Below, one piece after another: positions 1 through 54,686 of a DNA stretch of 54,686 bases. The notes below the pieces were generated by a model, which was not told the origin of the DNA, made no database searches, and was given only the letters and a program-made list of their open reading frames with translations. This DNA comes from Bacillota bacterium (GTDB lineage Bacteria; Bacillota; Sulfobacillia; Sulfobacillales; Sulfobacillaceae): NCBI GenBank assembly GCA_021797825.1, contig JAJZZA010000018.1, positions 1-54,686 of the forward strand. The letters are read 5' to 3'. The first letter of the stretch is position 1. Each line of letters starts with the position of its first letter. A program made the position numbers and the translations under genes.

Positions 1-2
1 CC

Positions 3-635
3 CCGGACAACCGGCGCAGTCAAGCCGAGTTTGTCTGTCAACGCTGCGGACACACGGACAATGCGGATCACAATGCGGCGGTCGTTATCGCGAAGCGGGG
101 TATCAAAAAACTTCTTTCCGGCGATCCGCTCACGACATCTCACAAAACCACGCGGATTTTTCGGAAGCGAGGGCCGGAGCGGTCCGCAGTTACGCCCGGG
201 GAGGTCGCACAAGACGTGGGAGGCCGCGGCTTCTCACGCAGCGGTCAACGAACCAGGAAGTTTTGGGAACGAATCCAGAAGCCCCCCGGCCTCGGCCTCG
301 TAGAGGCCAGGCGGCGGGAGAAGTTCATTAAATACAGATCGACGGCCACCTCGGGTGCATCTCGCCGGTCGGTTTGCACGCGATCGGTGGGACGCACCAG
401 GACCCGCCCGGGGGCGATGACCTCACTCGCCCTGCCGTGCCGGTGGCGCGGCGCACCAGACCGAACCCAGTGCGACCCGCTTCGTAGGCGACGACGAGGG
501 TGTTACAGTCGGGTTGCTTCCGTTACCAGCGCATTACGGCTGCCTCCGTATGGGGAATCGTGCCCACGTCACGGTCCGGACCTCGGCGATCACGATGGCC
601 TCGCCAGGGACGTCCCATCCGAGAAACCATGGTAA
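3..635 (+). pseudogene. TnpB (IS200/IS605 OrfB)-like transposase, C-terminal part
   Basis: The window opens inside a reading frame, so the 5' end is missing. The first codons give CQRCGHTDNADHNAA, followed by VVIAKRG. This is the second zinc-ribbon CxxC and the last RuvC aspartate region (DxNAA) found at the C-terminus of TnpB/OrfB proteins of IS200/IS605-type elements. The frame stays open for about 170 residues beyond that motif, to a TAA at 633-635, much longer than a usual TnpB tail. The tail is Arg/Gly-rich with no recognisable domain, so it is probably read-through of non-coding DNA. Whether the missing 5' part is intact cannot be seen. The family call is fairly secure; the 3' boundary is not. 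Confidence 0.6.
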
Positions 636-866
636 TCCATAAGGGACCAGCCTGCTGATTATCGTATCCCAACAAACTGACAGGGTAGATAGTGCCATCA
701 CCACACCGCTCATTGTGGCCCGCGAACGTGGCGATTAACGGGGGCTGGTCATCCTGCCATCTGGATTATTGCGTCGGTTCGAGCGGAAATGCGCGAGCCC
801 AGGGCCTCAACTTACACTTTCTGGGTGATGGATGGGATCTCCCGGCTGAGTGTTGAGGTGCAGCAA

Positions 867-1034
867 TTACGAGTTTTTGAGGAATCTCAGATAGAAAGCG
901 GTAAATACCAAGACAATGCCGACATTCACCATCAGCCGTTCCCAGAAGTGATTCTTAAAGACAAGAAAATCCACACTCAAGATAACGACAACTAACGCCA
1001 CAATGTACAGCACGATAGATAGGTTCCTCGTCAT
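867..1034 (-). CDS. small two-helix membrane protein (55 aa)
   Basis: Reading leftward from an ATG at 1034-1032, a 55-residue protein begins MTRNLSIVLYIVALVVVI. It has two hydrophobic helices, about residues 5-23 and 36-50, separated by a short polar turn (FKNHFWERL), and ends in a basic tail (LRFLKNS). A ribosome site AGGTGAT lies just upstream of the start. The hydrophobic-turn-hydrophobic pattern, the good start and the conservative codon pattern argue for a real gene although it is short. It resembles uncharacterised small membrane proteins common in Firmicutes; no function can be assigned. It stands alone between two transposon remnants. Confidence 0.65.
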   Translation of the reverse strand: MTRNLSIVLYIVALVVVILSVDFLVFKNHFWERLMVNVGIVLVFTAFYLRFLKNS

Positions 1035-1155
1035 TCCATCACCTGGTCTCGGTCGATTGGGTTGCAGTTAATGCGACTAGGGTATTCGCCTTCGTTGACG
1101 CGTAATCCTGCTAGATCGCGCCGACCGCTTAACGGGGCTTCTCCCGATTACCTGA

Positions 1156-2110
1156 TTAGCGTCTTTGACAAGGTGTCGGGAACCAGCACCGCGATAAAAT
1201 CGCTGCGCAATCGTGCGTCCCGCCTTCTTCCTGCCCCGAAGCCGCTAGCCAGCCAGCGGGTGTCGCTTCGTATCTGACAGGCGTGACTTTCCCCGCGATC
1301 CCGTCTTTTGACGGCACCGTCGTCTTCGTTGCCGAAGCCGTCGCCACCGGTCGGACACTTGCAGTTCCCAGCCCTTTAAGGGTAATCGCCGTATGCCCCA
1401 ATCTGGCGATCCCAAGGGCACCAGCCGTCAGGAGTTCGGCAAAGACGGTGCGGTGCTGCGCCGTGAATCCCCGTTCCCATTTGCGCCTCCGTGTAACTGG
1501 CGCAATCATAGAGTCGAAAGAACGCTTCCTTTGAGCGATGGATTTCGCCCAACGCGGGACAAAATTTTCACCCAGGTGGACAGCAGTACGGCTTCCCGAC
1601 CGGTTAGGTCCGCCTCCCGTTGCAAGCGGACAAAGCGGTTGTGCAGGAGTTCCCGACGCTGGGCGTCAGCGACTCTCGGAGTGGTTTGCCGGAGCGTTCC
1701 AAAGCCGCGTTGGCCATATTGCCCGCATGGAACGTGTCGATGACCACGGTGGCCTGCTGGGGGAGCGCAGGACTGGACGGCATCCCCGGTATCGGTGCCA
1801 CATATCCATCGTGACCAATTGCAGGCGTTGACGTAGTGGCCATCGCCTGGGGTGCGCCGTAACGGTTTTCTCATGGCAGTTCACCAACCAGTCAGCCACC
1901 GTACAGGTCCGGACATTGGGCACCACGCCCCGGGGTCGGATGAGATGGATTTCATCCAGACCTGGCCATTGCGGCGTCTCGCCTGATCGGTGGGCTTCTT
2001 AGTGCGCGATATGGTGGTGAAAAATGTTTTTGACCCCCGATTCCACCCAGGACTTCATGGCGGACGTTCGTTCCCGGTTTGAGATACTGGCCAGCCACAC
2101 CTGCCAGCGG
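1156..2110 (-). pseudogene. frameshifted ISL3-family transposase remnant
   Basis: Three leftward frames each carry pieces of one transposase. About 1926-1850 reads VVPNVRTCTVADWLVN; about 1845-1750 reads RLQLVTMDMW and then ATVVIDTFHAGNMANAALE; about 1650-1510 reads READLTGREAVLLSTWVK. In order these match the middle of ISL3-type DDE transposases, where a VVIDxFH motif is followed by xALRxSLTPxQRR and the LLxxW segment. At least two frameshifts separate the pieces, and the part left of 1509 is only weakly recognisable. The element is dead. The ends are approximate and no terminal inverted repeats were identified. Confidence 0.6.
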
Positions 2111-2198
2111 TCGCCGTCACCACCAGAGACGCGGCGCCGCCTTTTAGGCCGCATGCCCGATCTTTAACGCGGTGGCAGTCCGGCCGGGGCCCAACCGG

Positions 2199-4475
2199 TC
2201 AACTGTCTGGTCCCCCCAGGCACGCCAGCGCGGCCTGCCCGAGACTGATGCCGCCGTCGTTGACCGGAATCTCGGAAGCCGTCCATATGCGCAGTCGACT
2301 CCGCCGCAAACACTCTTTCAGCAGCCTCAGCAACAGCATATTTTGAAAAACTCCGCCCGCCAGCACCACGGTCTCGATCCCGTGCCGCTCACCCAGGTGG
2401 GAGACGGCGCGGCCAATCGCCCCCGCCAATTGCTGATGAAAAGCGTAGGCGATGTCGGCCCGATCCCTTCCCCGCTGGCGGTCGCGGACGATGGAGCCAA
2501 GCAACGGCCGGTAGTCCAATTGCTTCCCATCCCATAAGGCCGCGTCTTCACCCAGGGTTTGATGTCCTGACCAAGCCAGGTGTTCCAGCCAGATCGCCGC
2601 TTGCCCCTCAAACGTCATCTCGCCGGTAAACCCCAACATCGCCGCCACGGTGTCGAACAACCGGCCCGCCGACGTGGTCGGGAATACCCGGATTCCCTGG
2701 CGCAGCAATGCCTGGGCCCGGGCAAACCGCTCGGGAAATTGAAACGGCGCTTCCATAAACACCCGGTCGGGAGCAATTTCGGCGAGAAAACCCGCGGCGG
2801 CTTGCACGGGAACTTTGGCCGCCGCGTCGCCGCCCACCAGCGCGGCCGGACGCAAGTGTCCCACCCGCTCAAAACCGCTGGCGATGGAACCGGTGAAAAA
2901 CTCGCCGCCCCATATGGTTCCGTCATCGCCGTAGCCCGTGCCGTCAAAGGCGACCCCAATCACCCGCTCATCCCAGGCACCCCGCTCGGCCAGTACGGCG
3001 GCGATGTGCGCGCGGTGATGCTGCACGGCCAGGGTGCGGCGTGCCGGCAAATCGGCCGCATGGGCGGACGAGCGATAACCCGGATGCAGGTCATGGGCGA
3101 CCAGCAACTCGTCCCCAGCAATGTCATACATGGCGCGCACATCGTCGATGGCCTGGCAAAACCCCGAAAACGCGGCGAAATTGTCCAGATCGCCGAGATG
3201 CTGGCTCATCACCGCCTGACCCTTGACCACCAGCGTCACGGTATTCTTCAGATCCGCGCCCGTCGCCAGCACCGGTCCAGACGACTCGGGCATCCGCGCT
3301 ACCACGGTGGGCGCATATCCGCGGGCTCGCCGCACGATCATTTTCCCCAGCGAACCGGACTGAATGACCGAGTCATCCACTCTTCTCGCCACCGGGCGCT
3401 CCCCGCACAAAAACCCGTCCGCGATGCCGGCCAGACGGGTCTCGGCCTCGTCATCTTGATAGGCGATGGGTTCGCTGGAGCGGTTGGCGCTGGTCATCAC
3501 CAAGACGGCAGGCGCGTCGAAATGAAAGAGCAGGTGGTGCAACGGGGTATACGGCAGCATGACCCCCAAATTGCGGTTATCCGGCGCCACCCCGGGCAGA
3601 GGGCGGCGCGCGCGGGCCACGACAATCGGGGCGGCAACGGAGGTCAGCAACGCCTCGGCATCGCCATCCAGGACGACGACCGCGCCCGCCGCCGCCAGAT
3701 CCCGCGCCATCAACGCAAAGGCCTGGTCCTTTCTGTACTTGCGGGATCGGAGCGCCGCCACCGCCGCGGGATTTCGGGCATCGCACGCCAAATGATAGCC
3801 GCCCAAGCCTTTAATCGCCAGGATGCGTCCTTGCCGCAGCAGTTGGGCCGCCATCCGCACCGCTTCGGCGTCACCGGTCACAGTCCGCTCGGGCAGCTTT
3901 AAGCGGTAATGCGGCCCGCAAGCGGGACAGGCTACCGGTTGGGCGTGAAACCGCCGATCATCCGGGTCGTGGTATTCCCGCGCGCAGTCCCCGCACAACG
4001 GCCAGGGAGCCATGGTGGTGTGCGGGCGGTCATAGGGAAGCTCCAAAATGATGGAGTAGCGGGGGCCGCAATCCGTGCAGTTGATATACGGATATAAGTA
4101 ACGCCGATTATGCGGATCAAACAGTTCGGTCCGACAGGCGTCGCAGATCGCCAAGTCCGCCGAAATGCGTGCGGTCGGTCGCGCGGCGGTCTGACTCTGC
4201 CGGATGGCGAACGTTTTCAGCTGATCCGGCGTGGCCTCGCTGACGTTCATCTCGGCAATCCGTGCGGCGGGCGGGTGATTGGCCCGCAGCGCCTCCAAAA
4301 ATCCGGCCGTCGCATCGGGATGGCCTTCGACATGGATTTCGACGCCAACCCCGTTGTTTAGGACCCAGCCATTAACGTGAAAGTTCCGCGCCATCCGATA
4401 GACAAAGGGACGGAACCCCACCCCTTGCACCACGCCCCGCACGTGAATGCGGTGCGCCACAATTCCCTCCGGCAT
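2199..4475 (-). CDS. hypF: HypF carbamoyltransferase, [NiFe]-hydrogenase maturation
   Basis: HypF (758 aa, normal length) uses carbamoyl phosphate and ATP to make the thiocarboxamide on HypE that becomes the CN ligands of the NiFe site. Visible in order: an acylphosphatase domain (about 1-95, with HVRGVVQGVGFRPFVYR), two zinc fingers (about 110-190, CDAC...CTDCGP and CGDC...CPACGP), a YrdC-like domain (about 200-390), and a Kae1/TobZ-type carbamoyltransferase domain with HHRAHIAAVLAE and FDGTGYGDDG. A ribosome site GGGGAGG precedes the ATG. It is the last gene of the leftward hydrogenase operon, after the glutaredoxin-like gene. No key residue appears lost. Confidence 0.96.
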   Translation of the reverse strand: MPEGIVAHRIHVRGVVQGVGFRPFVYRMARNFHVNGWVLNNGVGVEIHVEGHPDATAGFLEALRANHPPAARIAEMNVSEATPDQLKTFAIRQSQTAARPTARISADLAICDACRTELFDPHNRRYLYPYINCTDCGPRYSIILELPYDRPHTTMAPWPLCGDCAREYHDPDDRRFHAQPVACPACGPHYRLKLPERTVTGDAEAVRMAAQLLRQGRILAIKGLGGYHLACDARNPAAVAALRSRKYRKDQAFALMARDLAAAGAVVVLDGDAEALLTSVAAPIVVARARRPLPGVAPDNRNLGVMLPYTPLHHLLFHFDAPAVLVMTSANRSSEPIAYQDDEAETRLAGIADGFLCGERPVARRVDDSVIQSGSLGKMIVRRARGYAPTVVARMPESSGPVLATGADLKNTVTLVVKGQAVMSQHLGDLDNFAAFSGFCQAIDDVRAMYDIAGDELLVAHDLHPGYRSSAHAADLPARRTLAVQHHRAHIAAVLAERGAWDERVIGVAFDGTGYGDDGTIWGGEFFTGSIASGFERVGHLRPAALVGGDAAAKVPVQAAAGFLAEIAPDRVFMEAPFQFPERFARAQALLRQGIRVFPTTSAGRLFDTVAAMLGFTGEMTFEGQAAIWLEHLAWSGHQTLGEDAALWDGKQLDYRPLLGSIVRDRQRGRDRADIAYAFHQQLAGAIGRAVSHLGERHGIETVVLAGGVFQNMLLLRLLKECLRRSRLRIWTASEIPVNDGGISLGQAALACLGGPDS

Positions 4476-4533
4476 ATTGTCGGCCTCCCCGCCAACCGGC
4501 GGTCACACCCAGGTTTCGGGAGGTTGGCGTCAA

Positions 4534-4761
4534 TTAGGGGTCGCCCGCCACGCAACCCCGGCCTTGCCACCCGATCTGGGTAATCTTGCCGTCTTTGACC
4601 AAAACCGGCACCGTGCGGATCGAGGTCAGGGCCGCCAACCGCGCTTTGGCAGCAGAATCGGTTTGCACATCATATTCGGTAAAGTCCGTGCCCGTCCACC
4701 AAAGGTGCTCCCGCAACTCGGCGGTATAGGGACACGACCGGGTGCCGTATAGCTCCACCAT
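4534..4761 (-). CDS. glutaredoxin/thioredoxin-fold small protein in hyp operon
   Basis: A 75-aa protein starting MVELYGTRSCPYTAELREHL, preceded by AAAGGGGT. The first strand followed by CPYT (Cys10) and the later TVPVL cis-Pro segment are those of a glutaredoxin. The second active-site Cys is Thr here, so it is a monothiol type. The tail has another Cys in GWQGRGC. It lies between hypE and hypF in the same direction. A longer in-frame start at 4782 exists but has no better ribosome site. A role in keeping Hyp cysteines or the C-terminal HypE cysteine reduced is inference from position only. Confidence 0.7.
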   Translation of the reverse strand: MVELYGTRSCPYTAELREHLWWTGTDFTEYDVQTDSAAKARLAALTSIRTVPVLVKDGKITQIGWQGRGCVAGDP

Positions 4762-4838
4762 GATTGAGACCCCTTTCTGCAAACCTTCGCCGGTGACGCC
4801 TGCCCCAAGCCTGCGGCTGCCCGGTGGATTTCAATCCA

Positions 4839-5873
4839 TCAGCAGATGCGCGGGAGCGGATCGCCCACCAACACATCGATGACGCGGCTGCTCCCGTACC
4901 GGGTGCGCGCCAGCACCGTTCGCGCCGGCTCAGCACGGATCTCGCCGATGCAGGCCGCCTCCCCTCCCCCCGGCACCGCGTGCAACGCGGCCAGCGCGCC
5001 GTCGGCCGCGTCCGCGGCCACAACCGCCAAAAACTGCCCTTCGCAGGCGATATGCAAAGGATCCAGTCCCAGCAGTTCGCAGGCTCCGCGCACCGGATCC
5101 GAAACCGGAACCGCCTCGTCGACCAACATCACCGCCAGCTTGGCGTCACGGGCCAACTCGTTAAGCGCGGTCGCCACCCCGCCCCGGGTGGGATCCCGCA
5201 TCCACCGCAGATCCGGCCCGCAGGCCGCCAGCATGGCGTTCACAAATGGCCACACCGAACGCGTATCGGACCGCAAATCGGCTTCGAAATCCAAGTCGCC
5301 GCGCGCCAGCAAAATCGTAATGCCGTGATCGCCAATCGGTCCCGACAGCAAGATCTTGTCCCCGGGACGGACCGCCCCCGGCGAAAGCCGGCTGCGGCCA
5401 TCAACCAATCCTATCCCGGCGCTGCTAATGTACATCCCGTCGCACTTGCCGTGTTCCACCACCTTGGTGTCGCCCCCCGCCACCAGGACACCCGCATCCC
5501 GGGCGGCGGCGGCCAGTGCAGCCACTTGCACCTCTAAAACGCTGGACGGCAGTCCCGCTTCCAGTACGAAGGTCGTTAACAAGGCCAAGGGCTTGGCGCC
5601 CGAGACGGCCAAGTCGTTCACCGTTCCGTTAACCGCCAACTCGCCGATCGACCCCCCTGGAAAAGAGAGCGGCTTCACTACAAAACTGTCCGCGGTTAAA
5701 GCCAACCGGGTGCCGTTGACATCGCAATACGCGGCATCCGCCAAGGGTGCCAGCAACTCGTTCTGCAGATAGGGCATGAATAGTCCCTCGATCAGGCGTC
5801 TGCTCGCTTTTCCGCCCGCGCCATGAGCTAGTTCTATCTGGGTGTCGCGAAATCCGACCGTCCGTGTCATCAT
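4839..5873 (-). CDS. hypE: HypE, [NiFe]-hydrogenase cyanide-ligand synthesis
   Basis: HypE (344 aa) is the PurM/AIR-synthase-like partner of HypF. Its C-terminal cysteine accepts a carbamoyl group and ATP-dependent dehydration turns this into thiocyanate. Visible: N-terminal ELAHGAGGKASRRLIEG nucleotide-binding segment, VLVAGGDTKVVE, DPTRGGVATALNELA, and the diagnostic terminal PRIC ending in Cys. The start chosen is the ATG at 5873 (MMTRTVGFRDTQIEL) with GAGGTG upstream; the frame stays open further upstream to 6071 but that stretch is not HypE-like and would overlap hypD. It sits 85 nt downstream of hypD. Confidence 0.95.
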   Translation of the reverse strand: MMTRTVGFRDTQIELAHGAGGKASRRLIEGLFMPYLQNELLAPLADAAYCDVNGTRLALTADSFVVKPLSFPGGSIGELAVNGTVNDLAVSGAKPLALLTTFVLEAGLPSSVLEVQVAALAAAARDAGVLVAGGDTKVVEHGKCDGMYISSAGIGLVDGRSRLSPGAVRPGDKILLSGPIGDHGITILLARGDLDFEADLRSDTRSVWPFVNAMLAACGPDLRWMRDPTRGGVATALNELARDAKLAVMLVDEAVPVSDPVRGACELLGLDPLHIACEGQFLAVVAADAADGALAALHAVPGGGEAACIGEIRAEPARTVLARTRYGSSRVIDVLVGDPLPRIC

Positions 5874-5958
5874 GACTGCACCTCGCCAGTTTTCTGCGTT
5901 TTCACGCCTGCGGGACCTTAACGCCGCCGACATGGCGTCCGTCAGGGCACCGGCCGTT

Positions 5959-7077
5959 TCATCCCTCCGCGACTTGCCGCAGGTAAACATGCTCATAGTA
6001 CGCCGCGCACGATCCTTCGGAAGAGACCATGAGCGCTCCAATGGGACGTTCCGGGGTGCACTCCCGGCCAAACACTTGGCATTGCCGGGGTTTTAATGCG
6101 CCCTTGAGGACATCTCCGCATTGCGCCGCCTTCGGGTCGGTCACGCGCAGGCCGCTGACCGCAAACCGTGTTTCCGCATCCCATTGGGCAAAGTCCGCCT
6201 GCAGTTTTAACGCCGACTGCGCAATGGCTCCGAGACCCCGCCACTCGAATTCGGGGCGGACCGCAAAGACCTCCTCCAAAGCGCGCAACGCCGCCGGATT
6301 TCCTTCCCAGGGCACCACCCGCTTGTATTGGTTTTGCACCTCGGCCCGACCCTCGTTCAGCTGCCGCAAGACCATCGCAATCGACTGCAGCAGGTCGACC
6401 GGTTCAAAGCCGGAGACCACCACCGGTTTGCCGTAATCCTGCGCCACCAGCTCATAGGGACGGCAGCCAATTACCGCCGAGACGTGGCCTGGCCCGATAA
6501 ACCCGTCCAGCCGCATGTCCGGTGCATCCAGAATGGCCTGAATCGCGGGCATGACCAGCACATGGTTGCTAAAAACCGTGAAATTGCGCACCCCCAGCGC
6601 ACGGGCGCGAAGCACGGTAAACGCCGTGGACGGCGCGGTGGTTTCAAAGCCGATGGCAAAAAAGACCACCTGCCGGTCCGGATTCTCCCCAGCAAGTTTT
6701 AGCGCGTCGAGCGGCGAATACACCATCCGCACATCCATCCCTCGCGCCTTGCGTTCCAAGGGACTGCCCATTTGCCCCGGAACCCGCATCATGTCCCCGA
6801 ACGCCGCCATGATGACTGCGGGATCTTCCGCGATCGCCATCCCGTCGTCAATCCGGCCCATCGGCAGCACACAGACCGGGCAACCCGGGCCATGCACCAA
6901 TTCAATGTTGGCGGGGAGCAGGTCGTGGAGACCAAATCGGTAGATGGCAAATGTATGGCCGCCGCACACTTCCATAATCCGGTAGATCCGGTCGGGATGG
7001 GCCAACCGGCGGATCTCGGCGGCGGTCTGTTCGATCAGGACGGGATCGCGAAATTCGTCAACGTATTTCATTTTCAT
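5959..7077 (-). CDS. hypD: HypD, Fe(CN)2CO assembly scaffold
   Basis: HypD (372 aa, typical) carries a [4Fe-4S] cluster and, with HypC, is the scaffold on which the Fe(CN)2CO unit is built. Motifs seen: MEVCGGHTFAIYRFGL, GPGCPVCVLP, FAIGFETTAPSTAF, and the C-terminal Cys-rich section (QCGDVL, FGRECTPERPIGALMVSSEG, CAAYYEH). The start is the ATG at 7077 (MKMKYVDEFRDP), with GGGAGGAAGC in front; it overlaps the stop of the upstream hypC-like gene by ATGA, implying translational coupling. The open frame continues upstream to 7401 without family similarity and is not part of the gene. Confidence 0.95.
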   Translation of the reverse strand: MKMKYVDEFRDPVLIEQTAAEIRRLAHPDRIYRIMEVCGGHTFAIYRFGLHDLLPANIELVHGPGCPVCVLPMGRIDDGMAIAEDPAVIMAAFGDMMRVPGQMGSPLERKARGMDVRMVYSPLDALKLAGENPDRQVVFFAIGFETTAPSTAFTVLRARALGVRNFTVFSNHVLVMPAIQAILDAPDMRLDGFIGPGHVSAVIGCRPYELVAQDYGKPVVVSGFEPVDLLQSIAMVLRQLNEGRAEVQNQYKRVVPWEGNPAALRALEEVFAVRPEFEWRGLGAIAQSALKLQADFAQWDAETRFAVSGLRVTDPKAAQCGDVLKGALKPRQCQVFGRECTPERPIGALMVSSEGSCAAYYEHVYLRQVAEG

Positions 7078-7307
7078 GCTTCCTCCCGGGCGCGGCCAAT
7101 CGCCAGACCGGCATGCACCAACAGGATATCGCCAACCTTGGCATCGGGCACAAAATCCACGATGGTCCAGGCGCGTTGCGCCAAGCGGTCTTCGACCAAG
7201 GCCTCCGACCCGTTTAAGGCAACCACCCGAACGGGTACCGCCAGGTCTTGGCAGGTGGAACAGCCATCTTGGTCCAATGTGCAAGTTCCGTAGAATCGAA
7301 GCTCCAT
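7074..7307 (-). CDS. second HypC/HupF-like chaperone, atypical N-terminus
   Basis: A 77-aa protein, MELRFYGTCTLDQDGCSTCQ followed by DLAVPVRVVALNG. The core (VRVV...ALVED...VDFVPDAKVGDILLVHAGLAIGR) follows the HypC/HupF OB-fold pattern, including GDxLLVHxGxAI. Unlike canonical HypC it does not begin Met-Cys, so the processed N-terminal cysteine that binds iron is absent. Instead three cysteines (9, 16, 19) cluster as CTLDQDGCSTC, which could form a metal or redox site. It lies between hypC and hypD, and its stop overlaps the hypD start by 4 nt. Family is clear, exact role is not. Confidence 0.8.
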   Translation of the reverse strand: MELRFYGTCTLDQDGCSTCQDLAVPVRVVALNGSEALVEDRLAQRAWTIVDFVPDAKVGDILLVHAGLAIGRAREEA

Positions 7308-7433
7308 GACGGCCTCTTCCTTTCGTCAACGGTGGGGCCAAAAGATCCTGGTCTTGTCCGGTTAGGGTCTTGACATCGCCCGCGTCTGGCGGCGGATGCA
7401 CTTCGCGCGGGCGGGAGTCTTTGTTTCCGGCGC

Positions 7434-7709
7434 TTACGTTTCGTCAAACTGATAGCCCTCGACTTCTTGGCGGGCTTGCATCGCCTCACCCAACATCGCC
7501 AATAGCCGCAACTGCTCCTGGGCCTGTTCCTCGCTGATTTTGCTCATGGCAAAGCCCACGTGGATCAATACCCAGTCCCCCGCTTTAACCCCCTGTTCCT
7601 GCAAGAGGCCGAGGTTGACCTTGCGCCGCACACCCGAAACTTCCACGGTGGCATAATGCGGGTTCTCCTCCGGCGCATCGATTAACTGTCCCGGAATCGC
7701 CAGACACAT
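7434..7709 (-). CDS. hypC: HypC, hydrogenase assembly chaperone
   Basis: HypC (91 aa) begins MCLAIPGQLI, with the Met-Cys start essential for binding the iron centre with HypD and for escorting the large subunit. The rest fits the family: VEVSGVRRKVNLGLL, VKAGDWVLIHVGFAMSKI, and a helical C-terminal tail (EEQAQEQLRLLAMLGEA). AGGAGGGAAATCA precedes the ATG. It follows the NHL gene in the operon, 142 nt downstream, and is followed after about 126 nt by a divergent paralogue. Confidence 0.95.
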   Translation of the reverse strand: MCLAIPGQLIDAPEENPHYATVEVSGVRRKVNLGLLQEQGVKAGDWVLIHVGFAMSKISEEQAQEQLRLLAMLGEAMQARQEVEGYQFDET

Positions 7710-7851
7710 TGATTTCCCTCCTCATTCTCCCGTGGCCGGGGACCCCTCTCATCCCGAGCGGCTGCCAGCGGCCGTCGCCACGGTCCCCGGCCTAGGGCCG
7801 CCGTCCGGTTCCGGGGCACCGCATCCGGCAGGCCGGTCATCTTTTTGGTCG

Positions 7852-8958
7852 TCACATCGCGCGCGGCACCCTCCACAACATGACCCGGTTGTTGCCGGAA
7901 TCGGCCACCGCCAGCAAGTCGCCATGCAGACAAATGCCATAGGGCCAGCAGAGCGTGTCCGCTCTGACCGCTTGCCACTGATTTTCCCCGCTGTCGTCAA
8001 AATTGGCCTGTCCGATCACGTCCGCGGCCGGCACCCCCTCCCCCTTTGGGGGAAGATCCCGAAAGATCACGATCCGGTTGTTCGCCGTATCCGCCACCGC
8101 CAGCCTGCCGTCGGCCCAACTCGCACCGTAGGGTGAGCGCAGCGCATGCGCCCCTTGCGGCACATGCGGCAGCTCGCGGGTATCGTTGAAGGCCCGCTGC
8201 CCCAACACCAGATCGGCGGGACGGTCACGCGTCGGCAGGGGACAATAGCCCAGCACGCGGTGGTTGCCGGCGTCGGCCACGTACAAATGGTCCCGGTCGC
8301 CGGCGACGGCATGGGGCCATCGAAACGAATCGGCAGCCACGGGCTGTCCCCGGTTCTCCAGACCCGCGGTGAAATCGGCTTGTCCCAACACCAGCTGCGG
8401 CGGCTCGCCAGCTTCCGGCAGTCCGCGCCAGCCGAGGATCCGGCGGTTGCCGGTATCGGCCACATAAAACCAGTCCCCGACCGGCCCGGCGCCATAGGGC
8501 CAGTAGAAGCCGAGCGGCCCGATGGCGCCCCCCCGGTTGGGCAGCGTCTGGGCAAAATCGGGCTGCCCGACCACATAGGCCGGCGGCTCGGCGTTGACTT
8601 GCGGAACCCGTTTCCAAATCAGCAGGCGATGGTGCCAGGCGTCGGCCACATACAACCGGCCCTGGCAGACGCCGACCCCCGTCGGCAAATGCAAGAGTCC
8701 CGGACCCTCCGTTTCGAAATCCGGTTGGCCCAAGACCACGTCGGCCGGCTGATGATCGCGCGTGGGCAAGCCGTGCCAGATCAACACCCGGTGATTGCCG
8801 GAATCGGATACCACCAGCACCCGGTCGTCCAGGTACACGTGACGGGGCGCATAGCAATGGCGGCTGGTCGGCGACGCGTCCGGCAAAGCCAACCCGCCCG
8901 GCGCGGGCGCGCCCAGCCAGCGCACCGGCGAGGCTTTCAACTGGGTCGACGCAGCCAT
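7852..8958 (-). CDS. NHL-repeat beta-propeller protein of the hydrogenase operon
   Basis: A 368-aa protein built of six repeats. Each repeat pairs a V(A/S)D(S/A/T)xNxRxLxW strand motif with a VLGQxDF motif, starting near residues 50, 105, 160, 220, 280 and 335. This is the layout of a six-bladed NHL propeller, normally a protein-binding platform. No signal peptide is visible at the chosen start (MAASTQLKAS, ATG at 8958, ribosome site GGAGGGGGG), so it should be cytoplasmic. It overlaps the end of the NifU-Rieske gene by 22 nt. NHL proteins are recurrent partners in group 1h hydrogenase operons; a scaffold or electron-transfer-assembly role is inference. Confidence 0.85.
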   Translation of the reverse strand: MAASTQLKASPVRWLGAPAPGGLALPDASPTSRHCYAPRHVYLDDRVLVVSDSGNHRVLIWHGLPTRDHQPADVVLGQPDFETEGPGLLHLPTGVGVCQGRLYVADAWHHRLLIWKRVPQVNAEPPAYVVGQPDFAQTLPNRGGAIGPLGFYWPYGAGPVGDWFYVADTGNRRILGWRGLPEAGEPPQLVLGQADFTAGLENRGQPVAADSFRWPHAVAGDRDHLYVADAGNHRVLGYCPLPTRDRPADLVLGQRAFNDTRELPHVPQGAHALRSPYGASWADGRLAVADTANNRIVIFRDLPPKGEGVPAADVIGQANFDDSGENQWQAVRADTLCWPYGICLHGDLLAVADSGNNRVMLWRVPRAM

Positions 8959-9788
8959 ACCGAGCCCCCCTCCATCCGCACGGGAAGCGGCATCAGCCGG
9001 GCCCCCGGCTCCGTCCGGCACAATCCACTGGCCAAGTCATACCGATACCCGTGCCAGGGGCAGGTCAATTCACCATCCTCAACCAACCCTTTGTCCAGAG
9101 GCATCTCCCGGTGGGCGCAGCGGTTGCGGTAGGCCTTGACCTGGCCGTCAAGCCGAAACACCAGGGCGTCCAACTGGTCGCGTTGGATGTGATAGGGCAC
9201 GGCTTCGGCCATTTCCGCAATCTCCAGCACCTGCATCCAGGCGACGGGCGGCACGTCGATGGCGGCGAGCGGAATAAAATCACCCGCTGGCGCTTCGTCG
9301 TCCTCCACCTCGATGGTGCGGACTTCCGGAACGTGCGCGCGGATGGCCTTCTCCACCCCGTTGCGCAAAGTTTGGCTGGCCATGCCGCACCCCGCGCAGG
9401 CGCCCTTCAGGCGCAACACCACCGTGCCGTTTGCAACCCCCGCCAGTTCAACCTCGCCGCCGTGCGAATGGATATACGGGCGCACTTGTTCCAAGGCCTG
9501 CAGCACGCGGGCGCGCACATCGGATTTGACGATGCCATGAATTAGAAAGAGCGTGTAGATCGCCGGGTCGCTGACACTTTGCAACAGAACCTCTTTGGCA
9601 GCGGGGTCATCGCGCATCCGTTTCACCAAGCGCATCAAGGCAAAGCGCTGCAGCGCCTCCAGGCTTTCCTTAAGCTCCAACGCCACCTCGCGCGCCGGTT
9701 GCTCCAGCCGGCCCACGGCGGCCAGCGCCTCGTCGACCTGCCGCGCCAAGGTGTCAAATTCCTCGAGCTGTTCTTCTGCCGTTGGCAT
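8937..9788 (-). CDS. NifU (Nfu)-Rieske fusion protein
   Basis: A 283-aa protein with three parts. An N-terminal helical region covers about 1-85. A NifU C-terminal domain follows at about 95-170, with VRPYIHSHGGEVELAG and the cluster-binding CAGC. The Rieske domain occupies about 185-283, with CAHREMPLDKG and CPWHGYRYD supplying the two Cys and two His of a [2Fe-2S] centre. Nfu domains carry transient Fe-S clusters and Rieske domains transfer electrons. Together they suggest an electron acceptor or cluster donor for the hydrogenase, as proposed for similar genes near group 1h enzymes; that role is inferred. The start MPTAEEQLEE at 9788 has GGGGAGAGG upstream. The downstream NHL gene overlaps its end. 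Confidence 0.9.
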   Translation of the reverse strand: MPTAEEQLEEFDTLARQVDEALAAVGRLEQPAREVALELKESLEALQRFALMRLVKRMRDDPAAKEVLLQSVSDPAIYTLFLIHGIVKSDVRARVLQALEQVRPYIHSHGGEVELAGVANGTVVLRLKGACAGCGMASQTLRNGVEKAIRAHVPEVRTIEVEDDEAPAGDFIPLAAIDVPPVAWMQVLEIAEMAEAVPYHIQRDQLDALVFRLDGQVKAYRNRCAHREMPLDKGLVEDGELTCPWHGYRYDLASGLCRTEPGARLMPLPVRMEGGSVWLRRPS

Positions 9789-9908
9789 AGCCCTCTCCCC
9801 TCGCATATGCGCTCCCTGGGTCTTATGGGCAAGGCCGTGGCCATGGCAAGCACCGTCGCCCGCTTGCCGCGGGGTGCGGCCCGCCTGCTGGTGCCGCGCC
9901 CGCCAGCG

Positions 9909-11144
9909 TTACCGGTTTGCCCTGGCCATCGAGTCGTCCCCGGTTGCGTGTTTGCGCAGCGCGATTTCCGCCAGGACCTCATCAACACCCAGCATGGCAT
10001 CCCCATCACCCGCGTTTTGGAACAGGTGGCGCGCTTCGGTTAACATGCGGCCGGCGCGGGTCAGGGCACCTAAGTGCGCCAACGCGTTGCCAAAGCTCGC
10101 CAAGACCCGGGCATACCCCACGGGGTTGCTTTCGGGGTCGCGCTGCGCCAGAACCTTTTCGTAGAGATCCACCGCTTGCCACAGATTCTCTTCGGGATGA
10201 GACGACGGCAAGTGCTGCAACGCGTTGGCCAGATTCAGCGTGGCGCTGGCCCACAAGTCGGGATAGGCGTCGGGCGTGAACACGGTCAGGGCTTCGCGAA
10301 ATCCCTGCACCGCGATGGCGGCTCTAAGCCGTGATTTCTCACTGTCGAGCGGCAAGGCGATATAGGTCAGCGCCAGGTTCATCTGCGCCAGCGCGTAGGA
10401 CTCGGGGTCATTGTCGCGAGTCAGCCACTGCAGGGCTTGCTGGTAGCAGTGCACCGACTCCATCAGCAGGCCTCTTTGGCCGTTGGCCAGCTCTTGCCAG
10501 ACTGAACCCAGCTCCACCAGCAGATACGCCCGGGCGTTGTCAAACGCCGATTCCGCCAGCAACTCAAGCGCCGTCCGATATTCCTGAACCACCTGCTCGC
10601 TGGCGCCGGCTTGCGTGCGCAGGATTCCCGCGTGCTCCGCCAACAAGCGCGCCGCAAATACCGGGGAGACCGCGCGGGCCGCCCCCACCGCCTGATCCAG
10701 ATCGCGCAGGCTCTTTTGCCAGGTGCCTTGATCCAGCCAATAATGGGCGCGGGCGGCCAACAAAAAAGCGCGCACCTCGCCATCCGTGTCACCCGGCGCG
10801 GGCGGCACCGCGGTCTTAAAGCCCAGTCGCCAGGCGGACGCCTCGAGCAGTTGCGCGAGGTCCCCCTGCAGGGCGGAGTGGGCAGCGTGGTAAGACCCGT
10901 CACCGGGATTTAAGACAAACCGGTTATAGAGGCTCTCCGGACCATCCGGCAACCTCTCCGCCAGGTCTGGGCCATCGACCAGGGATTCCCGGAAAAAACC
11001 CCATTCCCCGGGAATGGCGCCGAACCGCCCGCGCATCAGGGAGGACAGCACAGCGGCCTCGGGCGGTTTTGCCGGAACCGGCAGCACGAGCAAACCGGTG
11101 ACGCCGGCAAAGACGCCCAAAGGCTGAGGACGGATCATCTGCAT
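9909..11144 (-). CDS. TPR-like helical repeat protein of the hydrogenase operon
   Basis: A 411-aa, Ala/Leu-rich protein of repeated helix pairs (for example AAFLLAARAHYWLDQGT-like, ALELLAESAFDNARAYLLVE, YALAQMNLALTYIALPL, WASATLNLANALQHLP, YARVLASFGNALAHLG), matching tetratricopeptide spacing from about residue 110 to the end. The N-terminal 25 residues include a short hydrophobic stretch (LGVFAGVTGLLVLPVP) that is not a clear export signal. The start is ATG at 11144 (MQMIRPQPLG), 5 nt after the preceding gene's stop; an open upstream extension to 11300 lies inside that gene. TPR genes recur in group 1h hydrogenase operons, probably as assembly scaffolds. Confidence 0.8.
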   Translation of the reverse strand: MQMIRPQPLGVFAGVTGLLVLPVPAKPPEAAVLSSLMRGRFGAIPGEWGFFRESLVDGPDLAERLPDGPESLYNRFVLNPGDGSYHAAHSALQGDLAQLLEASAWRLGFKTAVPPAPGDTDGEVRAFLLAARAHYWLDQGTWQKSLRDLDQAVGAARAVSPVFAARLLAEHAGILRTQAGASEQVVQEYRTALELLAESAFDNARAYLLVELGSVWQELANGQRGLLMESVHCYQQALQWLTRDNDPESYALAQMNLALTYIALPLDSEKSRLRAAIAVQGFREALTVFTPDAYPDLWASATLNLANALQHLPSSHPEENLWQAVDLYEKVLAQRDPESNPVGYARVLASFGNALAHLGALTRAGRMLTEARHLFQNAGDGDAMLGVDEVLAEIALRKHATGDDSMARANR

Positions 11145-11149
11145 CGTGT

Positions 11150-11647
11150 TTACCACCCCTCGAACATATTTCCGCGCTCCCGGTTTATCGCGCCGCGAAT
11201 GATGCGCGCGGCTATTTGCGCCTTCGGTTCGGTGTAATATCTTCCCACCCGATGGACTCGCACCCCGTCGGAAAAATAGACCTTCACGGAAATTGTCCAT
11301 TGGCCGTCATAAGGCTCCACGGAGATTTCCGCAAAGAGGGATTCATCGGGAAAGCCCCGCTCCTCGCCATCGCCCAACCGGATGCGAAGCGCCCCCATGC
11401 GATCATCCCAGCAGGCTTCGGCCCGGTTGGCACCCATAGCGGACGGGAGCGGGTGGGCGATGTCGAGACTCCACCCGCCCGCGGCCGAAAGTCTTCGCAA
11501 TCGGACGGCGTCCGCATCCGACTCGCCGGCGGGGAATATCCGGAGTTCCCCGGGTGTCACTTCCGCCCGCGCCGTTCCGCCCGGGAGATATTGCCAGATT
11601 GCCGCGGGAAACCTCAGTTGCCCGGTCTCGGTCCACTCAACTTTCAT
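11150..11647 (-). CDS. conserved-context protein of unknown function (165 aa)
   Basis: A 165-aa protein starting MKVEWTETGQLRFP (ATG at 11647). No family is recognised. It appears mostly beta-stranded, with alternating hydrophobic/charged segments (LRIRLGDGEE, EISVEPYDGQWTISVKVYFS) and ends in a helical, basic tail (AARIIRGAINRERGNMFEGW). There is no signal peptide or membrane helix, and one Cys in EACWDD. It overlaps the protease gene by 11 nt and is followed 5 nt later by the TPR gene, so it belongs to the hydrogenase operon. A subunit-like or accessory role is inferred from position only. Confidence 0.75.
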   Translation of the reverse strand: MKVEWTETGQLRFPAAIWQYLPGGTARAEVTPGELRIFPAGESDADAVRLRRLSAAGGWSLDIAHPLPSAMGANRAEACWDDRMGALRIRLGDGEERGFPDESLFAEISVEPYDGQWTISVKVYFSDGVRVHRVGRYYTEPKAQIAARIIRGAINRERGNMFEGW

Positions 11648-12128
11648 GGGGCGTGGGCATCGCCGGTTGGTAACGCTGCCGCAGAATGCCAACCAGACGC
11701 TCTAAAGTCGCCGCCACCGAGGGCGACAAGTCGAGTCCGGGCTCGACTTGTCCGGCTTCGACCAGGAACACCGTCACCTTGCGCGGAAACCGGTCCTTTA
11801 GGAGCCATCTGGCAAAGGCCAGCGCCTGGTCCCAACGGAAAGCGTGCAGATTGGCGCCGGTGAGAGGGGGAATCTCCACCTCTTCACCCGGTACCTCGTA
11901 CAGCGTTCCCGGCGCGGCGCCGGTCCGGCAGGCATCGACCAGCACCACTTCGGACGCGCCGTCCATTTGAAACGCGACATCCATTCCGGCCGTGCCGCCG
12001 TCGACCAGGCGCACATGCGGAGGAACCCCCGCGTCCCACATGCGGCGGACCAGCCGGGGGCCCGCCGCATCATCTCCTCGCAACAGATTTCCGCAGCCGA
12101 TGATGCAGATCATCGGGTCGCTCAACAT
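11637..12128 (-). CDS. hydrogenase maturation protease (HyaD/HoxM/HybD family)
   Basis: A 163-aa endopeptidase of the family that removes the C-terminal extension of the hydrogenase large subunit after Ni insertion. Seen: IIGCGNLLRGDDAAGPRLV at the N-terminus, with the family's Ni-binding acidic residue in the GDD segment; VRLVDGGTAGMDVAF; VVLVDACRTGAAPGT; and FRWDQALAFA, where the conserved third ligand is expected (HAF just before it). The start is taken as ATG 12128 (MLSDPMICIIG), overlapping the large-subunit stop by 7 nt with AGGTGGG upstream. The large subunit encoded next door has the peptide this enzyme would cut. Confidence 0.9.
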   Translation of the reverse strand: MLSDPMICIIGCGNLLRGDDAAGPRLVRRMWDAGVPPHVRLVDGGTAGMDVAFQMDGASEVVLVDACRTGAAPGTLYEVPGEEVEIPPLTGANLHAFRWDQALAFARWLLKDRFPRKVTVFLVEAGQVEPGLDLSPSVAATLERLVGILRQRYQPAMPTPHES

Positions 12129-13756
12129 GAGGCGCTGCCCACCTGAAACCGCGAGAGTTCCGCTTCCGTCTTGGCATCGTACACGTGCACCGTGCAGACC
12201 AGGCACGAATCATAGCTCTGAGCGATATGGGCCAGCTCGACCGGGTCTGCCGGATCCGCCACCGGGCTTCCGATCATGGCCTTCTCGATGGGACCCAGCG
12301 TGTTGTTGCGGTCGCGCGGGCCAATGTTCCACGCCGTCGGCGTCACCACCTGATAATTTTCAATCTTGCCGTCTTTAAGCACAATCCAGTCGGCCAAAGC
12401 GCCGCGGGCGGCCTCCGTCGCCCCAAAACCGCGACCTTCGCGGAGTTCTTTCGGCTTAATGTAAAACGGCTCGTGCAAGTTAACCTGCGACAGCCACTCA
12501 CGCACCCGGGCAACGTACTTGACGCCTTCGTGGGCCCGCGCCAAGACCCGCGTCATCACGTTGGGCCCAAGTTGCTTGATAACATTCAACATTAACGGAT
12601 CATAGTCTTGCCAAGGTTCGGCGCCCGGGCGCCCGGCCATCACCTGCCGCGCCAAAGGCCCGGTTTCCAAGGGCACTTCGCCCACTCCGGGTATGCCGTA
12701 GCGCGGCGCTTTGGCCCAGGTGTACTTGCCGAGCAGACGCCCTTCCTCCGGATCGATGGGTTCCGTGACCCCCTCGAAGGGATGCAGCGAGCCGGTGCCG
12801 CGATAGAAGGAATGCGTGTGATCCTCCCGGATGCGGGCCTGATCGAAGTCGTGATAGGTCTCGCCGTCGTAGACGCCCGAGCGGCTGATAAGCGCCGCGT
12901 TGCGTCCTTCAATGGTGGGATGCCGGTATTTCTCCGGATGGAAAAAGGTGCCGGTGGCCAAAAACCGGCCGGGTCCGGCGCCGTATTTGTCGAGGCCGGC
13001 CTCCAGGCTAAAGCGCAGGAAGAGACCCAGGTCGGAGTTCTCGTGCGATGAACTTTCCTCCAGCCAGCCCAAGACATCGTCCCAGGTCTGGTTTTGCAAC
13101 CACCGCTCCACCGAGCAGCCCAGCCAGACCTTTTCCATCCAGTTGTGTTGAAAATGGTCCAAAATGGCGATGGAACGGGTAATATCGGACAGCGTCGGTG
13201 CGCTCATCACCCCGCCGGGCACCATGAAGCTGGAATGGGGCCACTGCCCGCCGAAAATCGCGTAGATTTCTACCGGCTTATTCGACAGGGTCACCCCCAC
13301 CTCGTAACTCTCGCCCACAAACGGCGCCCATCTTCGCACCACTTCATCATAATAGGGGCTCTTGGCATACTTTTGATGGGTGAAGCCAATCGCGAACAGC
13401 GCGTAAAACCAGCGCGGAACACTTTGAATGGTCTCGCAGGCCTGTGCGATGTTTCGCACAATGGTGGCATTCGGCGGCACTTCCGTTTGCCAGGCGGTAT
13501 CGAGCGCATAGACCGATTTGTATAAGTGGCTCCCGCCGCAAATGCCGCAGATGCGCGGCGTGACAATCAGCCCGGCTTGAGGATCTTTGCCTTTTAAAAT
13601 GATTTCGAATCCCCGAAACATGCTGGCTTCCGTCCAGGCATCTACCACCACCCCGTCCTCAACATGCACCTTAACATCCAGATCGCCTTCGACTCGGCCT
13701 AGCGCGTGGACGTCAATCTCCATTTTCTTGCCCATTTGCTTTGTTTCCGAATTCAT
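12122..13756 (-). CDS. hhyL: [NiFe]-hydrogenase large subunit, group 1h type
   Basis: A 544-aa catalytic subunit that splits H2 at a NiFe(CN)2CO site. The N-terminal nickel motif is RICGICGGSH (Cys70, Cys73, His77). The C-terminal motif is DSCLVCTVH (Cys518, Cys521, His524), followed by a 20-residue extension ending GSASC that the maturation protease should remove after His524. The motif has Ser instead of the common Pro in DPCxxC. The sequence style (LHGRVEGD-like start, ICGGSHLYKSVYALDTAWQ, lack of membrane helices) and the NHL/Rieske/TPR neighbours point to group 1h, the high-affinity, often oxygen-tolerant uptake enzymes. AAAGGAGG precedes the ATG. A 229-nt gap separates it from the small-subunit gene. 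Confidence 0.95.
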   Translation of the reverse strand: MNSETKQMGKKMEIDVHALGRVEGDLDVKVHVEDGVVVDAWTEASMFRGFEIILKGKDPQAGLIVTPRICGICGGSHLYKSVYALDTAWQTEVPPNATIVRNIAQACETIQSVPRWFYALFAIGFTHQKYAKSPYYDEVVRRWAPFVGESYEVGVTLSNKPVEIYAIFGGQWPHSSFMVPGGVMSAPTLSDITRSIAILDHFQHNWMEKVWLGCSVERWLQNQTWDDVLGWLEESSSHENSDLGLFLRFSLEAGLDKYGAGPGRFLATGTFFHPEKYRHPTIEGRNAALISRSGVYDGETYHDFDQARIREDHTHSFYRGTGSLHPFEGVTEPIDPEEGRLLGKYTWAKAPRYGIPGVGEVPLETGPLARQVMAGRPGAEPWQDYDPLMLNVIKQLGPNVMTRVLARAHEGVKYVARVREWLSQVNLHEPFYIKPKELREGRGFGATEAARGALADWIVLKDGKIENYQVVTPTAWNIGPRDRNNTLGPIEKAMIGSPVADPADPVELAHIAQSYDSCLVCTVHVYDAKTEAELSRFQVGSASC

Positions 13757-13985
13757 CTCCTCGCCCCTCCTTTACCGTCTCTGTTCCGGTGGTGGGTTGC
13801 CCCGTGCGGCCCGGCTGACCCCAAAACCCAGGCATCACCCCGCACGTCCGCGTGTCTTTCGCACGGACAGCCGTTTACCCGTAATCACGCCGATCAGGGC
13901 ATTGCAGCCCCGGTCCTCTCCGGTTCTTCGCCCGAGCCGCCGCCCCGCCCGCTGGCCCGGCCATCGCCGTCTATCGCAACCGCTG
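13757..13985. other. non-coding gap between hydrogenase subunit genes
   Basis: A 229-nt GC-rich stretch without a supported gene. It is unusually long for the space between small and large subunit genes. It contains an imperfect hairpin around 13849-13871 (GTCCGcGTG ... CACGGAC), which could protect or attenuate the shared transcript; this is speculative. Confidence 0.5.
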
Positions 13986-14957
13986 CTAGACCACAAACAT
14001 GTCTTCCTTGGCCCATTTGGGAGCAGCCATCCGCGCCACCGTGGCATGCATGGCGTAGGTGACGGGGTCTGTGCCCAAGGGCAGTTCCTTGGGCAACGCC
14101 CCCAAGACTTTCTGCGTCTTAAAGACTGTGCCGGGCATCAAATCAAAGAAGGGGAATTGCGGTTCCGTACACCCCAAGCACGGCATCCCCGCGCGGGTCT
14201 TGGATGATTGCCGGTTCCAGAGAATGCGGTTGCACGGCGAATGTGTCATCGGCCCGCGGCAACCCTGTTCGTAAAAGAGACACCCCTTGCGGGTGCCTTG
14301 CCCGAATTCCTCCACCGGTTCTTTCCACTCGTGGTATTGCACGCGTGTGCACCCGGTCTGGGTAAATGTCGAAAAGAAGGTCTGGGGCCGCTGCAGTTCG
14401 TCCAACGCAATGTCGTCGGCGCGCCCGGACGCCACCGCCACCAATACCTGCGAAATCCAATCGGGGTGGGAGGGACAGCCCGGCACATTGATGACCGGCA
14501 ATCCCGCCTTGGAACGGAAATCCGGTCCCAGAAAACCGCTGCGTTCCCCCTTTAGGAATTGCAGTCCGCGCGACTCGCTGGGATTGGGCGCATTGGCGGG
14601 AATCCCGCCCCAACAGGCGCAATCGCCAAACGCCACCACAAATTGGGCGGCGTGCGCCATGTCCCACACCCAGTCCTTCATGGGCCGGCCCATGAACATG
14701 TCGTAGCGGCCGGTGCCGTTCGGGCCCATGATGACCGTGCCTTCCAGCACAAAGATATCGATTGGCGGGGTTCCGTTTAACGCGCCTTCCAAAACCCGGC
14801 GCGCCCCTTCCCCGAATTCCATCGAAATGGAATGATGATACAAGACGTCGATCCCGAAATCCGTGACCAAGTCACAGACCGTCGGCTCTTCCGCATTCAA
14901 AAATGACTGGGTGTTCCCATTGCATGCGCCTCCGTGCAGCCACATTACCGTTGCCAT
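13986..14957 (-). CDS. hhyS: [NiFe]-hydrogenase small (Fe-S) subunit, group 1h type
   Basis: A 323-aa iron-sulfur subunit starting MATVMWLHGGACNGNTQSF. There is no Tat leader and no C-terminal membrane helix, so it is cytoplasmic, as in group 1h. Candidate proximal-cluster ligands are Cys12, Cys113/Cys115 (GDCACWGGIP) and Cys161 (VPGCPSHP). The second position of the usual CxxC is Asn15, not Cys, a feature expected for this group, where the proximal cluster lacks a full set of four cysteines. Further ligands (Cys203, 226, 233, 242, 260, 263) serve the other clusters. AGAAGGGAGG precedes the start. First gene of the leftward operon, behind a strong promoter at 15044-15072. Confidence 0.94.
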   Translation of the reverse strand: MATVMWLHGGACNGNTQSFLNAEEPTVCDLVTDFGIDVLYHHSISMEFGEGARRVLEGALNGTPPIDIFVLEGTVIMGPNGTGRYDMFMGRPMKDWVWDMAHAAQFVVAFGDCACWGGIPANAPNPSESRGLQFLKGERSGFLGPDFRSKAGLPVINVPGCPSHPDWISQVLVAVASGRADDIALDELQRPQTFFSTFTQTGCTRVQYHEWKEPVEEFGQGTRKGCLFYEQGCRGPMTHSPCNRILWNRQSSKTRAGMPCLGCTEPQFPFFDLMPGTVFKTQKVLGALPKELPLGTDPVTYAMHATVARMAAPKWAKEDMFVV

Positions 14958-15043
14958 CGTTGCCTCCCTTCTCTTCTCCCGCCCATCCGCATTCGTTTAA
15001 CCGTTTTCTCTTAACCATCGGCTTTTTTTGGTAACTTATCACA

Positions 15044-15072
15044 GTATTAGTATCGTCGGAGTTATCTGTCAA
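15044..15072 (-). promoter_or_regulatory. sigma-A-like promoter of hhyS operon
   Basis: On the minus strand TTGACA (15072-15067), a 17-nt spacer and TAATAC (15049-15044). This is a near-consensus housekeeping promoter, giving a leader of about 80 nt before hhyS. Confidence 0.75.
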
Positions 15073-15087
15073 GTCTTTAATTTCACA

Positions 15088-15107
15088 CGATACCCACCGT
15101 GGTATCG
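15088..15107. promoter_or_regulatory. palindromic operator candidate CGATACC-6-GGTATCG
   Basis: A perfect 7+7-nt inverted repeat with a 6-nt centre. It lies 15 nt upstream of the -35 box of the hhyS promoter, where an activator or repressor could bind. The half-site resembles the ATACCC half-site of the palindrome at 27571-27593. Confidence 0.5.
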
Positions 15108-15339
15108 CGTCAAGATATGTCCCAAAATACGCGCTTGGATACCGCAATATCCGTATTTTTTTCTGTGCGATATGACAAAATCCATCGTTTCTATTAGCAC
15201 ACTGTACACCGCGCCCCAACCGTCCGCCAACCGGAACCCCCGGGGCCGCCGGTTCCGACGCTCCGGCGGGACGGCCCGCGCCCGCCAGGCGATACCCACC
15301 GGCACCCGCCTCGTCCGGATTCCGGCATAAATCCCATCG

Positions 15340-15369
15340 TTGACCAACGCGTTCGCTTTCCCTTATGAT
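15340..15369 (+). promoter_or_regulatory. sigma-A-like promoter of DUF1641-hypAB operon
   Basis: TTGACC (15340-15345), 18-nt spacer, TATGAT (15364-15369). The start of transcription would fall about 45 nt before the ATG at 15421. Confidence 0.6.
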
Positions 15370-15420
15370 TACTGAAAGCACACAATTGGCACAATATTAA
15401 CGCATATTCTGTTAGGGGGG

Positions 15421-15897
15421 ATGGATATGGCCGTCGCAACTGCCCGGGCGGACGAACTGGGTCTGGAAGAAAAATTGGTCGATCCGCAAACGGTTGCAGG
15501 CATGGTCCGGCTCATGGACCGCTTGGAGGAGATCAATGTGCTGCTCGATGCGGTGGTCAGCGTCGTGCGGCGCAGCCCCGAAATTGCGGACTCGATCAAT
15601 GGCATTGTCGAAATGCTGCGGGCCAACGCTAAGGAAAACCAAGGCACGCTGACCGACGCCTACTCGAAAGTCTCTTCGCTGCTCAACACCGAAACCGCGC
15701 TGGACACCCTTATCATCGGCAGCAAAGTCATCCGGGCGATGTCGCAGGCGTGGAACGACGTCTCCCAAGCTCCGCCCCAACGGGTAGGCGTGATGGGATT
15801 TGTGCGCGCCTTGGGCGATCCCGCGGTGCAGCCTGCGCTGGGCTACCTATTGGCCTATGCCAAACGTTTCGCCGAGGAATTCGGCCACAGTGCATGA
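15421..15897 (+). CDS. DUF1641-family protein
   Basis: A 158-aa mainly helical protein. The central part (MDRLEEINVLLDAVVSVVRR, then EIADSINGIVEMLRAN) and the C-terminal VMGFVRALGDPAVQPALGYLLAYAKRF match the DUF1641 pattern, otherwise seen with formate dehydrogenases and hydrogenases. No cofactor motif or signal peptide. The ATG follows GTTAGGGGGG. Its stop overlaps the hypA start codon region. Function is unknown; association with redox-enzyme operons suggests an assembly or regulatory subunit. Confidence 0.8.
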   Translation: MDMAVATARADELGLEEKLVDPQTVAGMVRLMDRLEEINVLLDAVVSVVRRSPEIADSINGIVEMLRANAKENQGTLTDAYSKVSSLLNTETALDTLIIGSKVIRAMSQAWNDVSQAPPQRVGVMGFVRALGDPAVQPALGYLLAYAKRFAEEFGHSA

Positions 15898-16234
15898 GTT
15901 GTCCGTTGCCCACAGTTTGGTGGAGATGGCCTTAGACGAGATGGAGCGTGTGCCCGAGAGCCGGATTATTGCGCTTCACCTCCGCATCGGGGCGTTGTCC
16001 GGGTTGGTCACCGATGCGTTGCTGTTCGCGTGGGACGTCGTCAGCGAAGGCACCAAACTGCAAGGCGCTGCGCTTAAGATCGAAGACGTGCCGGTCGTGA
16101 TTTTTTGTCCAGTCTGCCAGCAGGAGCAAACCTTGCCGGGCCATCAAATCTTTCGGTGCCCGCGCTGCAACGCGAAAAGCGCGGATATTCGGCGGGGACG
16201 GGAACTTGAACTCGTCGCGTTGGAGGTCAGTTAA
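15890..16234 (+). CDS. hypA: HypA nickel-insertion metallochaperone
   Basis: HypA (114 aa) binds Ni through its N-terminal His2 and delivers it with HypB to the large subunit. The gene starts at GTG 15890, giving M/V-HELSVAHSLVEMAL; His2 is therefore kept. The structural zinc site is two CxxC pairs, CPVC and CPRC, about residues 72-92. The start overlaps the upstream DUF1641 stop by 8 nt, and hypB begins one base after its stop. A longer ATG frame from 15800 lies within the previous gene and is not used. Confidence 0.95.
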   Translation: MHELSVAHSLVEMALDEMERVPESRIIALHLRIGALSGLVTDALLFAWDVVSEGTKLQGAALKIEDVPVVIFCPVCQQEQTLPGHQIFRCPRCNAKSADIRRGRELELVALEVS

Positions 16235-16235
16235 A

Positions 16236-16943
16236 ATGGAACCTCGCATTGTGCAGGTGCAGGAAAACGTGTTGCGCAAGAATGACCGCCTGGCGCGGCA
16301 ACTGCGCGAGCGTTTTCGAACGTCCGGCGTTTTTGTGATTAACGTCGTATCAAGTCCCGGCGCGGGCAAGACGACGCTGCTTCGGGAAACCTTGTTGCAA
16401 CTGAAATCCCGTTATCGGGTAGCCGCCGTCGTCGGGGACTTGGCAACCGCAAACGATGCCCGCCGGCTGGCGGAAAGCGGTGTCCCGGTTCGACAGATTA
16501 CCACCGGCACCACTTGCCATCTTGATGCGGTCATGATCGAGAAATCCCTGGCCGGGTGGGATCTCAAAAACCTCGACTTTCTCTTCATCGAGAATGTGGG
16601 AAACCTGGTGTGCCCCGCCAGTTATGACCTGGGGGAAGATCTGCGGGTGGTGCTGTTTTCGGTGACCGAGGGCGAAGACAAACCGGCGAAGTATCCCACC
16701 TTGGTCAGCACCTCCGACCTGGCCCTGGTGACCAAGGTGGATTTGTCGGACGCGGTCGGCTTCGATGGCGTGGCGTTTGCCGAGGCCATCGAAAACGTTC
16801 GGCCCGACATCAGGGTCATCGCGGTGTCGGCGCGAAGCGGCGTCGGCCTCGATGCCTGGCTTAGGGCGCTGGGCACCGCCCGCGCCGCCCGCGAGTCCCG
16901 CCCCGCCGGCAACGCGGCCGCGCCTCCCGGCCAGGAGGCTTAA
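16236..16943 (+). CDS. hypB: HypB GTPase, nickel insertion
   Basis: HypB (235 aa) is the GTPase that with HypA loads nickel. Seen: P-loop SSPGAGKTTL (residues 39-48), the metal-binding TTGTTCHLDA (Cys-His pair), IENVGNLVCP, VTEGEDKPAKYP and the guanine-specifying TKVD. There is no His-rich N-terminal nickel store as found in some HypB proteins. The start ATG 16236 follows GGAGG; upstream in-frame codons lie inside hypA. The C-terminus is Ala/Pro-rich and unstructured. The next gene encodes a separate His-tailed protein that might supply the missing nickel store. Confidence 0.96.
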   Translation: MEPRIVQVQENVLRKNDRLARQLRERFRTSGVFVINVVSSPGAGKTTLLRETLLQLKSRYRVAAVVGDLATANDARRLAESGVPVRQITTGTTCHLDAVMIEKSLAGWDLKNLDFLFIENVGNLVCPASYDLGEDLRVVLFSVTEGEDKPAKYPTLVSTSDLALVTKVDLSDAVGFDGVAFAEAIENVRPDIRVIAVSARSGVGLDAWLRALGTARAARESRPAGNAAAPPGQEA

Positions 16944-16987
16944 GGGCGGCTTTAAAACAACCGAAAGCAGAAGGAGGTCTGATCGCG

Positions 16988-17326
16988 ATGTGTGAGGCCA
17001 ACGAGTCGCTGCGGGAAGTGGATAGGGTTTTGTCGCACACGGCCGAATATCTTGGACTGGTTGGAAGACAATTAAGCGAATGGGAAATGGTGATTGCGGC
17101 CGCTGGCGTGGAGTCTTCCGCCGCCGGGCGGGTCGCCAGCGCGATTAAGGCGCTGGACCAGGCCCGGCAGGAGATCTTCGCGGCGTCTCGCGACATGGTG
17201 GGGGAGACCATCACTATTGTCGACATGACTCCGGCTCCTGGCGAGACCGCGGACAAATCTGGGGCTCACCCGCAATCCCCTCACCACCACCATCCCCATC
17301 ACCACGCGCATTCCCCTTTAGCCTAA
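16988..17326 (+). CDS. small helical protein with His-rich C-terminal tail
   Basis: A 112-aa protein with a perfect AAGGAGG ribosome site, 44 nt after hypB. Residues 1-75 form amphipathic helices (LREVDRVLSHTAEYLGLVG, VASAIKALDQARQEIFAAS). The tail HPQSPHHHHPHHHAHSPLA has nine His in about 15 residues, a likely Ni/Zn-binding store like the His tails of SlyD or HypB. No family is recognised. Placement as the last gene of the hypAB operon supports a nickel-handling role; this is inference. Confidence 0.8.
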   Translation: MCEANESLREVDRVLSHTAEYLGLVGRQLSEWEMVIAAAGVESSAAGRVASAIKALDQARQEIFAASRDMVGETITIVDMTPAPGETADKSGAHPQSPHHHHPHHHAHSPLA

Positions 17327-18115
17327 GCGACCGCGCCGGCCCCCCTGACCTTCGCGATGGCGCGACCCGCACGCAGGGTCTGGGTGCGGACGGGGTGTCA
17401 TGGAGTGTTTTGGTCCGCGTTGGCAAGAGGATGCCCCCGTCACTGAGATTGACCACACCCTGGACGATCGATCGTTCGCAGGTCGTGCCAGGTCAGTTGG
17501 GCAATACGCCAGACGGCGCGGGTCCGAGGGGACGGGGAATCCGTAGGGGGAAAACTCCGAGGAGTTTGGCCAAGAGATCCGTTTGGGCTGGGTCGGGTCG
17601 AAGGCCCGAAGTTCATCGAGATGAAGCAGGCTCTTTGACCGTTTAAACGCGCATTGTCAGCTAAAGAACTGACGCGGGGCCCTCCCCTGCACAAAGATAT
17701 TGGGCTTGGACCGACTTCTTGCGCAAGCAAGTCCCGTGGGGTTTCGGTGAAGACCCTGGCCAGGCCTCTCACCGAAATCGAGCCCGATCAGGAAATAAAG
17801 CTTTGCAAAACCCGGTCGATGATCCTGGACCTGATCCGGACGACTGCCGCGAAGTCCTCCTGCCTCGAGAGACACCCGCCAGGGTGCAGAAGGCTTCATA
17901 AGACTGCGGGGTCGACCGACGGATGGGAAGCTTACACACGGTGGCCGCCCCGTCTTGCGGGCACCACTGGCACCGATGCCGTCGCACACCTCAGGTTCTA
18001 ATGAGGGAATGTGACCCATACCCCCACCCGCCGCTTGGTATAGGGCTTTGGAACCTTCTTGTGACAAGCGGTCCCCTTCCGCCTGCACCCGGATGAGTGC
18101 GCCGCCTCTGAAAGG
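17327..18115. other. gene-poor region, no supported gene
   Basis: 789 nt after the hypAB operon. Both strands have only short, Arg/Pro-rich open frames with no family resemblance. Leftward fragments between 18060 and 17440 read like pieces of a broken protein in two frames, but I could not name a family. A modest hairpin (CCGCAC-11-GTGCGG) near 17369-17391 may end the hypAB transcript. Confidence 0.4.
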
Positions 18116-18664
18116 CTACGTTTCGAAAAACTCCCCTAGCCGGCAGACGAAGCCGGGCAGGACGGGATCCGCCACGGACGCGTCGGGGTCGGTGAGCATC
18201 ACCGGCTCCGTATCCGGCCGGTACTGGGTCAGGGTGCGCTCGGCCGGATCGAGAACCCAGACGGAAGGGATGCCGGCTGCTAGATACTGCGTTACCTTGC
18301 GTTGCAGGTCGGGCTCCGCGGCATCGTACACTTCTACCGCCAAATCGGGAAGGACGTCCAAAAAACCGGTGGCACCCTGCATCGGCGCCACCTTCGCATT
18401 GGAGAAGAACGCGACGTCGATCCCGCGCAAGGTCTCCGGGTTGCGTTGGAGGTATACCCCGACCTCGCCCCCGTCCACTTCCCCCAAGGCGTGTTGGGCA
18501 ACGAAGGCTTTGAGCAGGAAACCAACCTGGATCAGGACGTTGCTATGCCTTCTTCCCGCCGGAGCCATGATAATCAACGCCCCTTCATCGATTTCATAGC
18601 GCCCACCGTCGGGAAGCCGACCCAGTTCATCATCGGTCCAGGGCTTGCGGATTGTCGTCGGCAT
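18116..18664 (-). CDS. Uma2-family (DUF820) PD-(D/E)XK protein
   Basis: A 182-aa protein: MPTTIRKPWTDDELGRLPDG, then GGRYEIDEGALIIMAPAG, GIDVAFFSN, LPDLAVEVYD and AGIPSVWVLDP. These are the motifs of the Uma2 endonuclease-fold family (YExxxG, PDxxVEV, Y..AGVxxxWxxDP). In the family, the PDxxVEV segment holds catalytic D and E; the usual trailing K appears shifted (VEVYD with no close Lys), so activity is uncertain. GAGGTG precedes the ATG at 18664. It stands alone. Uma2 proteins are abundant in cyanobacteria and some Firmicutes and their role is unknown. Confidence 0.85.
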   Translation of the reverse strand: MPTTIRKPWTDDELGRLPDGGRYEIDEGALIIMAPAGRRHSNVLIQVGFLLKAFVAQHALGEVDGGEVGVYLQRNPETLRGIDVAFFSNAKVAPMQGATGFLDVLPDLAVEVYDAAEPDLQRKVTQYLAAGIPSVWVLDPAERTLTQYRPDTEPVMLTDPDASVADPVLPGFVCRLGEFFET

Positions 18665-19442
18665 GGCGGGCACCTCTTTCCACATTAGAGCGCTTCTGCG
18701 ACCAGAATAACACAGGCACCTGACCCGGCACGGACCGGAGAGGCGGGGGGCGGGCGTCTTGGGTGTTCCCCGGGGTCTGAAGGAGGTACCCGCGCACGGG
18801 CGTTAACGTTTGAAGAATATCCGCTATCGTAAAGATGTTGGCCCTCTCCTCACGAAGTGAAACGATCACCAATGCCGGCGGTCAGGGAGCTGGCCCCAGG
18901 AGAAGCGGGTCAATGCAGAGGTCGCCGCATCGACTGTACAATGGGCGTCCTCTTGCCTGTTTGCCGAAAGGATGGCAAGACGCCGCGTGACGCCAGGGGG
19001 CCAGCACGCGTCGACGCGCGGTCAAATCGGCAGAAGGGCTCCTCCGCTTCATTGTGGCGTATTCGGGGAATGGCTGGTCCTTTTGAACGCCCGCCGCCCA
19101 GCCGCATTGGCTTTTGGGATGTGCCGGACGTCGCAATCCTGAAACGTGCGCACCTCGCGCCCGCGTGGCCGGACATCTCCTGGAGCGGTGGGTTGGCGCG
19201 CCAGCCATCGGCACCGCCATTACGAGCCGATTCCGCCTGGTTCTCACCCGGCGCGGACCACAGCACGCCATCAAAGACCGAGTAAACGAGCCTTCCAGTA
19301 CGATCAGACGCCTTAGGTCGTTAGCGCCCTGGGAGTCATATCCGGCGTCCCGCGGGCAGGCCCAGCCAGACCCTAAGCGGCCTCTTCCCCGCCAAGGGCC
19401 CGATCTCCAGAGATGCCGCCAACCGCGGGGCCACGCCCAGGC
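18665..19442. other. gene-poor region, no supported gene
   Basis: 778 nt, GC-rich. Open frames on both strands (about 18857-19285) overlap one another and show only low-complexity Arg/Pro/Gly composition. No promoter, repeat or RNA gene was recognised. Confidence 0.4.
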
Positions 19443-19772
19443 CTATCCCGAGCGCAGCAAATCCTTGATGGCCACGCGAATCTGCTCCGCGTCCAAAGCC
19501 TCATCGCTAATCGAGACCATGCACTCGGCCACGCTGCAGGCGCTGACGATGCGGGCCACCTGCTTAATCGCGCCTTCTACCGCCGACACCTGGGTCAGCA
19601 CGGACTGGCACGGCTCAGCGCGTTGCACCATGCCTTCCACCCCCCGCACCTGGCCTTCGATGCGGCGAAGCCGCCGAATCATGTCGTCCACGTCCCAAAA
19701 TACCGGGCGGGGCATTGCGGTAGGATTTTTCAATGATTTCGGCCTCGCTTTCTTTTTTGCTGCAGACAACAT
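19443..19772 (-). CDS. CsoR/CstR-family repressor, persulfide-sensor type
   Basis: A 109-aa four-helix repressor (DUF156). Core: DMIRRLRRIEGQVRGVEGMV, CQSVLTQVSAVEGAIKQVAR and SACSVAECMVS. Copper CsoR proteins have Cys-His-Cys. Here Cys55 and Cys84 are kept but the His between them is not present (sequence ACSVAEC), matching the two-cysteine CstR type that senses persulfides. That fits its place beside a sulfur-oxidation operon. Start is uncertain: the ATG at 19772 has no close ribosome site, while a perfect AAAGGAGG precedes an ATG at 19798 in another frame (see separate entry). A matching operator-like palindrome lies at 27571-27593. Confidence 0.88.
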   Translation of the reverse strand: MLSAAKKKARPKSLKNPTAMPRPVFWDVDDMIRRLRRIEGQVRGVEGMVQRAEPCQSVLTQVSAVEGAIKQVARIVSACSVAECMVSISDEALDAEQIRVAIKDLLRSG

Positions 19773-19798
19773 GCCCGGTTGCCAGCCGCCTTCACCAT
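19730..19798 (-). other. out-of-frame leader or indel at the start of the CstR-like gene
   Basis: AAAGGAGG plus a 7-nt spacing leads to an ATG at 19798 that encodes only 22 codons before TGA at 19730, overlapping the repressor gene in another frame. One additional A in the A6 run (plus-strand T6 at 19753-19758) would join this start to the repressor frame. It may be a sequencing or assembly indel, a mutation, or a real leader. Confidence 0.5.
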
Positions 19799-20147
19799 CT
19801 CACAGCCTCCTTTTGGTCAGCCCCGGCGGATAGCGGTCAATCCCCGGCTTGGTCCTCTCCCGGCTTGGAGGCTCGCCCTACCGTAAATGCCTTCCCGTCC
19901 GGATCGCCCCCGTCGCTTCGTGGTGCGGAGCACACCCTGGCCAAGGCCGGCTGGCAGTGCGGACATCGGTCCGCCCGTCCGTGACGGGCGCGGATGGCGC
20001 CGATCGCTGTTCGTCACCGTGGTCGCCGTGCCCGGCCCACAACGCGATGCCCGGGTCCCGCTGGCGACTTCGCCCGCCTGCCCAGCCATCCCCAACCGTG
20101 CTGGCCGCGTGCTGGTCAGGCTATCGCGGGACCCGCCGCTCTGCCGC
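19799..20147. other. non-coding spacer between dsrE2 and the repressor gene
   Basis: About 350 nt, GC-rich, without a supported gene or recognisable signal other than the repressor's ribosome site at its left end. Confidence 0.45.
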
Positions 20148-20612
20148 CTAGATAAAGAGACTGATCTTGGCGTCGCGGGCAAAATCCAAAAACGTGGCCG
20201 CGCCCACCACGTCTTCCACCTCCGGCAACAGGTCTTCGCGCTTGACCCCGAGGACATCCATGGACATTTGGCAGCCCACCAGGTGCACGCCCATTTCCTT
20301 CGCTGTGGCCACAAACTCGCGAATGGTCATCACGTTGGACTTGGCAAACTGTCCTTTCATCATATTCGACACCACGCGCGTCCCCCCGGGCACCGCGCCC
20401 ACCACCTTGGCCATGGCCGGAACTCCCGGATTGGCGGCGACCGATACCTCCAAATTGTCAACCTTGTGCCGGTTGATGATGTCTAACCCCCAAAACGTGA
20501 AAAACAGCATGCACTCCATATCCATCGCCGCCGCCGCGGTCGCCAATATAAACGGCGGGTAGGCCATGTCCAAGGTGCCTTTGGAAATCACAATCGCCAT
20601 GCGATCCTGCAT
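20148..20612 (-). CDS. dsrE2: DsrE2-like sulfur-carrier/transferase
   Basis: A 154-aa DsrE/F-fold protein. MAIVISKGTLDMAYPPFILA is the first strand and helix, followed by a hydrophobic segment MLFFTFWGLDII. The conserved sulfur-binding cysteine is Cys114 in LVGCQMSMDVLG, and a second Cys34 lies in MECMLFF. CQMSMDxxG is characteristic of DsrE2, which in sulfur oxidisers works with TusA and rhodanese to move sulfane sulfur. AAAGGAGTG precedes the ATG; an extension to 20663 is not needed. Last gene of the leftward sHdr operon, after a 251-nt gap. Confidence 0.92.
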   Translation of the reverse strand: MQDRMAIVISKGTLDMAYPPFILATAAAAMDMECMLFFTFWGLDIINRHKVDNLEVSVAANPGVPAMAKVVGAVPGGTRVVSNMMKGQFAKSNVMTIREFVATAKEMGVHLVGCQMSMDVLGVKREDLLPEVEDVVGAATFLDFARDAKISLFI

Positions 20613-20863
20613 CTTCAGCACTCCTTTGCAAAATGTGTGGAGCCCATTTCCGTCGACCGGCACGCCGTCAACCTGTTGGTCGCCTCATCCCAACCCTTTT
20701 CCCGGTCATCTCCGCCTGCCGATGCAGCAAGATATGACCCCCGGTGCCCGCCTGAACCGGTCCCAACCGTTTTCGCCGGGTGTCCATCGCCGTCGCCGGG
20801 ACCATCAGGCCCGCGCGGTCCCCGGTCGCCCCCCGGCCACGCCGGGACACGCAGGCACCGCCC

Positions 20864-21130
20864 TTAGGCACGCTTTTGGGCGGCAAAACGCTCGAGAAAA
20901 CCGACCGCGGTTTTGCGATCAATGGTCCCCACATGCACGACCTGATTGTTGACGATGGTGCTGGGGACGCTGCGGATATAGAGCTTGACGGCCAGCTCGC
21001 GCCCCTCCAGAGTGCCCACGTCCACTTCACGCACCGAAAAATCGTACGTTTTGGTCAGGTCCTGCCATTGCCTGATGGTAGCCGGACACGTGGCGCACCA
21101 TTGCGATGTCGCCACCAGCACTTCGAGCAT
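20864..21130 (-). CDS. thioredoxin-like protein of the sHdr operon
   Basis: An 88-aa thioredoxin-fold protein starting MLEVLVATSQWCATCPATIR with the redox pair Cys12-Ala-Thr-Cys15, the cis-Pro segment RSVPSTIV, and a helical end. It is shorter than classical thioredoxin (about 105 aa). The ATG at 21130 follows AGGGGGAAACC, 11 nt after lbpA stops. In this place it could reduce the lipoyl disulfide of LbpA or persulfides on DsrE/TusA; this is inference. The upstream open frame to 21520 overlaps lbpA and is not real. Confidence 0.85.
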   Translation of the reverse strand: MLEVLVATSQWCATCPATIRQWQDLTKTYDFSVREVDVGTLEGRELAVKLYIRSVPSTIVNNQVVHVGTIDRKTAVGFLERFAAQKRA

Positions 21131-21141
21131 CAGGTTTCCCC

Positions 21142-21582
21142 CTAACTGCACCGCATGCACTGAATCTTTTCCGCCTGAATCTTTTCGCGATATTGTCGAA
21201 TGGCTTCCGGGCCGGTCACCAGATGATCCCACGACTGGCCGGGATCGGGCTCCAAACGGACCACCCAGGCCGTGCCGTAGGGATCGATGTTGAGCAGCGC
21301 CGGCTCGTCGCGCAGGCGCGCGTTCGATTCCAACACCACTCCGTCCAACGGGCTCACCAGCGGACCGGCCCATTTGCCGCTTTCCAGCGAGCCGAGCGAA
21401 CGGCCTTTTTCGACGCGGGTTCCCGGCTTCTTGGGACGCACGAAGAGAATGCGCCCGGCCAAGGTTTGAGCGGGGTCGGTCATGCCAACCCACACCACCG
21501 CCCCGTCGGGGCGGGCCCAAACGTTGTTGGTCAAATCATAATACAAGTGCTCGGGAACGTCGCATCCCTGAATCTCGGCCAT
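21142..21582 (-). CDS. lbpA: lipoate-binding protein LbpA (GcvH-like), copy 1
   Basis: A 146-aa GcvH-like protein. The lipoylated lysine is Lys70 in SLGSLESGKWAGPL. ESGKW, rather than the ES(V)KA of glycine-cleavage GcvH, is typical of LbpA from sulfur-oxidising sHdr systems. The rest (TDPAQTLAGRILFVRPKKPG, VSPLDGVVLESNARL, GPEAIRQYREKIQ) keeps the barrel fold. LbpA is thought to carry sulfur or C1-S intermediates on its lipoyl arm to the sHdr complex. No glycine-cleavage genes are near. A second copy lies at 27774. The start is ATG 21582 with a G-rich ribosome site. Confidence 0.92.
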   Translation of the reverse strand: MAEIQGCDVPEHLYYDLTNNVWARPDGAVVWVGMTDPAQTLAGRILFVRPKKPGTRVEKGRSLGSLESGKWAGPLVSPLDGVVLESNARLRDEPALLNIDPYGTAWVVRLEPDPGQSWDHLVTGPEAIRQYREKIQAEKIQCMRCS

Positions 21583-21636
21583 ACCGGCCCCCCCCTGCTG
21601 CAATCCTTTTCAGCCCCACTCCGGTTCGCCCTGGTT

Positions 21637-22560
21637 TTAGACCAGGGCGGGCTTCGGCGCGGCCTGCAAGAGACGCCGGATGACGTCGAACGAACCCGAT
21701 TCCATGTCCTTTAAATACGCCGCCTCGGGCGAGTGCCCGAACGCGACGGCCACCAGCTGGGTGTAGTAGACCACCGGCAGTCTGGCGCCTTCGCCCGCCG
21801 CCTTGATGGCGCGGGGCTGCAGCGCATCGAGCCCGCCGGCGCATTTGGGACACATCAAGGCCAGCACATCGGCTCCCGCCTCTTTGGCCTGGCTCAGGAT
21901 GCGTCCGGTCAGTTTGCCGGCGGTGCGCTCGTCCGAGAGGAGGTTTTTCCCCCCGCAGCAGGTGGTTTCCGCCGGATGCGCGACGACCGCCGCCCCCAAC
22001 GCGCGCAACACGTCGTGCATGAAATGCGGCCGTTCGGGGTCCTCCCCCGCCACTTGGATGGAGCTGACCATGGCCCCCGGACGGTGATACAAGCAGCCGT
22101 AATAGGGCGCGACGCGAAGACCCGTCAAGGGGCGTCTAACCCGCTGCGCTATCTTGTCCAGACCGACCACGGTGACCAGGTACTCCAAGGTGTTGCGTAC
22201 CGACGGGGTCTCGGTAATCCCGGGCTCTCCCGCCGCCTCCAGCATGCGGTTGATTTCGGTCCCGACGGATTCGTTGCGGCTCCAGGCGTAGGCCGTGCGG
22301 GACAGTTCGTGATAGCACACGTTGCACGACACCATCACTTCGGTTTGCCCCTGCTGCAGCAGATGCCCCAGGTTGCGCCCCGGCAGATAGTGGCTTTTTA
22401 ATCCCTCTCCCTTTAACTCCCCCACGCCGCAACAGGCGTAATCCTCAACCTCGACCAGGTTAAGACCCAAGTCGCCGGCCACCAGGCGGGTGCTGACATC
22501 GTACGCGCGGTCGATGGTTTTCAACGAACATCCGGGGAAATATGCTGTCTCGTGGCTCAT
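21637..22560 (-). CDS. hdrB2: sHdrB2, CCG-domain heterodisulfide reductase-like subunit
   Basis: A 307-aa protein with two CCG (DUF224) domains that bind non-cubane [4Fe-4S] clusters: YFPGCSLK...YACCGVGE...SCNVCYHEL in the first half, YYGCLYHRPG...TTCCGGKN...MCPKCAGGLD in the second. This is the canonical HdrB layout. In sulfur oxidisers it is part of the cytoplasmic sHdr complex that oxidises protein-bound sulfane sulfur. AAGGAGG precedes the ATG. It follows hdrC2 by 24 nt and precedes lbpA. Confidence 0.94.
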   Translation of the reverse strand: MSHETAYFPGCSLKTIDRAYDVSTRLVAGDLGLNLVEVEDYACCGVGELKGEGLKSHYLPGRNLGHLLQQGQTEVMVSCNVCYHELSRTAYAWSRNESVGTEINRMLEAAGEPGITETPSVRNTLEYLVTVVGLDKIAQRVRRPLTGLRVAPYYGCLYHRPGAMVSSIQVAGEDPERPHFMHDVLRALGAAVVAHPAETTCCGGKNLLSDERTAGKLTGRILSQAKEAGADVLALMCPKCAGGLDALQPRAIKAAGEGARLPVVYYTQLVAVAFGHSPEAAYLKDMESGSFDVIRRLLQAAPKPALV

Positions 22561-22584
22561 GTTTTCGCCTCGCCTCCTTAACCC

Positions 22585-23274
22585 CTACGCTTCGGATCCC
22601 AACACCTGACGGTTCTTGCGCCAGCGGTGGGGGCGCCCCATCCGCAGCGTCTTCAAGACCCTCCCGTCGCCCACCATCTTCAGCGCGGTTTTTTTCATCT
22701 CCGGAGCAAACAGCTCGTTTTGCCGCCCCAAGGCGCGTAGGAAAGTCGTTTGCAACAGCGGTAAATTGAGCCGTCCCCGGCTGATCAAGTGGTTCCGGTA
22801 GACTTGGTGGTTGACGTGAAAGGCGCGGTCCATGCGCTCCGGCACCACCGTCCGCAGCCATTGCCCGATGGTTTCAATCACCTCGGCGGTGTTGACCTCT
22901 TTGGGGCAGTGGTGCGTACAAATGTAGCAGCCGACGCAGCGCCACACCACGTCCGCCTGATTCTTCAGCTCTTCGGTCCTGCCGGTTCGCACCCAATAAA
23001 TAAATTGGCGGGGATTAAAGCCCTCGACTTCATGGGCCACCGTGCACCCGGCCGTGCACATGCCGCACTGAATGCAATTGTCGATGCTGGTTGCCACCAG
23101 GTTTTGGCGCACCGTGTCCCAGGCATCCAGATCCCGGTCGGCGTGGACCCGGCTTTTCAGCATGGTGTTCCAGCGTCCCGAGACATCGATGCCGTCCATG
23201 ACCAGATTTTCGTGCTCCAAAATGTGGTCGTCCTGCACCAGGGACCGCTCTATGATTCCGGCACCCTTGGGCAT
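22585..23274 (-). CDS. hdrC2: sHdrC2, 2x[4Fe-4S] subunit
   Basis: A 229-aa protein with two ferredoxin-like motifs: CIQCGMCTAGCTV (Cys67, 70, 73, 77) and CVGCYICTHHCPKE, which bind two [4Fe-4S] clusters. Helical elsewhere, with no membrane segment, so it is soluble. It should relay electrons between HdrA and HdrB2 in the sHdr complex. A very strong ribosome site (TTAAGGAGGT) precedes the ATG. The C-terminal tail is basic (GRPHRWRKNRQ). It sits 36 nt after the hyp gene. Confidence 0.94.
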   Translation of the reverse strand: MPKGAGIIERSLVQDDHILEHENLVMDGIDVSGRWNTMLKSRVHADRDLDAWDTVRQNLVATSIDNCIQCGMCTAGCTVAHEVEGFNPRQFIYWVRTGRTEELKNQADVVWRCVGCYICTHHCPKEVNTAEVIETIGQWLRTVVPERMDRAFHVNHQVYRNHLISRGRLNLPLLQTTFLRALGRQNELFAPEMKKTALKMVGDGRVLKTLRMGRPHRWRKNRQVLGSEA

Positions 23275-23310
23275 TGGCGTCTACCTCCTTAATAACAGCT
23301 GGGGTCACGG

Positions 23311-24105
23311 TCACCCGAGATTGTCGACGGGGATCCCGGTGGGAACCGCTTCGGGCGGAATCGGAATTCCCAGCAGGTGGGCCATCACCCCAAGCACCGT
23401 GGGAATGGTGGAAAAAATGGATTTGGAGGTGGTGAAGTACATCTTGTAAAGATAGTCCGAATACAGGTACGCCAACACCACATCCAGCGAAAACGCGCCG
23501 AACTTGGCCAAACCGCGGTCTTTCAACACGCCTTCCAGCGCCTTCAGGCGCATGCCTAATTCCTGGTAGTTGGCCCCAAACGCATAAAAGCGGTCCTGGC
23601 CGTTTAGCCCCGGCTGATTGCTGAACTCCATCAGATACGGCAAGGCCCCGGTTCCCGTCTTCCACGAGAAAATCCACTTGCTCATCACGGGATAATGGCG
23701 CGGGGAGTGCAGGTGCAAAAACTCCAGGGCCAGCTCGTAGGCGCTGCCGTGCGTGAGCATGGGCAGGCTCCGCGCAAACGCCTCGAGCCGGTCCTCGACC
23801 GGGTCGTCGCTCTTAACCAAGGCGACCAGGTAGACCTTAAGCCGCGAGAGCCCGCCTTCGCGTTCCACCAGCGGCAGCGAGCGCCGGCCGCTCCCCAGCA
23901 GCTGCAGGGCGTCACGCCACTCGCTCTCCGGCGTCCACGCCATTTCCCGCAGACTGGTCAGCGCCCGAAGCCGCTGGTTGGCGTGGATAAGCCGGGACAC
24001 CAAATCGTCGACCGGAATCCCCGCCAGATTGGTTTGCACCATTTCCCACACGCCATCCATCCGGTCATCAGTCAGGCGGCGGGTGAAATCTTCGACCTCG
24101 TTCAT
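23311..24105 (-). CDS. conserved sHdr-locus protein Hyp
   Basis: A 264-aa protein placed between hdrA and hdrC2, the position of the conserved 'hyp' gene of shdr loci. It is helical and lacks cysteine clusters, P-loop and signal peptide. Recognisable stretches are LPLVEREGGLSRLKVYLVAL, YELALEFLHLHSPRHYPVMSKWIF and LDVVLAYLYSDYLYKMYF. Its ATG overlaps the hdrA stop as ATGA, with AAGGTGA before it, so it is probably translated together with HdrA and may be a complex component. The function is unknown. Confidence 0.88.
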   Translation of the reverse strand: MNEVEDFTRRLTDDRMDGVWEMVQTNLAGIPVDDLVSRLIHANQRLRALTSLREMAWTPESEWRDALQLLGSGRRSLPLVEREGGLSRLKVYLVALVKSDDPVEDRLEAFARSLPMLTHGSAYELALEFLHLHSPRHYPVMSKWIFSWKTGTGALPYLMEFSNQPGLNGQDRFYAFGANYQELGMRLKALEGVLKDRGLAKFGAFSLDVVLAYLYSDYLYKMYFTTSKSIFSTIPTVLGVMAHLLGIPIPPEAVPTGIPVDNLG

Positions 24106-25145
24106 ACCGTCACCTTGCTATCGAGATAGCGGAGCACGGCCATCGCAGCCACCTCACCCTCCATGACGGAATCTTCGATGGTTTTCGGCCCGCTGGCGGC
24201 GCCCGCCACAAACACGCCGGGATGACTGGTCACCGACGCGTTTTCCATCGGGCGCGTCTGCTGAAAGAAGCCGTGCGGCTCCCGCTCGATTCCGAACTGG
24301 GCGGCCAGCTCCGCCGTCGCCTCGCCCGGTTCCATCCCCGCCGCCAGCACCACCAGGTCAAACTCCCATTCGAACGGCCCTCTGACCAGGGTGTCCTCGC
24401 CCTTTAACACCGGCCGCCCGTCGCGCTGGGTGATTTCCGCCACGCGGCCCTTGACGTAGACCACGCCGGCGTCTTCTTGCGCCCGCCAATAGAGTTCGTC
24501 TTCCCACAGGCCGTAGGTCCGCACATCCATGTAAAACATCACGAGCCGCGCCCCCGGCAGCTGTTCGCGCACTTCAATGCCCTGTTTGGCCGACACCGCG
24601 CAGCAGACCCGGGAACAATAGGTGTTGCCGACTTGGCGGTCGCGCGAACCCACGCAGTAGATAAAGGCGACGGACTTCGGCACCTCACCGGTGGACGGCC
24701 GCGTGACCGGACCCGACGCCATCATTTCCTCCAACTCGGCGCCGGTAATCACGTCGGGAAACAATCCGTAGCCGTACTTGGTGTCCCGGCGCGGGTCAAA
24801 ATGCGTAAACCCGGTGGCAAGCACCACCGCCCGCACGGATTCGACTCCCGTCTCGCGACCCAAAATCTCCACCTGAAATCCGTCGTCGGTTTCCTCAACC
24901 TGTCCGATGCGCGAGCCGGTGCGGATGTGGATACGGGGGTTTTCCGCCACCGCGCTCACCATCCGGTCCAGCACCGCCGGCCCGCTGTCAAAATGGGGCA
25001 TTAACACTTGATACCGGTGACGGGCGACGGCCCCGCCCAGATAGGATTCCTGCTCTACCAAGGTCACCTCTAGCCCAAATCGGGCTAGCGATTCGGCGGC
25101 CCGTAATCCCGCTGGCCCTCCCCCGACAACCATGACGTTGGTCAT
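24102..25145 (-). CDS. hdrA: sHdrA, FAD- and Fe-S-containing subunit
   Basis: A 347-aa flavoprotein, shorter than methanogen HdrA (over 600 aa), as usual for sHdrA. The FAD/NAD fold starts MTNVMVVGGGPAGLRAAESL, with VVLATGFTHFDP and GVFVAGAASGPKTIEDSVM. The HdrA iron-sulfur motif is YCVGSRD...TYCSRVCC. It lies at the centre of the sHdr complex that oxidises sulfane sulfur. The start is ATG 25145 with GGGAGG upstream; the frame continues open to 25625 but that part overlaps hdrB1. Stop overlaps the next gene by ATGA. Confidence 0.94.
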   Translation of the reverse strand: MTNVMVVGGGPAGLRAAESLARFGLEVTLVEQESYLGGAVARHRYQVLMPHFDSGPAVLDRMVSAVAENPRIHIRTGSRIGQVEETDDGFQVEILGRETGVESVRAVVLATGFTHFDPRRDTKYGYGLFPDVITGAELEEMMASGPVTRPSTGEVPKSVAFIYCVGSRDRQVGNTYCSRVCCAVSAKQGIEVREQLPGARLVMFYMDVRTYGLWEDELYWRAQEDAGVVYVKGRVAEITQRDGRPVLKGEDTLVRGPFEWEFDLVVLAAGMEPGEATAELAAQFGIEREPHGFFQQTRPMENASVTSHPGVFVAGAASGPKTIEDSVMEGEVAAMAVLRYLDSKVTV

Positions 25146-25210
25146 CGCTATGCCTCCCTGCCTTGATTTTCCACCGCTTGCTTGCACACCCGCCTGCTTC
25201 TCGCCTTCGC

Positions 25211-26416
25211 CTAGACCATCGGCAGCGGATAGAGCTGGTCGGGCGCCTTGCCCGCCTTCAGTTCCTCCAAATAGCTCTCGTACTGCTGTTTGGAAGTCCG
25301 CCAGTCGATGCCGATTTTGTCCAGCAGCTTCTCCCAGCCGGCGGTGTGCCACTGCAACTGCGCCACTTTGTACGGATCGGCGCCAGCCAGCAACGCGGCG
25401 AACTGAACGTCGGCCATGACCGGGAGCTCGTAATCGTACCCGTGCGCCTTGCCGATCCATTGATTCTTGTCGAGCGTGGTGGTGCAGCCGGTATCTTGCG
25501 TGATGGCCACGTCCGATTGGGCTTCCTCGACCATCACCTTGATCTTTCTTTCCAGCGAAAAGGATCGGGAGAACTCGCGCTCGGTCAGGATATGGCGGAA
25601 TCCGAAGCCGCAGCAATCGTACCACGTCGAATAATCACGGACTTGCGCGCCGAGTTCGAGCAGAATGGCGGTGGTCGGCGCCGGCCGTTCGCCGCCATAG
25701 ATGCTGCCGTCGTAAATGACATCCTCGGGGATCATCTTCCAGACGTGGCAGGCGGGATGCACGGTCGCCACCACATGCGACACGTCATAGATTTTCATCG
25801 CCGCCACCTCCTTGCGGAGAACATGCAGCCACTCGCTGTAATGGACGATTTCCTCCGGAATAACCAAATCCCGCCCGACCTTGTTCATGATGCGGCGCAC
25901 TTCGTCGCGCAGTTCCTGATGCTCGACCAGCAAGTTCCGGATTTCCTTGTAGTTGCCGAACGAGGTGCCGCAGTGGATTAAGGGGTAATAGCCGGTCTCA
26001 TAGGCCCGGTGCCAATTTCTGACCGCCACCGCCGCCAGCGCGACGAGATTGGAGGTGCCCGAGCCATGGTAGTTCCAGGCGGTGCAGCTGGTTTGGTGGG
26101 TTTCATCGAGATACTCTAATCCGAGACGGTTCATAAACCACATGATGCTGGTGGGATAGCCGGGAATGTTGCCGCATTGCCCGCAGGACTTGTGATGCCA
26201 GAGCTTGTTGGTCGGGATGCGCTTGCTGCGGCCCAACAGCGTCTCCACCGTGATCGGCCGGTTTTCCTCGGTCATGTGGATGACCGTGACCTCGCCCTTT
26301 TCCTCCAATTCTTTGAGGTGTTCGCGCGGATCCTCCGGGTTTTGATGCTGAATCGCCCGTTTGTCCACTTTGGTGGTCACAAAGTCCCAGCCTGTTGTCT
26401 TAAGTTCGGTAGGCAT
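25211..26416 (-). CDS. hdrB1: sHdrB1, CCG-domain subunit (long form)
   Basis: A 401-aa protein, longer than HdrB2. The first CCG domain is degenerate: CGQCGNIPGYPTS and SCTAWNYHGSG replace the CC pair by SC. The second domain keeps DCCGFGFRH with an earlier HPACHVW and a later TGCTTT. Only one full non-cubane cluster set is therefore evident, as known for sHdrB1. The N-terminal 75 residues are an extra region. AAGGAGAGG precedes the ATG; it is 35 nt after hdrC1 and 65 nt before hdrA. Confidence 0.93.
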   Translation of the reverse strand: MPTELKTTGWDFVTTKVDKRAIQHQNPEDPREHLKELEEKGEVTVIHMTEENRPITVETLLGRSKRIPTNKLWHHKSCGQCGNIPGYPTSIMWFMNRLGLEYLDETHQTSCTAWNYHGSGTSNLVALAAVAVRNWHRAYETGYYPLIHCGTSFGNYKEIRNLLVEHQELRDEVRRIMNKVGRDLVIPEEIVHYSEWLHVLRKEVAAMKIYDVSHVVATVHPACHVWKMIPEDVIYDGSIYGGERPAPTTAILLELGAQVRDYSTWYDCCGFGFRHILTEREFSRSFSLERKIKVMVEEAQSDVAITQDTGCTTTLDKNQWIGKAHGYDYELPVMADVQFAALLAGADPYKVAQLQWHTAGWEKLLDKIGIDWRTSKQQYESYLEELKAGKAPDQLYPLPMV

Positions 26417-26451
26417 CGTATCCTCTCCTTCTTTACCGGACTGTGGGATGC

Positions 26452-27162
26452 TCAGCGTGCACGAGCCTCTTCGACCGACTCGCGCAGTTCTTCCACCATA
26501 TCGGCCACCACCTCATAGAGGTTGGGGTCGATCTGTTCGATCAAGCGGAACACGCCGGTCTCCTCGTAAATGGTGTAAAGCTCGTAGGATGTCTCCGGCG
26601 ACACCCGCCACGCCGAATTGGTCACCTGCAAGGTATAGACCGGGATGGCCTGGCGCTTTATCGCCAGGTCCGTCGAACTCCAAGGAATTTTGGGTCCCCA
26701 GTCGGGAAAGAAGTCCGGCTGGATCATATCCGGCGTCAATTGGTTGCCAATCGACAAAACCTTCAGCAGCACCCGCCCATAGGGCTTTAACAAACGATGG
26801 ACGGCTTCCATGCCGCGCCATACGGCGACCTCCCGCATAATCATGACGAGACCGCCCGGCGAATTATGCAAAGGACAACGCATCGCGCAGGTGTAGCACT
26901 GGGCGCACGCCCAGATGTATTCGTCCATCATGCCCTTGACCGCCTCGGCGTCGCCCGACAGCAGGGTTTGCACGACAATGCGCGGCGAGTAGTCAAAAAA
27001 CCGGTGGGACGGGCACGATCCGCTGCATACCCCGCAATTCAGGCAGCCGTGGATGGCTTCGTGATAGCGCACGTCGCTTTGGATGGCGTGCAACAGACTT
27101 TCGGCATCTTGGATGCCGACTTCGTCAGGGTCGAGCTTCAAATGCGTTTCGGTCGGGTTCAT
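26452..27162 (-). CDS. hdrC1: sHdrC1, 2x[4Fe-4S] subunit
   Basis: A 236-aa soluble protein with two [4Fe-4S] motifs, CLNCGVCSGSCPS (Cys40, 43, 46, 50) and CAQCYTCAMRCPL, about 45 residues apart, followed by a helical C-terminal half with no membrane span. It pairs with HdrB1 in the sHdr complex. GGAGGGAGAG precedes the ATG. It is 21 nt downstream of the dsrE-like gene and 35 nt upstream of hdrB1. Confidence 0.93.
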   Translation of the reverse strand: MNPTETHLKLDPDEVGIQDAESLLHAIQSDVRYHEAIHGCLNCGVCSGSCPSHRFFDYSPRIVVQTLLSGDAEAVKGMMDEYIWACAQCYTCAMRCPLHNSPGGLVMIMREVAVWRGMEAVHRLLKPYGRVLLKVLSIGNQLTPDMIQPDFFPDWGPKIPWSSTDLAIKRQAIPVYTLQVTNSAWRVSPETSYELYTIYEETGVFRLIEQIDPNLYEVVADMVEELRESVEEARAR

Positions 27163-27183
27163 GACACTCTCCCTCCACCACGT

Positions 27184-27555
27184 TCAACTCAAATACACCA
27201 CCCGGTCGGCCGCCAAAATCTCTTCATGCAGGTCGGCCGCTCCTATCCACTCCAACGGCCACGGGCCATCCTCTAGGGGATCAAGGCGCACCATGGGCAA
27301 ACTAAGACGGCAGCCCAGCAGCTGAACACCCCGTGCGACCGCCATATCAATGAAGTCGGCCAGCGTCTTGCCGCTTTGGTCCAACGCGTTGACCTGCCGG
27401 GCAAAACCCTCCTCAAAAATTGAAAGCCCGGTCTGGGTAAATGCAATGGCGGCCTCATGGTCCATCGAACGCGCGGTGGTGGCGAGAAAAAACACCGTAA
27501 AGCAGCGTTCGGGATTTTCGCGCCCTCGGGTTTGAACGTAAAGAAATTTTGCCAC
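27184..27555 (-). CDS. DsrE-family (DsrE3-like) sulfurtransferase, copy 1
   Basis: A 123-aa DsrE-fold protein from a GTG start (27555) with a strong CAGGAGG site. MAKFLYVQTRGRENPER is the first strand; VFFLATTARSMDHEAAIAF is the helix-strand unit. The sulfur-binding candidate is Cys82 in VQLLGCRLSLPM; Cys18 is a second one. First gene of the leftward sHdr operon, behind the palindrome at 27571-27593. It is a paralogue of the rightward protein at 28671. Confidence 0.88.
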   Translation of the reverse strand: MAKFLYVQTRGRENPERCFTVFFLATTARSMDHEAAIAFTQTGLSIFEEGFARQVNALDQSGKTLADFIDMAVARGVQLLGCRLSLPMVRLDPLEDGPWPLEWIGAADLHEEILAADRVVYLS

Positions 27556-27570
27556 CGTTGCCTCCTGTCC

Positions 27571-27593
27571 AATACCCTTCCCCGCAGGGTATT
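27571..27593. promoter_or_regulatory. CsoR/CstR-type operator candidate
   Basis: A perfect inverted repeat AATACCC-9-GGGTATT, 15 nt before the GTG of the first sHdr-operon gene. CsoR-family repressors bind ATACC(C)-rich...GGTAT palindromes, and a CstR-type repressor is encoded at the far end of the same operon. Binding would block transcription or the leader of the operon. Confidence 0.65.
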
Positions 27594-27773
27594 AAACAAC
27601 CCATCCCAAAAAACCGACTTCTTACTAAACTCTGTAAGTTCATAAGTTACTATAAAATTCACCCTGGGGACAACATAGGGCCATTTGGTCCCATAAGGGA
27701 TGGGCCATTCGGCCCTGTCGGGGCCGTCCGTTTTCCCAAAAAATTTTGACATAAACCTTTTGGGGGTTAGCTT
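27594..27773. promoter_or_regulatory. divergent sulfur-locus promoter region
   Basis: AT-rich DNA between the two sulfur operons. GTAAGTTCATAAGTTAC (27634-27650), a tandem TAAGTT repeat, abuts a TATAAA on the plus strand. On the minus strand TTGTCC (27675-27670) with an 18-nt spacer and TAACTT (27651-27646) is a weak promoter candidate. Two tandem copies of GGGCCATT(T/C)GG (27678-, 27702-) form small hairpins. CCCAAAA-16-TTTTGGG (27735-27764) can pair next to the G-rich ribosome site of lbpA2. Confidence 0.5.
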
Positions 27774-28214
27774 ATGGCCATTGTATCGAACTGCAATGTC
27801 CCCGAGGACCTATTTTATTGGGTGGAAAAGCATGTCTGGGCACGCGTGGCCGGCGATCTGATTGAGGTCGGAATCACCGACGCAGCCCAAACCCTGGCCG
27901 GTAAGGTATTGGTTTGCCGGATCAAAAAACCGGGCAGGGCGCTTAAGCGGGGCAGCAGCGGGGCAAGTTTGGAGTCCGGCAAGTGGGTCGGCGGGGTCAG
28001 CACCCCCGTATCGGGCATCTTGGAGGAAACAAACGGGGAAGCCGAAAGTTCCCCGGAAATCTTAAACCAGGCGCCCTATCAAAGCTGGTTGTTTCGGATC
28101 CGGCCCGACAACTGGGACCAGGATAAAGCGCTATTGGTAACCGGTCAGGCGGCGGTCGACGCCTACCGCGAGAAGATTGCGGCGGATAACATCCCCTGCC
28201 AGGGGAAGACCTGA
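27774..28214 (+). CDS. lbpA2: lipoate-binding protein LbpA (GcvH-like), copy 2
   Basis: A 146-aa paralogue of the protein at 21142-21582, same length and with the same modified lysine, Lys70 in GASLESGKWVGG. Other shared parts: CNVPEDLFYWVEKHVWARV, TDAAQTLAGKVLVCRIKKPG, and AAVDAYREKIAADNIPC. It has a Cys in the barrel (VLVCRI) that copy 1 lacks. The ribosome site is GGGGG, close to the ATG and partly inside an inverted repeat. First gene of the rightward operon with tusA, a dsrE-like gene and the lipoate ligase. The two copies may serve different sHdr states or growth conditions. Confidence 0.93.
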   Translation: MAIVSNCNVPEDLFYWVEKHVWARVAGDLIEVGITDAAQTLAGKVLVCRIKKPGRALKRGSSGASLESGKWVGGVSTPVSGILEETNGEAESSPEILNQAPYQSWLFRIRPDNWDQDKALLVTGQAAVDAYREKIAADNIPCQGKT

Positions 28215-28219
28215 GACGT

Positions 28220-28246
28220 GCCGCTAGAGTCGTCAACTCTGGCGGC
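28220..28246. terminator. hairpin after lbpA2
   Basis: GCCGCTAGAGT-5-ACTCTGGCGGC pairs over 11 positions with one G-T wobble. It begins 6 nt after the lbpA2 stop. There is only a short T-rich stretch (CTTT) after it, so it may attenuate rather than end transcription into tusA. Confidence 0.45.
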
Positions 28247-28400
28247 CGCTTTCACCTGGTCGTCGGCCACGCCGCCCGGGCGCGGTCGCCGATCGGCGCT
28301 CATCCCCCGCGAAAGACAAAGACGGCGGGGATAAGCCCGCAGATTGGGCGGGATTTGGTTTAATGAGGGAAAGTCTGTTACCACATGAGGAGGGAGTTCT

Positions 28401-28625
28401 TTGGAGCATATTCTTGACGTGCGCGGGCTGGCGTGCCCCATGCCCATCGTGCGCACCAAAAAAGCCATCGATCAAATCGCCGCCGGCGACGACCTGCTGG
28501 TGACCGCCACCGATCCCGGCGCGGTTGCCGATTTTAAGGCGTGGACGCAGCGGACCGGACACACTTTGGTGTCCTCGGAAAAGGTGGATGGCGAGTACCG
28601 GTTTCGCATTACCAAACACGGTTAA
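28401..28625 (+). CDS. tusA: TusA-like sulfur carrier
   Basis: A 74-aa TusA/SirA/YeeD-fold protein from a TTG start, 5 nt after GAGGAGGGAG. ILDVRGLACPMPIVRTKKAI holds the sulfur-carrying Cys12 in the diagnostic CPxP motif, and DPGAVADFKAWTQRTGHTL is the second conserved segment. In sulfur oxidisers TusA hands sulfane sulfur to DsrE/sHdr. It is followed by a dsrE-like gene, the common tusA-dsrE pairing, and preceded by a 186-nt gap. Confidence 0.95.
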   Translation: MEHILDVRGLACPMPIVRTKKAIDQIAAGDDLLVTATDPGAVADFKAWTQRTGHTLVSSEKVDGEYRFRITKHG

Positions 28626-28670
28626 GGCCAACGCGGCCCGCCCAGCGCACGACGAACAAGGAGGAAACCC

Positions 28671-29045
28671 ATGTCGGAGCAAAAACGCATCCTTTACATC
28701 CACACCTCGGGACCCGATACCCCGGAACGGACCGCATCCCCGTTCTTTTTGGCCACGGCCGGCTGTCTTTTGGACCACGAGGTCACCATGCTGTTTACCA
28801 TGCGGGGAACCATGCTGATGAAAAAAGGCGTGGCGGAAAACCTGCACGTCAAAGAGGGCGGCGAAACCCTCCGCTATTTCATCGACCAGGCGGTGGAAAG
28901 CGGCGTCAAATTTCTGGTCTGCACGCCCAGCCTGGACCTGAACGACATGACGCGCGACGACCTGATCGACGAGGTCTCCGAGATTGTCGGCGGCACCTTC
29001 GTCAACGAGGAAGCGTTGGCGTCGGATTTGGTGGTAAGCTTTTAA
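28671..29045 (+). CDS. DsrE-family (DsrE3-like) sulfurtransferase, copy 2
   Basis: A 124-aa DsrE-fold protein: ILYIHTSGPDTPERTASPFF, ATAGCLLDHEVTMLFTMRG, and VESGVKFLVCTPSLDLNDM with the candidate sulfur-binding Cys84; Cys32 is another. AAGGAGGAA precedes the ATG. It is clearly related to the leftward gene at 27184-27555 (same motif layout), a probable duplication flanking the shared promoter region. It lies between tusA and the lipoate ligase. Confidence 0.92.
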   Translation: MSEQKRILYIHTSGPDTPERTASPFFLATAGCLLDHEVTMLFTMRGTMLMKKGVAENLHVKEGGETLRYFIDQAVESGVKFLVCTPSLDLNDMTRDDLIDEVSEIVGGTFVNEEALASDLVVSF

Positions 29046-29120
29046 TACCGCACGGCCTATCCCGTGATTGGGCCAAGCAGCGCCCGGGATAGTCACGCCG
29101 GTCAAGGAGCCGAGACCGTT

Positions 29121-30182
29121 ATGCGCCACATCGATTTGCACACCGCGGCGGTTCCGCGTTCAATGGCCGTGTTTCACGCCATCGGGACGGCCGCCGACCG
29201 AGATGACGAGATCACGCTGGTCACCGTCCGACCGGCCGCAGCCTTCGTCTCGGTGGGATATCACCAACTGGCCAGCCGGGAAATCCGGGCGGATTATTGC
29301 CGCGCCCGGCAGATCCCGGTTTGCCGCCGGATGGTCGGGGGCGGCGCGGTATTGCTCGATCCCGGACAGGTCTTTTGGCACCTTATTCTGCCGGGAGGCC
29401 GCGCCGCGATTTCCGATTTGTACGCCGCGCTGCTGCCCGCCCCGGTGGCCGTCTACCAGCGCCTGGGCGTGCCGGCCGAGGCCCGTCCGCTTAACGACAT
29501 CATGGTGGGCCCCAAAAAAATTGGGGGAACCGGGGCCGCCACCATCGGCCAAAGCCTGATCTTTGTCGGAAGCCTCATGTTTGACTTTGACCGCGAATTG
29601 ATGGCGAAGGTGCTCAACGTGCCGTCAGAGAAATTTCGCGACAAGATGGTGCAGTCCCTAAAGGACTATATGACCACCCTGCACGACGAATTGGGCGACG
29701 GCGCCCCGTCCCCGGCGGAAGCGGTCGCGCTCCTGGTTGAGGAGTTTTCCAATCTGCTGGACAGCCCCGCCCACAGCGGCACCCTCACCGAAGAAGAGGA
29801 GCGGCTCACCCGGGAGTTCGAAGACTCCTTGTTCGATCCCGGTTTTGTCTTTCAGGACGAAGGATGGTTTGAGGACCGCGTCAAGATCCGAGACGGCGTC
29901 TATCTTTATGAAGGACTGGCCAAGGCCCCCGGCGGCCTCGTGCGGATCATTTGGCAAGACGATCACGGGCTGCTTAAAGACGTCTGGATCGGAGGCGACT
30001 TCACACTCGAGCCCGCCCGGGCGCTGGAGGTTCTAAAGGAACGCTGGAAAGGCCAACCGGCCGATTTAGCCGGCCTGCGCCGGCATGCCGAAGCGGTCTT
30101 CGCCGAATTGGGCGTGGCGGGACTGACGGTGGACGACCTGATGGCGGCATTCGCGCACCCCGAGCGCCTGGCCGCTCCCTAA
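29121..30182 (+). CDS. lipoate-protein ligase sLpl(AB)-type
   Basis: A 353-aa ligase that should attach lipoate to LbpA. N-terminal part: FVSVGYHQLASREI, CRRMVGGGAVLLDPGQVFWH (the RRxxGGGAVxxDxG motif), DIMVGPKKIGGTGAA with the conserved Lys, and FVGSLMFDFD. The C-terminal about 110 residues (YLYEGLAKAPGGLVRIIW, LKDVWIGGDFTLEP, LEVLKERWKG) match the LplB-type accessory domain fused in cis. Position after two lbpA genes supports a sulfur-specific ligase rather than a housekeeping one. The start MRHIDLHTA at 29121 follows AAGGAG. Confidence 0.92.
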   Translation: MRHIDLHTAAVPRSMAVFHAIGTAADRDDEITLVTVRPAAAFVSVGYHQLASREIRADYCRARQIPVCRRMVGGGAVLLDPGQVFWHLILPGGRAAISDLYAALLPAPVAVYQRLGVPAEARPLNDIMVGPKKIGGTGAATIGQSLIFVGSLMFDFDRELMAKVLNVPSEKFRDKMVQSLKDYMTTLHDELGDGAPSPAEAVALLVEEFSNLLDSPAHSGTLTEEEERLTREFEDSLFDPGFVFQDEGWFEDRVKIRDGVYLYEGLAKAPGGLVRIIWQDDHGLLKDVWIGGDFTLEPARALEVLKERWKGQPADLAGLRRHAEAVFAELGVAGLTVDDLMAAFAHPERLAAP

Positions 30183-30488
30183 GCAAGCCCGGCGGCAGGC
30201 GGACCGACACCGCTCAGGCACGGAGACGGGACCCGGTTTCCCGGTTCCGGGTCGCGGTCCGTCCCTGTTTGTTCGCGTTGGAAGGTTTTTCATCCGCCCC
30301 GCGTCGCCACCGGTACTGGGTGGGCGTACGCCAGCCGCCGATTGCAGCCGGCCCCCGGCTCCGGGACATCCCGCCGTCGGCGCCGGTTGCGGGACGTTGC
30401 GGTTCCTCTCCGCGCACTCGCCCGATCCTCCCCCGGGGAGGGCCTGTCGCCGGCGGCTTGTCCTTCCGGCGCCCCCTTTGAATGGCCG
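30183..30488. other. intergenic region between convergent operons
   Basis: 306 nt, GC-rich, no gene supported. It contains a GACCCGG-10-CCGGGTC hairpin at 30230-30253 that could stop transcripts entering from either side; no T-run follows closely. Confidence 0.45.
30230..30253. terminator. possible hairpin terminator
   Basis: A 7-bp GC stem (GACCCGG/CCGGGTC) with a 10-nt loop between the ends of the lipoate-ligase and dhaM genes. No U-tract, so a weak candidate. Confidence 0.35.
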
Positions 30489-30875
30489 CTATCGCTTGCG
30501 GATGGTGGAGGCCTCTTCGGCGGCGCTGAACGCGTCATCCAAAGCGCCGCCGCCGCTTAGGGCCATGGCGGCGGCGATGGCGCCCTCAACCAGTGGCGCA
30601 TCGGCGATTTTCATGCGATGCGAGCCCGCCGCCATCTCGATCGCCGCCTCCGCGGAAAAAAGACTGCTGCCCACATCGCCCAGCACCAGGATGGCGTCCA
30701 CGCCTTGCGCCAATAACTCGCTCACGCCGGACAGCACCATCGCCGCATCCACCCCCAGAACTGTCTCGCCGCCCACGGTCGCCATCGGCACCGGCGAGCC
30801 GCTCAACTCGCGCAGCAACTCGGCCAATCCGTCGGCCAGCCGTTTGGAATGAGAGACCAGCAACAGGCCGGTCAC
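30489..30875 (-). CDS. dhaM: DhaM, PTS-type phosphoryl donor for dihydroxyacetone kinase
   Basis: A 128-aa EIIA-Man-like protein: MTGLLLVSHSKRLADGLAEL with the phospho-accepting His9, and VDAILVLGDVGSSLFSAEAA. It passes phosphate from HPr to the ADP bound in DhaL. This short form, without fused HPr and EI domains, is the Gram-positive type, so HPr and enzyme I must be encoded elsewhere. Its ATG overlaps the dhaL stop as ATGA. Last gene of glpK-dhaKLM. Confidence 0.92.
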   Translation of the reverse strand: MTGLLLVSHSKRLADGLAELLRELSGSPVPMATVGGETVLGVDAAMVLSGVSELLAQGVDAILVLGDVGSSLFSAEAAIEMAAGSHRMKIADAPLVEGAIAAAMALSGGGALDDAFSAAEEASTIRKR

Positions 30876-31504
30876 GACCCGCCCCCCGCGCTATCGGCCA
30901 GGCACCGCCACCATAAGGCCGAGGACCAGGCGCCGGGGTCGATGTGGCCCACGCTGCGGGGCCCCAAGTAGGCCGCCCGGCCCCGTTTCGCCTGCAGAGC
31001 CGCGGTGTCCCGCGCCCAGTTGCCGGCATCCGCGGCGATTTGCCGCACGACCTGCGAAAACGGCTGGCCGCGCGCTAAGCCCGCCTCCAGCTCGTGCAGA
31101 GCCGGCAGGAAGACGTCAAGCATGGTCTTGTCGCCAATCACCGCTTTTCCGCGTTCGGCCACGCTCCCCACAAAGCGCCCAATCGCTGCCGCCACCGTCG
31201 CCTCGTCGCACCAGAGCGCATTCGGCAGCACGGCCGCGGATTTCAGCAGGCCGGAGCCCCAGAGCGCGCCCGACGCGCCGCCCACCGTGCTCAGCAGGGT
31301 CATGGCGATGCGCTGGCACGAGGCGTCCAGCGTCAACTCCCCCCAGGCCGCCCGTTCGGCCGCCACTTTGTCGAGACCTCGTTGCAGATTGGTTCCGTGG
31401 TCGGCGTCGCCAATGGCGGCATCCAACGCGTTCAGATACTCCCGGCTGTCCGCCACCGACCGCTTAAAACAAAGCCACAGGCTTGCAAACTCCCGGTTAG
31501 TCAT
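30872..31504 (-). CDS. dhaL: DhaL, ADP-binding subunit of dihydroxyacetone kinase
   Basis: A 210-aa all-helical protein with the nucleotide/Mg site LDAAIGDADHGTNLQRG (the Asp-rich DADHG motif), VGGASGALWGSGLL, IGDKTMLDVFLPAL and the end GRAAYLGPRSVGHIDPGA. DhaL phosphorylates dihydroxyacetone bound covalently to DhaK. It overlaps the dhaK end by 8 nt and dhaM by 4 nt. Confidence 0.95.
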   Translation of the reverse strand: MTNREFASLWLCFKRSVADSREYLNALDAAIGDADHGTNLQRGLDKVAAERAAWGELTLDASCQRIAMTLLSTVGGASGALWGSGLLKSAAVLPNALWCDEATVAAAIGRFVGSVAERGKAVIGDKTMLDVFLPALHELEAGLARGQPFSQVVRQIAADAGNWARDTAALQAKRGRAAYLGPRSVGHIDPGAWSSALWWRCLADSAGGGS

Positions 31505-32507
31505 GGCGCAGGCCTTGGCGGAGCGCCGGGGTGTCGCAGGCGGCCAGCAGCAATGCCCGTCGACGGTCGTCGAGCGGCAAGAGGGTGACCGACGCCCCCG
31601 CCATCTCCAGCGACGTCATAAACTCCCCCGTCCACATGACATCCAGCACCACCCCCGCCTGATCAAGCCAGTGCGCCACTTCACCCGCCAGAATGGATAG
31701 CTCCAGCAGCGGACTGGCGCCGAGCCCGTTTATCAGCGCCGCCACGTGCTGCCCGGCATGCAAGCCCAAATCGGCGGCAATCCTTTTAAGCAGCGCATCC
31801 GCAAGCTGGCGCGCGGACAGCATGGGCTGGCGCGCGATGCCGGGCTCCCCGTGAATCCCGATGCCCATTTCCAATTCATCGTCGGCCAGCGCAAATGTCG
31901 GCTGACCCGCGGCCGGAACGGTGCAGGAGGTCAGGGCGAACCCCATCGAGCGGACGTGGGCAATCACCTCTTCGGCCACCGCTTGCACCTCTTTCAGGGA
32001 GGCGCCTTGTTCGGCCAGCGCCCCGGCAATCTTGTGCACGAAGATGGTACCGGCGATGCCCCGCCGTCCGGTGGTAAAGAGGGAATCCTCCACCGCCACG
32101 TCGTCGTTGACCACCACCTGGGCGCAAGTGATCCCGGCGGACTCCGCCAACTCGCGCGCAATGTCGAAATTCATGATGTCGCCGGTGTAATTCTTCACCA
32201 CCAGCAATACGCCGGCGCCCCGGTCGGCCGCCTTGATGCCCTCCACAATTTGGTCGGGGGTCGGCGAGGTGAAGACTTCGCCCGCCACGGCGGCGTCCAG
32301 CATGCCGTACCCCACATAACCCCCATGCGCCGGTTCGTGTCCCGAGCCGCCTCCCGACACCAGCCCGACCCGCCCCTCCGGTTTGGGATAGGCCCGCGCC
32401 AGCACCCGGCTCTGCGGGATGCGGATCAGGTACTGCGGGAACGTGCGCACCAGGCCGGTAAGCGCCTCGTCCACCACCGCCTCCACTTGGTTGATGATCT
32501 TTTTCAT
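31497..32507 (-). CDS. dhaK: DhaK, dihydroxyacetone-binding subunit
   Basis: A 336-aa protein starting MKKIINQVEAVVDEALTG with VGLVSGGGSGHEPAHGGYVG, LLVVKNYTGDIMNFD, VVVNDDVAVEDS and GIGIHGEPG. The last contains the His that binds dihydroxyacetone as a hemiaminal. It works with DhaL and DhaM to make dihydroxyacetone phosphate. The start ATG 32507 has GAGAGGGGG upstream, 20 nt after glpK. The frame remains open upstream through glpK, which is a shadow. Confidence 0.95.
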   Translation of the reverse strand: MKKIINQVEAVVDEALTGLVRTFPQYLIRIPQSRVLARAYPKPEGRVGLVSGGGSGHEPAHGGYVGYGMLDAAVAGEVFTSPTPDQIVEGIKAADRGAGVLLVVKNYTGDIMNFDIARELAESAGITCAQVVVNDDVAVEDSLFTTGRRGIAGTIFVHKIAGALAEQGASLKEVQAVAEEVIAHVRSMGFALTSCTVPAAGQPTFALADDELEMGIGIHGEPGIARQPMLSARQLADALLKRIAADLGLHAGQHVAALINGLGASPLLELSILAGEVAHWLDQAGVVLDVMWTGEFMTSLEMAGASVTLLPLDDRRRALLLAACDTPALRQGLRHD

Positions 32508-32527
32508 GCCGGAGTCCCCCTCTCCAA

Positions 32528-34030
32528 TTAACCTGGGACAACCCATCCTTTCGCCCGCTCGACCGCGCGCTGCCACCCCTGATAAAGCGTGGTCCGCACC
32601 TCTTCTCCCAGCGAGGGGACAAAGCTCGCCTCGGCCAGCCATACCGCGCCCAACGATGCGATTCCCGGCCAGACCCCGGTCGCCAATCCGGCCAAAAACG
32701 CCGCGCCCCGCGCCGTGGTCTCCGGGATCCGGGACCGTTGCACCGGGCAGCCCAACACATCGGCTTGAAACTGGGCCAAAAACCCATTGGTTATGGCCCC
32801 GCCATCCACCCGCAAGATCTCGACCCGGATCCCGGAGTCTTGCATCATGGCTTCCACCACATCGCGGGTTTGGTAGGCTATCGATTCCAGCGCCGCCCGT
32901 ACGACATGCGCGCGATTGCTGCCCCGGGTCAGCCCCACGATGGTGCCGCGGGCGTAACTGTCCCAGTACGGCGCCCCCAGCCCCACGAACGCCGGCACCA
33001 CATAGACGCCTCCGGTATCCGGCACCGAGTTGGCCAGGGATTCGGTCTCCGTCGCGTGGTGAATCAATTGCAGTTCGTCGCGAAGCCATTGGACCACCGC
33101 CCCGGTCACAAAAACCGACCCTTCCAGCGCATAGTTGACCGCGCCGTCCAACCCCCAGGCGATGGTGGTCAGCAAGCCATGGCGCGAGGAAACGGGCTCG
33201 GATCCCGTGTTCATCAACAGGAAACTGCCGGTGCCGTACGTGTTTTTCACGGCCCCCGGCTGCCAGCAGCCCTGTCCAAAGAGGGCGGCCTGCTGATCGC
33301 CGGCAATGCCGGCGATGGGAATCGACCGGCCTAGCCAGTGCGGATCGGTATACCCCGCCACGCCCGACGAATCGACCACCTCCGGGCACATGCTGGCCGG
33401 CACCCGCAGGATCTCCAGCAAATCGCGATCCCACTGCAAGCGGTGAATATTGTAGAGCAGGGTGCGCGAGGCATTGGAGTAATCGGTGACATGGCGTTGG
33501 CCTGCGGTCAGCTTGTGGATGATCCAACTGTCGACGGTGCCAAAGCGCAAATGGCCCGCCTCCGCCAGTCCGCGCGCGGACGGCACCTGGTCCAAAATCC
33601 ACCCCACTTTGGTGCCGGAAAAATAGGCGTCCAACTCCAGGCCGGTCTTGTCGCGGAACAGGGGGGCCAATCCCTGGGCCCGCAGGGTATCGCAGACTTC
33701 GGCCGTACGGCGGCATTGCCAGACGATGGCGGGATGGATGGCGTTACCGGTGCGTTGATCCCAGACGACGGTGGTTTCACGCTGATTGGCAATGCCGATG
33801 GCGTGGATGGCGTCCACCGCAATCCGCGCTTTACCCAAACAATCCTGCACGGCCTGCCATTGTGCTTGCCAAAGTTCTTCCGGGTCATGTTCCACCCAGC
33901 CGGGCCGCGGGTAGATCTGACGGAACCCCCTTTGCCCCATGGCCACCGGCAACCCCTGCGCATTGAACAAAATCGCCCGGCTGCTGGTAGTTCCCTGATC
34001 TAGCGCCAGGACATACGACGGTTGACTCAA
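32528..34030 (-). CDS. glpK: glycerol kinase
   Basis: A 500-aa FGGY-family kinase making glycerol 3-phosphate. Seen: YVLALDQGTTSSRAILF, FRQIYPRPGWVEHDPEELW, GIANQRETTVVWD, AGDQQAALFGQGC, GTGSFLLMNTG and RVDGGAITNGFLAQFQAD. Length is typical. It starts at TTG 34030 with a GGGGGG site. It leads the glpK-dhaKLM operon, so glycerol and dihydroxyacetone can both enter glycolysis. The His that PTS phosphorylates in some Firmicute GlpK was not identified. Confidence 0.96.
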   Translation of the reverse strand: MSQPSYVLALDQGTTSSRAILFNAQGLPVAMGQRGFRQIYPRPGWVEHDPEELWQAQWQAVQDCLGKARIAVDAIHAIGIANQRETTVVWDQRTGNAIHPAIVWQCRRTAEVCDTLRAQGLAPLFRDKTGLELDAYFSGTKVGWILDQVPSARGLAEAGHLRFGTVDSWIIHKLTAGQRHVTDYSNASRTLLYNIHRLQWDRDLLEILRVPASMCPEVVDSSGVAGYTDPHWLGRSIPIAGIAGDQQAALFGQGCWQPGAVKNTYGTGSFLLMNTGSEPVSSRHGLLTTIAWGLDGAVNYALEGSVFVTGAVVQWLRDELQLIHHATETESLANSVPDTGGVYVVPAFVGLGAPYWDSYARGTIVGLTRGSNRAHVVRAALESIAYQTRDVVEAMMQDSGIRVEILRVDGGAITNGFLAQFQADVLGCPVQRSRIPETTARGAAFLAGLATGVWPGIASLGAVWLAEASFVPSLGEEVRTTLYQGWQRAVERAKGWVVPG

Positions 34031-34166
34031 GCCGGATCCCCCCTTCCCGGCCGCGCTGCAGTGAAAGCGCCGGGCGCTTGGCCGGCAGCGGCCGCTATGG
34101 TTCTCCCTCGTCGCCGGGTGGCGAACCCGTCAGGCGGTCACCCGAACCCCCCGCTTTCGATTGGCC

Positions 34167-34250
34167 CCGGATAACGGCGCCGTCCGCCAGCAGCCTGGCC
34201 CGCTGGGTGATCGGCCGCCAACCACCGCCCTGCCGGATAACGGCGCCGTC
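34167..34250. repeat. 18-bp direct repeat pair upstream of glpK
   Basis: CCGGATAACGGCGCCGTC occurs identically at 34167-34184 and 34233-34250, 66 nt apart, in the gap between the NAD(P)-binding protein gene and glpK. The core GGCGCC is palindromic. It could be a regulator site or a local duplication. Confidence 0.6.
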
Positions 34251-34292
34251 GACGGGTCGCGCCCGCCGTCCAAAACCGACCCGGCCCCACCG

Positions 34293-35069
34293 CTAAACGG
34301 AGTTGACGCCTGCTCCGATACCCGCCGCGACGCCTTCAATCCGGGGAAGCCGCATGGCCAAGCGCTCGGCATGTTGCAGGAGGCGGGCCAGTCGCCGCTT
34401 GGCCGAGCGGCCGCCGCAAACATGCCGCGGATCTGCGTTCAGCGCCTCCGCCAAGGCCGCGGTCATGCGCACCTGGTCGAAGTGGCGATCCATCAGCCGG
34501 TTTTGCACCCGCACGATCTCATCCATGAGTTCCAACGCGAATTGGCGCTGCGTCTGCCAAAGCTCTCCGGTGGTGCCCCCCACCGCGAGTCCCGCGATAT
34601 TGGTGGTCAATATATAGGTGTTTTTCACCGCCAGCTCAAAGAGCAAGATGTCGCGGTCCTCCGCCAGCCGAAACGGCAGTCCCAACGCCTCCAAAGCCCC
34701 GCCGAGCAAAGCGGCCTGCGGGCCGTACAGCACCGACGGCAGCAGCGGGCGTATCAGCTGGCCCGGCTTTTTTTCAAACCACACCACGAAAATGGTCGGC
34801 TCGGAGATCCCGCGGAATTCCCACTGCTGCGGAACCAACTCGTTTTGCAGCAAAATCACCCGATCCCGCCACGCCTCCGGAAGGGACGCCAGGGCGCCGT
34901 CCAAATCGTCTTCCCCGGTGGCGACCAACACCGCCTGGGGATTCCGGTCCGCCAGGCTGGCCGGCGGGGAGCGGCGCAACACCGGCACCACCGTCAAACC
35001 GTTTAACAGCCACCCTTCCGCCACGGTTCTGCCCAATTGGCCCATTCCCACAATCACCACGCTGCCCAT
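34293..35069 (-). CDS. NAD(P)-binding (ketopantoate reductase-like) protein
   Basis: A 258-aa protein with an N-terminal Rossmann motif, MGSVVIVGMGQLGRTVAEGW, then VVPVLRRSPP, AVLVATGEDDLDGAL and VILLQNELVPQQWE. It has a helical C-terminal half (ELAVKNTYILTTNIAGLAVG, ELMDEIVRVQNRL, ALAEALNADPRHVCGG). The layout resembles ketopantoate reductase/ApbA-type dehydrogenases, but substrate residues cannot be assigned. It lies upstream of glpK in the same direction with a 262-nt gap, so shared regulation is uncertain. Confidence 0.7.
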   Translation of the reverse strand: MGSVVIVGMGQLGRTVAEGWLLNGLTVVPVLRRSPPASLADRNPQAVLVATGEDDLDGALASLPEAWRDRVILLQNELVPQQWEFRGISEPTIFVVWFEKKPGQLIRPLLPSVLYGPQAALLGGALEALGLPFRLAEDRDILLFELAVKNTYILTTNIAGLAVGGTTGELWQTQRQFALELMDEIVRVQNRLMDRHFDQVRMTAALAEALNADPRHVCGGRSAKRRLARLLQHAERLAMRLPRIEGVAAGIGAGVNSV

Positions 35070-35479
35070 TTTGACCCCCCGCGTCCGGTTCCGACGTGTT
35101 GACGGTTGCCGCTCCCTCTCTCAATCGTAGCACAGATCGGGATGTCGATTGGGTCGGACCCTGGACTCGCCGGGGCGCCCGACGAGAATCCAGTGGTCCC
35201 GATGCCCGCGCTGTGCAGAACCCGGGATAAAGGGGTGGGGTTGTGCGTGTCCTGGGGTTTTCTGCGGTTTCGCACGCGGCCCATGGCACCCCGGACCATC
35301 ATGGCATGCGCCGACGTGACGCCCGCCATCGCTATGGCGAGCGGGATCGCCAGCCTTTTTGAGGAATTTTCTACGGAATTTTTACGGCCAGACCGGGCCC
35401 GCTGTGGCATTATGGGGAGAATCAGGCGGTTAGGGAGTGAGCGGTCGCGGCAGGACTCGAGGTTATCGGAATACTGGTT
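35070..35479. other. divergent intergenic region
   Basis: 410 nt between the NAD(P)-binding protein gene and the permease. No gene supported. An AT-richer patch around 35355-35390 may hold a rightward promoter but no clear -10/-35 pair was found. Confidence 0.4.
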
Positions 35480-37228
35480 TTGGCGATGGCGCTGTTGGTT
35501 TCCAACCGGGTGCGGGTGGATGTGGTGGGCCTGATCGTCCTGAGCCTCATTAGCCTCTTGCATTTGGTGCCCTCCACCCAATTGTTTCTAGGCTTTAGCT
35601 CGACCGCGGCGATTTTGATCGCCGGGATTTTTGCGCTGGGGGAGGGGCTCCGGCAGGCGGGAGCCACCGACATGCTGGCCGCCTGGCTTGAGCGGGTGGG
35701 CGCGCGGGGGGAACGGCCGCTGCTGTCCATGCTGCTGGTGATGCCGCCCATCCCCTCCACCTTTGTGTCCGACGTGGGCTTGATGGCCATCTTTTTGCCC
35801 GCCTTGCTGCGGTTAAAGCGCATTCTCGCGATTTCCGTCGGGCGGGTTTTGATGCCGTTGGCGGTGTCGATTGCGCTGGGCGGCCTGCTGAGCATGATTG
35901 GCTCGGCCGGCAACATCATCGGCAACAGCGCCCTCGCGCAAAAAGGCATTGCGCCGCTGGGGCTGTTCGCGATCACCCCTTTGGGTCTGGTGCTGGTTTG
36001 CGCGGGCATTTTGTACATGCGGACCATCGGCCTGCGACTCTTGCCGTCCGCAACGGATGAGCCCGAATTCGTTACCGACTATGCCGGAGTCAAAGCCTAT
36101 TTGACCGATATCCGGGTTCGCCCCGACTCGCCGTTAATCGGCCAGGCGCTGGCCGACATCGCCTATTTCCGGCAGCATCAGGTGGCGGTGGTGCGCATTG
36201 TGCGCCAAGATCGCATGGTGGCCATGCCGGGGCCGCACGACGTGCTCGCGGCGGATGACCGGCTGGTGGTGCAAGGCGACCGGGAGGCGGTGCTGGCGCT
36301 GAGCAGCACCCAAGGGCTGGAAGTGGTGGCGGAGCCGGGATCCGCCCGACTCCGGCAAGGACCGTCGCAGGTGGCGGAAGTGCTCATTCCGCAAGGATCG
36401 GTGCTGAGCAATCAGAGTCTGGCCGAAATGAATTTTCGCGGCCGCTATCACTTAACGGTGCTGGCGATATGGCGGCAAGGGCGGACCACCATGACCGCGC
36501 TGCCCAAGATGCGAATCCGCTCGGGAGACGTCATGCTGCTGCAGGGGGCGGCCCAAGACATCGGGCAGCTGCAGATGAACGATGATGTGGTAGTGCTGAC
36601 CGCGACCGAGCGCCGCCAGCGTCCCGCCAGCCATGAAGCCTATCTCGCGGTGGGGATCATGGGGGCCGCCTTGCTGGCCGCCGCGCTGAACGTGCTGGCG
36701 CTGACCGTCGCGGTCACGCTGGGCGTAACGGTCATGGTCTTGACCGGCCTGCTCACGCTGCCCCAAGCCTATCGCGCCATTGACTGGCGCATTATCGTCC
36801 TGATCGGGGGGATGACCCCGCTGAGCCTGGCGCTCGATCGGACGGGCATGACCGCGCTTTTGGCCCGCCACTTGGTCAGCAGCCTGGACGGCTACGGGCC
36901 GCTGGCGGTCCTCGCGGCCTTCTTTTGGCTCTCCGCCCTGCTCACGCAAGTCATCAGCAATGTCGCCACCGCGCTGGTCCTCTCCCCGCTGGCGATTTCG
37001 GTCGCGCAGGGCAGCCATTGGTCGCCCTACCCCCTGATCATCGCCATGGTGGTGGCGCTGTCGGCTGCGCCCATTACCCCGCTGGCCAACAAGGTCTACC
37101 TGATGGCGATGGGACCGGGCCACTACGCCTATAAGGACTTTTTCAAGCTGGGGATCCCGCTGACGGTGCTGATGTTTTGTCTTAGCCTAGTGTTAATCCC
37201 GATCTTTTTCCCGTTTGTGCCGGCGTGA
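35480..37228 (+). CDS. SLC13/DASS-type permease with central TrkA_C domains
   Basis: A 582-aa membrane protein of the ion-transporter superfamily. An N-terminal half with several membrane helices (about 1-190, with AILIAGIFALGEGLRQAGAT and PPIPSTFVSDVGLMAIFLPA) and a C-terminal half (about 385-582, with NVLALTVAVTLGVTVMVLTG and SNVATALVLSPLAISVA) surround two soluble RCK_C/TrkA_C domains (about 200-375, LTDIRVRPDSPLIGQAL and VLIPQGSVLSNQSL). The substrate (sulfate, dicarboxylate or other anion) is unknown. The start is uncertain: TTG 35480, ATG 35486 or a CTG at 35474 better placed behind GAGGT. Confidence 0.88.
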   Translation: MAMALLVSNRVRVDVVGLIVLSLISLLHLVPSTQLFLGFSSTAAILIAGIFALGEGLRQAGATDMLAAWLERVGARGERPLLSMLLVMPPIPSTFVSDVGLMAIFLPALLRLKRILAISVGRVLMPLAVSIALGGLLSMIGSAGNIIGNSALAQKGIAPLGLFAITPLGLVLVCAGILYMRTIGLRLLPSATDEPEFVTDYAGVKAYLTDIRVRPDSPLIGQALADIAYFRQHQVAVVRIVRQDRMVAMPGPHDVLAADDRLVVQGDREAVLALSSTQGLEVVAEPGSARLRQGPSQVAEVLIPQGSVLSNQSLAEMNFRGRYHLTVLAIWRQGRTTMTALPKMRIRSGDVMLLQGAAQDIGQLQMNDDVVVLTATERRQRPASHEAYLAVGIMGAALLAAALNVLALTVAVTLGVTVMVLTGLLTLPQAYRAIDWRIIVLIGGMTPLSLALDRTGMTALLARHLVSSLDGYGPLAVLAAFFWLSALLTQVISNVATALVLSPLAISVAQGSHWSPYPLIIAMVVALSAAPITPLANKVYLMAMGPGHYAYKDFFKLGIPLTVLMFCLSLVLIPIFFPFVPA

Positions 37229-37238
37229 CGATGCACCG

Positions 37239-37262
37239 GGCCCGCCCCCGGGAGACCGGGCC
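37239..37262. terminator. hairpin between convergent genes
   Basis: GGCCCG-12-CGGGCC in the 48-nt gap between the permease and the ABC ATPase gene. GC-only, no T-run; possible bidirectional terminator. Confidence 0.35.
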
Positions 37263-37276
37263 TGATCCCGCCGGGG

Positions 37277-38233
37277 TCAATAGAGTTCCTCAATCACGCG
37301 GTCCAGCGACGGCTCCTTTAGAGCCAGATCGCGGATTGTTCCGAGCGTGCGCAGTTCCTCCAGCACTTGCGCCAAAGATATCCGCTCGCGGTTGAACTCG
37401 ACCAAAAAGGTGTCGGTGCCGGTCGCTTGCATGGCCACGGTGGGCGGCGGGGTCCATCCTTCCAGCCGCGGCGGATTTTCAAACGAAACCTCGACGGCAT
37501 GGGGGACACCCACGGCCGCCTCGAGCTCCGCGCGCGCGCCGTCGAAAACTTTCCGGCCGTGGTTAATGACAAGCATGCGGCTGCATAATTGCTCGACATC
37601 GGACATGTCGTGGGTGGTGAGCAGGATGGTGACCCCATCTTCCCGGTTGATTTGACGCAGGAAATGGCGAAGGCTGGATTTGACCGCGATGTCGAGTCCG
37701 ATGGTCGGCTCGTCCAAAAAAAGCACCGGGGGGGAATGCAGCAAGGCCCCGGCCAATTCCCCCCGCATGCGCTGGCCGAGCGAAAGTTGGCGGACCGGCT
37801 GATCGAGCAGCGGCGCCAACTCCAGCAAATCGACCAGCCGCGCGCGGCGAACCCGGTAGGCGGACGCGGGAATGCGGTAGAGCGCCCGCAAGATTTCAAA
37901 AGATTCCCGCAAGGGAAGATCCCACCAGAGCTGCGAGCGCTGGCCGAAGACAATGCCGAGCGAGCGCACCAGCTCGATCCGCTCGCGTTGCGGGGACAAC
38001 CCGTTGACCGTGACGCGGCCGCCGGTCGGGTGCAAAATCCCCACCAGCATCTTGATGGTGGTGGATTTGCCGGCGCCGTTCGGCCCGAGGAATCCGACAA
38101 ATTCCCCCGGTTCAATGCGAAAGCTGAGATTTTCCACCGCAACCGTCCGCTGGGGAGGCGAAAACCAGCGCGATCGCCGCACAAACTCTTTGCTCAGGCC
38201 TTCGGCCCTGATGCCGGGGACGGGTTGGCTCAC
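37277..38233 (-). CDS. ABC-2 type transporter ATP-binding protein
   Basis: A 318-aa ATPase: Walker A FLGPNGAGKSTTIKM, Q-loop FGQRSQLWWDLP, signature RQLSLGQRMRGELAGAL (LSLGQ), Walker B VLFLDEPTIGLD and switch His in LTTHDMSD. The N-terminal insert (FVRRSRWFSPPQRTVAV) and the C-terminal about 80 residues are typical of the family paired with DUF990-type permeases. It starts at GTG 38233 after AAGGAGAGG. It closes the operon of two permeases; one unrelated enzyme gene lies between. Confidence 0.94.
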   Translation of the reverse strand: MSQPVPGIRAEGLSKEFVRRSRWFSPPQRTVAVENLSFRIEPGEFVGFLGPNGAGKSTTIKMLVGILHPTGGRVTVNGLSPQRERIELVRSLGIVFGQRSQLWWDLPLRESFEILRALYRIPASAYRVRRARLVDLLELAPLLDQPVRQLSLGQRMRGELAGALLHSPPVLFLDEPTIGLDIAVKSSLRHFLRQINREDGVTILLTTHDMSDVEQLCSRMLVINHGRKVFDGARAELEAAVGVPHAVEVSFENPPRLEGWTPPPTVAMQATGTDTFLVEFNRERISLAQVLEELRTLGTIRDLALKEPSLDRVIEELY

Positions 38234-38264
38234 GGTTTTCCTCTCCTTCGTATCGCCAGCCGGC

Positions 38265-39365
38265 TCAGCGGACGCCGCCCCGGCCGGTTATGGGCAAACG
38301 GCCGACGACGGCATCCCCCTCGACCAGGTAGACGGCATCGTGCAAGTTAATCATCGTGCAGACATGGTTGGGAATGACCCGGAGACGGTCGCCGATGGAG
38401 AGGTGAAGCCTCTCTCCGGGCCTCGCCGCGACAATCCCGTGCTCCTCCGACAACCGCTCCATCCGCAATCCGGGCCGGTCGCGAAAAAATCCGAACGACC
38501 CCCCCACCGGACCATCCAGGCTTAGGGTTTTGCTCCCCGCATCAACCACGGCGTGATTGGGGGAGGGCATGCTGACCACGGTCGTCAGGATACTCGCCGC
38601 GCAGTCTTCCCAGCGGGCGGCGCCCGCTGCCACGGTGGCCGCGTCGTTATAAATGTAGGTTCCGGGTCGGATCTCGGTGGCGGCGGTCAACTCGTCCAGA
38701 TAGGCGGCCGCCAGCGTGCCTCCCTGGCTCACCGTCAGCTCGCGAAAGCCCGCAGAGGCCAGCGCCCGGACGAAATCTCCCAGTCTTTGGTCCTCTGCCA
38801 GCACCGCCTGGCGAACCGCGGCCGGACCGCCCGCGCGCGCGATGTGCCCGCCGAAAGCGGTGATCCCCTGTACCCGCAGCGCGGTGTGCTGGCTTAGCCA
38901 GGTGGCGAAGCGGGCGGCGTCAGCCGGGTCCGCGAAGCCGCAGCGCTGAAACCCAGTGTCCACCTCAATCAAGACGTCGATGGTGTGGTCGGTCTGGCGG
39001 GCGGTTTGGTCCAAAGCCCCGGCGGCGGCTTCGGAATCGACCGCCACCACCGGGCTTAAGCCCGCGGTGAGAAGTCTTGCCAGGCGCTGGTGTTTTTGGG
39101 TGCCAATCAACGGGTAGCCTATCACCTGGCGGGTGATGCCCGCCTCCAGCAACCCGGTCGCCTCATCGAGCTTGGCCACCATGACCCGGGTGGCCCCCAG
39201 GTCGAGTTGGCGCCACGCCCAGAGCGGACTTTTGTGGGTCTTAGTGTGAGGACAGAGTGCGACACCCGCCGCGGCCGCGCGCGCGCTCATTGACCGCAGG
39301 TTGCGCTCGGCGACGGCGCGGTCGACCAGCACCGCCGGGGTATCCAGACTCTCGATCGCACGCAT
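38265..39365 (-). CDS. PLP-dependent alanine-racemase-fold enzyme (D-threonine aldolase/D-serine dehydratase type)
   Basis: A 366-aa enzyme. The N-terminal barrel has ALCPHTKTHKSPLWAW, with the PLP lysine in HxKTHK, then MVAKLDEATGLLEAG and VLIEVDTGFQRCGF. The C-terminal metal site includes PNHAVVDAGSKTLSLDGP and VIPNHVCTMINLHDAVYLV (HxC zinc motif). These features define the DSD1/D-threonine aldolase group, which cleaves D-3-hydroxy amino acids. The start is taken as ATG 39365, the second of two close ATGs (the other at 39371), because the AGGAGGGAG site touches the first. It lies in the exporter operon. Confidence 0.88.
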   Translation of the reverse strand: MRAIESLDTPAVLVDRAVAERNLRSMSARAAAAGVALCPHTKTHKSPLWAWRQLDLGATRVMVAKLDEATGLLEAGITRQVIGYPLIGTQKHQRLARLLTAGLSPVVAVDSEAAAGALDQTARQTDHTIDVLIEVDTGFQRCGFADPADAARFATWLSQHTALRVQGITAFGGHIARAGGPAAVRQAVLAEDQRLGDFVRALASAGFRELTVSQGGTLAAAYLDELTAATEIRPGTYIYNDAATVAAGAARWEDCAASILTTVVSMPSPNHAVVDAGSKTLSLDGPVGGSFGFFRDRPGLRMERLSEEHGIVAARPGERLHLSIGDRLRVIPNHVCTMINLHDAVYLVEGDAVVGRLPITGRGGVR

Positions 39366-39449
39366 GGGCATCTCCCTCCTCTTCCGGGGGGGCCGTCAGG
39401 CAAACGGCGACCCGTGACCTCATCATACTGAATAGCGCGGCCGGCGGGA

Positions 39450-40247
39450 TCAGGTGCCGGTGCTGGTGTAGCGCCGGACGCCCCATGACCAGAGCCCCAA
39501 AGCCGCCGCCAGACTGGCCGCGGCGGCGGCGACCGACCCCACGATCATCCAGCTCCCCGCCATCTTGTGCAAGATGACGGCCGCTGGCAGATAGCCGCCA
39601 AAGCCGATCGGAAGCACCGAGAAAAAGAGCCAGCGGATGGCTTGCGGGTAGATGGAAAGGGGGTACTGGGCGGCGGTCTCCGGGCCGTATAAAATGACCG
39701 GGGCCAAGTCGTCGGTGCGGGTGGTCCAAAATCCCAACGCGGCCAGCGCGGTGACCATGGCGAACCAGATGACGCTGCCGCTGACCAGGGCCAGGCCCAT
39801 CGCGAGCCACACCGCCCAGCCGTCGACGGCCATGAGATGAAGGCGCCAGCTGGCCCAGGCCAGCAGCGCCAAACCCTGCAGGATCATGGCCGCCTGTCCA
39901 ATATCGATCGAGCGGGTGATCACCGACAACAGGCTAGGGGCGGGCCGGATGAGAATGGCGTCAAATTCCCCGTGGACCAGGTACTTGTCGAAATCGTGGA
40001 GCTCGGCGGCGAAAATACGAAAGCCGCCGCCTTCGGCCGTGACCAGACCGAACAGGAAAATGATGTCCTTGGCCGACCAGCCGGCAATTGGTCCCACACG
40101 GGCTAGAATCAAGAGGACCGTGGCGAGTTCCGCCGTCAGCATGAGAACATGAAAGAGCAGGTTGAAAAAGAAATTCCATGGATATTGCCGCTCGGCCCGT
40201 ATGCTGTAGCGAACCAAAATCCGGTAAATGTTCCACCAGGCGGCCAT
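39450..40247 (-). CDS. ABC-2 permease subunit (DUF990-like), second
   Basis: A 265-aa membrane protein with six hydrophobic segments (for example FFFNLLFHVLMLTAELATVL, AMILQGLALLAWASW, WLAMGLALVSGSVIWFAMVT, VGSVAAAAASLAAALGLWSW). The motif GEFDAILIRP followed by PLSIYPQAIRWLFFSVLPIG is typical of the paired DUF990-type permeases. It follows the first permease by 4 nt, with GGGAGG before its ATG, and should form a heterodimer with it. The substrate is unknown. Confidence 0.92.
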   Translation of the reverse strand: MAAWWNIYRILVRYSIRAERQYPWNFFFNLLFHVLMLTAELATVLLILARVGPIAGWSAKDIIFLFGLVTAEGGGFRIFAAELHDFDKYLVHGEFDAILIRPAPSLLSVITRSIDIGQAAMILQGLALLAWASWRLHLMAVDGWAVWLAMGLALVSGSVIWFAMVTALAALGFWTTRTDDLAPVILYGPETAAQYPLSIYPQAIRWLFFSVLPIGFGGYLPAAVILHKMAGSWMIVGSVAAAAASLAAALGLWSWGVRRYTSTGT

Positions 40248-40251
40248 GCCG

Positions 40252-41037
40252 CTAGCCTCCCTGCACTGCCAGACGCCGCATGGCGCGACGGGTCATCCAG
40301 GCAGCCAAACTCCACAAGAGCGCCGTCCAAATTGCGGCCGACCACCATTGTAGCCCGCGAGCCAAACCCAACCAGACGGACACCGGAAAATAGAGCATCG
40401 ATTGAAATGGGAGCCAGACCAAAATATGGCGAAGAATTGCCGGCATAAGGGCCAACGGCAAGAGCTGCCCGCCGCAAAACATCGTCAAGGCAAAATAAAG
40501 GCGTCGCGCCCAGCGGGTTTCCGTCGTCCAAAAGGCACTGAGCCCGATCAGATACTGGATCAGGATCCCGGTCAACACCCCCAGCAACAGCGCGACGAAA
40601 AACGCCGGCAGGCGCCCGGCTCCGGCTACCCTCTGCAGCGGGAAGACGCCCAGCAGGGTAAAGACCAGAGCCATGGGCAAACTGCGGAAAACCAGGTTGT
40701 AAAGCACTTCGCCGCTGGCCGAAGCCGCCGTGCGGGGCAAAAAACCAGCTGGGCGGATGAGTTCGACGGCAATTTGCCCGCTGCGGATCAAAGCTGACAG
40801 GCCCAGATCGCGCGGAAGAAAAGTGGTGAGCCATAACACGGTTTGGCCCAGTGCGATATAGCCCGCCAGGGTGGCGGCGCTATAGGACCCGACCGCGTGA
40901 CCGCGCGTGGCGGCCCGCCACAACGCGATGTAAACTAATCCGAAGAGCAGGCTGCCCACGTTAGTGGCCAGATGCGCGGCCAGGTAGGCGGTGTTTTTCC
41001 GAAACGCGCTGCGCGCCAGTACCCAATATAGCTCCAT
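40252..41037 (-). CDS. ABC-2 permease subunit (DUF990-like), first
   Basis: A 261-aa membrane protein starting MELYWVLARSAFRKNTAYLA with six hydrophobic segments and the family phrase LIRSGQIAVELIRPAGFLP. AAGGAG lies at the right distance from the ATG at 41037; the open upstream extension (to 41277) has no support. First gene of a four-gene leftward operon: permease, permease, PLP enzyme, ATPase. Confidence 0.92.
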   Translation of the reverse strand: MELYWVLARSAFRKNTAYLAAHLATNVGSLLFGLVYIALWRAATRGHAVGSYSAATLAGYIALGQTVLWLTTFLPRDLGLSALIRSGQIAVELIRPAGFLPRTAASASGEVLYNLVFRSLPMALVFTLLGVFPLQRVAGAGRLPAFFVALLLGVLTGILIQYLIGLSAFWTTETRWARRLYFALTMFCGGQLLPLALMPAILRHILVWLPFQSMLYFPVSVWLGLARGLQWWSAAIWTALLWSLAAWMTRRAMRRLAVQGG

Positions 41038-41289
41038 CGCAACTCCTTGACGGGAAAGGGTGGAAAGGCGGTGGAAGGAAAACGTGACAAATGGTAACAT
41101 GCATTTTCCCGGAGGGCAAGGGGAGACCGACGCGTTGCTCGGTCTTCGGTAGCAAGGCCGGCGAGTCCGGTTCGGGTGCCACTCTCCCGATCGCACGCAG
41201 AACGGGCGCATCGCCTGACACCATGCGCTAATTTGCTTCGGGACGATGTGACCAACCCGACAGCTGACCTCGACCATCCAAGAAACCCT

Positions 41290-42945
41290 CTAAGACTCTT
41301 TACAAACAGCTCCCACTGGGGTTGGCGTGAGGTCCAAAGATAATTTCAGGTAGCGGCGAATCTCATCGCGCACGTACCGGTCGTCCCCGCCCGGAAGTAG
41401 GGGCAAGGCCCCGACCCCCACCGATGTGATGCTGCGAAAAAACCGATGCCGAGACCAATTCTCCGTAAAACGATTGGGCAAAGGGAACAACACGATGGCC
41501 TTATCAACTAGCCGATCGTACGGGGTCTGACTCCGCACAATCGCGTCATGGTACTGATGCATCCCATTTATGGTGTCGATGGGCGGAATCGGCTCACCCC
41601 CGCCATAATTTTTTATGTAATCGTCGTCCAATTCGAACCGATATTTCGCATCGAATATCAAGAACGGTCCCAGGCCCCTTAATTCCACCACGTAATCAGG
41701 TTTTTGGGCCACCGTTGGCAAGGCTGAGAATCGCCGTTCATACAAAATCAACACGCTGTCCCCGCTGGGGAGTTTTACTTGGGCGGCATTTTCCATTCTC
41801 GAGGACAACAAGATATCGACCGGGTCTGACGATACCACCGGATGGGCCTTGAGGGTCCCACCCGACTCTTCCACGACCATCCGCACAATTGCCAAGTAGC
41901 ACCAATATTCATACAAGAGACTCAGGTCCTTAACACCGACAAAGAATCGGTCCCCGTTGGGAAATAGGCCGGTCTGAAACAGTCGGTGCCAACCAATCAC
42001 CCGACGCAGTGCCGGATGCGACTGCGCTAACGGAGACGAGGGAACACGCGGCTCTCCCATCACCCGTTCCACGCCCACTTCCGTTGTTAGTCGGCGCAGC
42101 AGGACGACGACCTCGTGCATAATGGCATCGAGCCGCCGATGGTGATGGAGTTCCGGCACTTTATCCAGAATCCGTTCCAAGCGCCGGTGGATGTATTGCA
42201 CCAATTGCAGGAGGTATACTCGTTCGGCAGTAAGCGGATTCCACACGCGAACCGCCGTGCGGAGTCGCGTATCGCCACTTCGTGCGCAGGTCGCCCACTC
42301 GCGAGGCGTCGGCTTTTTCAGACGCTCCAGATGGGTTCGCCGCTCTTCACCGGTTAAGTGCATCGGCAATGTGCGCCATGCGTGCATGGTGTCTCGCGCC
42401 AGGTGTTCCCAAATAGCCTCGAGGACGGAAAACCAATAACTCCACAAATCCATCGGCCGGTCCGGGGCTGGTTCCATCCCTTCCAGGGCGGCACTGACCA
42501 TCTTCGCAGTAAGGCCCCGCACCTGATTTTCCAGATCCCATATCATGGCGTGATAATCGGTTTCATAATCCATTTTCCGCGATTGGATGTGAATTCGCAC
42601 TCCGCCGTCGCCGACACGGAATTCCGTCCAACCTACTTGACGAAACTGCAACGTCGTGTTGGCGACATACCGCGAGCCATGAGAAACCCATATCAGGGAC
42701 AAGGGCCAATGATTTTGGGTGACTTCCAAAGGTGCCGGGGCACTGATTTGCAAGGTATATGGGATGTCGTCAAAGAATCCCATATTTTCCGTTGGCCGCA
42801 CGACCAGAGCCCCGCCGATAGAACATGTTTGTCGTCCACTCCCAGCCGGGGTTTCGTCTCCATATAGGGAAATGCTGATCGGGCCTAAGAACGCCATGAT
42901 GCTATCCTGGGCGACGACCCGCAACAACTCACCAGAAGGACGCAT
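41290..42945 (-). CDS. McrC-type nuclease subunit (DUF2357 + PD-(D/E)XK)
   Basis: A 551-aa protein. The N-terminal half is the DUF2357-like region, with a long helical part containing LQLVQYIHRRLERILDKVP and LYEYWCYLAIVRMV. The nuclease core has KPDYVVELRGLGPFLIFDAK followed by YRF; catalytic residues are probably Asp417, Asp432 and Lys434. This is the partner of McrB-like AAA+ motors in type IV restriction. The start is ATG 42945, with GAGGATGG upstream; 42951 is possible. It overlaps the end of the McrB-like gene by about 17 nt, so the two are translated together. Its base composition is lower in GC than most of the window, suggesting acquisition. Confidence 0.87.
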   Translation of the reverse strand: MRPSGELLRVVAQDSIMAFLGPISISLYGDETPAGSGRQTCSIGGALVVRPTENMGFFDDIPYTLQISAPAPLEVTQNHWPLSLIWVSHGSRYVANTTLQFRQVGWTEFRVGDGGVRIHIQSRKMDYETDYHAMIWDLENQVRGLTAKMVSAALEGMEPAPDRPMDLWSYWFSVLEAIWEHLARDTMHAWRTLPMHLTGEERRTHLERLKKPTPREWATCARSGDTRLRTAVRVWNPLTAERVYLLQLVQYIHRRLERILDKVPELHHHRRLDAIMHEVVVLLRRLTTEVGVERVMGEPRVPSSPLAQSHPALRRVIGWHRLFQTGLFPNGDRFFVGVKDLSLLYEYWCYLAIVRMVVEESGGTLKAHPVVSSDPVDILLSSRMENAAQVKLPSGDSVLILYERRFSALPTVAQKPDYVVELRGLGPFLIFDAKYRFELDDDYIKNYGGGEPIPPIDTINGMHQYHDAIVRSQTPYDRLVDKAIVLFPLPNRFTENWSRHRFFRSITSVGVGALPLLPGGDDRYVRDEIRRYLKLSLDLTPTPVGAVCKES

Positions 42946-44905
42946 AGCCATCCTCAGTGAAACTCGTGACCAATTGTTCGACTTTTGCTACGGTCTTCGG
43001 GAATCTTCCCCCATTGCGGAATTCCTCAATGACTTGGAATCGGTCCAAGGCCTGGGAATGAGCCGATTCGTTCCCGCTTAACGCCGATAATAGGTGGGTC
43101 AGCGCGGCCATATCCCGATTCGCGGCAGTTCCATGAAACTTGGGCAAGATCCGCTGGGCAATTTGCCTATCGAATAGTGCTTCACGCTGTTCATCAGGGG
43201 TCCGCCCGAGAGCGTCGGCAAATGGCAAGCCTAACACGATATAGCGATGCATCTCTTGTGCGACACGGTGTGTAAAGTGTCCTCGCGACCCGCGCAGAGC
43301 CGGCCAAATGCTTCGAATTATAGCCGCCACCGACGTGTTGCGACGGATGTCCTCCTCGCGCCAAGGCCATTGAAATGTGGTGTCGCGCAACACCGACCAA
43401 TCTAACGATTGCTCGACGACTAACGCATCGGCACTTGACAGATCGAACTCCATGACGTTGGCCCGGTCCAAGACCCGCGGGGTAATCGACTGCACCGAGT
43501 CGTCAAAATTCATGGTGGCAACCACCCGCAGCCTCGCCGGCCAGTTGAGCGTCTCCGCGTGTTGTTCCGGGAAGCGTTGCAAGTTGGGCAATGCGCCCCA
43601 TAATGAACCTTCCGCGCCACCGTCCATGGCGCTGATAAAATCCGAAAAATAATGTTCCACCTTTGCCAGGTTAAATTCGTCGAGGCATAATAGCGCTTGG
43701 TCGCCGGGTGAGAGCAATACGTCATCAAGTGCTCCACCCATTCGCTGCTGATTCATGGGACTGATGAACCCGATGAGATCCGCCGGGTCCGCCCACGCCG
43801 GACTTACCGCCACCATATAATGGGGCCACCTGAACAACGAGGCAATAATCCGCGTCAAGGTGGTTTTCCCGGTGCCGGATCGCCCGGAAAAGATCACAAA
43901 GGGCCGAACTTGCAGGGCCAGGAGAACATTTAAGAAGTCGTCCCGTGCGATTTGATAACCCATATCGATAATTTTTTGGTGGGCGTCGAGGAGATCGAAT
44001 TCATCCATCCCATATGGCGACCGCGATTCCCTCGCGGCCAGGGTTTTCGCCGACGTTTCACTCGGCCGTGCTAAAGGCCATGCTGGAGGCCACGGAAACA
44101 CGGGGTCGCCCGTTAACATTGCAAAGGCTTCGGAATGAAAACTCCACAAGTACCCTTGCTTAATCTGCCCCCGCCGATCGAAGGGACCCTCGGAAATGTC
44201 CATCCGCACGAGATGCGTAGTGAGCTTTTCCCGCAAGTAGGGTTGGGGGAGTTCGTAATATTGAACGTTGGCCGCCCACCCCTGGTCCTCCCATGCCTGG
44301 TGAGTACCCGGGTGCGGATTATCTCGCTTTTCCGCCTCTCGCATGGCAATGCTGATCGCCCGAACCGCTCCGTTGCTATAGTGGATTAATACGTCACCAG
44401 CTTGGATTTCCGATACTCTGGACCAGTGAGCCCGCGTACCACCAGCCGTCGTCTGAAGTGGTGCCCAAACATATCCCCCGTCTCGTTCCGATGCGTAGGA
44501 TTGCCCTTGGTTCACCCACCAGTATCTTTGAGGTGGCGGCAACTCGTCCCGATCGTCGCTGTTGGCTGAACGGTGGTTTGGCGTCCCGCCGTTTTGTCTT
44601 CTGTACTCAGGTGCCCAGGCCTGCCAGGAGTTCTGCAAATAGGCACGACCGTCCTCGGAAATTTGCCATTCCCCGGGATTGGTCAACAACAATCCTTTCT
44701 TGACCATATCCAAACGCACGAATGGGACGTCATGTTGCGACCATCGCAGCCGCCCGTGGGCGGTCACGTATTGCTTGTCTTCAGGGGTCAATTCCGGAAA
44801 ATATTTCTCGACACGTTCGACGGCTGTCGCGGGCTTAAGGGAACCACCCGCCTCGTCGAGCACCTTTAGCAAGGGTATCCAAATACTTTTTCTTTGGGGA
44901 AACAT
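42929..44905 (-). CDS. Mrr_N-EVE-McrB fusion, type IV restriction motor
   Basis: A 658-aa protein. Residues about 1-90 are a winged-helix Mrr N-terminal-like domain (SIWIPLLKVLDEAGGSLKPA, WQISEDGRAYL). About 127-230 is an EVE domain (YWWVNQGQSYASERDGGYVW, AGDVLIHYSNGAVRAI), a reader of modified bases. About 300-658 is the McrB-type AAA+ GTPase with Walker A SGRSGTGKTTL (from 340), Walker B LLCLDEFNLAK and the McrB-specific MNFDDS. The motor should assemble with the McrC subunit and cut DNA or RNA carrying modified bases. ATG 44905 has GGAGG in front; the open frame extends to 45043 without a ribosome site. Confidence 0.87.
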   Translation of the reverse strand: MFPQRKSIWIPLLKVLDEAGGSLKPATAVERVEKYFPELTPEDKQYVTAHGRLRWSQHDVPFVRLDMVKKGLLLTNPGEWQISEDGRAYLQNSWQAWAPEYRRQNGGTPNHRSANSDDRDELPPPQRYWWVNQGQSYASERDGGYVWAPLQTTAGGTRAHWSRVSEIQAGDVLIHYSNGAVRAISIAMREAEKRDNPHPGTHQAWEDQGWAANVQYYELPQPYLREKLTTHLVRMDISEGPFDRRGQIKQGYLWSFHSEAFAMLTGDPVFPWPPAWPLARPSETSAKTLAARESRSPYGMDEFDLLDAHQKIIDMGYQIARDDFLNVLLALQVRPFVIFSGRSGTGKTTLTRIIASLFRWPHYMVAVSPAWADPADLIGFISPMNQQRMGGALDDVLLSPGDQALLCLDEFNLAKVEHYFSDFISAMDGGAEGSLWGALPNLQRFPEQHAETLNWPARLRVVATMNFDDSVQSITPRVLDRANVMEFDLSSADALVVEQSLDWSVLRDTTFQWPWREEDIRRNTSVAAIIRSIWPALRGSRGHFTHRVAQEMHRYIVLGLPFADALGRTPDEQREALFDRQIAQRILPKFHGTAANRDMAALTHLLSALSGNESAHSQALDRFQVIEEFRNGGRFPKTVAKVEQLVTSFTEDGYASFW

Positions 44906-45936
44906 AGCCTCCACCACCTCGTGATTCCCGGTCGAATGGAATGGGCGTGGGTTGCTGCAGGTAACTCCACCCGCGACGATAAACATCATGATGACGCTCG
45001 CATCCGCCGAGTATTGTCGAATAAAGGTATTCTCCCCAACCACAACAGATTCCTGCTCAGAATAAGGAGCGCGATGGTTAGGCCATCGCGGCTGATATCC
45101 CGCGCTCGGGCTTCAATTGCCGGATTATCCGGCCGACTTCAACCGTGACCGTTCCGGGCCAACAGACTGTGCAGGTTGGATTGGGGGTGCCAACGTCTTC
45201 TCCGTTCAGCCCCCTTACGGCGTGCTGAAAGGGACTCCCGGTCGCGGAGGTGCGCCCCAAAAGACTGTCCGCTGTGACCAGCTTCCCGCGGCGTGCGATG
45301 AGGGCCCGCTGGAGCCAATACCCCGGCAGCCCGCAGGGAATCCCGCGGCTTCGGCTATCAAGGCGTGCTTGCGTTGAGAGCGGGCGGGAGTCGGCGCGAG
45401 GGGGAGCGGGCGTAAACCGGATGGCGCGCCGCGAGCCGGGTGACGCGCGCTCACGATTGCTCTAGGTGTCATGGGGAACCGTGATTATCGCCTGGGGCAC
45501 CGCATGCGGGGCGCCGAAGCCGTGGCCGCGCTGACGTCCGGAGGGTGTCGGCAACCAGGATGCGGGGCAGCCCCAAAGGCCGCCGAACCCAGTCAAACTC
45601 GGGACGCCGGCCCCTGGTGGCGGCCTCTCACAGGGGATTTCCTGCGCTATCGCGGAATACCTGCTGGCCGACGGGGTCCGCTTGGGCCGGGCGCGCGCCG
45701 GTTACCCCCGTGTCTTTTGGGCCAGGCGCGGACTTGGCTTAGGTGCCGGCCGACGCCCGTTCAGGTTGCCAGGCGGCCCCCCGCTTCCGGCACACGGGGC
45801 GAGGCTTGGCCAAAACCTCGTCTCGCCAGGCTGGGGCTGAACACGCGCCAGGCAGCCCGGCCACCTGCTTGCCAGGCCTCGGGATCCGTCCGCTGCCCCC
45901 GGCCCCACAATGTTTTCCCCGGTTGCGCAAACCCCG
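44906..45936. other. long gene-poor region
   Basis: About 1030 nt. The first 150 nt upstream of the McrB-like gene are AT-richer and should hold its promoter; TTGGGG-17-CAATAC on the minus strand is only a weak candidate. The rest is GC-rich. Leftward frames over 45460-45078 (for example RTSATGSPFQHAVRGLNGED) hint at a broken protein, maybe a transposon remnant, but I cannot name it. Confidence 0.4.
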
Positions 45937-46275
45937 TCATTCCCCTGCTCGGGGGGCCAGCAACCATGGCCCCAGCCGATCCGCCAGCGCCGAGTTGGCC
46001 CACACCGTGCGGACTCCTCCGGCGCGGGCCGATTGAAACCGGTCCCGTTCCACGTGCGGACCGAATCCCGCCACGTTGGGCACATCTGCCACCAGATTCA
46101 AGATGGCCTCGTCGGTCTGGCGCAAGTCGAGCAGCACATGGGTGGGATGGGCCTCGACGATAGCCTGGCCCAGGTCGGCGGCGGTGCCGACGATGCGCAC
46201 CCGAACCCCGGCTTGCTGCGCAATCTGTTCAATCCGTGCGGCGAAAAACAAATCCGCAACCAGTGCCACGAACAT
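45937..46275 (-). CDS. small receiver-like alpha/beta protein
   Basis: A 112-aa protein: MFVALVADLFFAARIEQIAQ, VRVRIVGTAADLGQAIVE and HPTHVLLDLRQTDEAI, then VPNVAGFGPHVE and GGVRTVWANSALADRL. The order of strands and helices resembles a response-regulator receiver domain, with Asp50 in LLDLR at the phosphorylation position but with an altered acidic pocket. It has no output domain. It starts 3 nt after nth within the same operon (GGAGGGG upstream). Function unknown. Confidence 0.7.
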   Translation of the reverse strand: MFVALVADLFFAARIEQIAQQAGVRVRIVGTAADLGQAIVEAHPTHVLLDLRQTDEAILNLVADVPNVAGFGPHVERDRFQSARAGGVRTVWANSALADRLGPWLLAPRAGE

Positions 46276-46278
46276 TTC

Positions 46279-46929
46279 TCACCCCTCCTCGCCCACCGCG
46301 TTCACCACTCCCATCCGCGGACACCAGGCGGCCAATTCACAAGGCTCGCACTGCGGCCGGAGCGCATGGCACACCCGCCGTCCGTGCCAAATCATCCAGT
46401 GGTGGGTCTCTGACCATAAGGACTGCGGAACCAGCGTCATCAAATCGCGTTCGGTCGCTTCCGGGTCTTTCGCCGTGGACCAGCCCAACCGGTGCGCCAC
46501 CCGAAAGACGTGCGTATCGACCGCGATGGCGGGTTGGCCAAAGGCGTTTGACACGACGACGTTGGCGGTCTTTCGCCCAACCCCCGGCAGCGTCATCAGG
46601 ACGTCCCGGTCGGCCGGCACCTCGCCCCCGTACTCGTGGGCAATCCGTTGCGCGGTGCGGGAGAGATTTTTGGCCTTGGACCGGAAGAGTCCGCAATCGC
46701 GAACAAGATTTTCGACCTCTTCCAGCGGCGCGCCGGCCAGGGCGGCCGCATCCGGATACCGTGAGAAAATTCTGGGTGTAATCATATTGACCCGCTTGTC
46801 CGTGCACTGCGCCGACAAAATGGTCGCCACCAAAAGCTGCCAGGGATTGTCATGGACGAGCTCCGTTCCGGCTTGCGGATAGGCGGTCCGTAACCGCTGC
46901 AGAACCGCGGCCACCTCCTCCGCGCTCAC
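46279..46929 (-). CDS. nth: endonuclease III (DNA glycosylase/AP lyase)
   Basis: A 216-aa Nth. Seen: LVATILSAQCTDKRVNMITP, LPGVGRKTANVVVSNAFG (helix-hairpin-helix), VDTHVFRVAHRLG (catalytic Asp) and the [4Fe-4S] loop CHALRPQCEPCELAAWC, spaced C-6-C-2-C-5-C. The catalytic Lys is in the QCTDK motif. It removes oxidised pyrimidines. Starts at GTG 46929, overlapping the bcp stop by 4 nt. Confidence 0.96.
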   Translation of the reverse strand: MSAEEVAAVLQRLRTAYPQAGTELVHDNPWQLLVATILSAQCTDKRVNMITPRIFSRYPDAAALAGAPLEEVENLVRDCGLFRSKAKNLSRTAQRIAHEYGGEVPADRDVLMTLPGVGRKTANVVVSNAFGQPAIAVDTHVFRVAHRLGWSTAKDPEATERDLMTLVPQSLWSETHHWMIWHGRRVCHALRPQCEPCELAAWCPRMGVVNAVGEEG

Positions 46930-47408
46930 GACAGGGCCGCGACCGCTTGGCGGACGGCGTCGACGTGGCCGGCCACCTTGACCTTGCGAAAGACCGCTCG
47001 CACCATCCCTTCCCGGTCGATAACGAAGGTGCTCCGTTGCACCCCCATCCCGACCTTCCCGTAGAGGCTTTTCGGCTTATAGACCCCGTACGCCAGACTG
47101 ACTGCCGCATCGGTGTCGGCTAGCAGCGAAAACGGCAGTTGATGGCGCGCCCGAAATTTTTGGTGGCTCGCCAGCGAATCGGTGCTGACTCCCAACACGG
47201 TCGCCCCTAAATCGCCGAAACCGGAAAATTGATCGCGAAAATCGCATGCCTCGGTGGTGCACCCCGGCGTGTTGTCCCGGGGATAGAAATAGAGCACCAC
47301 GATCTTCCCCCGCAAATCCGAGAGCCGCACGGTCCCATCCGTGCCGGGCAGGGTAAAGTCGGGGGCCGGTTGGCCCTGCATTGCATCGTGGCTCGCGGTC
47401 TTGGCCAT
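46926..47408 (-). CDS. bcp: peroxiredoxin, Bcp/PrxQ family
   Basis: A 160-aa thiol peroxidase: APDFTLPGTDGTVRLSDLRG, VVLYFYPRDNTPGCTTEACD with peroxidatic Cys (NTPGCT) and resolving Cys five residues later, and STFVIDREGMVRAVFRKV. The CxxxxC arrangement defines PrxQ/Bcp. It protects against hydroperoxides. GGGAGGCACAAG precedes the ATG. It overlaps nth, pointing to a joint oxidative-damage response. Confidence 0.95.
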   Translation of the reverse strand: MAKTASHDAMQGQPAPDFTLPGTDGTVRLSDLRGKIVVLYFYPRDNTPGCTTEACDFRDQFSGFGDLGATVLGVSTDSLASHQKFRARHQLPFSLLADTDAAVSLAYGVYKPKSLYGKVGMGVQRSTFVIDREGMVRAVFRKVKVAGHVDAVRQAVAALS

Positions 47409-47451
47409 CTTGTGCCTCCCTTCCTTTCCTGTTGTCGTGTTGAGTCCAGGT

Positions 47452-48534
47452 TTAGATTGGCTTTATCCAAATCTCCCGGGAAAGCTCCGATAAAAACCGG
47501 CTGGGCCCGTCCCCGATAACTGCCACCTCTTCCAGCCGCACGCCGAATTCCCCCGGCAAGTATATTCCGGGCTCAATCGAAAAGGCCATCCCGGGTTCTA
47601 AGCCAAGGGAATTGCCGGCCATGATGGAGGGCGGTTCATGCACCGACAACCCGATGCCGTGACCCGTACGGTGCACGAAATACGGGCCGAAGCCAGCTTG
47701 GTCGATGACGGTGCGGGCGGCCAGGTCCACCGCTTGGGCGGGCTGACCGGCAAATGCCGCCGCTTTTCCGGCGGCGACCGCCTGATCCACTACCGCGTGC
47801 ACCTGCCGAAAGCGCTCCGACGGCTCACCCAGCCACGCCACGCGGGTCATGTCGGAGGCATAGCCGTCTTTATAGCAGCCGATATCCAGCAAGACCGGCC
47901 CGGGCTCCAGCACCCGATCGCCGGGCGTGTGGTGCGGGTGCGCGCTGTGCTCGCCGGCCGCAACAATGATAAATGCCACGCGGTCCGCGCCGTGCCGCAT
48001 AAACGCCCGGCGGATCGCCTCCGCCAGTTCCGCCTCGGTCATGCCGGACGCCATCGCCTCATAGGCCGCCGCCATCGCCCGATCATTAATCGCCTGAGAG
48101 GCCTTAAGGCGCCGAAGCTCCTCCTCATCCTTTTTCATGCGCAGCGGGGCCAAAATTTCCGACGCCAACCCGGGCGGTTCCGCCAACGGCAGCGCCGAGG
48201 CCAGGCGCACATGGTCAAATCGCGCGTCATCGGAGATTAAGGGCCGAAAGAAACGGCCCCGGACCGCCGACCACGCCTCGGCCAGCGCGGCGGCCGGCCC
48301 CACCTCGTCGCTAAAGCGAAAAATTGGCACCTCTTCGGGCAGGTGGGCCGCCGCCTCTTCCGCGTTGACGGCCGGCACCACCAGCGCGGCCCCGTCGGGA
48401 CTGGCGAGCAAAAAGGTCAACCGCTCGTCCGCCGTCGGCGACCACCCCGTGAGGTACCGCAAATCATCACCGGGAGCGATCAAGATGGCACAGATCTCCC
48501 GGTCCAAGCGCTCTCTTGCCCTGTCGAGCCGCAT
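47452..48534 (-). CDS. M24B metallopeptidase (Xaa-Pro aminopeptidase/prolidase)
   Basis: A 360-aa pita-bread peptidase. N-terminal creatinase-like domain (about 1-125) and catalytic domain with the metal ligands in VLLDIGCYKDGYASDMTRVA (two Asp), HRTGHGIGLSVHEPP (His), FSIEPGIYLPGEFGVRLEEV (two Glu). It cleaves peptides with proline at the second position; whether aminopeptidase P or prolidase cannot be told from sequence. The ATG at 48534 is preceded by GAGGAGG. It heads a leftward cluster with bcp and nth. Confidence 0.94.
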   Translation of the reverse strand: MRLDRARERLDREICAILIAPGDDLRYLTGWSPTADERLTFLLASPDGAALVVPAVNAEEAAAHLPEEVPIFRFSDEVGPAAALAEAWSAVRGRFFRPLISDDARFDHVRLASALPLAEPPGLASEILAPLRMKKDEEELRRLKASQAINDRAMAAAYEAMASGMTEAELAEAIRRAFMRHGADRVAFIIVAAGEHSAHPHHTPGDRVLEPGPVLLDIGCYKDGYASDMTRVAWLGEPSERFRQVHAVVDQAVAAGKAAAFAGQPAQAVDLAARTVIDQAGFGPYFVHRTGHGIGLSVHEPPSIMAGNSLGLEPGMAFSIEPGIYLPGEFGVRLEEVAVIGDGPSRFLSELSREIWIKPI

Positions 48535-48623
48535 CGGGCGACCTCCTCGCCGAAATCATGGGGACCGCCCTCATTGTGGGTCGAAAAAATTTTTTTGGCA
48601 AGCCGCTTGCTTGACCACACTTT

Positions 48624-48652
48624 TTGTCCCCGACTTACGTTAACTCTATAAC
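48624..48652 (+). promoter_or_regulatory. sigma-A-like promoter
   Basis: TTGTCC (48624-48629), 17-nt spacer, TATAAC (48647-48652), upstream of the small membrane protein gene at 48685. Confidence 0.55.
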
Positions 48653-48684
48653 AGGGATATCCCGCGAGGAGGCGGCAAAGCGGC

Positions 48685-48828
48685 ATGGTCACCCGGATCA
48701 GCGGTCTGGCGGCCTTCGGGCTCGCGCTCGGCACCTATCTAAGCCCTCTCGGGGCATGGCTTCGCACCGGGCTGGAACTGGTGCTGGCCATTGTCGCCTT
48801 GCTCCTGCTATCCGCGAAGGGCGTCTAG
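48685..48828 (+). CDS. small membrane protein (47 aa)
   Basis: A 47-residue protein, MVTRISGLAAFGLALGTYLS, with one N-terminal hydrophobic helix and a second very hydrophobic one (LELVLAIVALLLLSA), ending KGV. AGGAGG lies 12 nt before the ATG and a good promoter 33 nt upstream. Function unknown. It precedes the 339-aa anchored protein, separated by 69 nt. Confidence 0.6.
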   Translation: MVTRISGLAAFGLALGTYLSPLGAWLRTGLELVLAIVALLLLSAKGV

Positions 48829-48897
48829 CCCTGTCCATTTCGCCTTGCCCCCAGAACCACACATCCTGTAAGCTAGTCCAAAACCGGAGGCGCGTTG

Positions 48898-49917
48898 ATG
48901 AATACACGGATGTGGTTGGCAGCCGGGGGCTTTGGCCTTTTGGTCGGGGTGGCGGCGTGGGTATCGCGCCCGCAACCCGCCAAGACGCCCGCGCCGACTG
49001 CCTGGAAGACGGCAAACCCCGTTTTGTCGGCAGGGGCATACCCTCTTTCTCCGGGAACCGCCGCCCGTTTTCACACGGCCCCCATCAAGCTGCCGGCCGG
49101 CCAACTATCCGCCGCGGACTGGTATTTGCCCCTAAGCCCCAGCGTTTCCGTCGCCTACGAACTGCACGACATCCTGGCCCGCTGGCAGGTCCAGGGCGTG
49201 GCCCAAACCTTGGCCGGCGCCCCCGCCAACCCTGCCCTCGGGTTGTCGTTCGCCCCTTCCGGACGCATGCTGGCCTGGCCCGCCGGAACCGGGATGGCGG
49301 TAGCCAGCTGGCCTCATGGCGCCAAGACCCTGCCGCACGCCGCCGCCGTCGGCTTTACCGGCCATAACCAACTGGTGGTGGCATCGCAGGCGGGCGGGGA
49401 GATCATCCTGACGCGGCCCGGAACGTCAACTCCGCCCCTCCGGGTCACCGGGCAACCGGCCCAAAGCCGGCCGTTTGCCGCCCATGCCAGCCTGCTGGCC
49501 ATCCAATCCGGGTCGGATCTGGGCTGGGTCAACACCGTCAGCGGGCACCCGGCCACCGCCGTCAAAGTTGACGGCGCCCGCTGGCCCGACCTCATCGCGG
49601 CCCGCCGCGCCGGCAACGCCTCAGCCTGGCTGTTGGAACGCCCGTCCCCTCTGCCCGCCTACTTATTAATCGTCACCACCCCGGGCAGAAAACCCGCCTG
49701 GTACCGCTGGCGGGCGGCCGAAGGACCGCAACTGGCGGTGGCAGAAGGTCGCATCGTCTTTAGTCAAAGCCTCTCCTCGGGGATCTGGTGGGCCGTCGGC
49801 GTCCGCCATCTGCACCCAATGGCGCTGGGAGCGGGGCTGGTGAGCGACGGTCCCTACGGACTGATTTGGCGCGCGTCGCAAGGATTTTCCCGGCTGACGG
49901 GAGGACTATCATGGTAA
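48898..49917 (+). CDS. membrane-anchored, probable beta-propeller protein of unknown function
   Basis: A 339-aa protein. One N-terminal membrane anchor or signal (MWLAAGGFGLLVGVAAWV, no lipobox Cys) is followed by a Pro/Ala-rich linker and an extracytoplasmic domain of repeated short strands (LSFAPSGRMLAWPAGTGMAV, GFTGHNQLVVASQAGGEIIL, HASLLAIQSGSDLGWVN) resembling WD40/TolB-like propeller blades. No catalytic motif. GGAGG lies 7 nt before the ATG at 48898; an overlapping TTG at 48895 is less likely. Family not recognised. Confidence 0.75.
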   Translation: MNTRMWLAAGGFGLLVGVAAWVSRPQPAKTPAPTAWKTANPVLSAGAYPLSPGTAARFHTAPIKLPAGQLSAADWYLPLSPSVSVAYELHDILARWQVQGVAQTLAGAPANPALGLSFAPSGRMLAWPAGTGMAVASWPHGAKTLPHAAAVGFTGHNQLVVASQAGGEIILTRPGTSTPPLRVTGQPAQSRPFAAHASLLAIQSGSDLGWVNTVSGHPATAVKVDGARWPDLIAARRAGNASAWLLERPSPLPAYLLIVTTPGRKPAWYRWRAAEGPQLAVAEGRIVFSQSLSSGIWWAVGVRHLHPMALGAGLVSDGPYGLIWRASQGFSRLTGGLSW

Positions 49918-49986
49918 CCGCCGGGGCCGCCCCCGGTTGCGCCCGCAACTTCCCCGCCGCGCCCGGAGACTAAACGGGGCCCACGC

Positions 49987-50880
49987 TCAATCACGCCGCC
50001 ATCCGGTTCGCTCGAGATCGCTGGTTAATCTCTTGACCACCCGCATCGCGCTGGCATACGCCTCGACCAAGCTTCGAAACGGCACCGGGGTGACCGCGTC
50101 GCCCACCCCCCAAGCCCCTGTGGGCAGGCGCTCGGGCAGCACGTCCCAGCCGCCGCCGGGTCCGGTCAGACCGGCCACACCGTCCGGCTCCATGCCAATC
50201 CGCACCAGCACGGAGTCGCCGGTCCAGAGCCAAGAGCTCCCGTCGACTTTACGGATGCGGACCTGATAACCCTCCGGCGCTGGGGAAATCTCCTGCACCT
50301 CCGAGTCAAGATGAAGCCGCGCCCCGCTCTCCAAAACCTGGCGATAATACCCCGGGCGGGCCCGAAAGACATGCCGGCGATGCACCAGGTCGACCGCCAC
50401 CCCCGCCTGCCGCAGGCGGACCACGGCTTCCGCTGCGCGGTCCCCGCCCCCCACCACCAGAACCGGCTGCGCAGGCTTGACCAGCAGCAGATCCGACACC
50501 GACCGTTCCTGAAAGGTCTCTTCACCCGCGATGCCGAGCTTGCGGGTCTTAAGCCCAGGCCCATAGATCAACACGTCCGCTGGAAAGGTCCGGCCGGCCG
50601 CGTCGGCAATCTCTTTGGCCCGGGCGTCGAAGGCGACAATCGGGTGCTCGAGCCGGACCGGAACCTGAAGCGCCGTCAACTGGTCCTGCAGCCGGGCCAA
50701 GAGGGTTTGGGCCGAAATCGAGGCAAATCCCGGCAGGTCCGGAATAGGGAGGGTGATGCTGTGGAGTTGTCCGCCCAGCCGCGCTTCGCGCTCGTAGAGA
50801 ACCGGCTCGTGCCCGAGCCGCCGCACCCACACCGCCGCCGCCATGCCAGCCGGACCGCCGCCCGCAATGGCTATGCGCAT
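49987..50880 (-). CDS. FAD/NAD(P)-dependent oxidoreductase, thioredoxin reductase-like without CxxC
   Basis: A 297-aa two-dinucleotide-domain flavoprotein: MRIAIAGGGPAGMAAAVWVR for FAD, VLVVGGGDRAAEAVVRLRQA for NAD(P)H, and GAWGVGDAVTPVPFRSLVEA for the FAD C-terminal motif. The redox CxxC of thioredoxin reductase is missing (region reads VHRRHVFRARPGYYRQV instead), so it is closer to ferredoxin-NADP reductase or YpdA-like enzymes. The partner is unknown. ATG 50880 follows GAGGAGGGGG; the frame upstream to 50955 is not used. It is convergent to the anchored-protein gene. Confidence 0.85.
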   Translation of the reverse strand: MRIAIAGGGPAGMAAAVWVRRLGHEPVLYEREARLGGQLHSITLPIPDLPGFASISAQTLLARLQDQLTALQVPVRLEHPIVAFDARAKEIADAAGRTFPADVLIYGPGLKTRKLGIAGEETFQERSVSDLLLVKPAQPVLVVGGGDRAAEAVVRLRQAGVAVDLVHRRHVFRARPGYYRQVLESGARLHLDSEVQEISPAPEGYQVRIRKVDGSSWLWTGDSVLVRIGMEPDGVAGLTGPGGGWDVLPERLPTGAWGVGDAVTPVPFRSLVEAYASAMRVVKRLTSDLERTGWRRD

Positions 50881-51216
50881 CCGCGCCCCCTCCTCGATTT
50901 CGCCGGCTGGATCGGGAGTAGCCCGTTTGCCGGATCCCCCGCCGCGGGTCACCATCGGACAGCCACTGCGCCGGGCGGTCCCCGCCCGTTACACCGACCG
51001 CCGGCCGTCTAGCCAAGGCCTGGCTGTTGGCGCCGATACGCGCATACATTCAGTATACGGCCTGGCCGGACGGTGAACAGCGCACCGCGTCCCTGTCGCG
51101 GCGACTCGCTCAGACGGCAAAGCACGGCCCCATCACCAGCGGACGACGGCCATGTCCCGGCGGCCGAAAGCCGGACCAGAGCGCACAAAAGCGCCCCGCC
51201 TTGCCGGTCAGGGCGC

Positions 51217-52080
51217 TTACACGCCAATCCGCTGATCCGCCCACGGAAATCTTTCCCGGATGGCAAACAAAAAGGTGAGCGCACGCAGCGAGACAAACGA
51301 AAACATCCAGCTTCCGGTCACAAACAGGGCCGGATCCCAGTTAAAGAGCGGAGGCGGCACCAAACCCGCCCGCCAGCTAATTAGCGCAACATAAGCGACG
51401 GTCACGCTGAAACTGGCCCAGGCCTGAAGCGTCACGGAAAAAAAGGCCGGACCTATCCGCCGCCGCACCAGGACCCAAGGTCCCCACACCGCCGCCGCCA
51501 CCAGCATGGCACTGAGCGCTTCGGTCGTCATCACCGGATGAAACATGCGGGCGTTGACCACGCTCCAGGGCAGCGCCCCCAACAGTGCGGCCAGCACTCC
51601 CGACACGGCCCCGGTCGCGGTCATGCGCCAGACATCGCGAAACGCGATGGCGCCGATCCAAAGCCGCCACCGCCGCCGCAATAGGAGGAGGTTCTGGCGG
51701 AGGCCGTTTTGGTTCACCGAATGAATGGCGGTGGAGACAAAGCCCCAAAGCGCCACAATTCGCCCCAACGCCATCGCCGCCAAAAATTCGGTGCGGACAC
51801 TGACCAGCATAATGCCGATGCCGAAGACTAATTCGGCCAAAGAAAACAGGAACAACCAGCCGCGCTGCTGGCGGTCCGATACCGCCACCTGCTCCGCCAA
51901 TACCGCCGGATCCCCAAGCCGCTGCATGGCCAGACTCATCGCCGCCTCGGCGGACACGCCGGCGCCCACCAGCTCCGCCCGGATGGCGAGAAGCTCCTGC
52001 CGAAGCTGCGCCTGCACCCGGCGGGCGTGATACTTGTTGACAATCCGGCTGCTGGCCTCATCCAAATAGGTTTCCCACAT
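51217..52080 (-). CDS. membrane protein with N-terminal permease-prefix (HAAS-like) domain
   Basis: A 287-aa protein. The N-terminal 70 residues (RVQAQLRQELLAIRAELVGA, LAMQRLGDPAVLAEQV) match the short helical domain found before Firmicute membrane proteins and permeases, often regulated by PadR. Six or so membrane helices follow (LFLFSLAELVFGIGIMLV, AVSGVLAALLGALPWSVV, LSAMLVAAAVWGPWVLV, MFSFVSLRALTFLF). No transport motif identified. GAAAGGAGGGGG precedes the ATG. Transcription likely starts from the promoter at 52194-52221. Confidence 0.82.
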   Translation of the reverse strand: MWETYLDEASSRIVNKYHARRVQAQLRQELLAIRAELVGAGVSAEAAMSLAMQRLGDPAVLAEQVAVSDRQQRGWLFLFSLAELVFGIGIMLVSVRTEFLAAMALGRIVALWGFVSTAIHSVNQNGLRQNLLLLRRRWRLWIGAIAFRDVWRMTATGAVSGVLAALLGALPWSVVNARMFHPVMTTEALSAMLVAAAVWGPWVLVRRRIGPAFFSVTLQAWASFSVTVAYVALISWRAGLVPPPLFNWDPALFVTGSWMFSFVSLRALTFLFAIRERFPWADQRIGV

Positions 52081-52193
52081 GACGCCCCCTCCTTTCTTTG
52101 GGTGATGGCGCGAAGACTAAACTTGATGGCCGCTTCGACAAACCGGGCGACCTCAAAGCATCATCGCGACTTTCGGACAGGTCAAGTGCTGTG

Positions 52194-52221
52194 ATTATAG
52201 CACAATGTCACGAAATGGCAA
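52194..52221 (-). promoter_or_regulatory. sigma-A-like promoter
   Basis: On the minus strand TTGCCA (52221-52216), 16-nt spacer, TATAAT (52199-52194), about 115 nt upstream of the membrane protein start at 52080. Confidence 0.65.
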
Positions 52222-52619
52222 AATGATCCCCGTACCCGGAACGGGCAATTTTCCGTCGGCGCGGCCGCGAAAATCCTCATGCGGCGCCATTCCCAACAAG
52301 AGACCAAGTGGCAGCAGGACGCGGCTAAAACAGACCGTGACGGTTTCGTATGCGAAAGGCAAACCCGGCACCGATCGGCCGTCGCGGCCGCTTTCTGGCA
52401 ACACATCCTGCGCTTCTCACCCGATCGCGGCCCGTGCGGCTTGTGTCCCGTCGGCAACTTCCCGGCGGCCCGTGACCCCGAGTTATTCCCCCCAAAACAA
52501 CCATCCTATGCCCCAGCGGCATTCGCTTGCCCGCTGGGATCGGCCGGTTTGGCTGACGCCTCGTCCCGGCGGCCCACGTCAACGACTCCGCTACCGGTCC
52601 CCACGTTTCCGCTGTCATC
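52222..52619. other. gene-poor region
   Basis: About 400 nt without a supported gene. Frames on both strands are low-complexity. It may contain decayed 5' parts of the transposase whose end is recognisable from 52620 on. Confidence 0.35.
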
Positions 52620-53066
52620 GATCATGCGGCCTGTGAAACCAAGGCGCCACACTCCTGGGGGCAAGACATTCTATTTGGCGACCGCCAAGACTGGTCCACC
52701 GACCAGATCGTGACCGCGTATCACGACGCCTGGCACATCGAGCATCCCGTTGGCCAGATGAAACCGACGGCGTGGCTGTGGTGGACACCGCGATTTCACC
52801 GGACCGATGACAAAATTTCGGTCCCCTTTCTCTGCGCGTTGGTGGTCACGTTGGTTAACCTGCTCCGGCGAGAATGCGCTCGAGGCGGCATCGAGCAGAG
52901 TGTCACCGAACTGTTAGACGAGTGGACGACGATTCACGAAGGGCGCTACCCTTTCCCGCGGAGAGTGGGGCAGCATGCTTGTTTGACCCTGACGGATCGC
53001 ACCCCCCGGCCACAGCAACTCCTCGACCTCCTGGCAATGCCGGAAACTCACGCCATAGTCAGATAA
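52620..53066 (+). pseudogene. DDE transposase C-terminal remnant (IS1634/IS4-like)
   Basis: The frame reads SWGQDILFGDRQDWSTDQIV then TAYHDAWHIEHPVGQMKPTA, PFLCALVVTLVNLLRRECAR and IEQSVTELLDEWTTI. The phrase IVxxYHxxWxIExxFxQMK is the last catalytic Glu region of IS1634/IS4-like DDE transposases; the Glu is in IEH. Only this end is recognisable and no start lies in the window, so the copy is truncated. Confidence 0.65.
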
Positions 53067-53081
53067 TTCCGTCGCATGGCG

Positions 53082-53106
53082 AAACCCCTTGCGTAGCAAG
53101 GGGTTT
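53082..53106. terminator. strong inverted repeat, terminator-like
   Basis: AAACCCCTTGC-3-GCAAGGGGTTT, an 11-bp perfect stem with a 3-nt loop, flanked by A/T runs. It lies between the transposase remnant and the end of the mrr-like gene, so it could stop both, or be a transposon end. Confidence 0.6.
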
Positions 53107-53132
53107 TGGACCTGCAGTGAGCTAAGCAGAAA

Positions 53133-54170
53133 CTACCGCTGGTTGATTCCCATGGCGTTTGACACGAACGACATGTTTTCGGTTAGGGACTTGCTCACTG
53201 TCGGATCGAATTTTCCGGTGTATGCATTGATGGCAATTAGTCGCTCGTTGCCCCTGCGACGAAACATGCCAGCGAAAAACGGATAATGGATAACCGTCAT
53301 TTGTTCGACTGCCAGATTTTCCAGGGCGTCTGCCGCCAATCCGAAACTAACGAGTTTTTTGCGATAGCGGGCTTTAGCGTTGTCGGTCGTGACCTCGCGG
53401 AACTTTTTCATGGTCGTCGTCAATGTGGTCGCTAGGGCCTTGGGCTTAGTTTTCGCGGGAATGACAGGGGTGTTGTGTTGGGTTGCGGTGGACGGTGCTA
53501 TGGACATGCTTAGAAAATGCCGATCATCGAGGGCGTTGTAAAGTGCCCATACGGGAGTTGTCTTGATGGTTGGCTTGCGCAGGAATTCCTTGACCATTGT
53601 GGAAAGGTGGAGTTCTACCAAATGAAAAGGGAGCCAGATTAACCGAGCCCAGGCCTCTTGTTCACGGCCAAATCCTAACAGACCACGGGATTGACTTTCC
53701 ATCATTGGCCGCAAATGTGATTCCGGCATCAGAGCGTCCACGAATGCCTCAATCGCATAGCGATTGTCTTGCTGCGCGTTAAGGTCCGCCAGACTGACCG
53801 CACCCAAATGGTGGGTTAATTCTTCAGGCCCCCACAATTCTATTTTTTCCTGTTGTGCCGATTTTTCAGCTCCACTTCTCCATCCTTGAAGCGAGACAAT
53901 AATCCCTTTATTGATCCCAATATCAGAGATAATCATCGAAAGCTTCGACACCACATCTTTTTCGATTGGGGTCGACCAGGCCTTGCATTCAATTGCCAGC
54001 ACAAATTCGGTAATGCCATCCGATTTGCGGGCTAGCACGTCGATTTCATGAAGCGCACCGGACTTCCCTTCCAATTTGGCGTTTAATTCGACCGCATATC
54101 CATTTAATCGAAAGTAGGTGGCCACTTGTTGCTCTAATCTGGCACCCTTAAGATTTGCAGTATATTCCAT
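53133..54170 (-). CDS. Mrr-like PD-(D/E)XK restriction nuclease
   Basis: A 345-aa protein. MEYTANLKGARLEQQVATYF starts an Mrr/RecB-type nuclease fold; LHEIDVLARK holds Asp44 and LAIECKAW holds Glu61 and Lys63, the catalytic D...ExK set. The next helix (VSKLSMIISDIGINKGIIVS) is conserved in the family. The C-terminal 200 residues are unrecognised. ATG 54170 has GGAGGG; the frame is open to 54272 but without a ribosome site. Its GC content is clearly lower than the window average, and transposase remnants lie on both sides, so it was probably acquired. Confidence 0.82.
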   Translation of the reverse strand: MEYTANLKGARLEQQVATYFRLNGYAVELNAKLEGKSGALHEIDVLARKSDGITEFVLAIECKAWSTPIEKDVVSKLSMIISDIGINKGIIVSLQGWRSGAEKSAQQEKIELWGPEELTHHLGAVSLADLNAQQDNRYAIEAFVDALMPESHLRPMMESQSRGLLGFGREQEAWARLIWLPFHLVELHLSTMVKEFLRKPTIKTTPVWALYNALDDRHFLSMSIAPSTATQHNTPVIPAKTKPKALATTLTTTMKKFREVTTDNAKARYRKKLVSFGLAADALENLAVEQMTVIHYPFFAGMFRRRGNERLIAINAYTGKFDPTVSKSLTENMSFVSNAMGINQR

Positions 54171-54316
54171 ATTGCGCCCTCCAATTTCGTACTGTGAGAT
54201 GCGAAGAGATCCTGAGGGTCCGTCCATCAGATTGCGAAATTCGATAAATGAAAGCGCGCGCCTTGCCATCACTTAATAGGTTTATTGTACCGTTCCACGA
54301 TGGCCTTGAGTAGGCA

Positions 54317-54646
54317 TTAGTCATTTTGAGCGGTCACCTCGAAATTGTGATCGCGCGGCAACACGACGATTTTCTGGAGCGAAGACAAGATGGCGGGTGG
54401 CAATGACTTGCGCACCGGACTCCAGCCAACGCATGCCGTTCCCATTTTCACGTTGTTTGAGCACCACCTTGTACGTGCTTTCCGCCATCCCGGAGTCAAT
54501 AGGGATGCCCGAGGAGCTTTTTTCGTTGTGCGGGTAATTGGGCCTGTGGATAACTTCCTGGCAGCTCGAGCCCTCCGCCTGGGAGCTCGGAAATCGGCGG
54601 CAATCGTCCGTTCCCGGCCGTCTTTCCCGTGAGAGCCGCCCCTCAC
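54317..54646 (-). pseudogene. transposase C-terminal remnant
   Basis: The leftward frame ends with RTTKKAPRASLLTPGW-like text followed by WCSNNVKMGTACVGWSPVRK and a short tail. This matches the TTKK...GM.E.TYKxVxKQREN..GMRWS pattern near the end of a large transposase family (ISKra4- or UPF0236-like), with several key residues altered. The upstream part lies beyond or has decayed. It is the window edge, so completeness cannot be judged. Confidence 0.4.
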
Positions 54647-54686
54647 GGCACGCTAACGCACCGGGGCGCGTGCGCTCCGGTGGGCG

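Follow-up and report, generated by a model that had tools for sequence, protein, structure and literature searches.

A conserved palindrome ahead of an sHdr operon in Sulfobacillaceae is a putative operator of a CsoR-family repressor

A 23-bp palindrome, AATACCCTTCCCCGCAGGGTATT, occupies positions 27571-27593 of the window (the whole stretch of DNA analysed, 54,686 nucleotides) and precedes the first gene of an sHdr sulfur-oxidation operon. With a probability of roughly two in three, it is the operator for a CsoR-family repressor that responds to sulfur through its thiols; this repressor is most likely the product of the csoR gene at the 3' end of that operon. This reading is based on a site core kept in three genera, the linkage of csoR to the operon, a related motif in paralogous (type-B) operons, a complementary distribution of a winged-helix gene, the family match of a repressor that lacks the metal-ligand histidine, and the precedent of TTHA1953.

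The hdrC1B1A-hdrC2B2 set, lbpA and the lipoate ligase gene of an sHdr locus are all present. The minus strand carries, in this order, dsrE3C-like, hdrC1, hdrB1, hdrA, hdrH, hdrC2, hdrB2, lbpB, thioredoxin, dsrE2 and CsoR-family genes; lbpA, a dsrE-like gene and a lipoate ligase gene are transcribed divergently. The relevant features are as follows.

27571-27593, no strand: palindrome AATACCCT-N7-AGGGTATT, proposed CsoR-family operator
27573-27591: TACC-N11-GGTA core conserved in genomes G012 and G001; its minus-strand sequence is TACCCTGCGGGGAAGGGTA
27561-27565, minus: GGAGG ribosome-binding site of the first operon gene, read from the sequence
27184-27555, minus: dsrE3C-like gene, first of the operon, GTG start (PF02635/PF13686)
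26452-27162, minus: hdrC1
25211-26416, minus: hdrB1
24102-25148, minus: hdrA
23311-24105, minus: hdrH-like gene of unassigned function, without Pfam match, named from its operon position
22585-23274, minus: hdrC2
21637-22560, minus: hdrB2 (PF02754)
21142-21582, minus: lbpB, lipoate-binding GcvH-like protein (PF01597)
20864-21139, minus: thioredoxin-like gene (PF13192)
20148-20663, minus: dsrE2 (PF13686; NF047629 below cut-off); the true start may be an ATG near 20612
19443-19772, minus: csoR-family repressor gene (C55, C79, C84; PF02583), last of the run
27774-28214, plus: lbpA, first gene of the divergent operon
29064-30182, plus: lipoate-protein ligase gene (lpl) of the divergent operon, here not followed by a winged-helix gene
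27677-27716: another conserved element in the region that separates the divergent operons, made up of the imperfect palindromes AGGGCCATTTGGTCCC (27677-27692) and GGGCCATTCGGCCCT (27702-27716) in tandem

The initial annotation had described an AATACCC/GGGTATT palindrome just before the first sHdr-operon gene. Its position was confirmed, and the arms turned out to be one pair longer (perfect arms of 8 bp, spacer of 7 bp). On the minus strand the palindrome reads AATACCCTGCGGGGAAGGGTATT, followed by GGACAGGAGGCAACG and the GTG start at 27555, so that it lies upstream of the GGAGG and 15 nt from the start codon; the gene that begins there is dsrE-like and not an hdr gene. The genome scan proposed at the same time was carried out on the 3.59-Mb genome and yielded a single exact copy, the one at 27571-27593. 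With up to two mismatches allowed, six sites were found for the palindrome and four for a reversed control pattern; hence, a regulon sharing the palindrome sequence is not visible in this genome. When the 218-bp intergenic region was dinucleotide-shuffled 2000 times, an equally good palindrome (arms of at least 8 bp, spacer of up to 12 bp) turned up in 148 of the shuffled versions (7.4%), and about two dozen palindromes of this quality exist in the 54.7-kb window. Taken alone, the palindrome is therefore weak evidence. No sigma-70 promoter was recognised at the palindrome, which counts against the operator reading. A terminator was also considered and ruled out, as the stem lacks a T-run 3' of it on either strand.

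A search among 61 related genomes for orthologues of the window operon (type-A loci) yielded 12 such loci, and 34 genomes of the family were covered; the named relatives are Sulfobacillus and Bacillota metagenome bins. Close to the start codon, the leader of the same gene contains TACCAAACCGGGTGGGGTA in G012 and TACCCTACGGGGTTAGGTA in G001, which represent two other genera. Common to these two leaders and that of the window is TACC-N11-GGTA, and all three sites are of the form TAC-N13-GTA. The core occurs eight times in 638 kb of loci, three times in the leader of this very gene; at that rate, the chance of finding it in a given 60-bp leader is about 1 in 1300. It is absent from nine of the 12 type-A loci, eight of which belong to Sulfobacillus (genus g8) and one to another family (G035). 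The comparison with relatives thus gives good support to the palindrome as a credible CsoR-type operator. The proposal of such an operator in the initial annotation stands on this three-genus core, on related sites at csoR-adjacent paralogous promoters and on a distribution complementary to that of the winged-helix gene, both described below. The Sulfobacillus loci (L008, L010-L016) have a TTGTGA-N6-TCACC site upstream of dsrE3C that looks CRP/FNR/Rex-like by eye, and several of them carry the inverted repeat TTGGTTCGAAAGAACCA about 42 bp before that gene.

In the window as in G012, the operon ends with the dsrE2-csoR pair; the G012 operon is distributed over two contigs (L065, L091) that both break inside lbpB, so that their join is presumed. 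After the thioredoxin gene of the complete Sulfobacillus and G035 operons, all of which lack the site, no dsrE2-csoR pair was found. The stretches read of type-A-like loci from distant phyla and archaea contain no csoR of the window kind. Each of the nine type-A loci that lack the TACC site has a gene for an unrelated 197-aa winged-helix protein directly 3' of lpl, while genome-wide searches retrieved no homologue of it in the window genome (G000), G012 or G001. The 9-to-3 split between winged-helix gene and site is exact and would arise by chance in 1 of 220 cases if the loci were independent; as eight of the nine winged-helix loci come from one genus, far fewer independent events lie behind it. 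This pattern supports the view that the CsoR-type regulator here may replace a different regulator used by Sulfobacillus. The winged-helix protein scored below every curated cut-off for a specific regulator. Its C-terminal part contains cysteine (L069, 19052-19645; equivalents in L067, L068 and L070-L075).

Many relatives possess a second, sHdr-like operon (type B) that starts with dsrE2. Of the 15 type-B loci read, 11 have a csoR of the same clade as that of the window near dsrE2, divergent and upstream; where the adjoining region was read, this csoR is the last gene in a short cluster of small hypothetical genes. In L078, one of these 11 loci, it is about 8 kb away from dsrE2. In the remaining four loci, the contig or stretch ends before the csoR region could be judged. 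Just 3' of the apparent -10 element, the dsrE2 promoter exhibits the motif WACCnRTACC[CG]GTAYnGGTGT, whose strict core is present in 10 and whose broad form in 14 of the 15 loci (shuffle means of 0 and 0.007, respectively); since these loci had also served to fit the patterns, the counts measure conservation and are no independent prediction. The corresponding site of the window genome, ACACCGGTACCCGTACCGGTGT (G000 contig C84:64497-64518; L088, L101), spans 22 bp with perfect 10-bp arms and is single-copy. TACC-N11-GGTA as such does not occur in the csoR-dsrE2 intergenic regions of type-B operons, which hold this related, differently spaced motif instead. The window site differs from it by one base in spacing and also in its core, and this counts against the operator reading. 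An arrangement that looks intermediate between the two, ATACC-N12-GGTAT with a GGGGG run, is found in L087 and L095 from another family. In L087, L094 and L095, a second copy of TACCCATACGGG lies further upstream of dsrE2, near the divergent gene, and may be a second operator. Locus L081 (G001:C210) has kept csoR, dsrE2 and the type-B motif; dsrE2 is directly followed there by a dsrE-like gene, so that the type-B hdr genes seem to be missing, and the contig ends nearby.

The predicted repressor matches PF02583 with an E-value of 1.1e-19 (71.1 bits; cut-off 22.8). It had been described as a two-cysteine CstR-type protein encoded at the far end of the operon; family and terminal position hold, whereas the protein has three cysteines (C55, C79 and C84), and the pair typical of its clade is C55/C79 and not the CstR-like C55/C84. 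In an alignment with Enterococcus faecalis CstR (7mq1) and InrS, C55 and C84 line up with the two cysteines of CstR, Ser80 occupies the position of the metal-ligand histidine, and C79 lies one residue before it. C55 and C79 are invariant among the correctly translated members of the clade while C84 is replaced in all others, which makes C55/C79 the likely ancestral pair. In the tree, the window protein groups with the type-B CsoR of G003 (76% identity) and the type-A CsoR of G012, at modest support (84/75). Such a topology is compatible with, though no proof of, a dsrE2-csoR cassette having moved from one operon type to the other. The gap of 375 bp between dsrE2 and csoR counts against csoR being part of the operon. 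A 22-codon frame with a strong ribosome-binding site (AAAGGAGG; 19730-19798, minus strand) overlaps the csoR start out of frame, and the start codon of csoR itself is uncertain.

The window genome encodes six CsoR-family proteins, any other of which could be the binder, a point against the assignment to the operon's own csoR. One of them, a second member of the clade, is 63% identical to the window protein. The operon of G001 has the site and no csoR; its next genes encode a protein that looks hemerythrin-like by eye and a DsrE-like one, and the clade csoR of G001 resides beside dsrE2 on another contig. The site may thus be served in trans, and linkage within the operon is not universal. These observations would fit a site bound mainly by another paralogue, for instance that of the type-B operon (C24), with the operon's own csoR product having some other target. 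We consider this unlikely given that the other two genomes with the site, the window genome and G012, have csoR within the operon.

CsoR-family control of sulfur-oxidation genes has a precedent in TTHA1953 of Thermus thermophilus, the nearest counterpart that has been characterised and a sox repressor which binds TACNNTAC-N4-GTANNGTA, that is, 8-bp half-sites whose outer TAC and GTA are 14 bp apart (PMC10318464). The window site shares the TAC/GTA dyad, with N13 in place of N14. If the centre is taken as 3 bp in place of 4 bp, a length settled on post hoc, the type-A sites agree with TTHA1953 at 10, 10 and 11 of 12 positions. The TTHA1953 gene is remote from the sox genes under its control, and the cysteines of the protein, C39 and C68, are 29 residues apart, whereas the window csoR belongs to an sHdr operon and the clade pair C55/C79 is 24 residues apart. 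CstR of Staphylococcus aureus and Enterococcus faecalis is similar in family, in lacking the metal-ligand histidine and in being encoded in one operon with sulfur genes; it controls sulfide detoxification rather than sHdr. Both positions of its pair C31/C60 (29 apart) are occupied by cysteines in the window protein (C55, C84), whereas the relatives of the latter have C79 and no C84. Copper-sensing CsoR proteins share the family fold, and their type-2 operators are TAC-N9-GTA dyads flanking G/C tracts (PMC3902906). The window site resembles these in its TAC/GTA inverted repeat flanking G/C tracts; all three type-A sites differ in having TAC-N13-GTA, which counts against the operator reading, and the copper-ligand set is missing from the window clade.

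In the mechanism that we propose, the TACC-N11-GGTA dyad would lie around the transcription start, beside the ribosome-binding site, and CsoR tetramers bound to it would prevent dsrE3C-hdrC1B1A-hdrH-hdrC2B2-lbpB-trx-dsrE2-csoR from being transcribed. Once sulfane sulfur accumulates, C55 would become bridged with C79, or with C84 in the window protein, by a disulfide or polysulfide; DNA affinity would drop and the operon would be expressed. With csoR as the last operon gene, the circuit would include negative autoregulation. What the sequences show directly is the site, its conservation, the linkage to csoR and the exchange of regulators; binding by CsoR, a transcription start at the dyad, the choice of paralogue and the co-transcription of csoR are predictions.

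A response to persulfide is plausible given the sulfur operon, the cysteine pair and the lack of a metal-binding histidine. TTHA1953 is released by disulfides that Cu(II) or H2O2 drive and not by NaHS (PMC10318464), so that we infer persulfide as the signal here by analogy with CstR and from the kind of operon controlled. The same precedent favours a CsoR-family operator with another signal, i.e. release by thiol oxidation (disulfide formation) or by a metal such as copper, and the relatives suggest that the source bacterium comes from metal-rich acidic settings. Such a signal appears improbable in view of the repeated association of the clade with sHdr and dsrE2 genes and of a metal-ligand position without histidine.

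Chance, or the site of an unrelated regulator, would be compatible with the shuffle frequency given above and with a core common to three leaders only. It is rendered very unlikely by the conservation of core and position in three genera and by the complementary distribution of the winged-helix gene. Least probable of all is a hairpin in the 5' leader RNA acting on mRNA stability or translation: the 23 nt fold with -9.2 kcal/mol (z -2.7) and, once the flanks are included, give a stem of 14 pairs immediately ahead of the ribosome-binding site (z -1.9), yet G012 and G001 keep pairing only at TACC/GGTA with uncompensated one-arm changes, so that what persists is protein-type half-sites only.

A CsoR-family operator at the palindrome would also bear on how sHdr regulation is built. 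The sulfane-sulfur-responsive two-cysteine repressors sHdrR and SoxR, which control the sHdr operon of Hyphomicrobium denitrificans, are ArsR-type proteins (PMC12423496, PMC10451225), a fold unrelated to CsoR. A CsoR-type circuit in Gram-positive acidophiles would mean that an unrelated family of repressors has also been recruited to control sulfur oxidation, and that operons have exchanged regulator modules. We tentatively extend this, at somewhat less than even odds, to a scenario in which Sulfobacillaceae and their relatives possess a distinct CsoR subclass with a relocated C-x23-C pair that controls sHdr operons via long TAC/GTA dyads; the dsrE2-csoR cassette would have moved in from the paralogous operon, displacing the winged-helix regulator still used by Sulfobacillus. 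The defined 23-bp site, the paralogous 22-bp site and the question of C79 versus C84 make these ideas testable.

The tandem palindromes at 27677-27716 read AGGGCCGAATGGCCC and GGGACCAAATGGCCCT on the minus strand. The element is kept in 11 of the 12 type-A intergenic regions (in G035, the portion read did not show it), and its tandem pattern matches almost exclusively type-A loci. It is present also where the winged-helix gene is missing.
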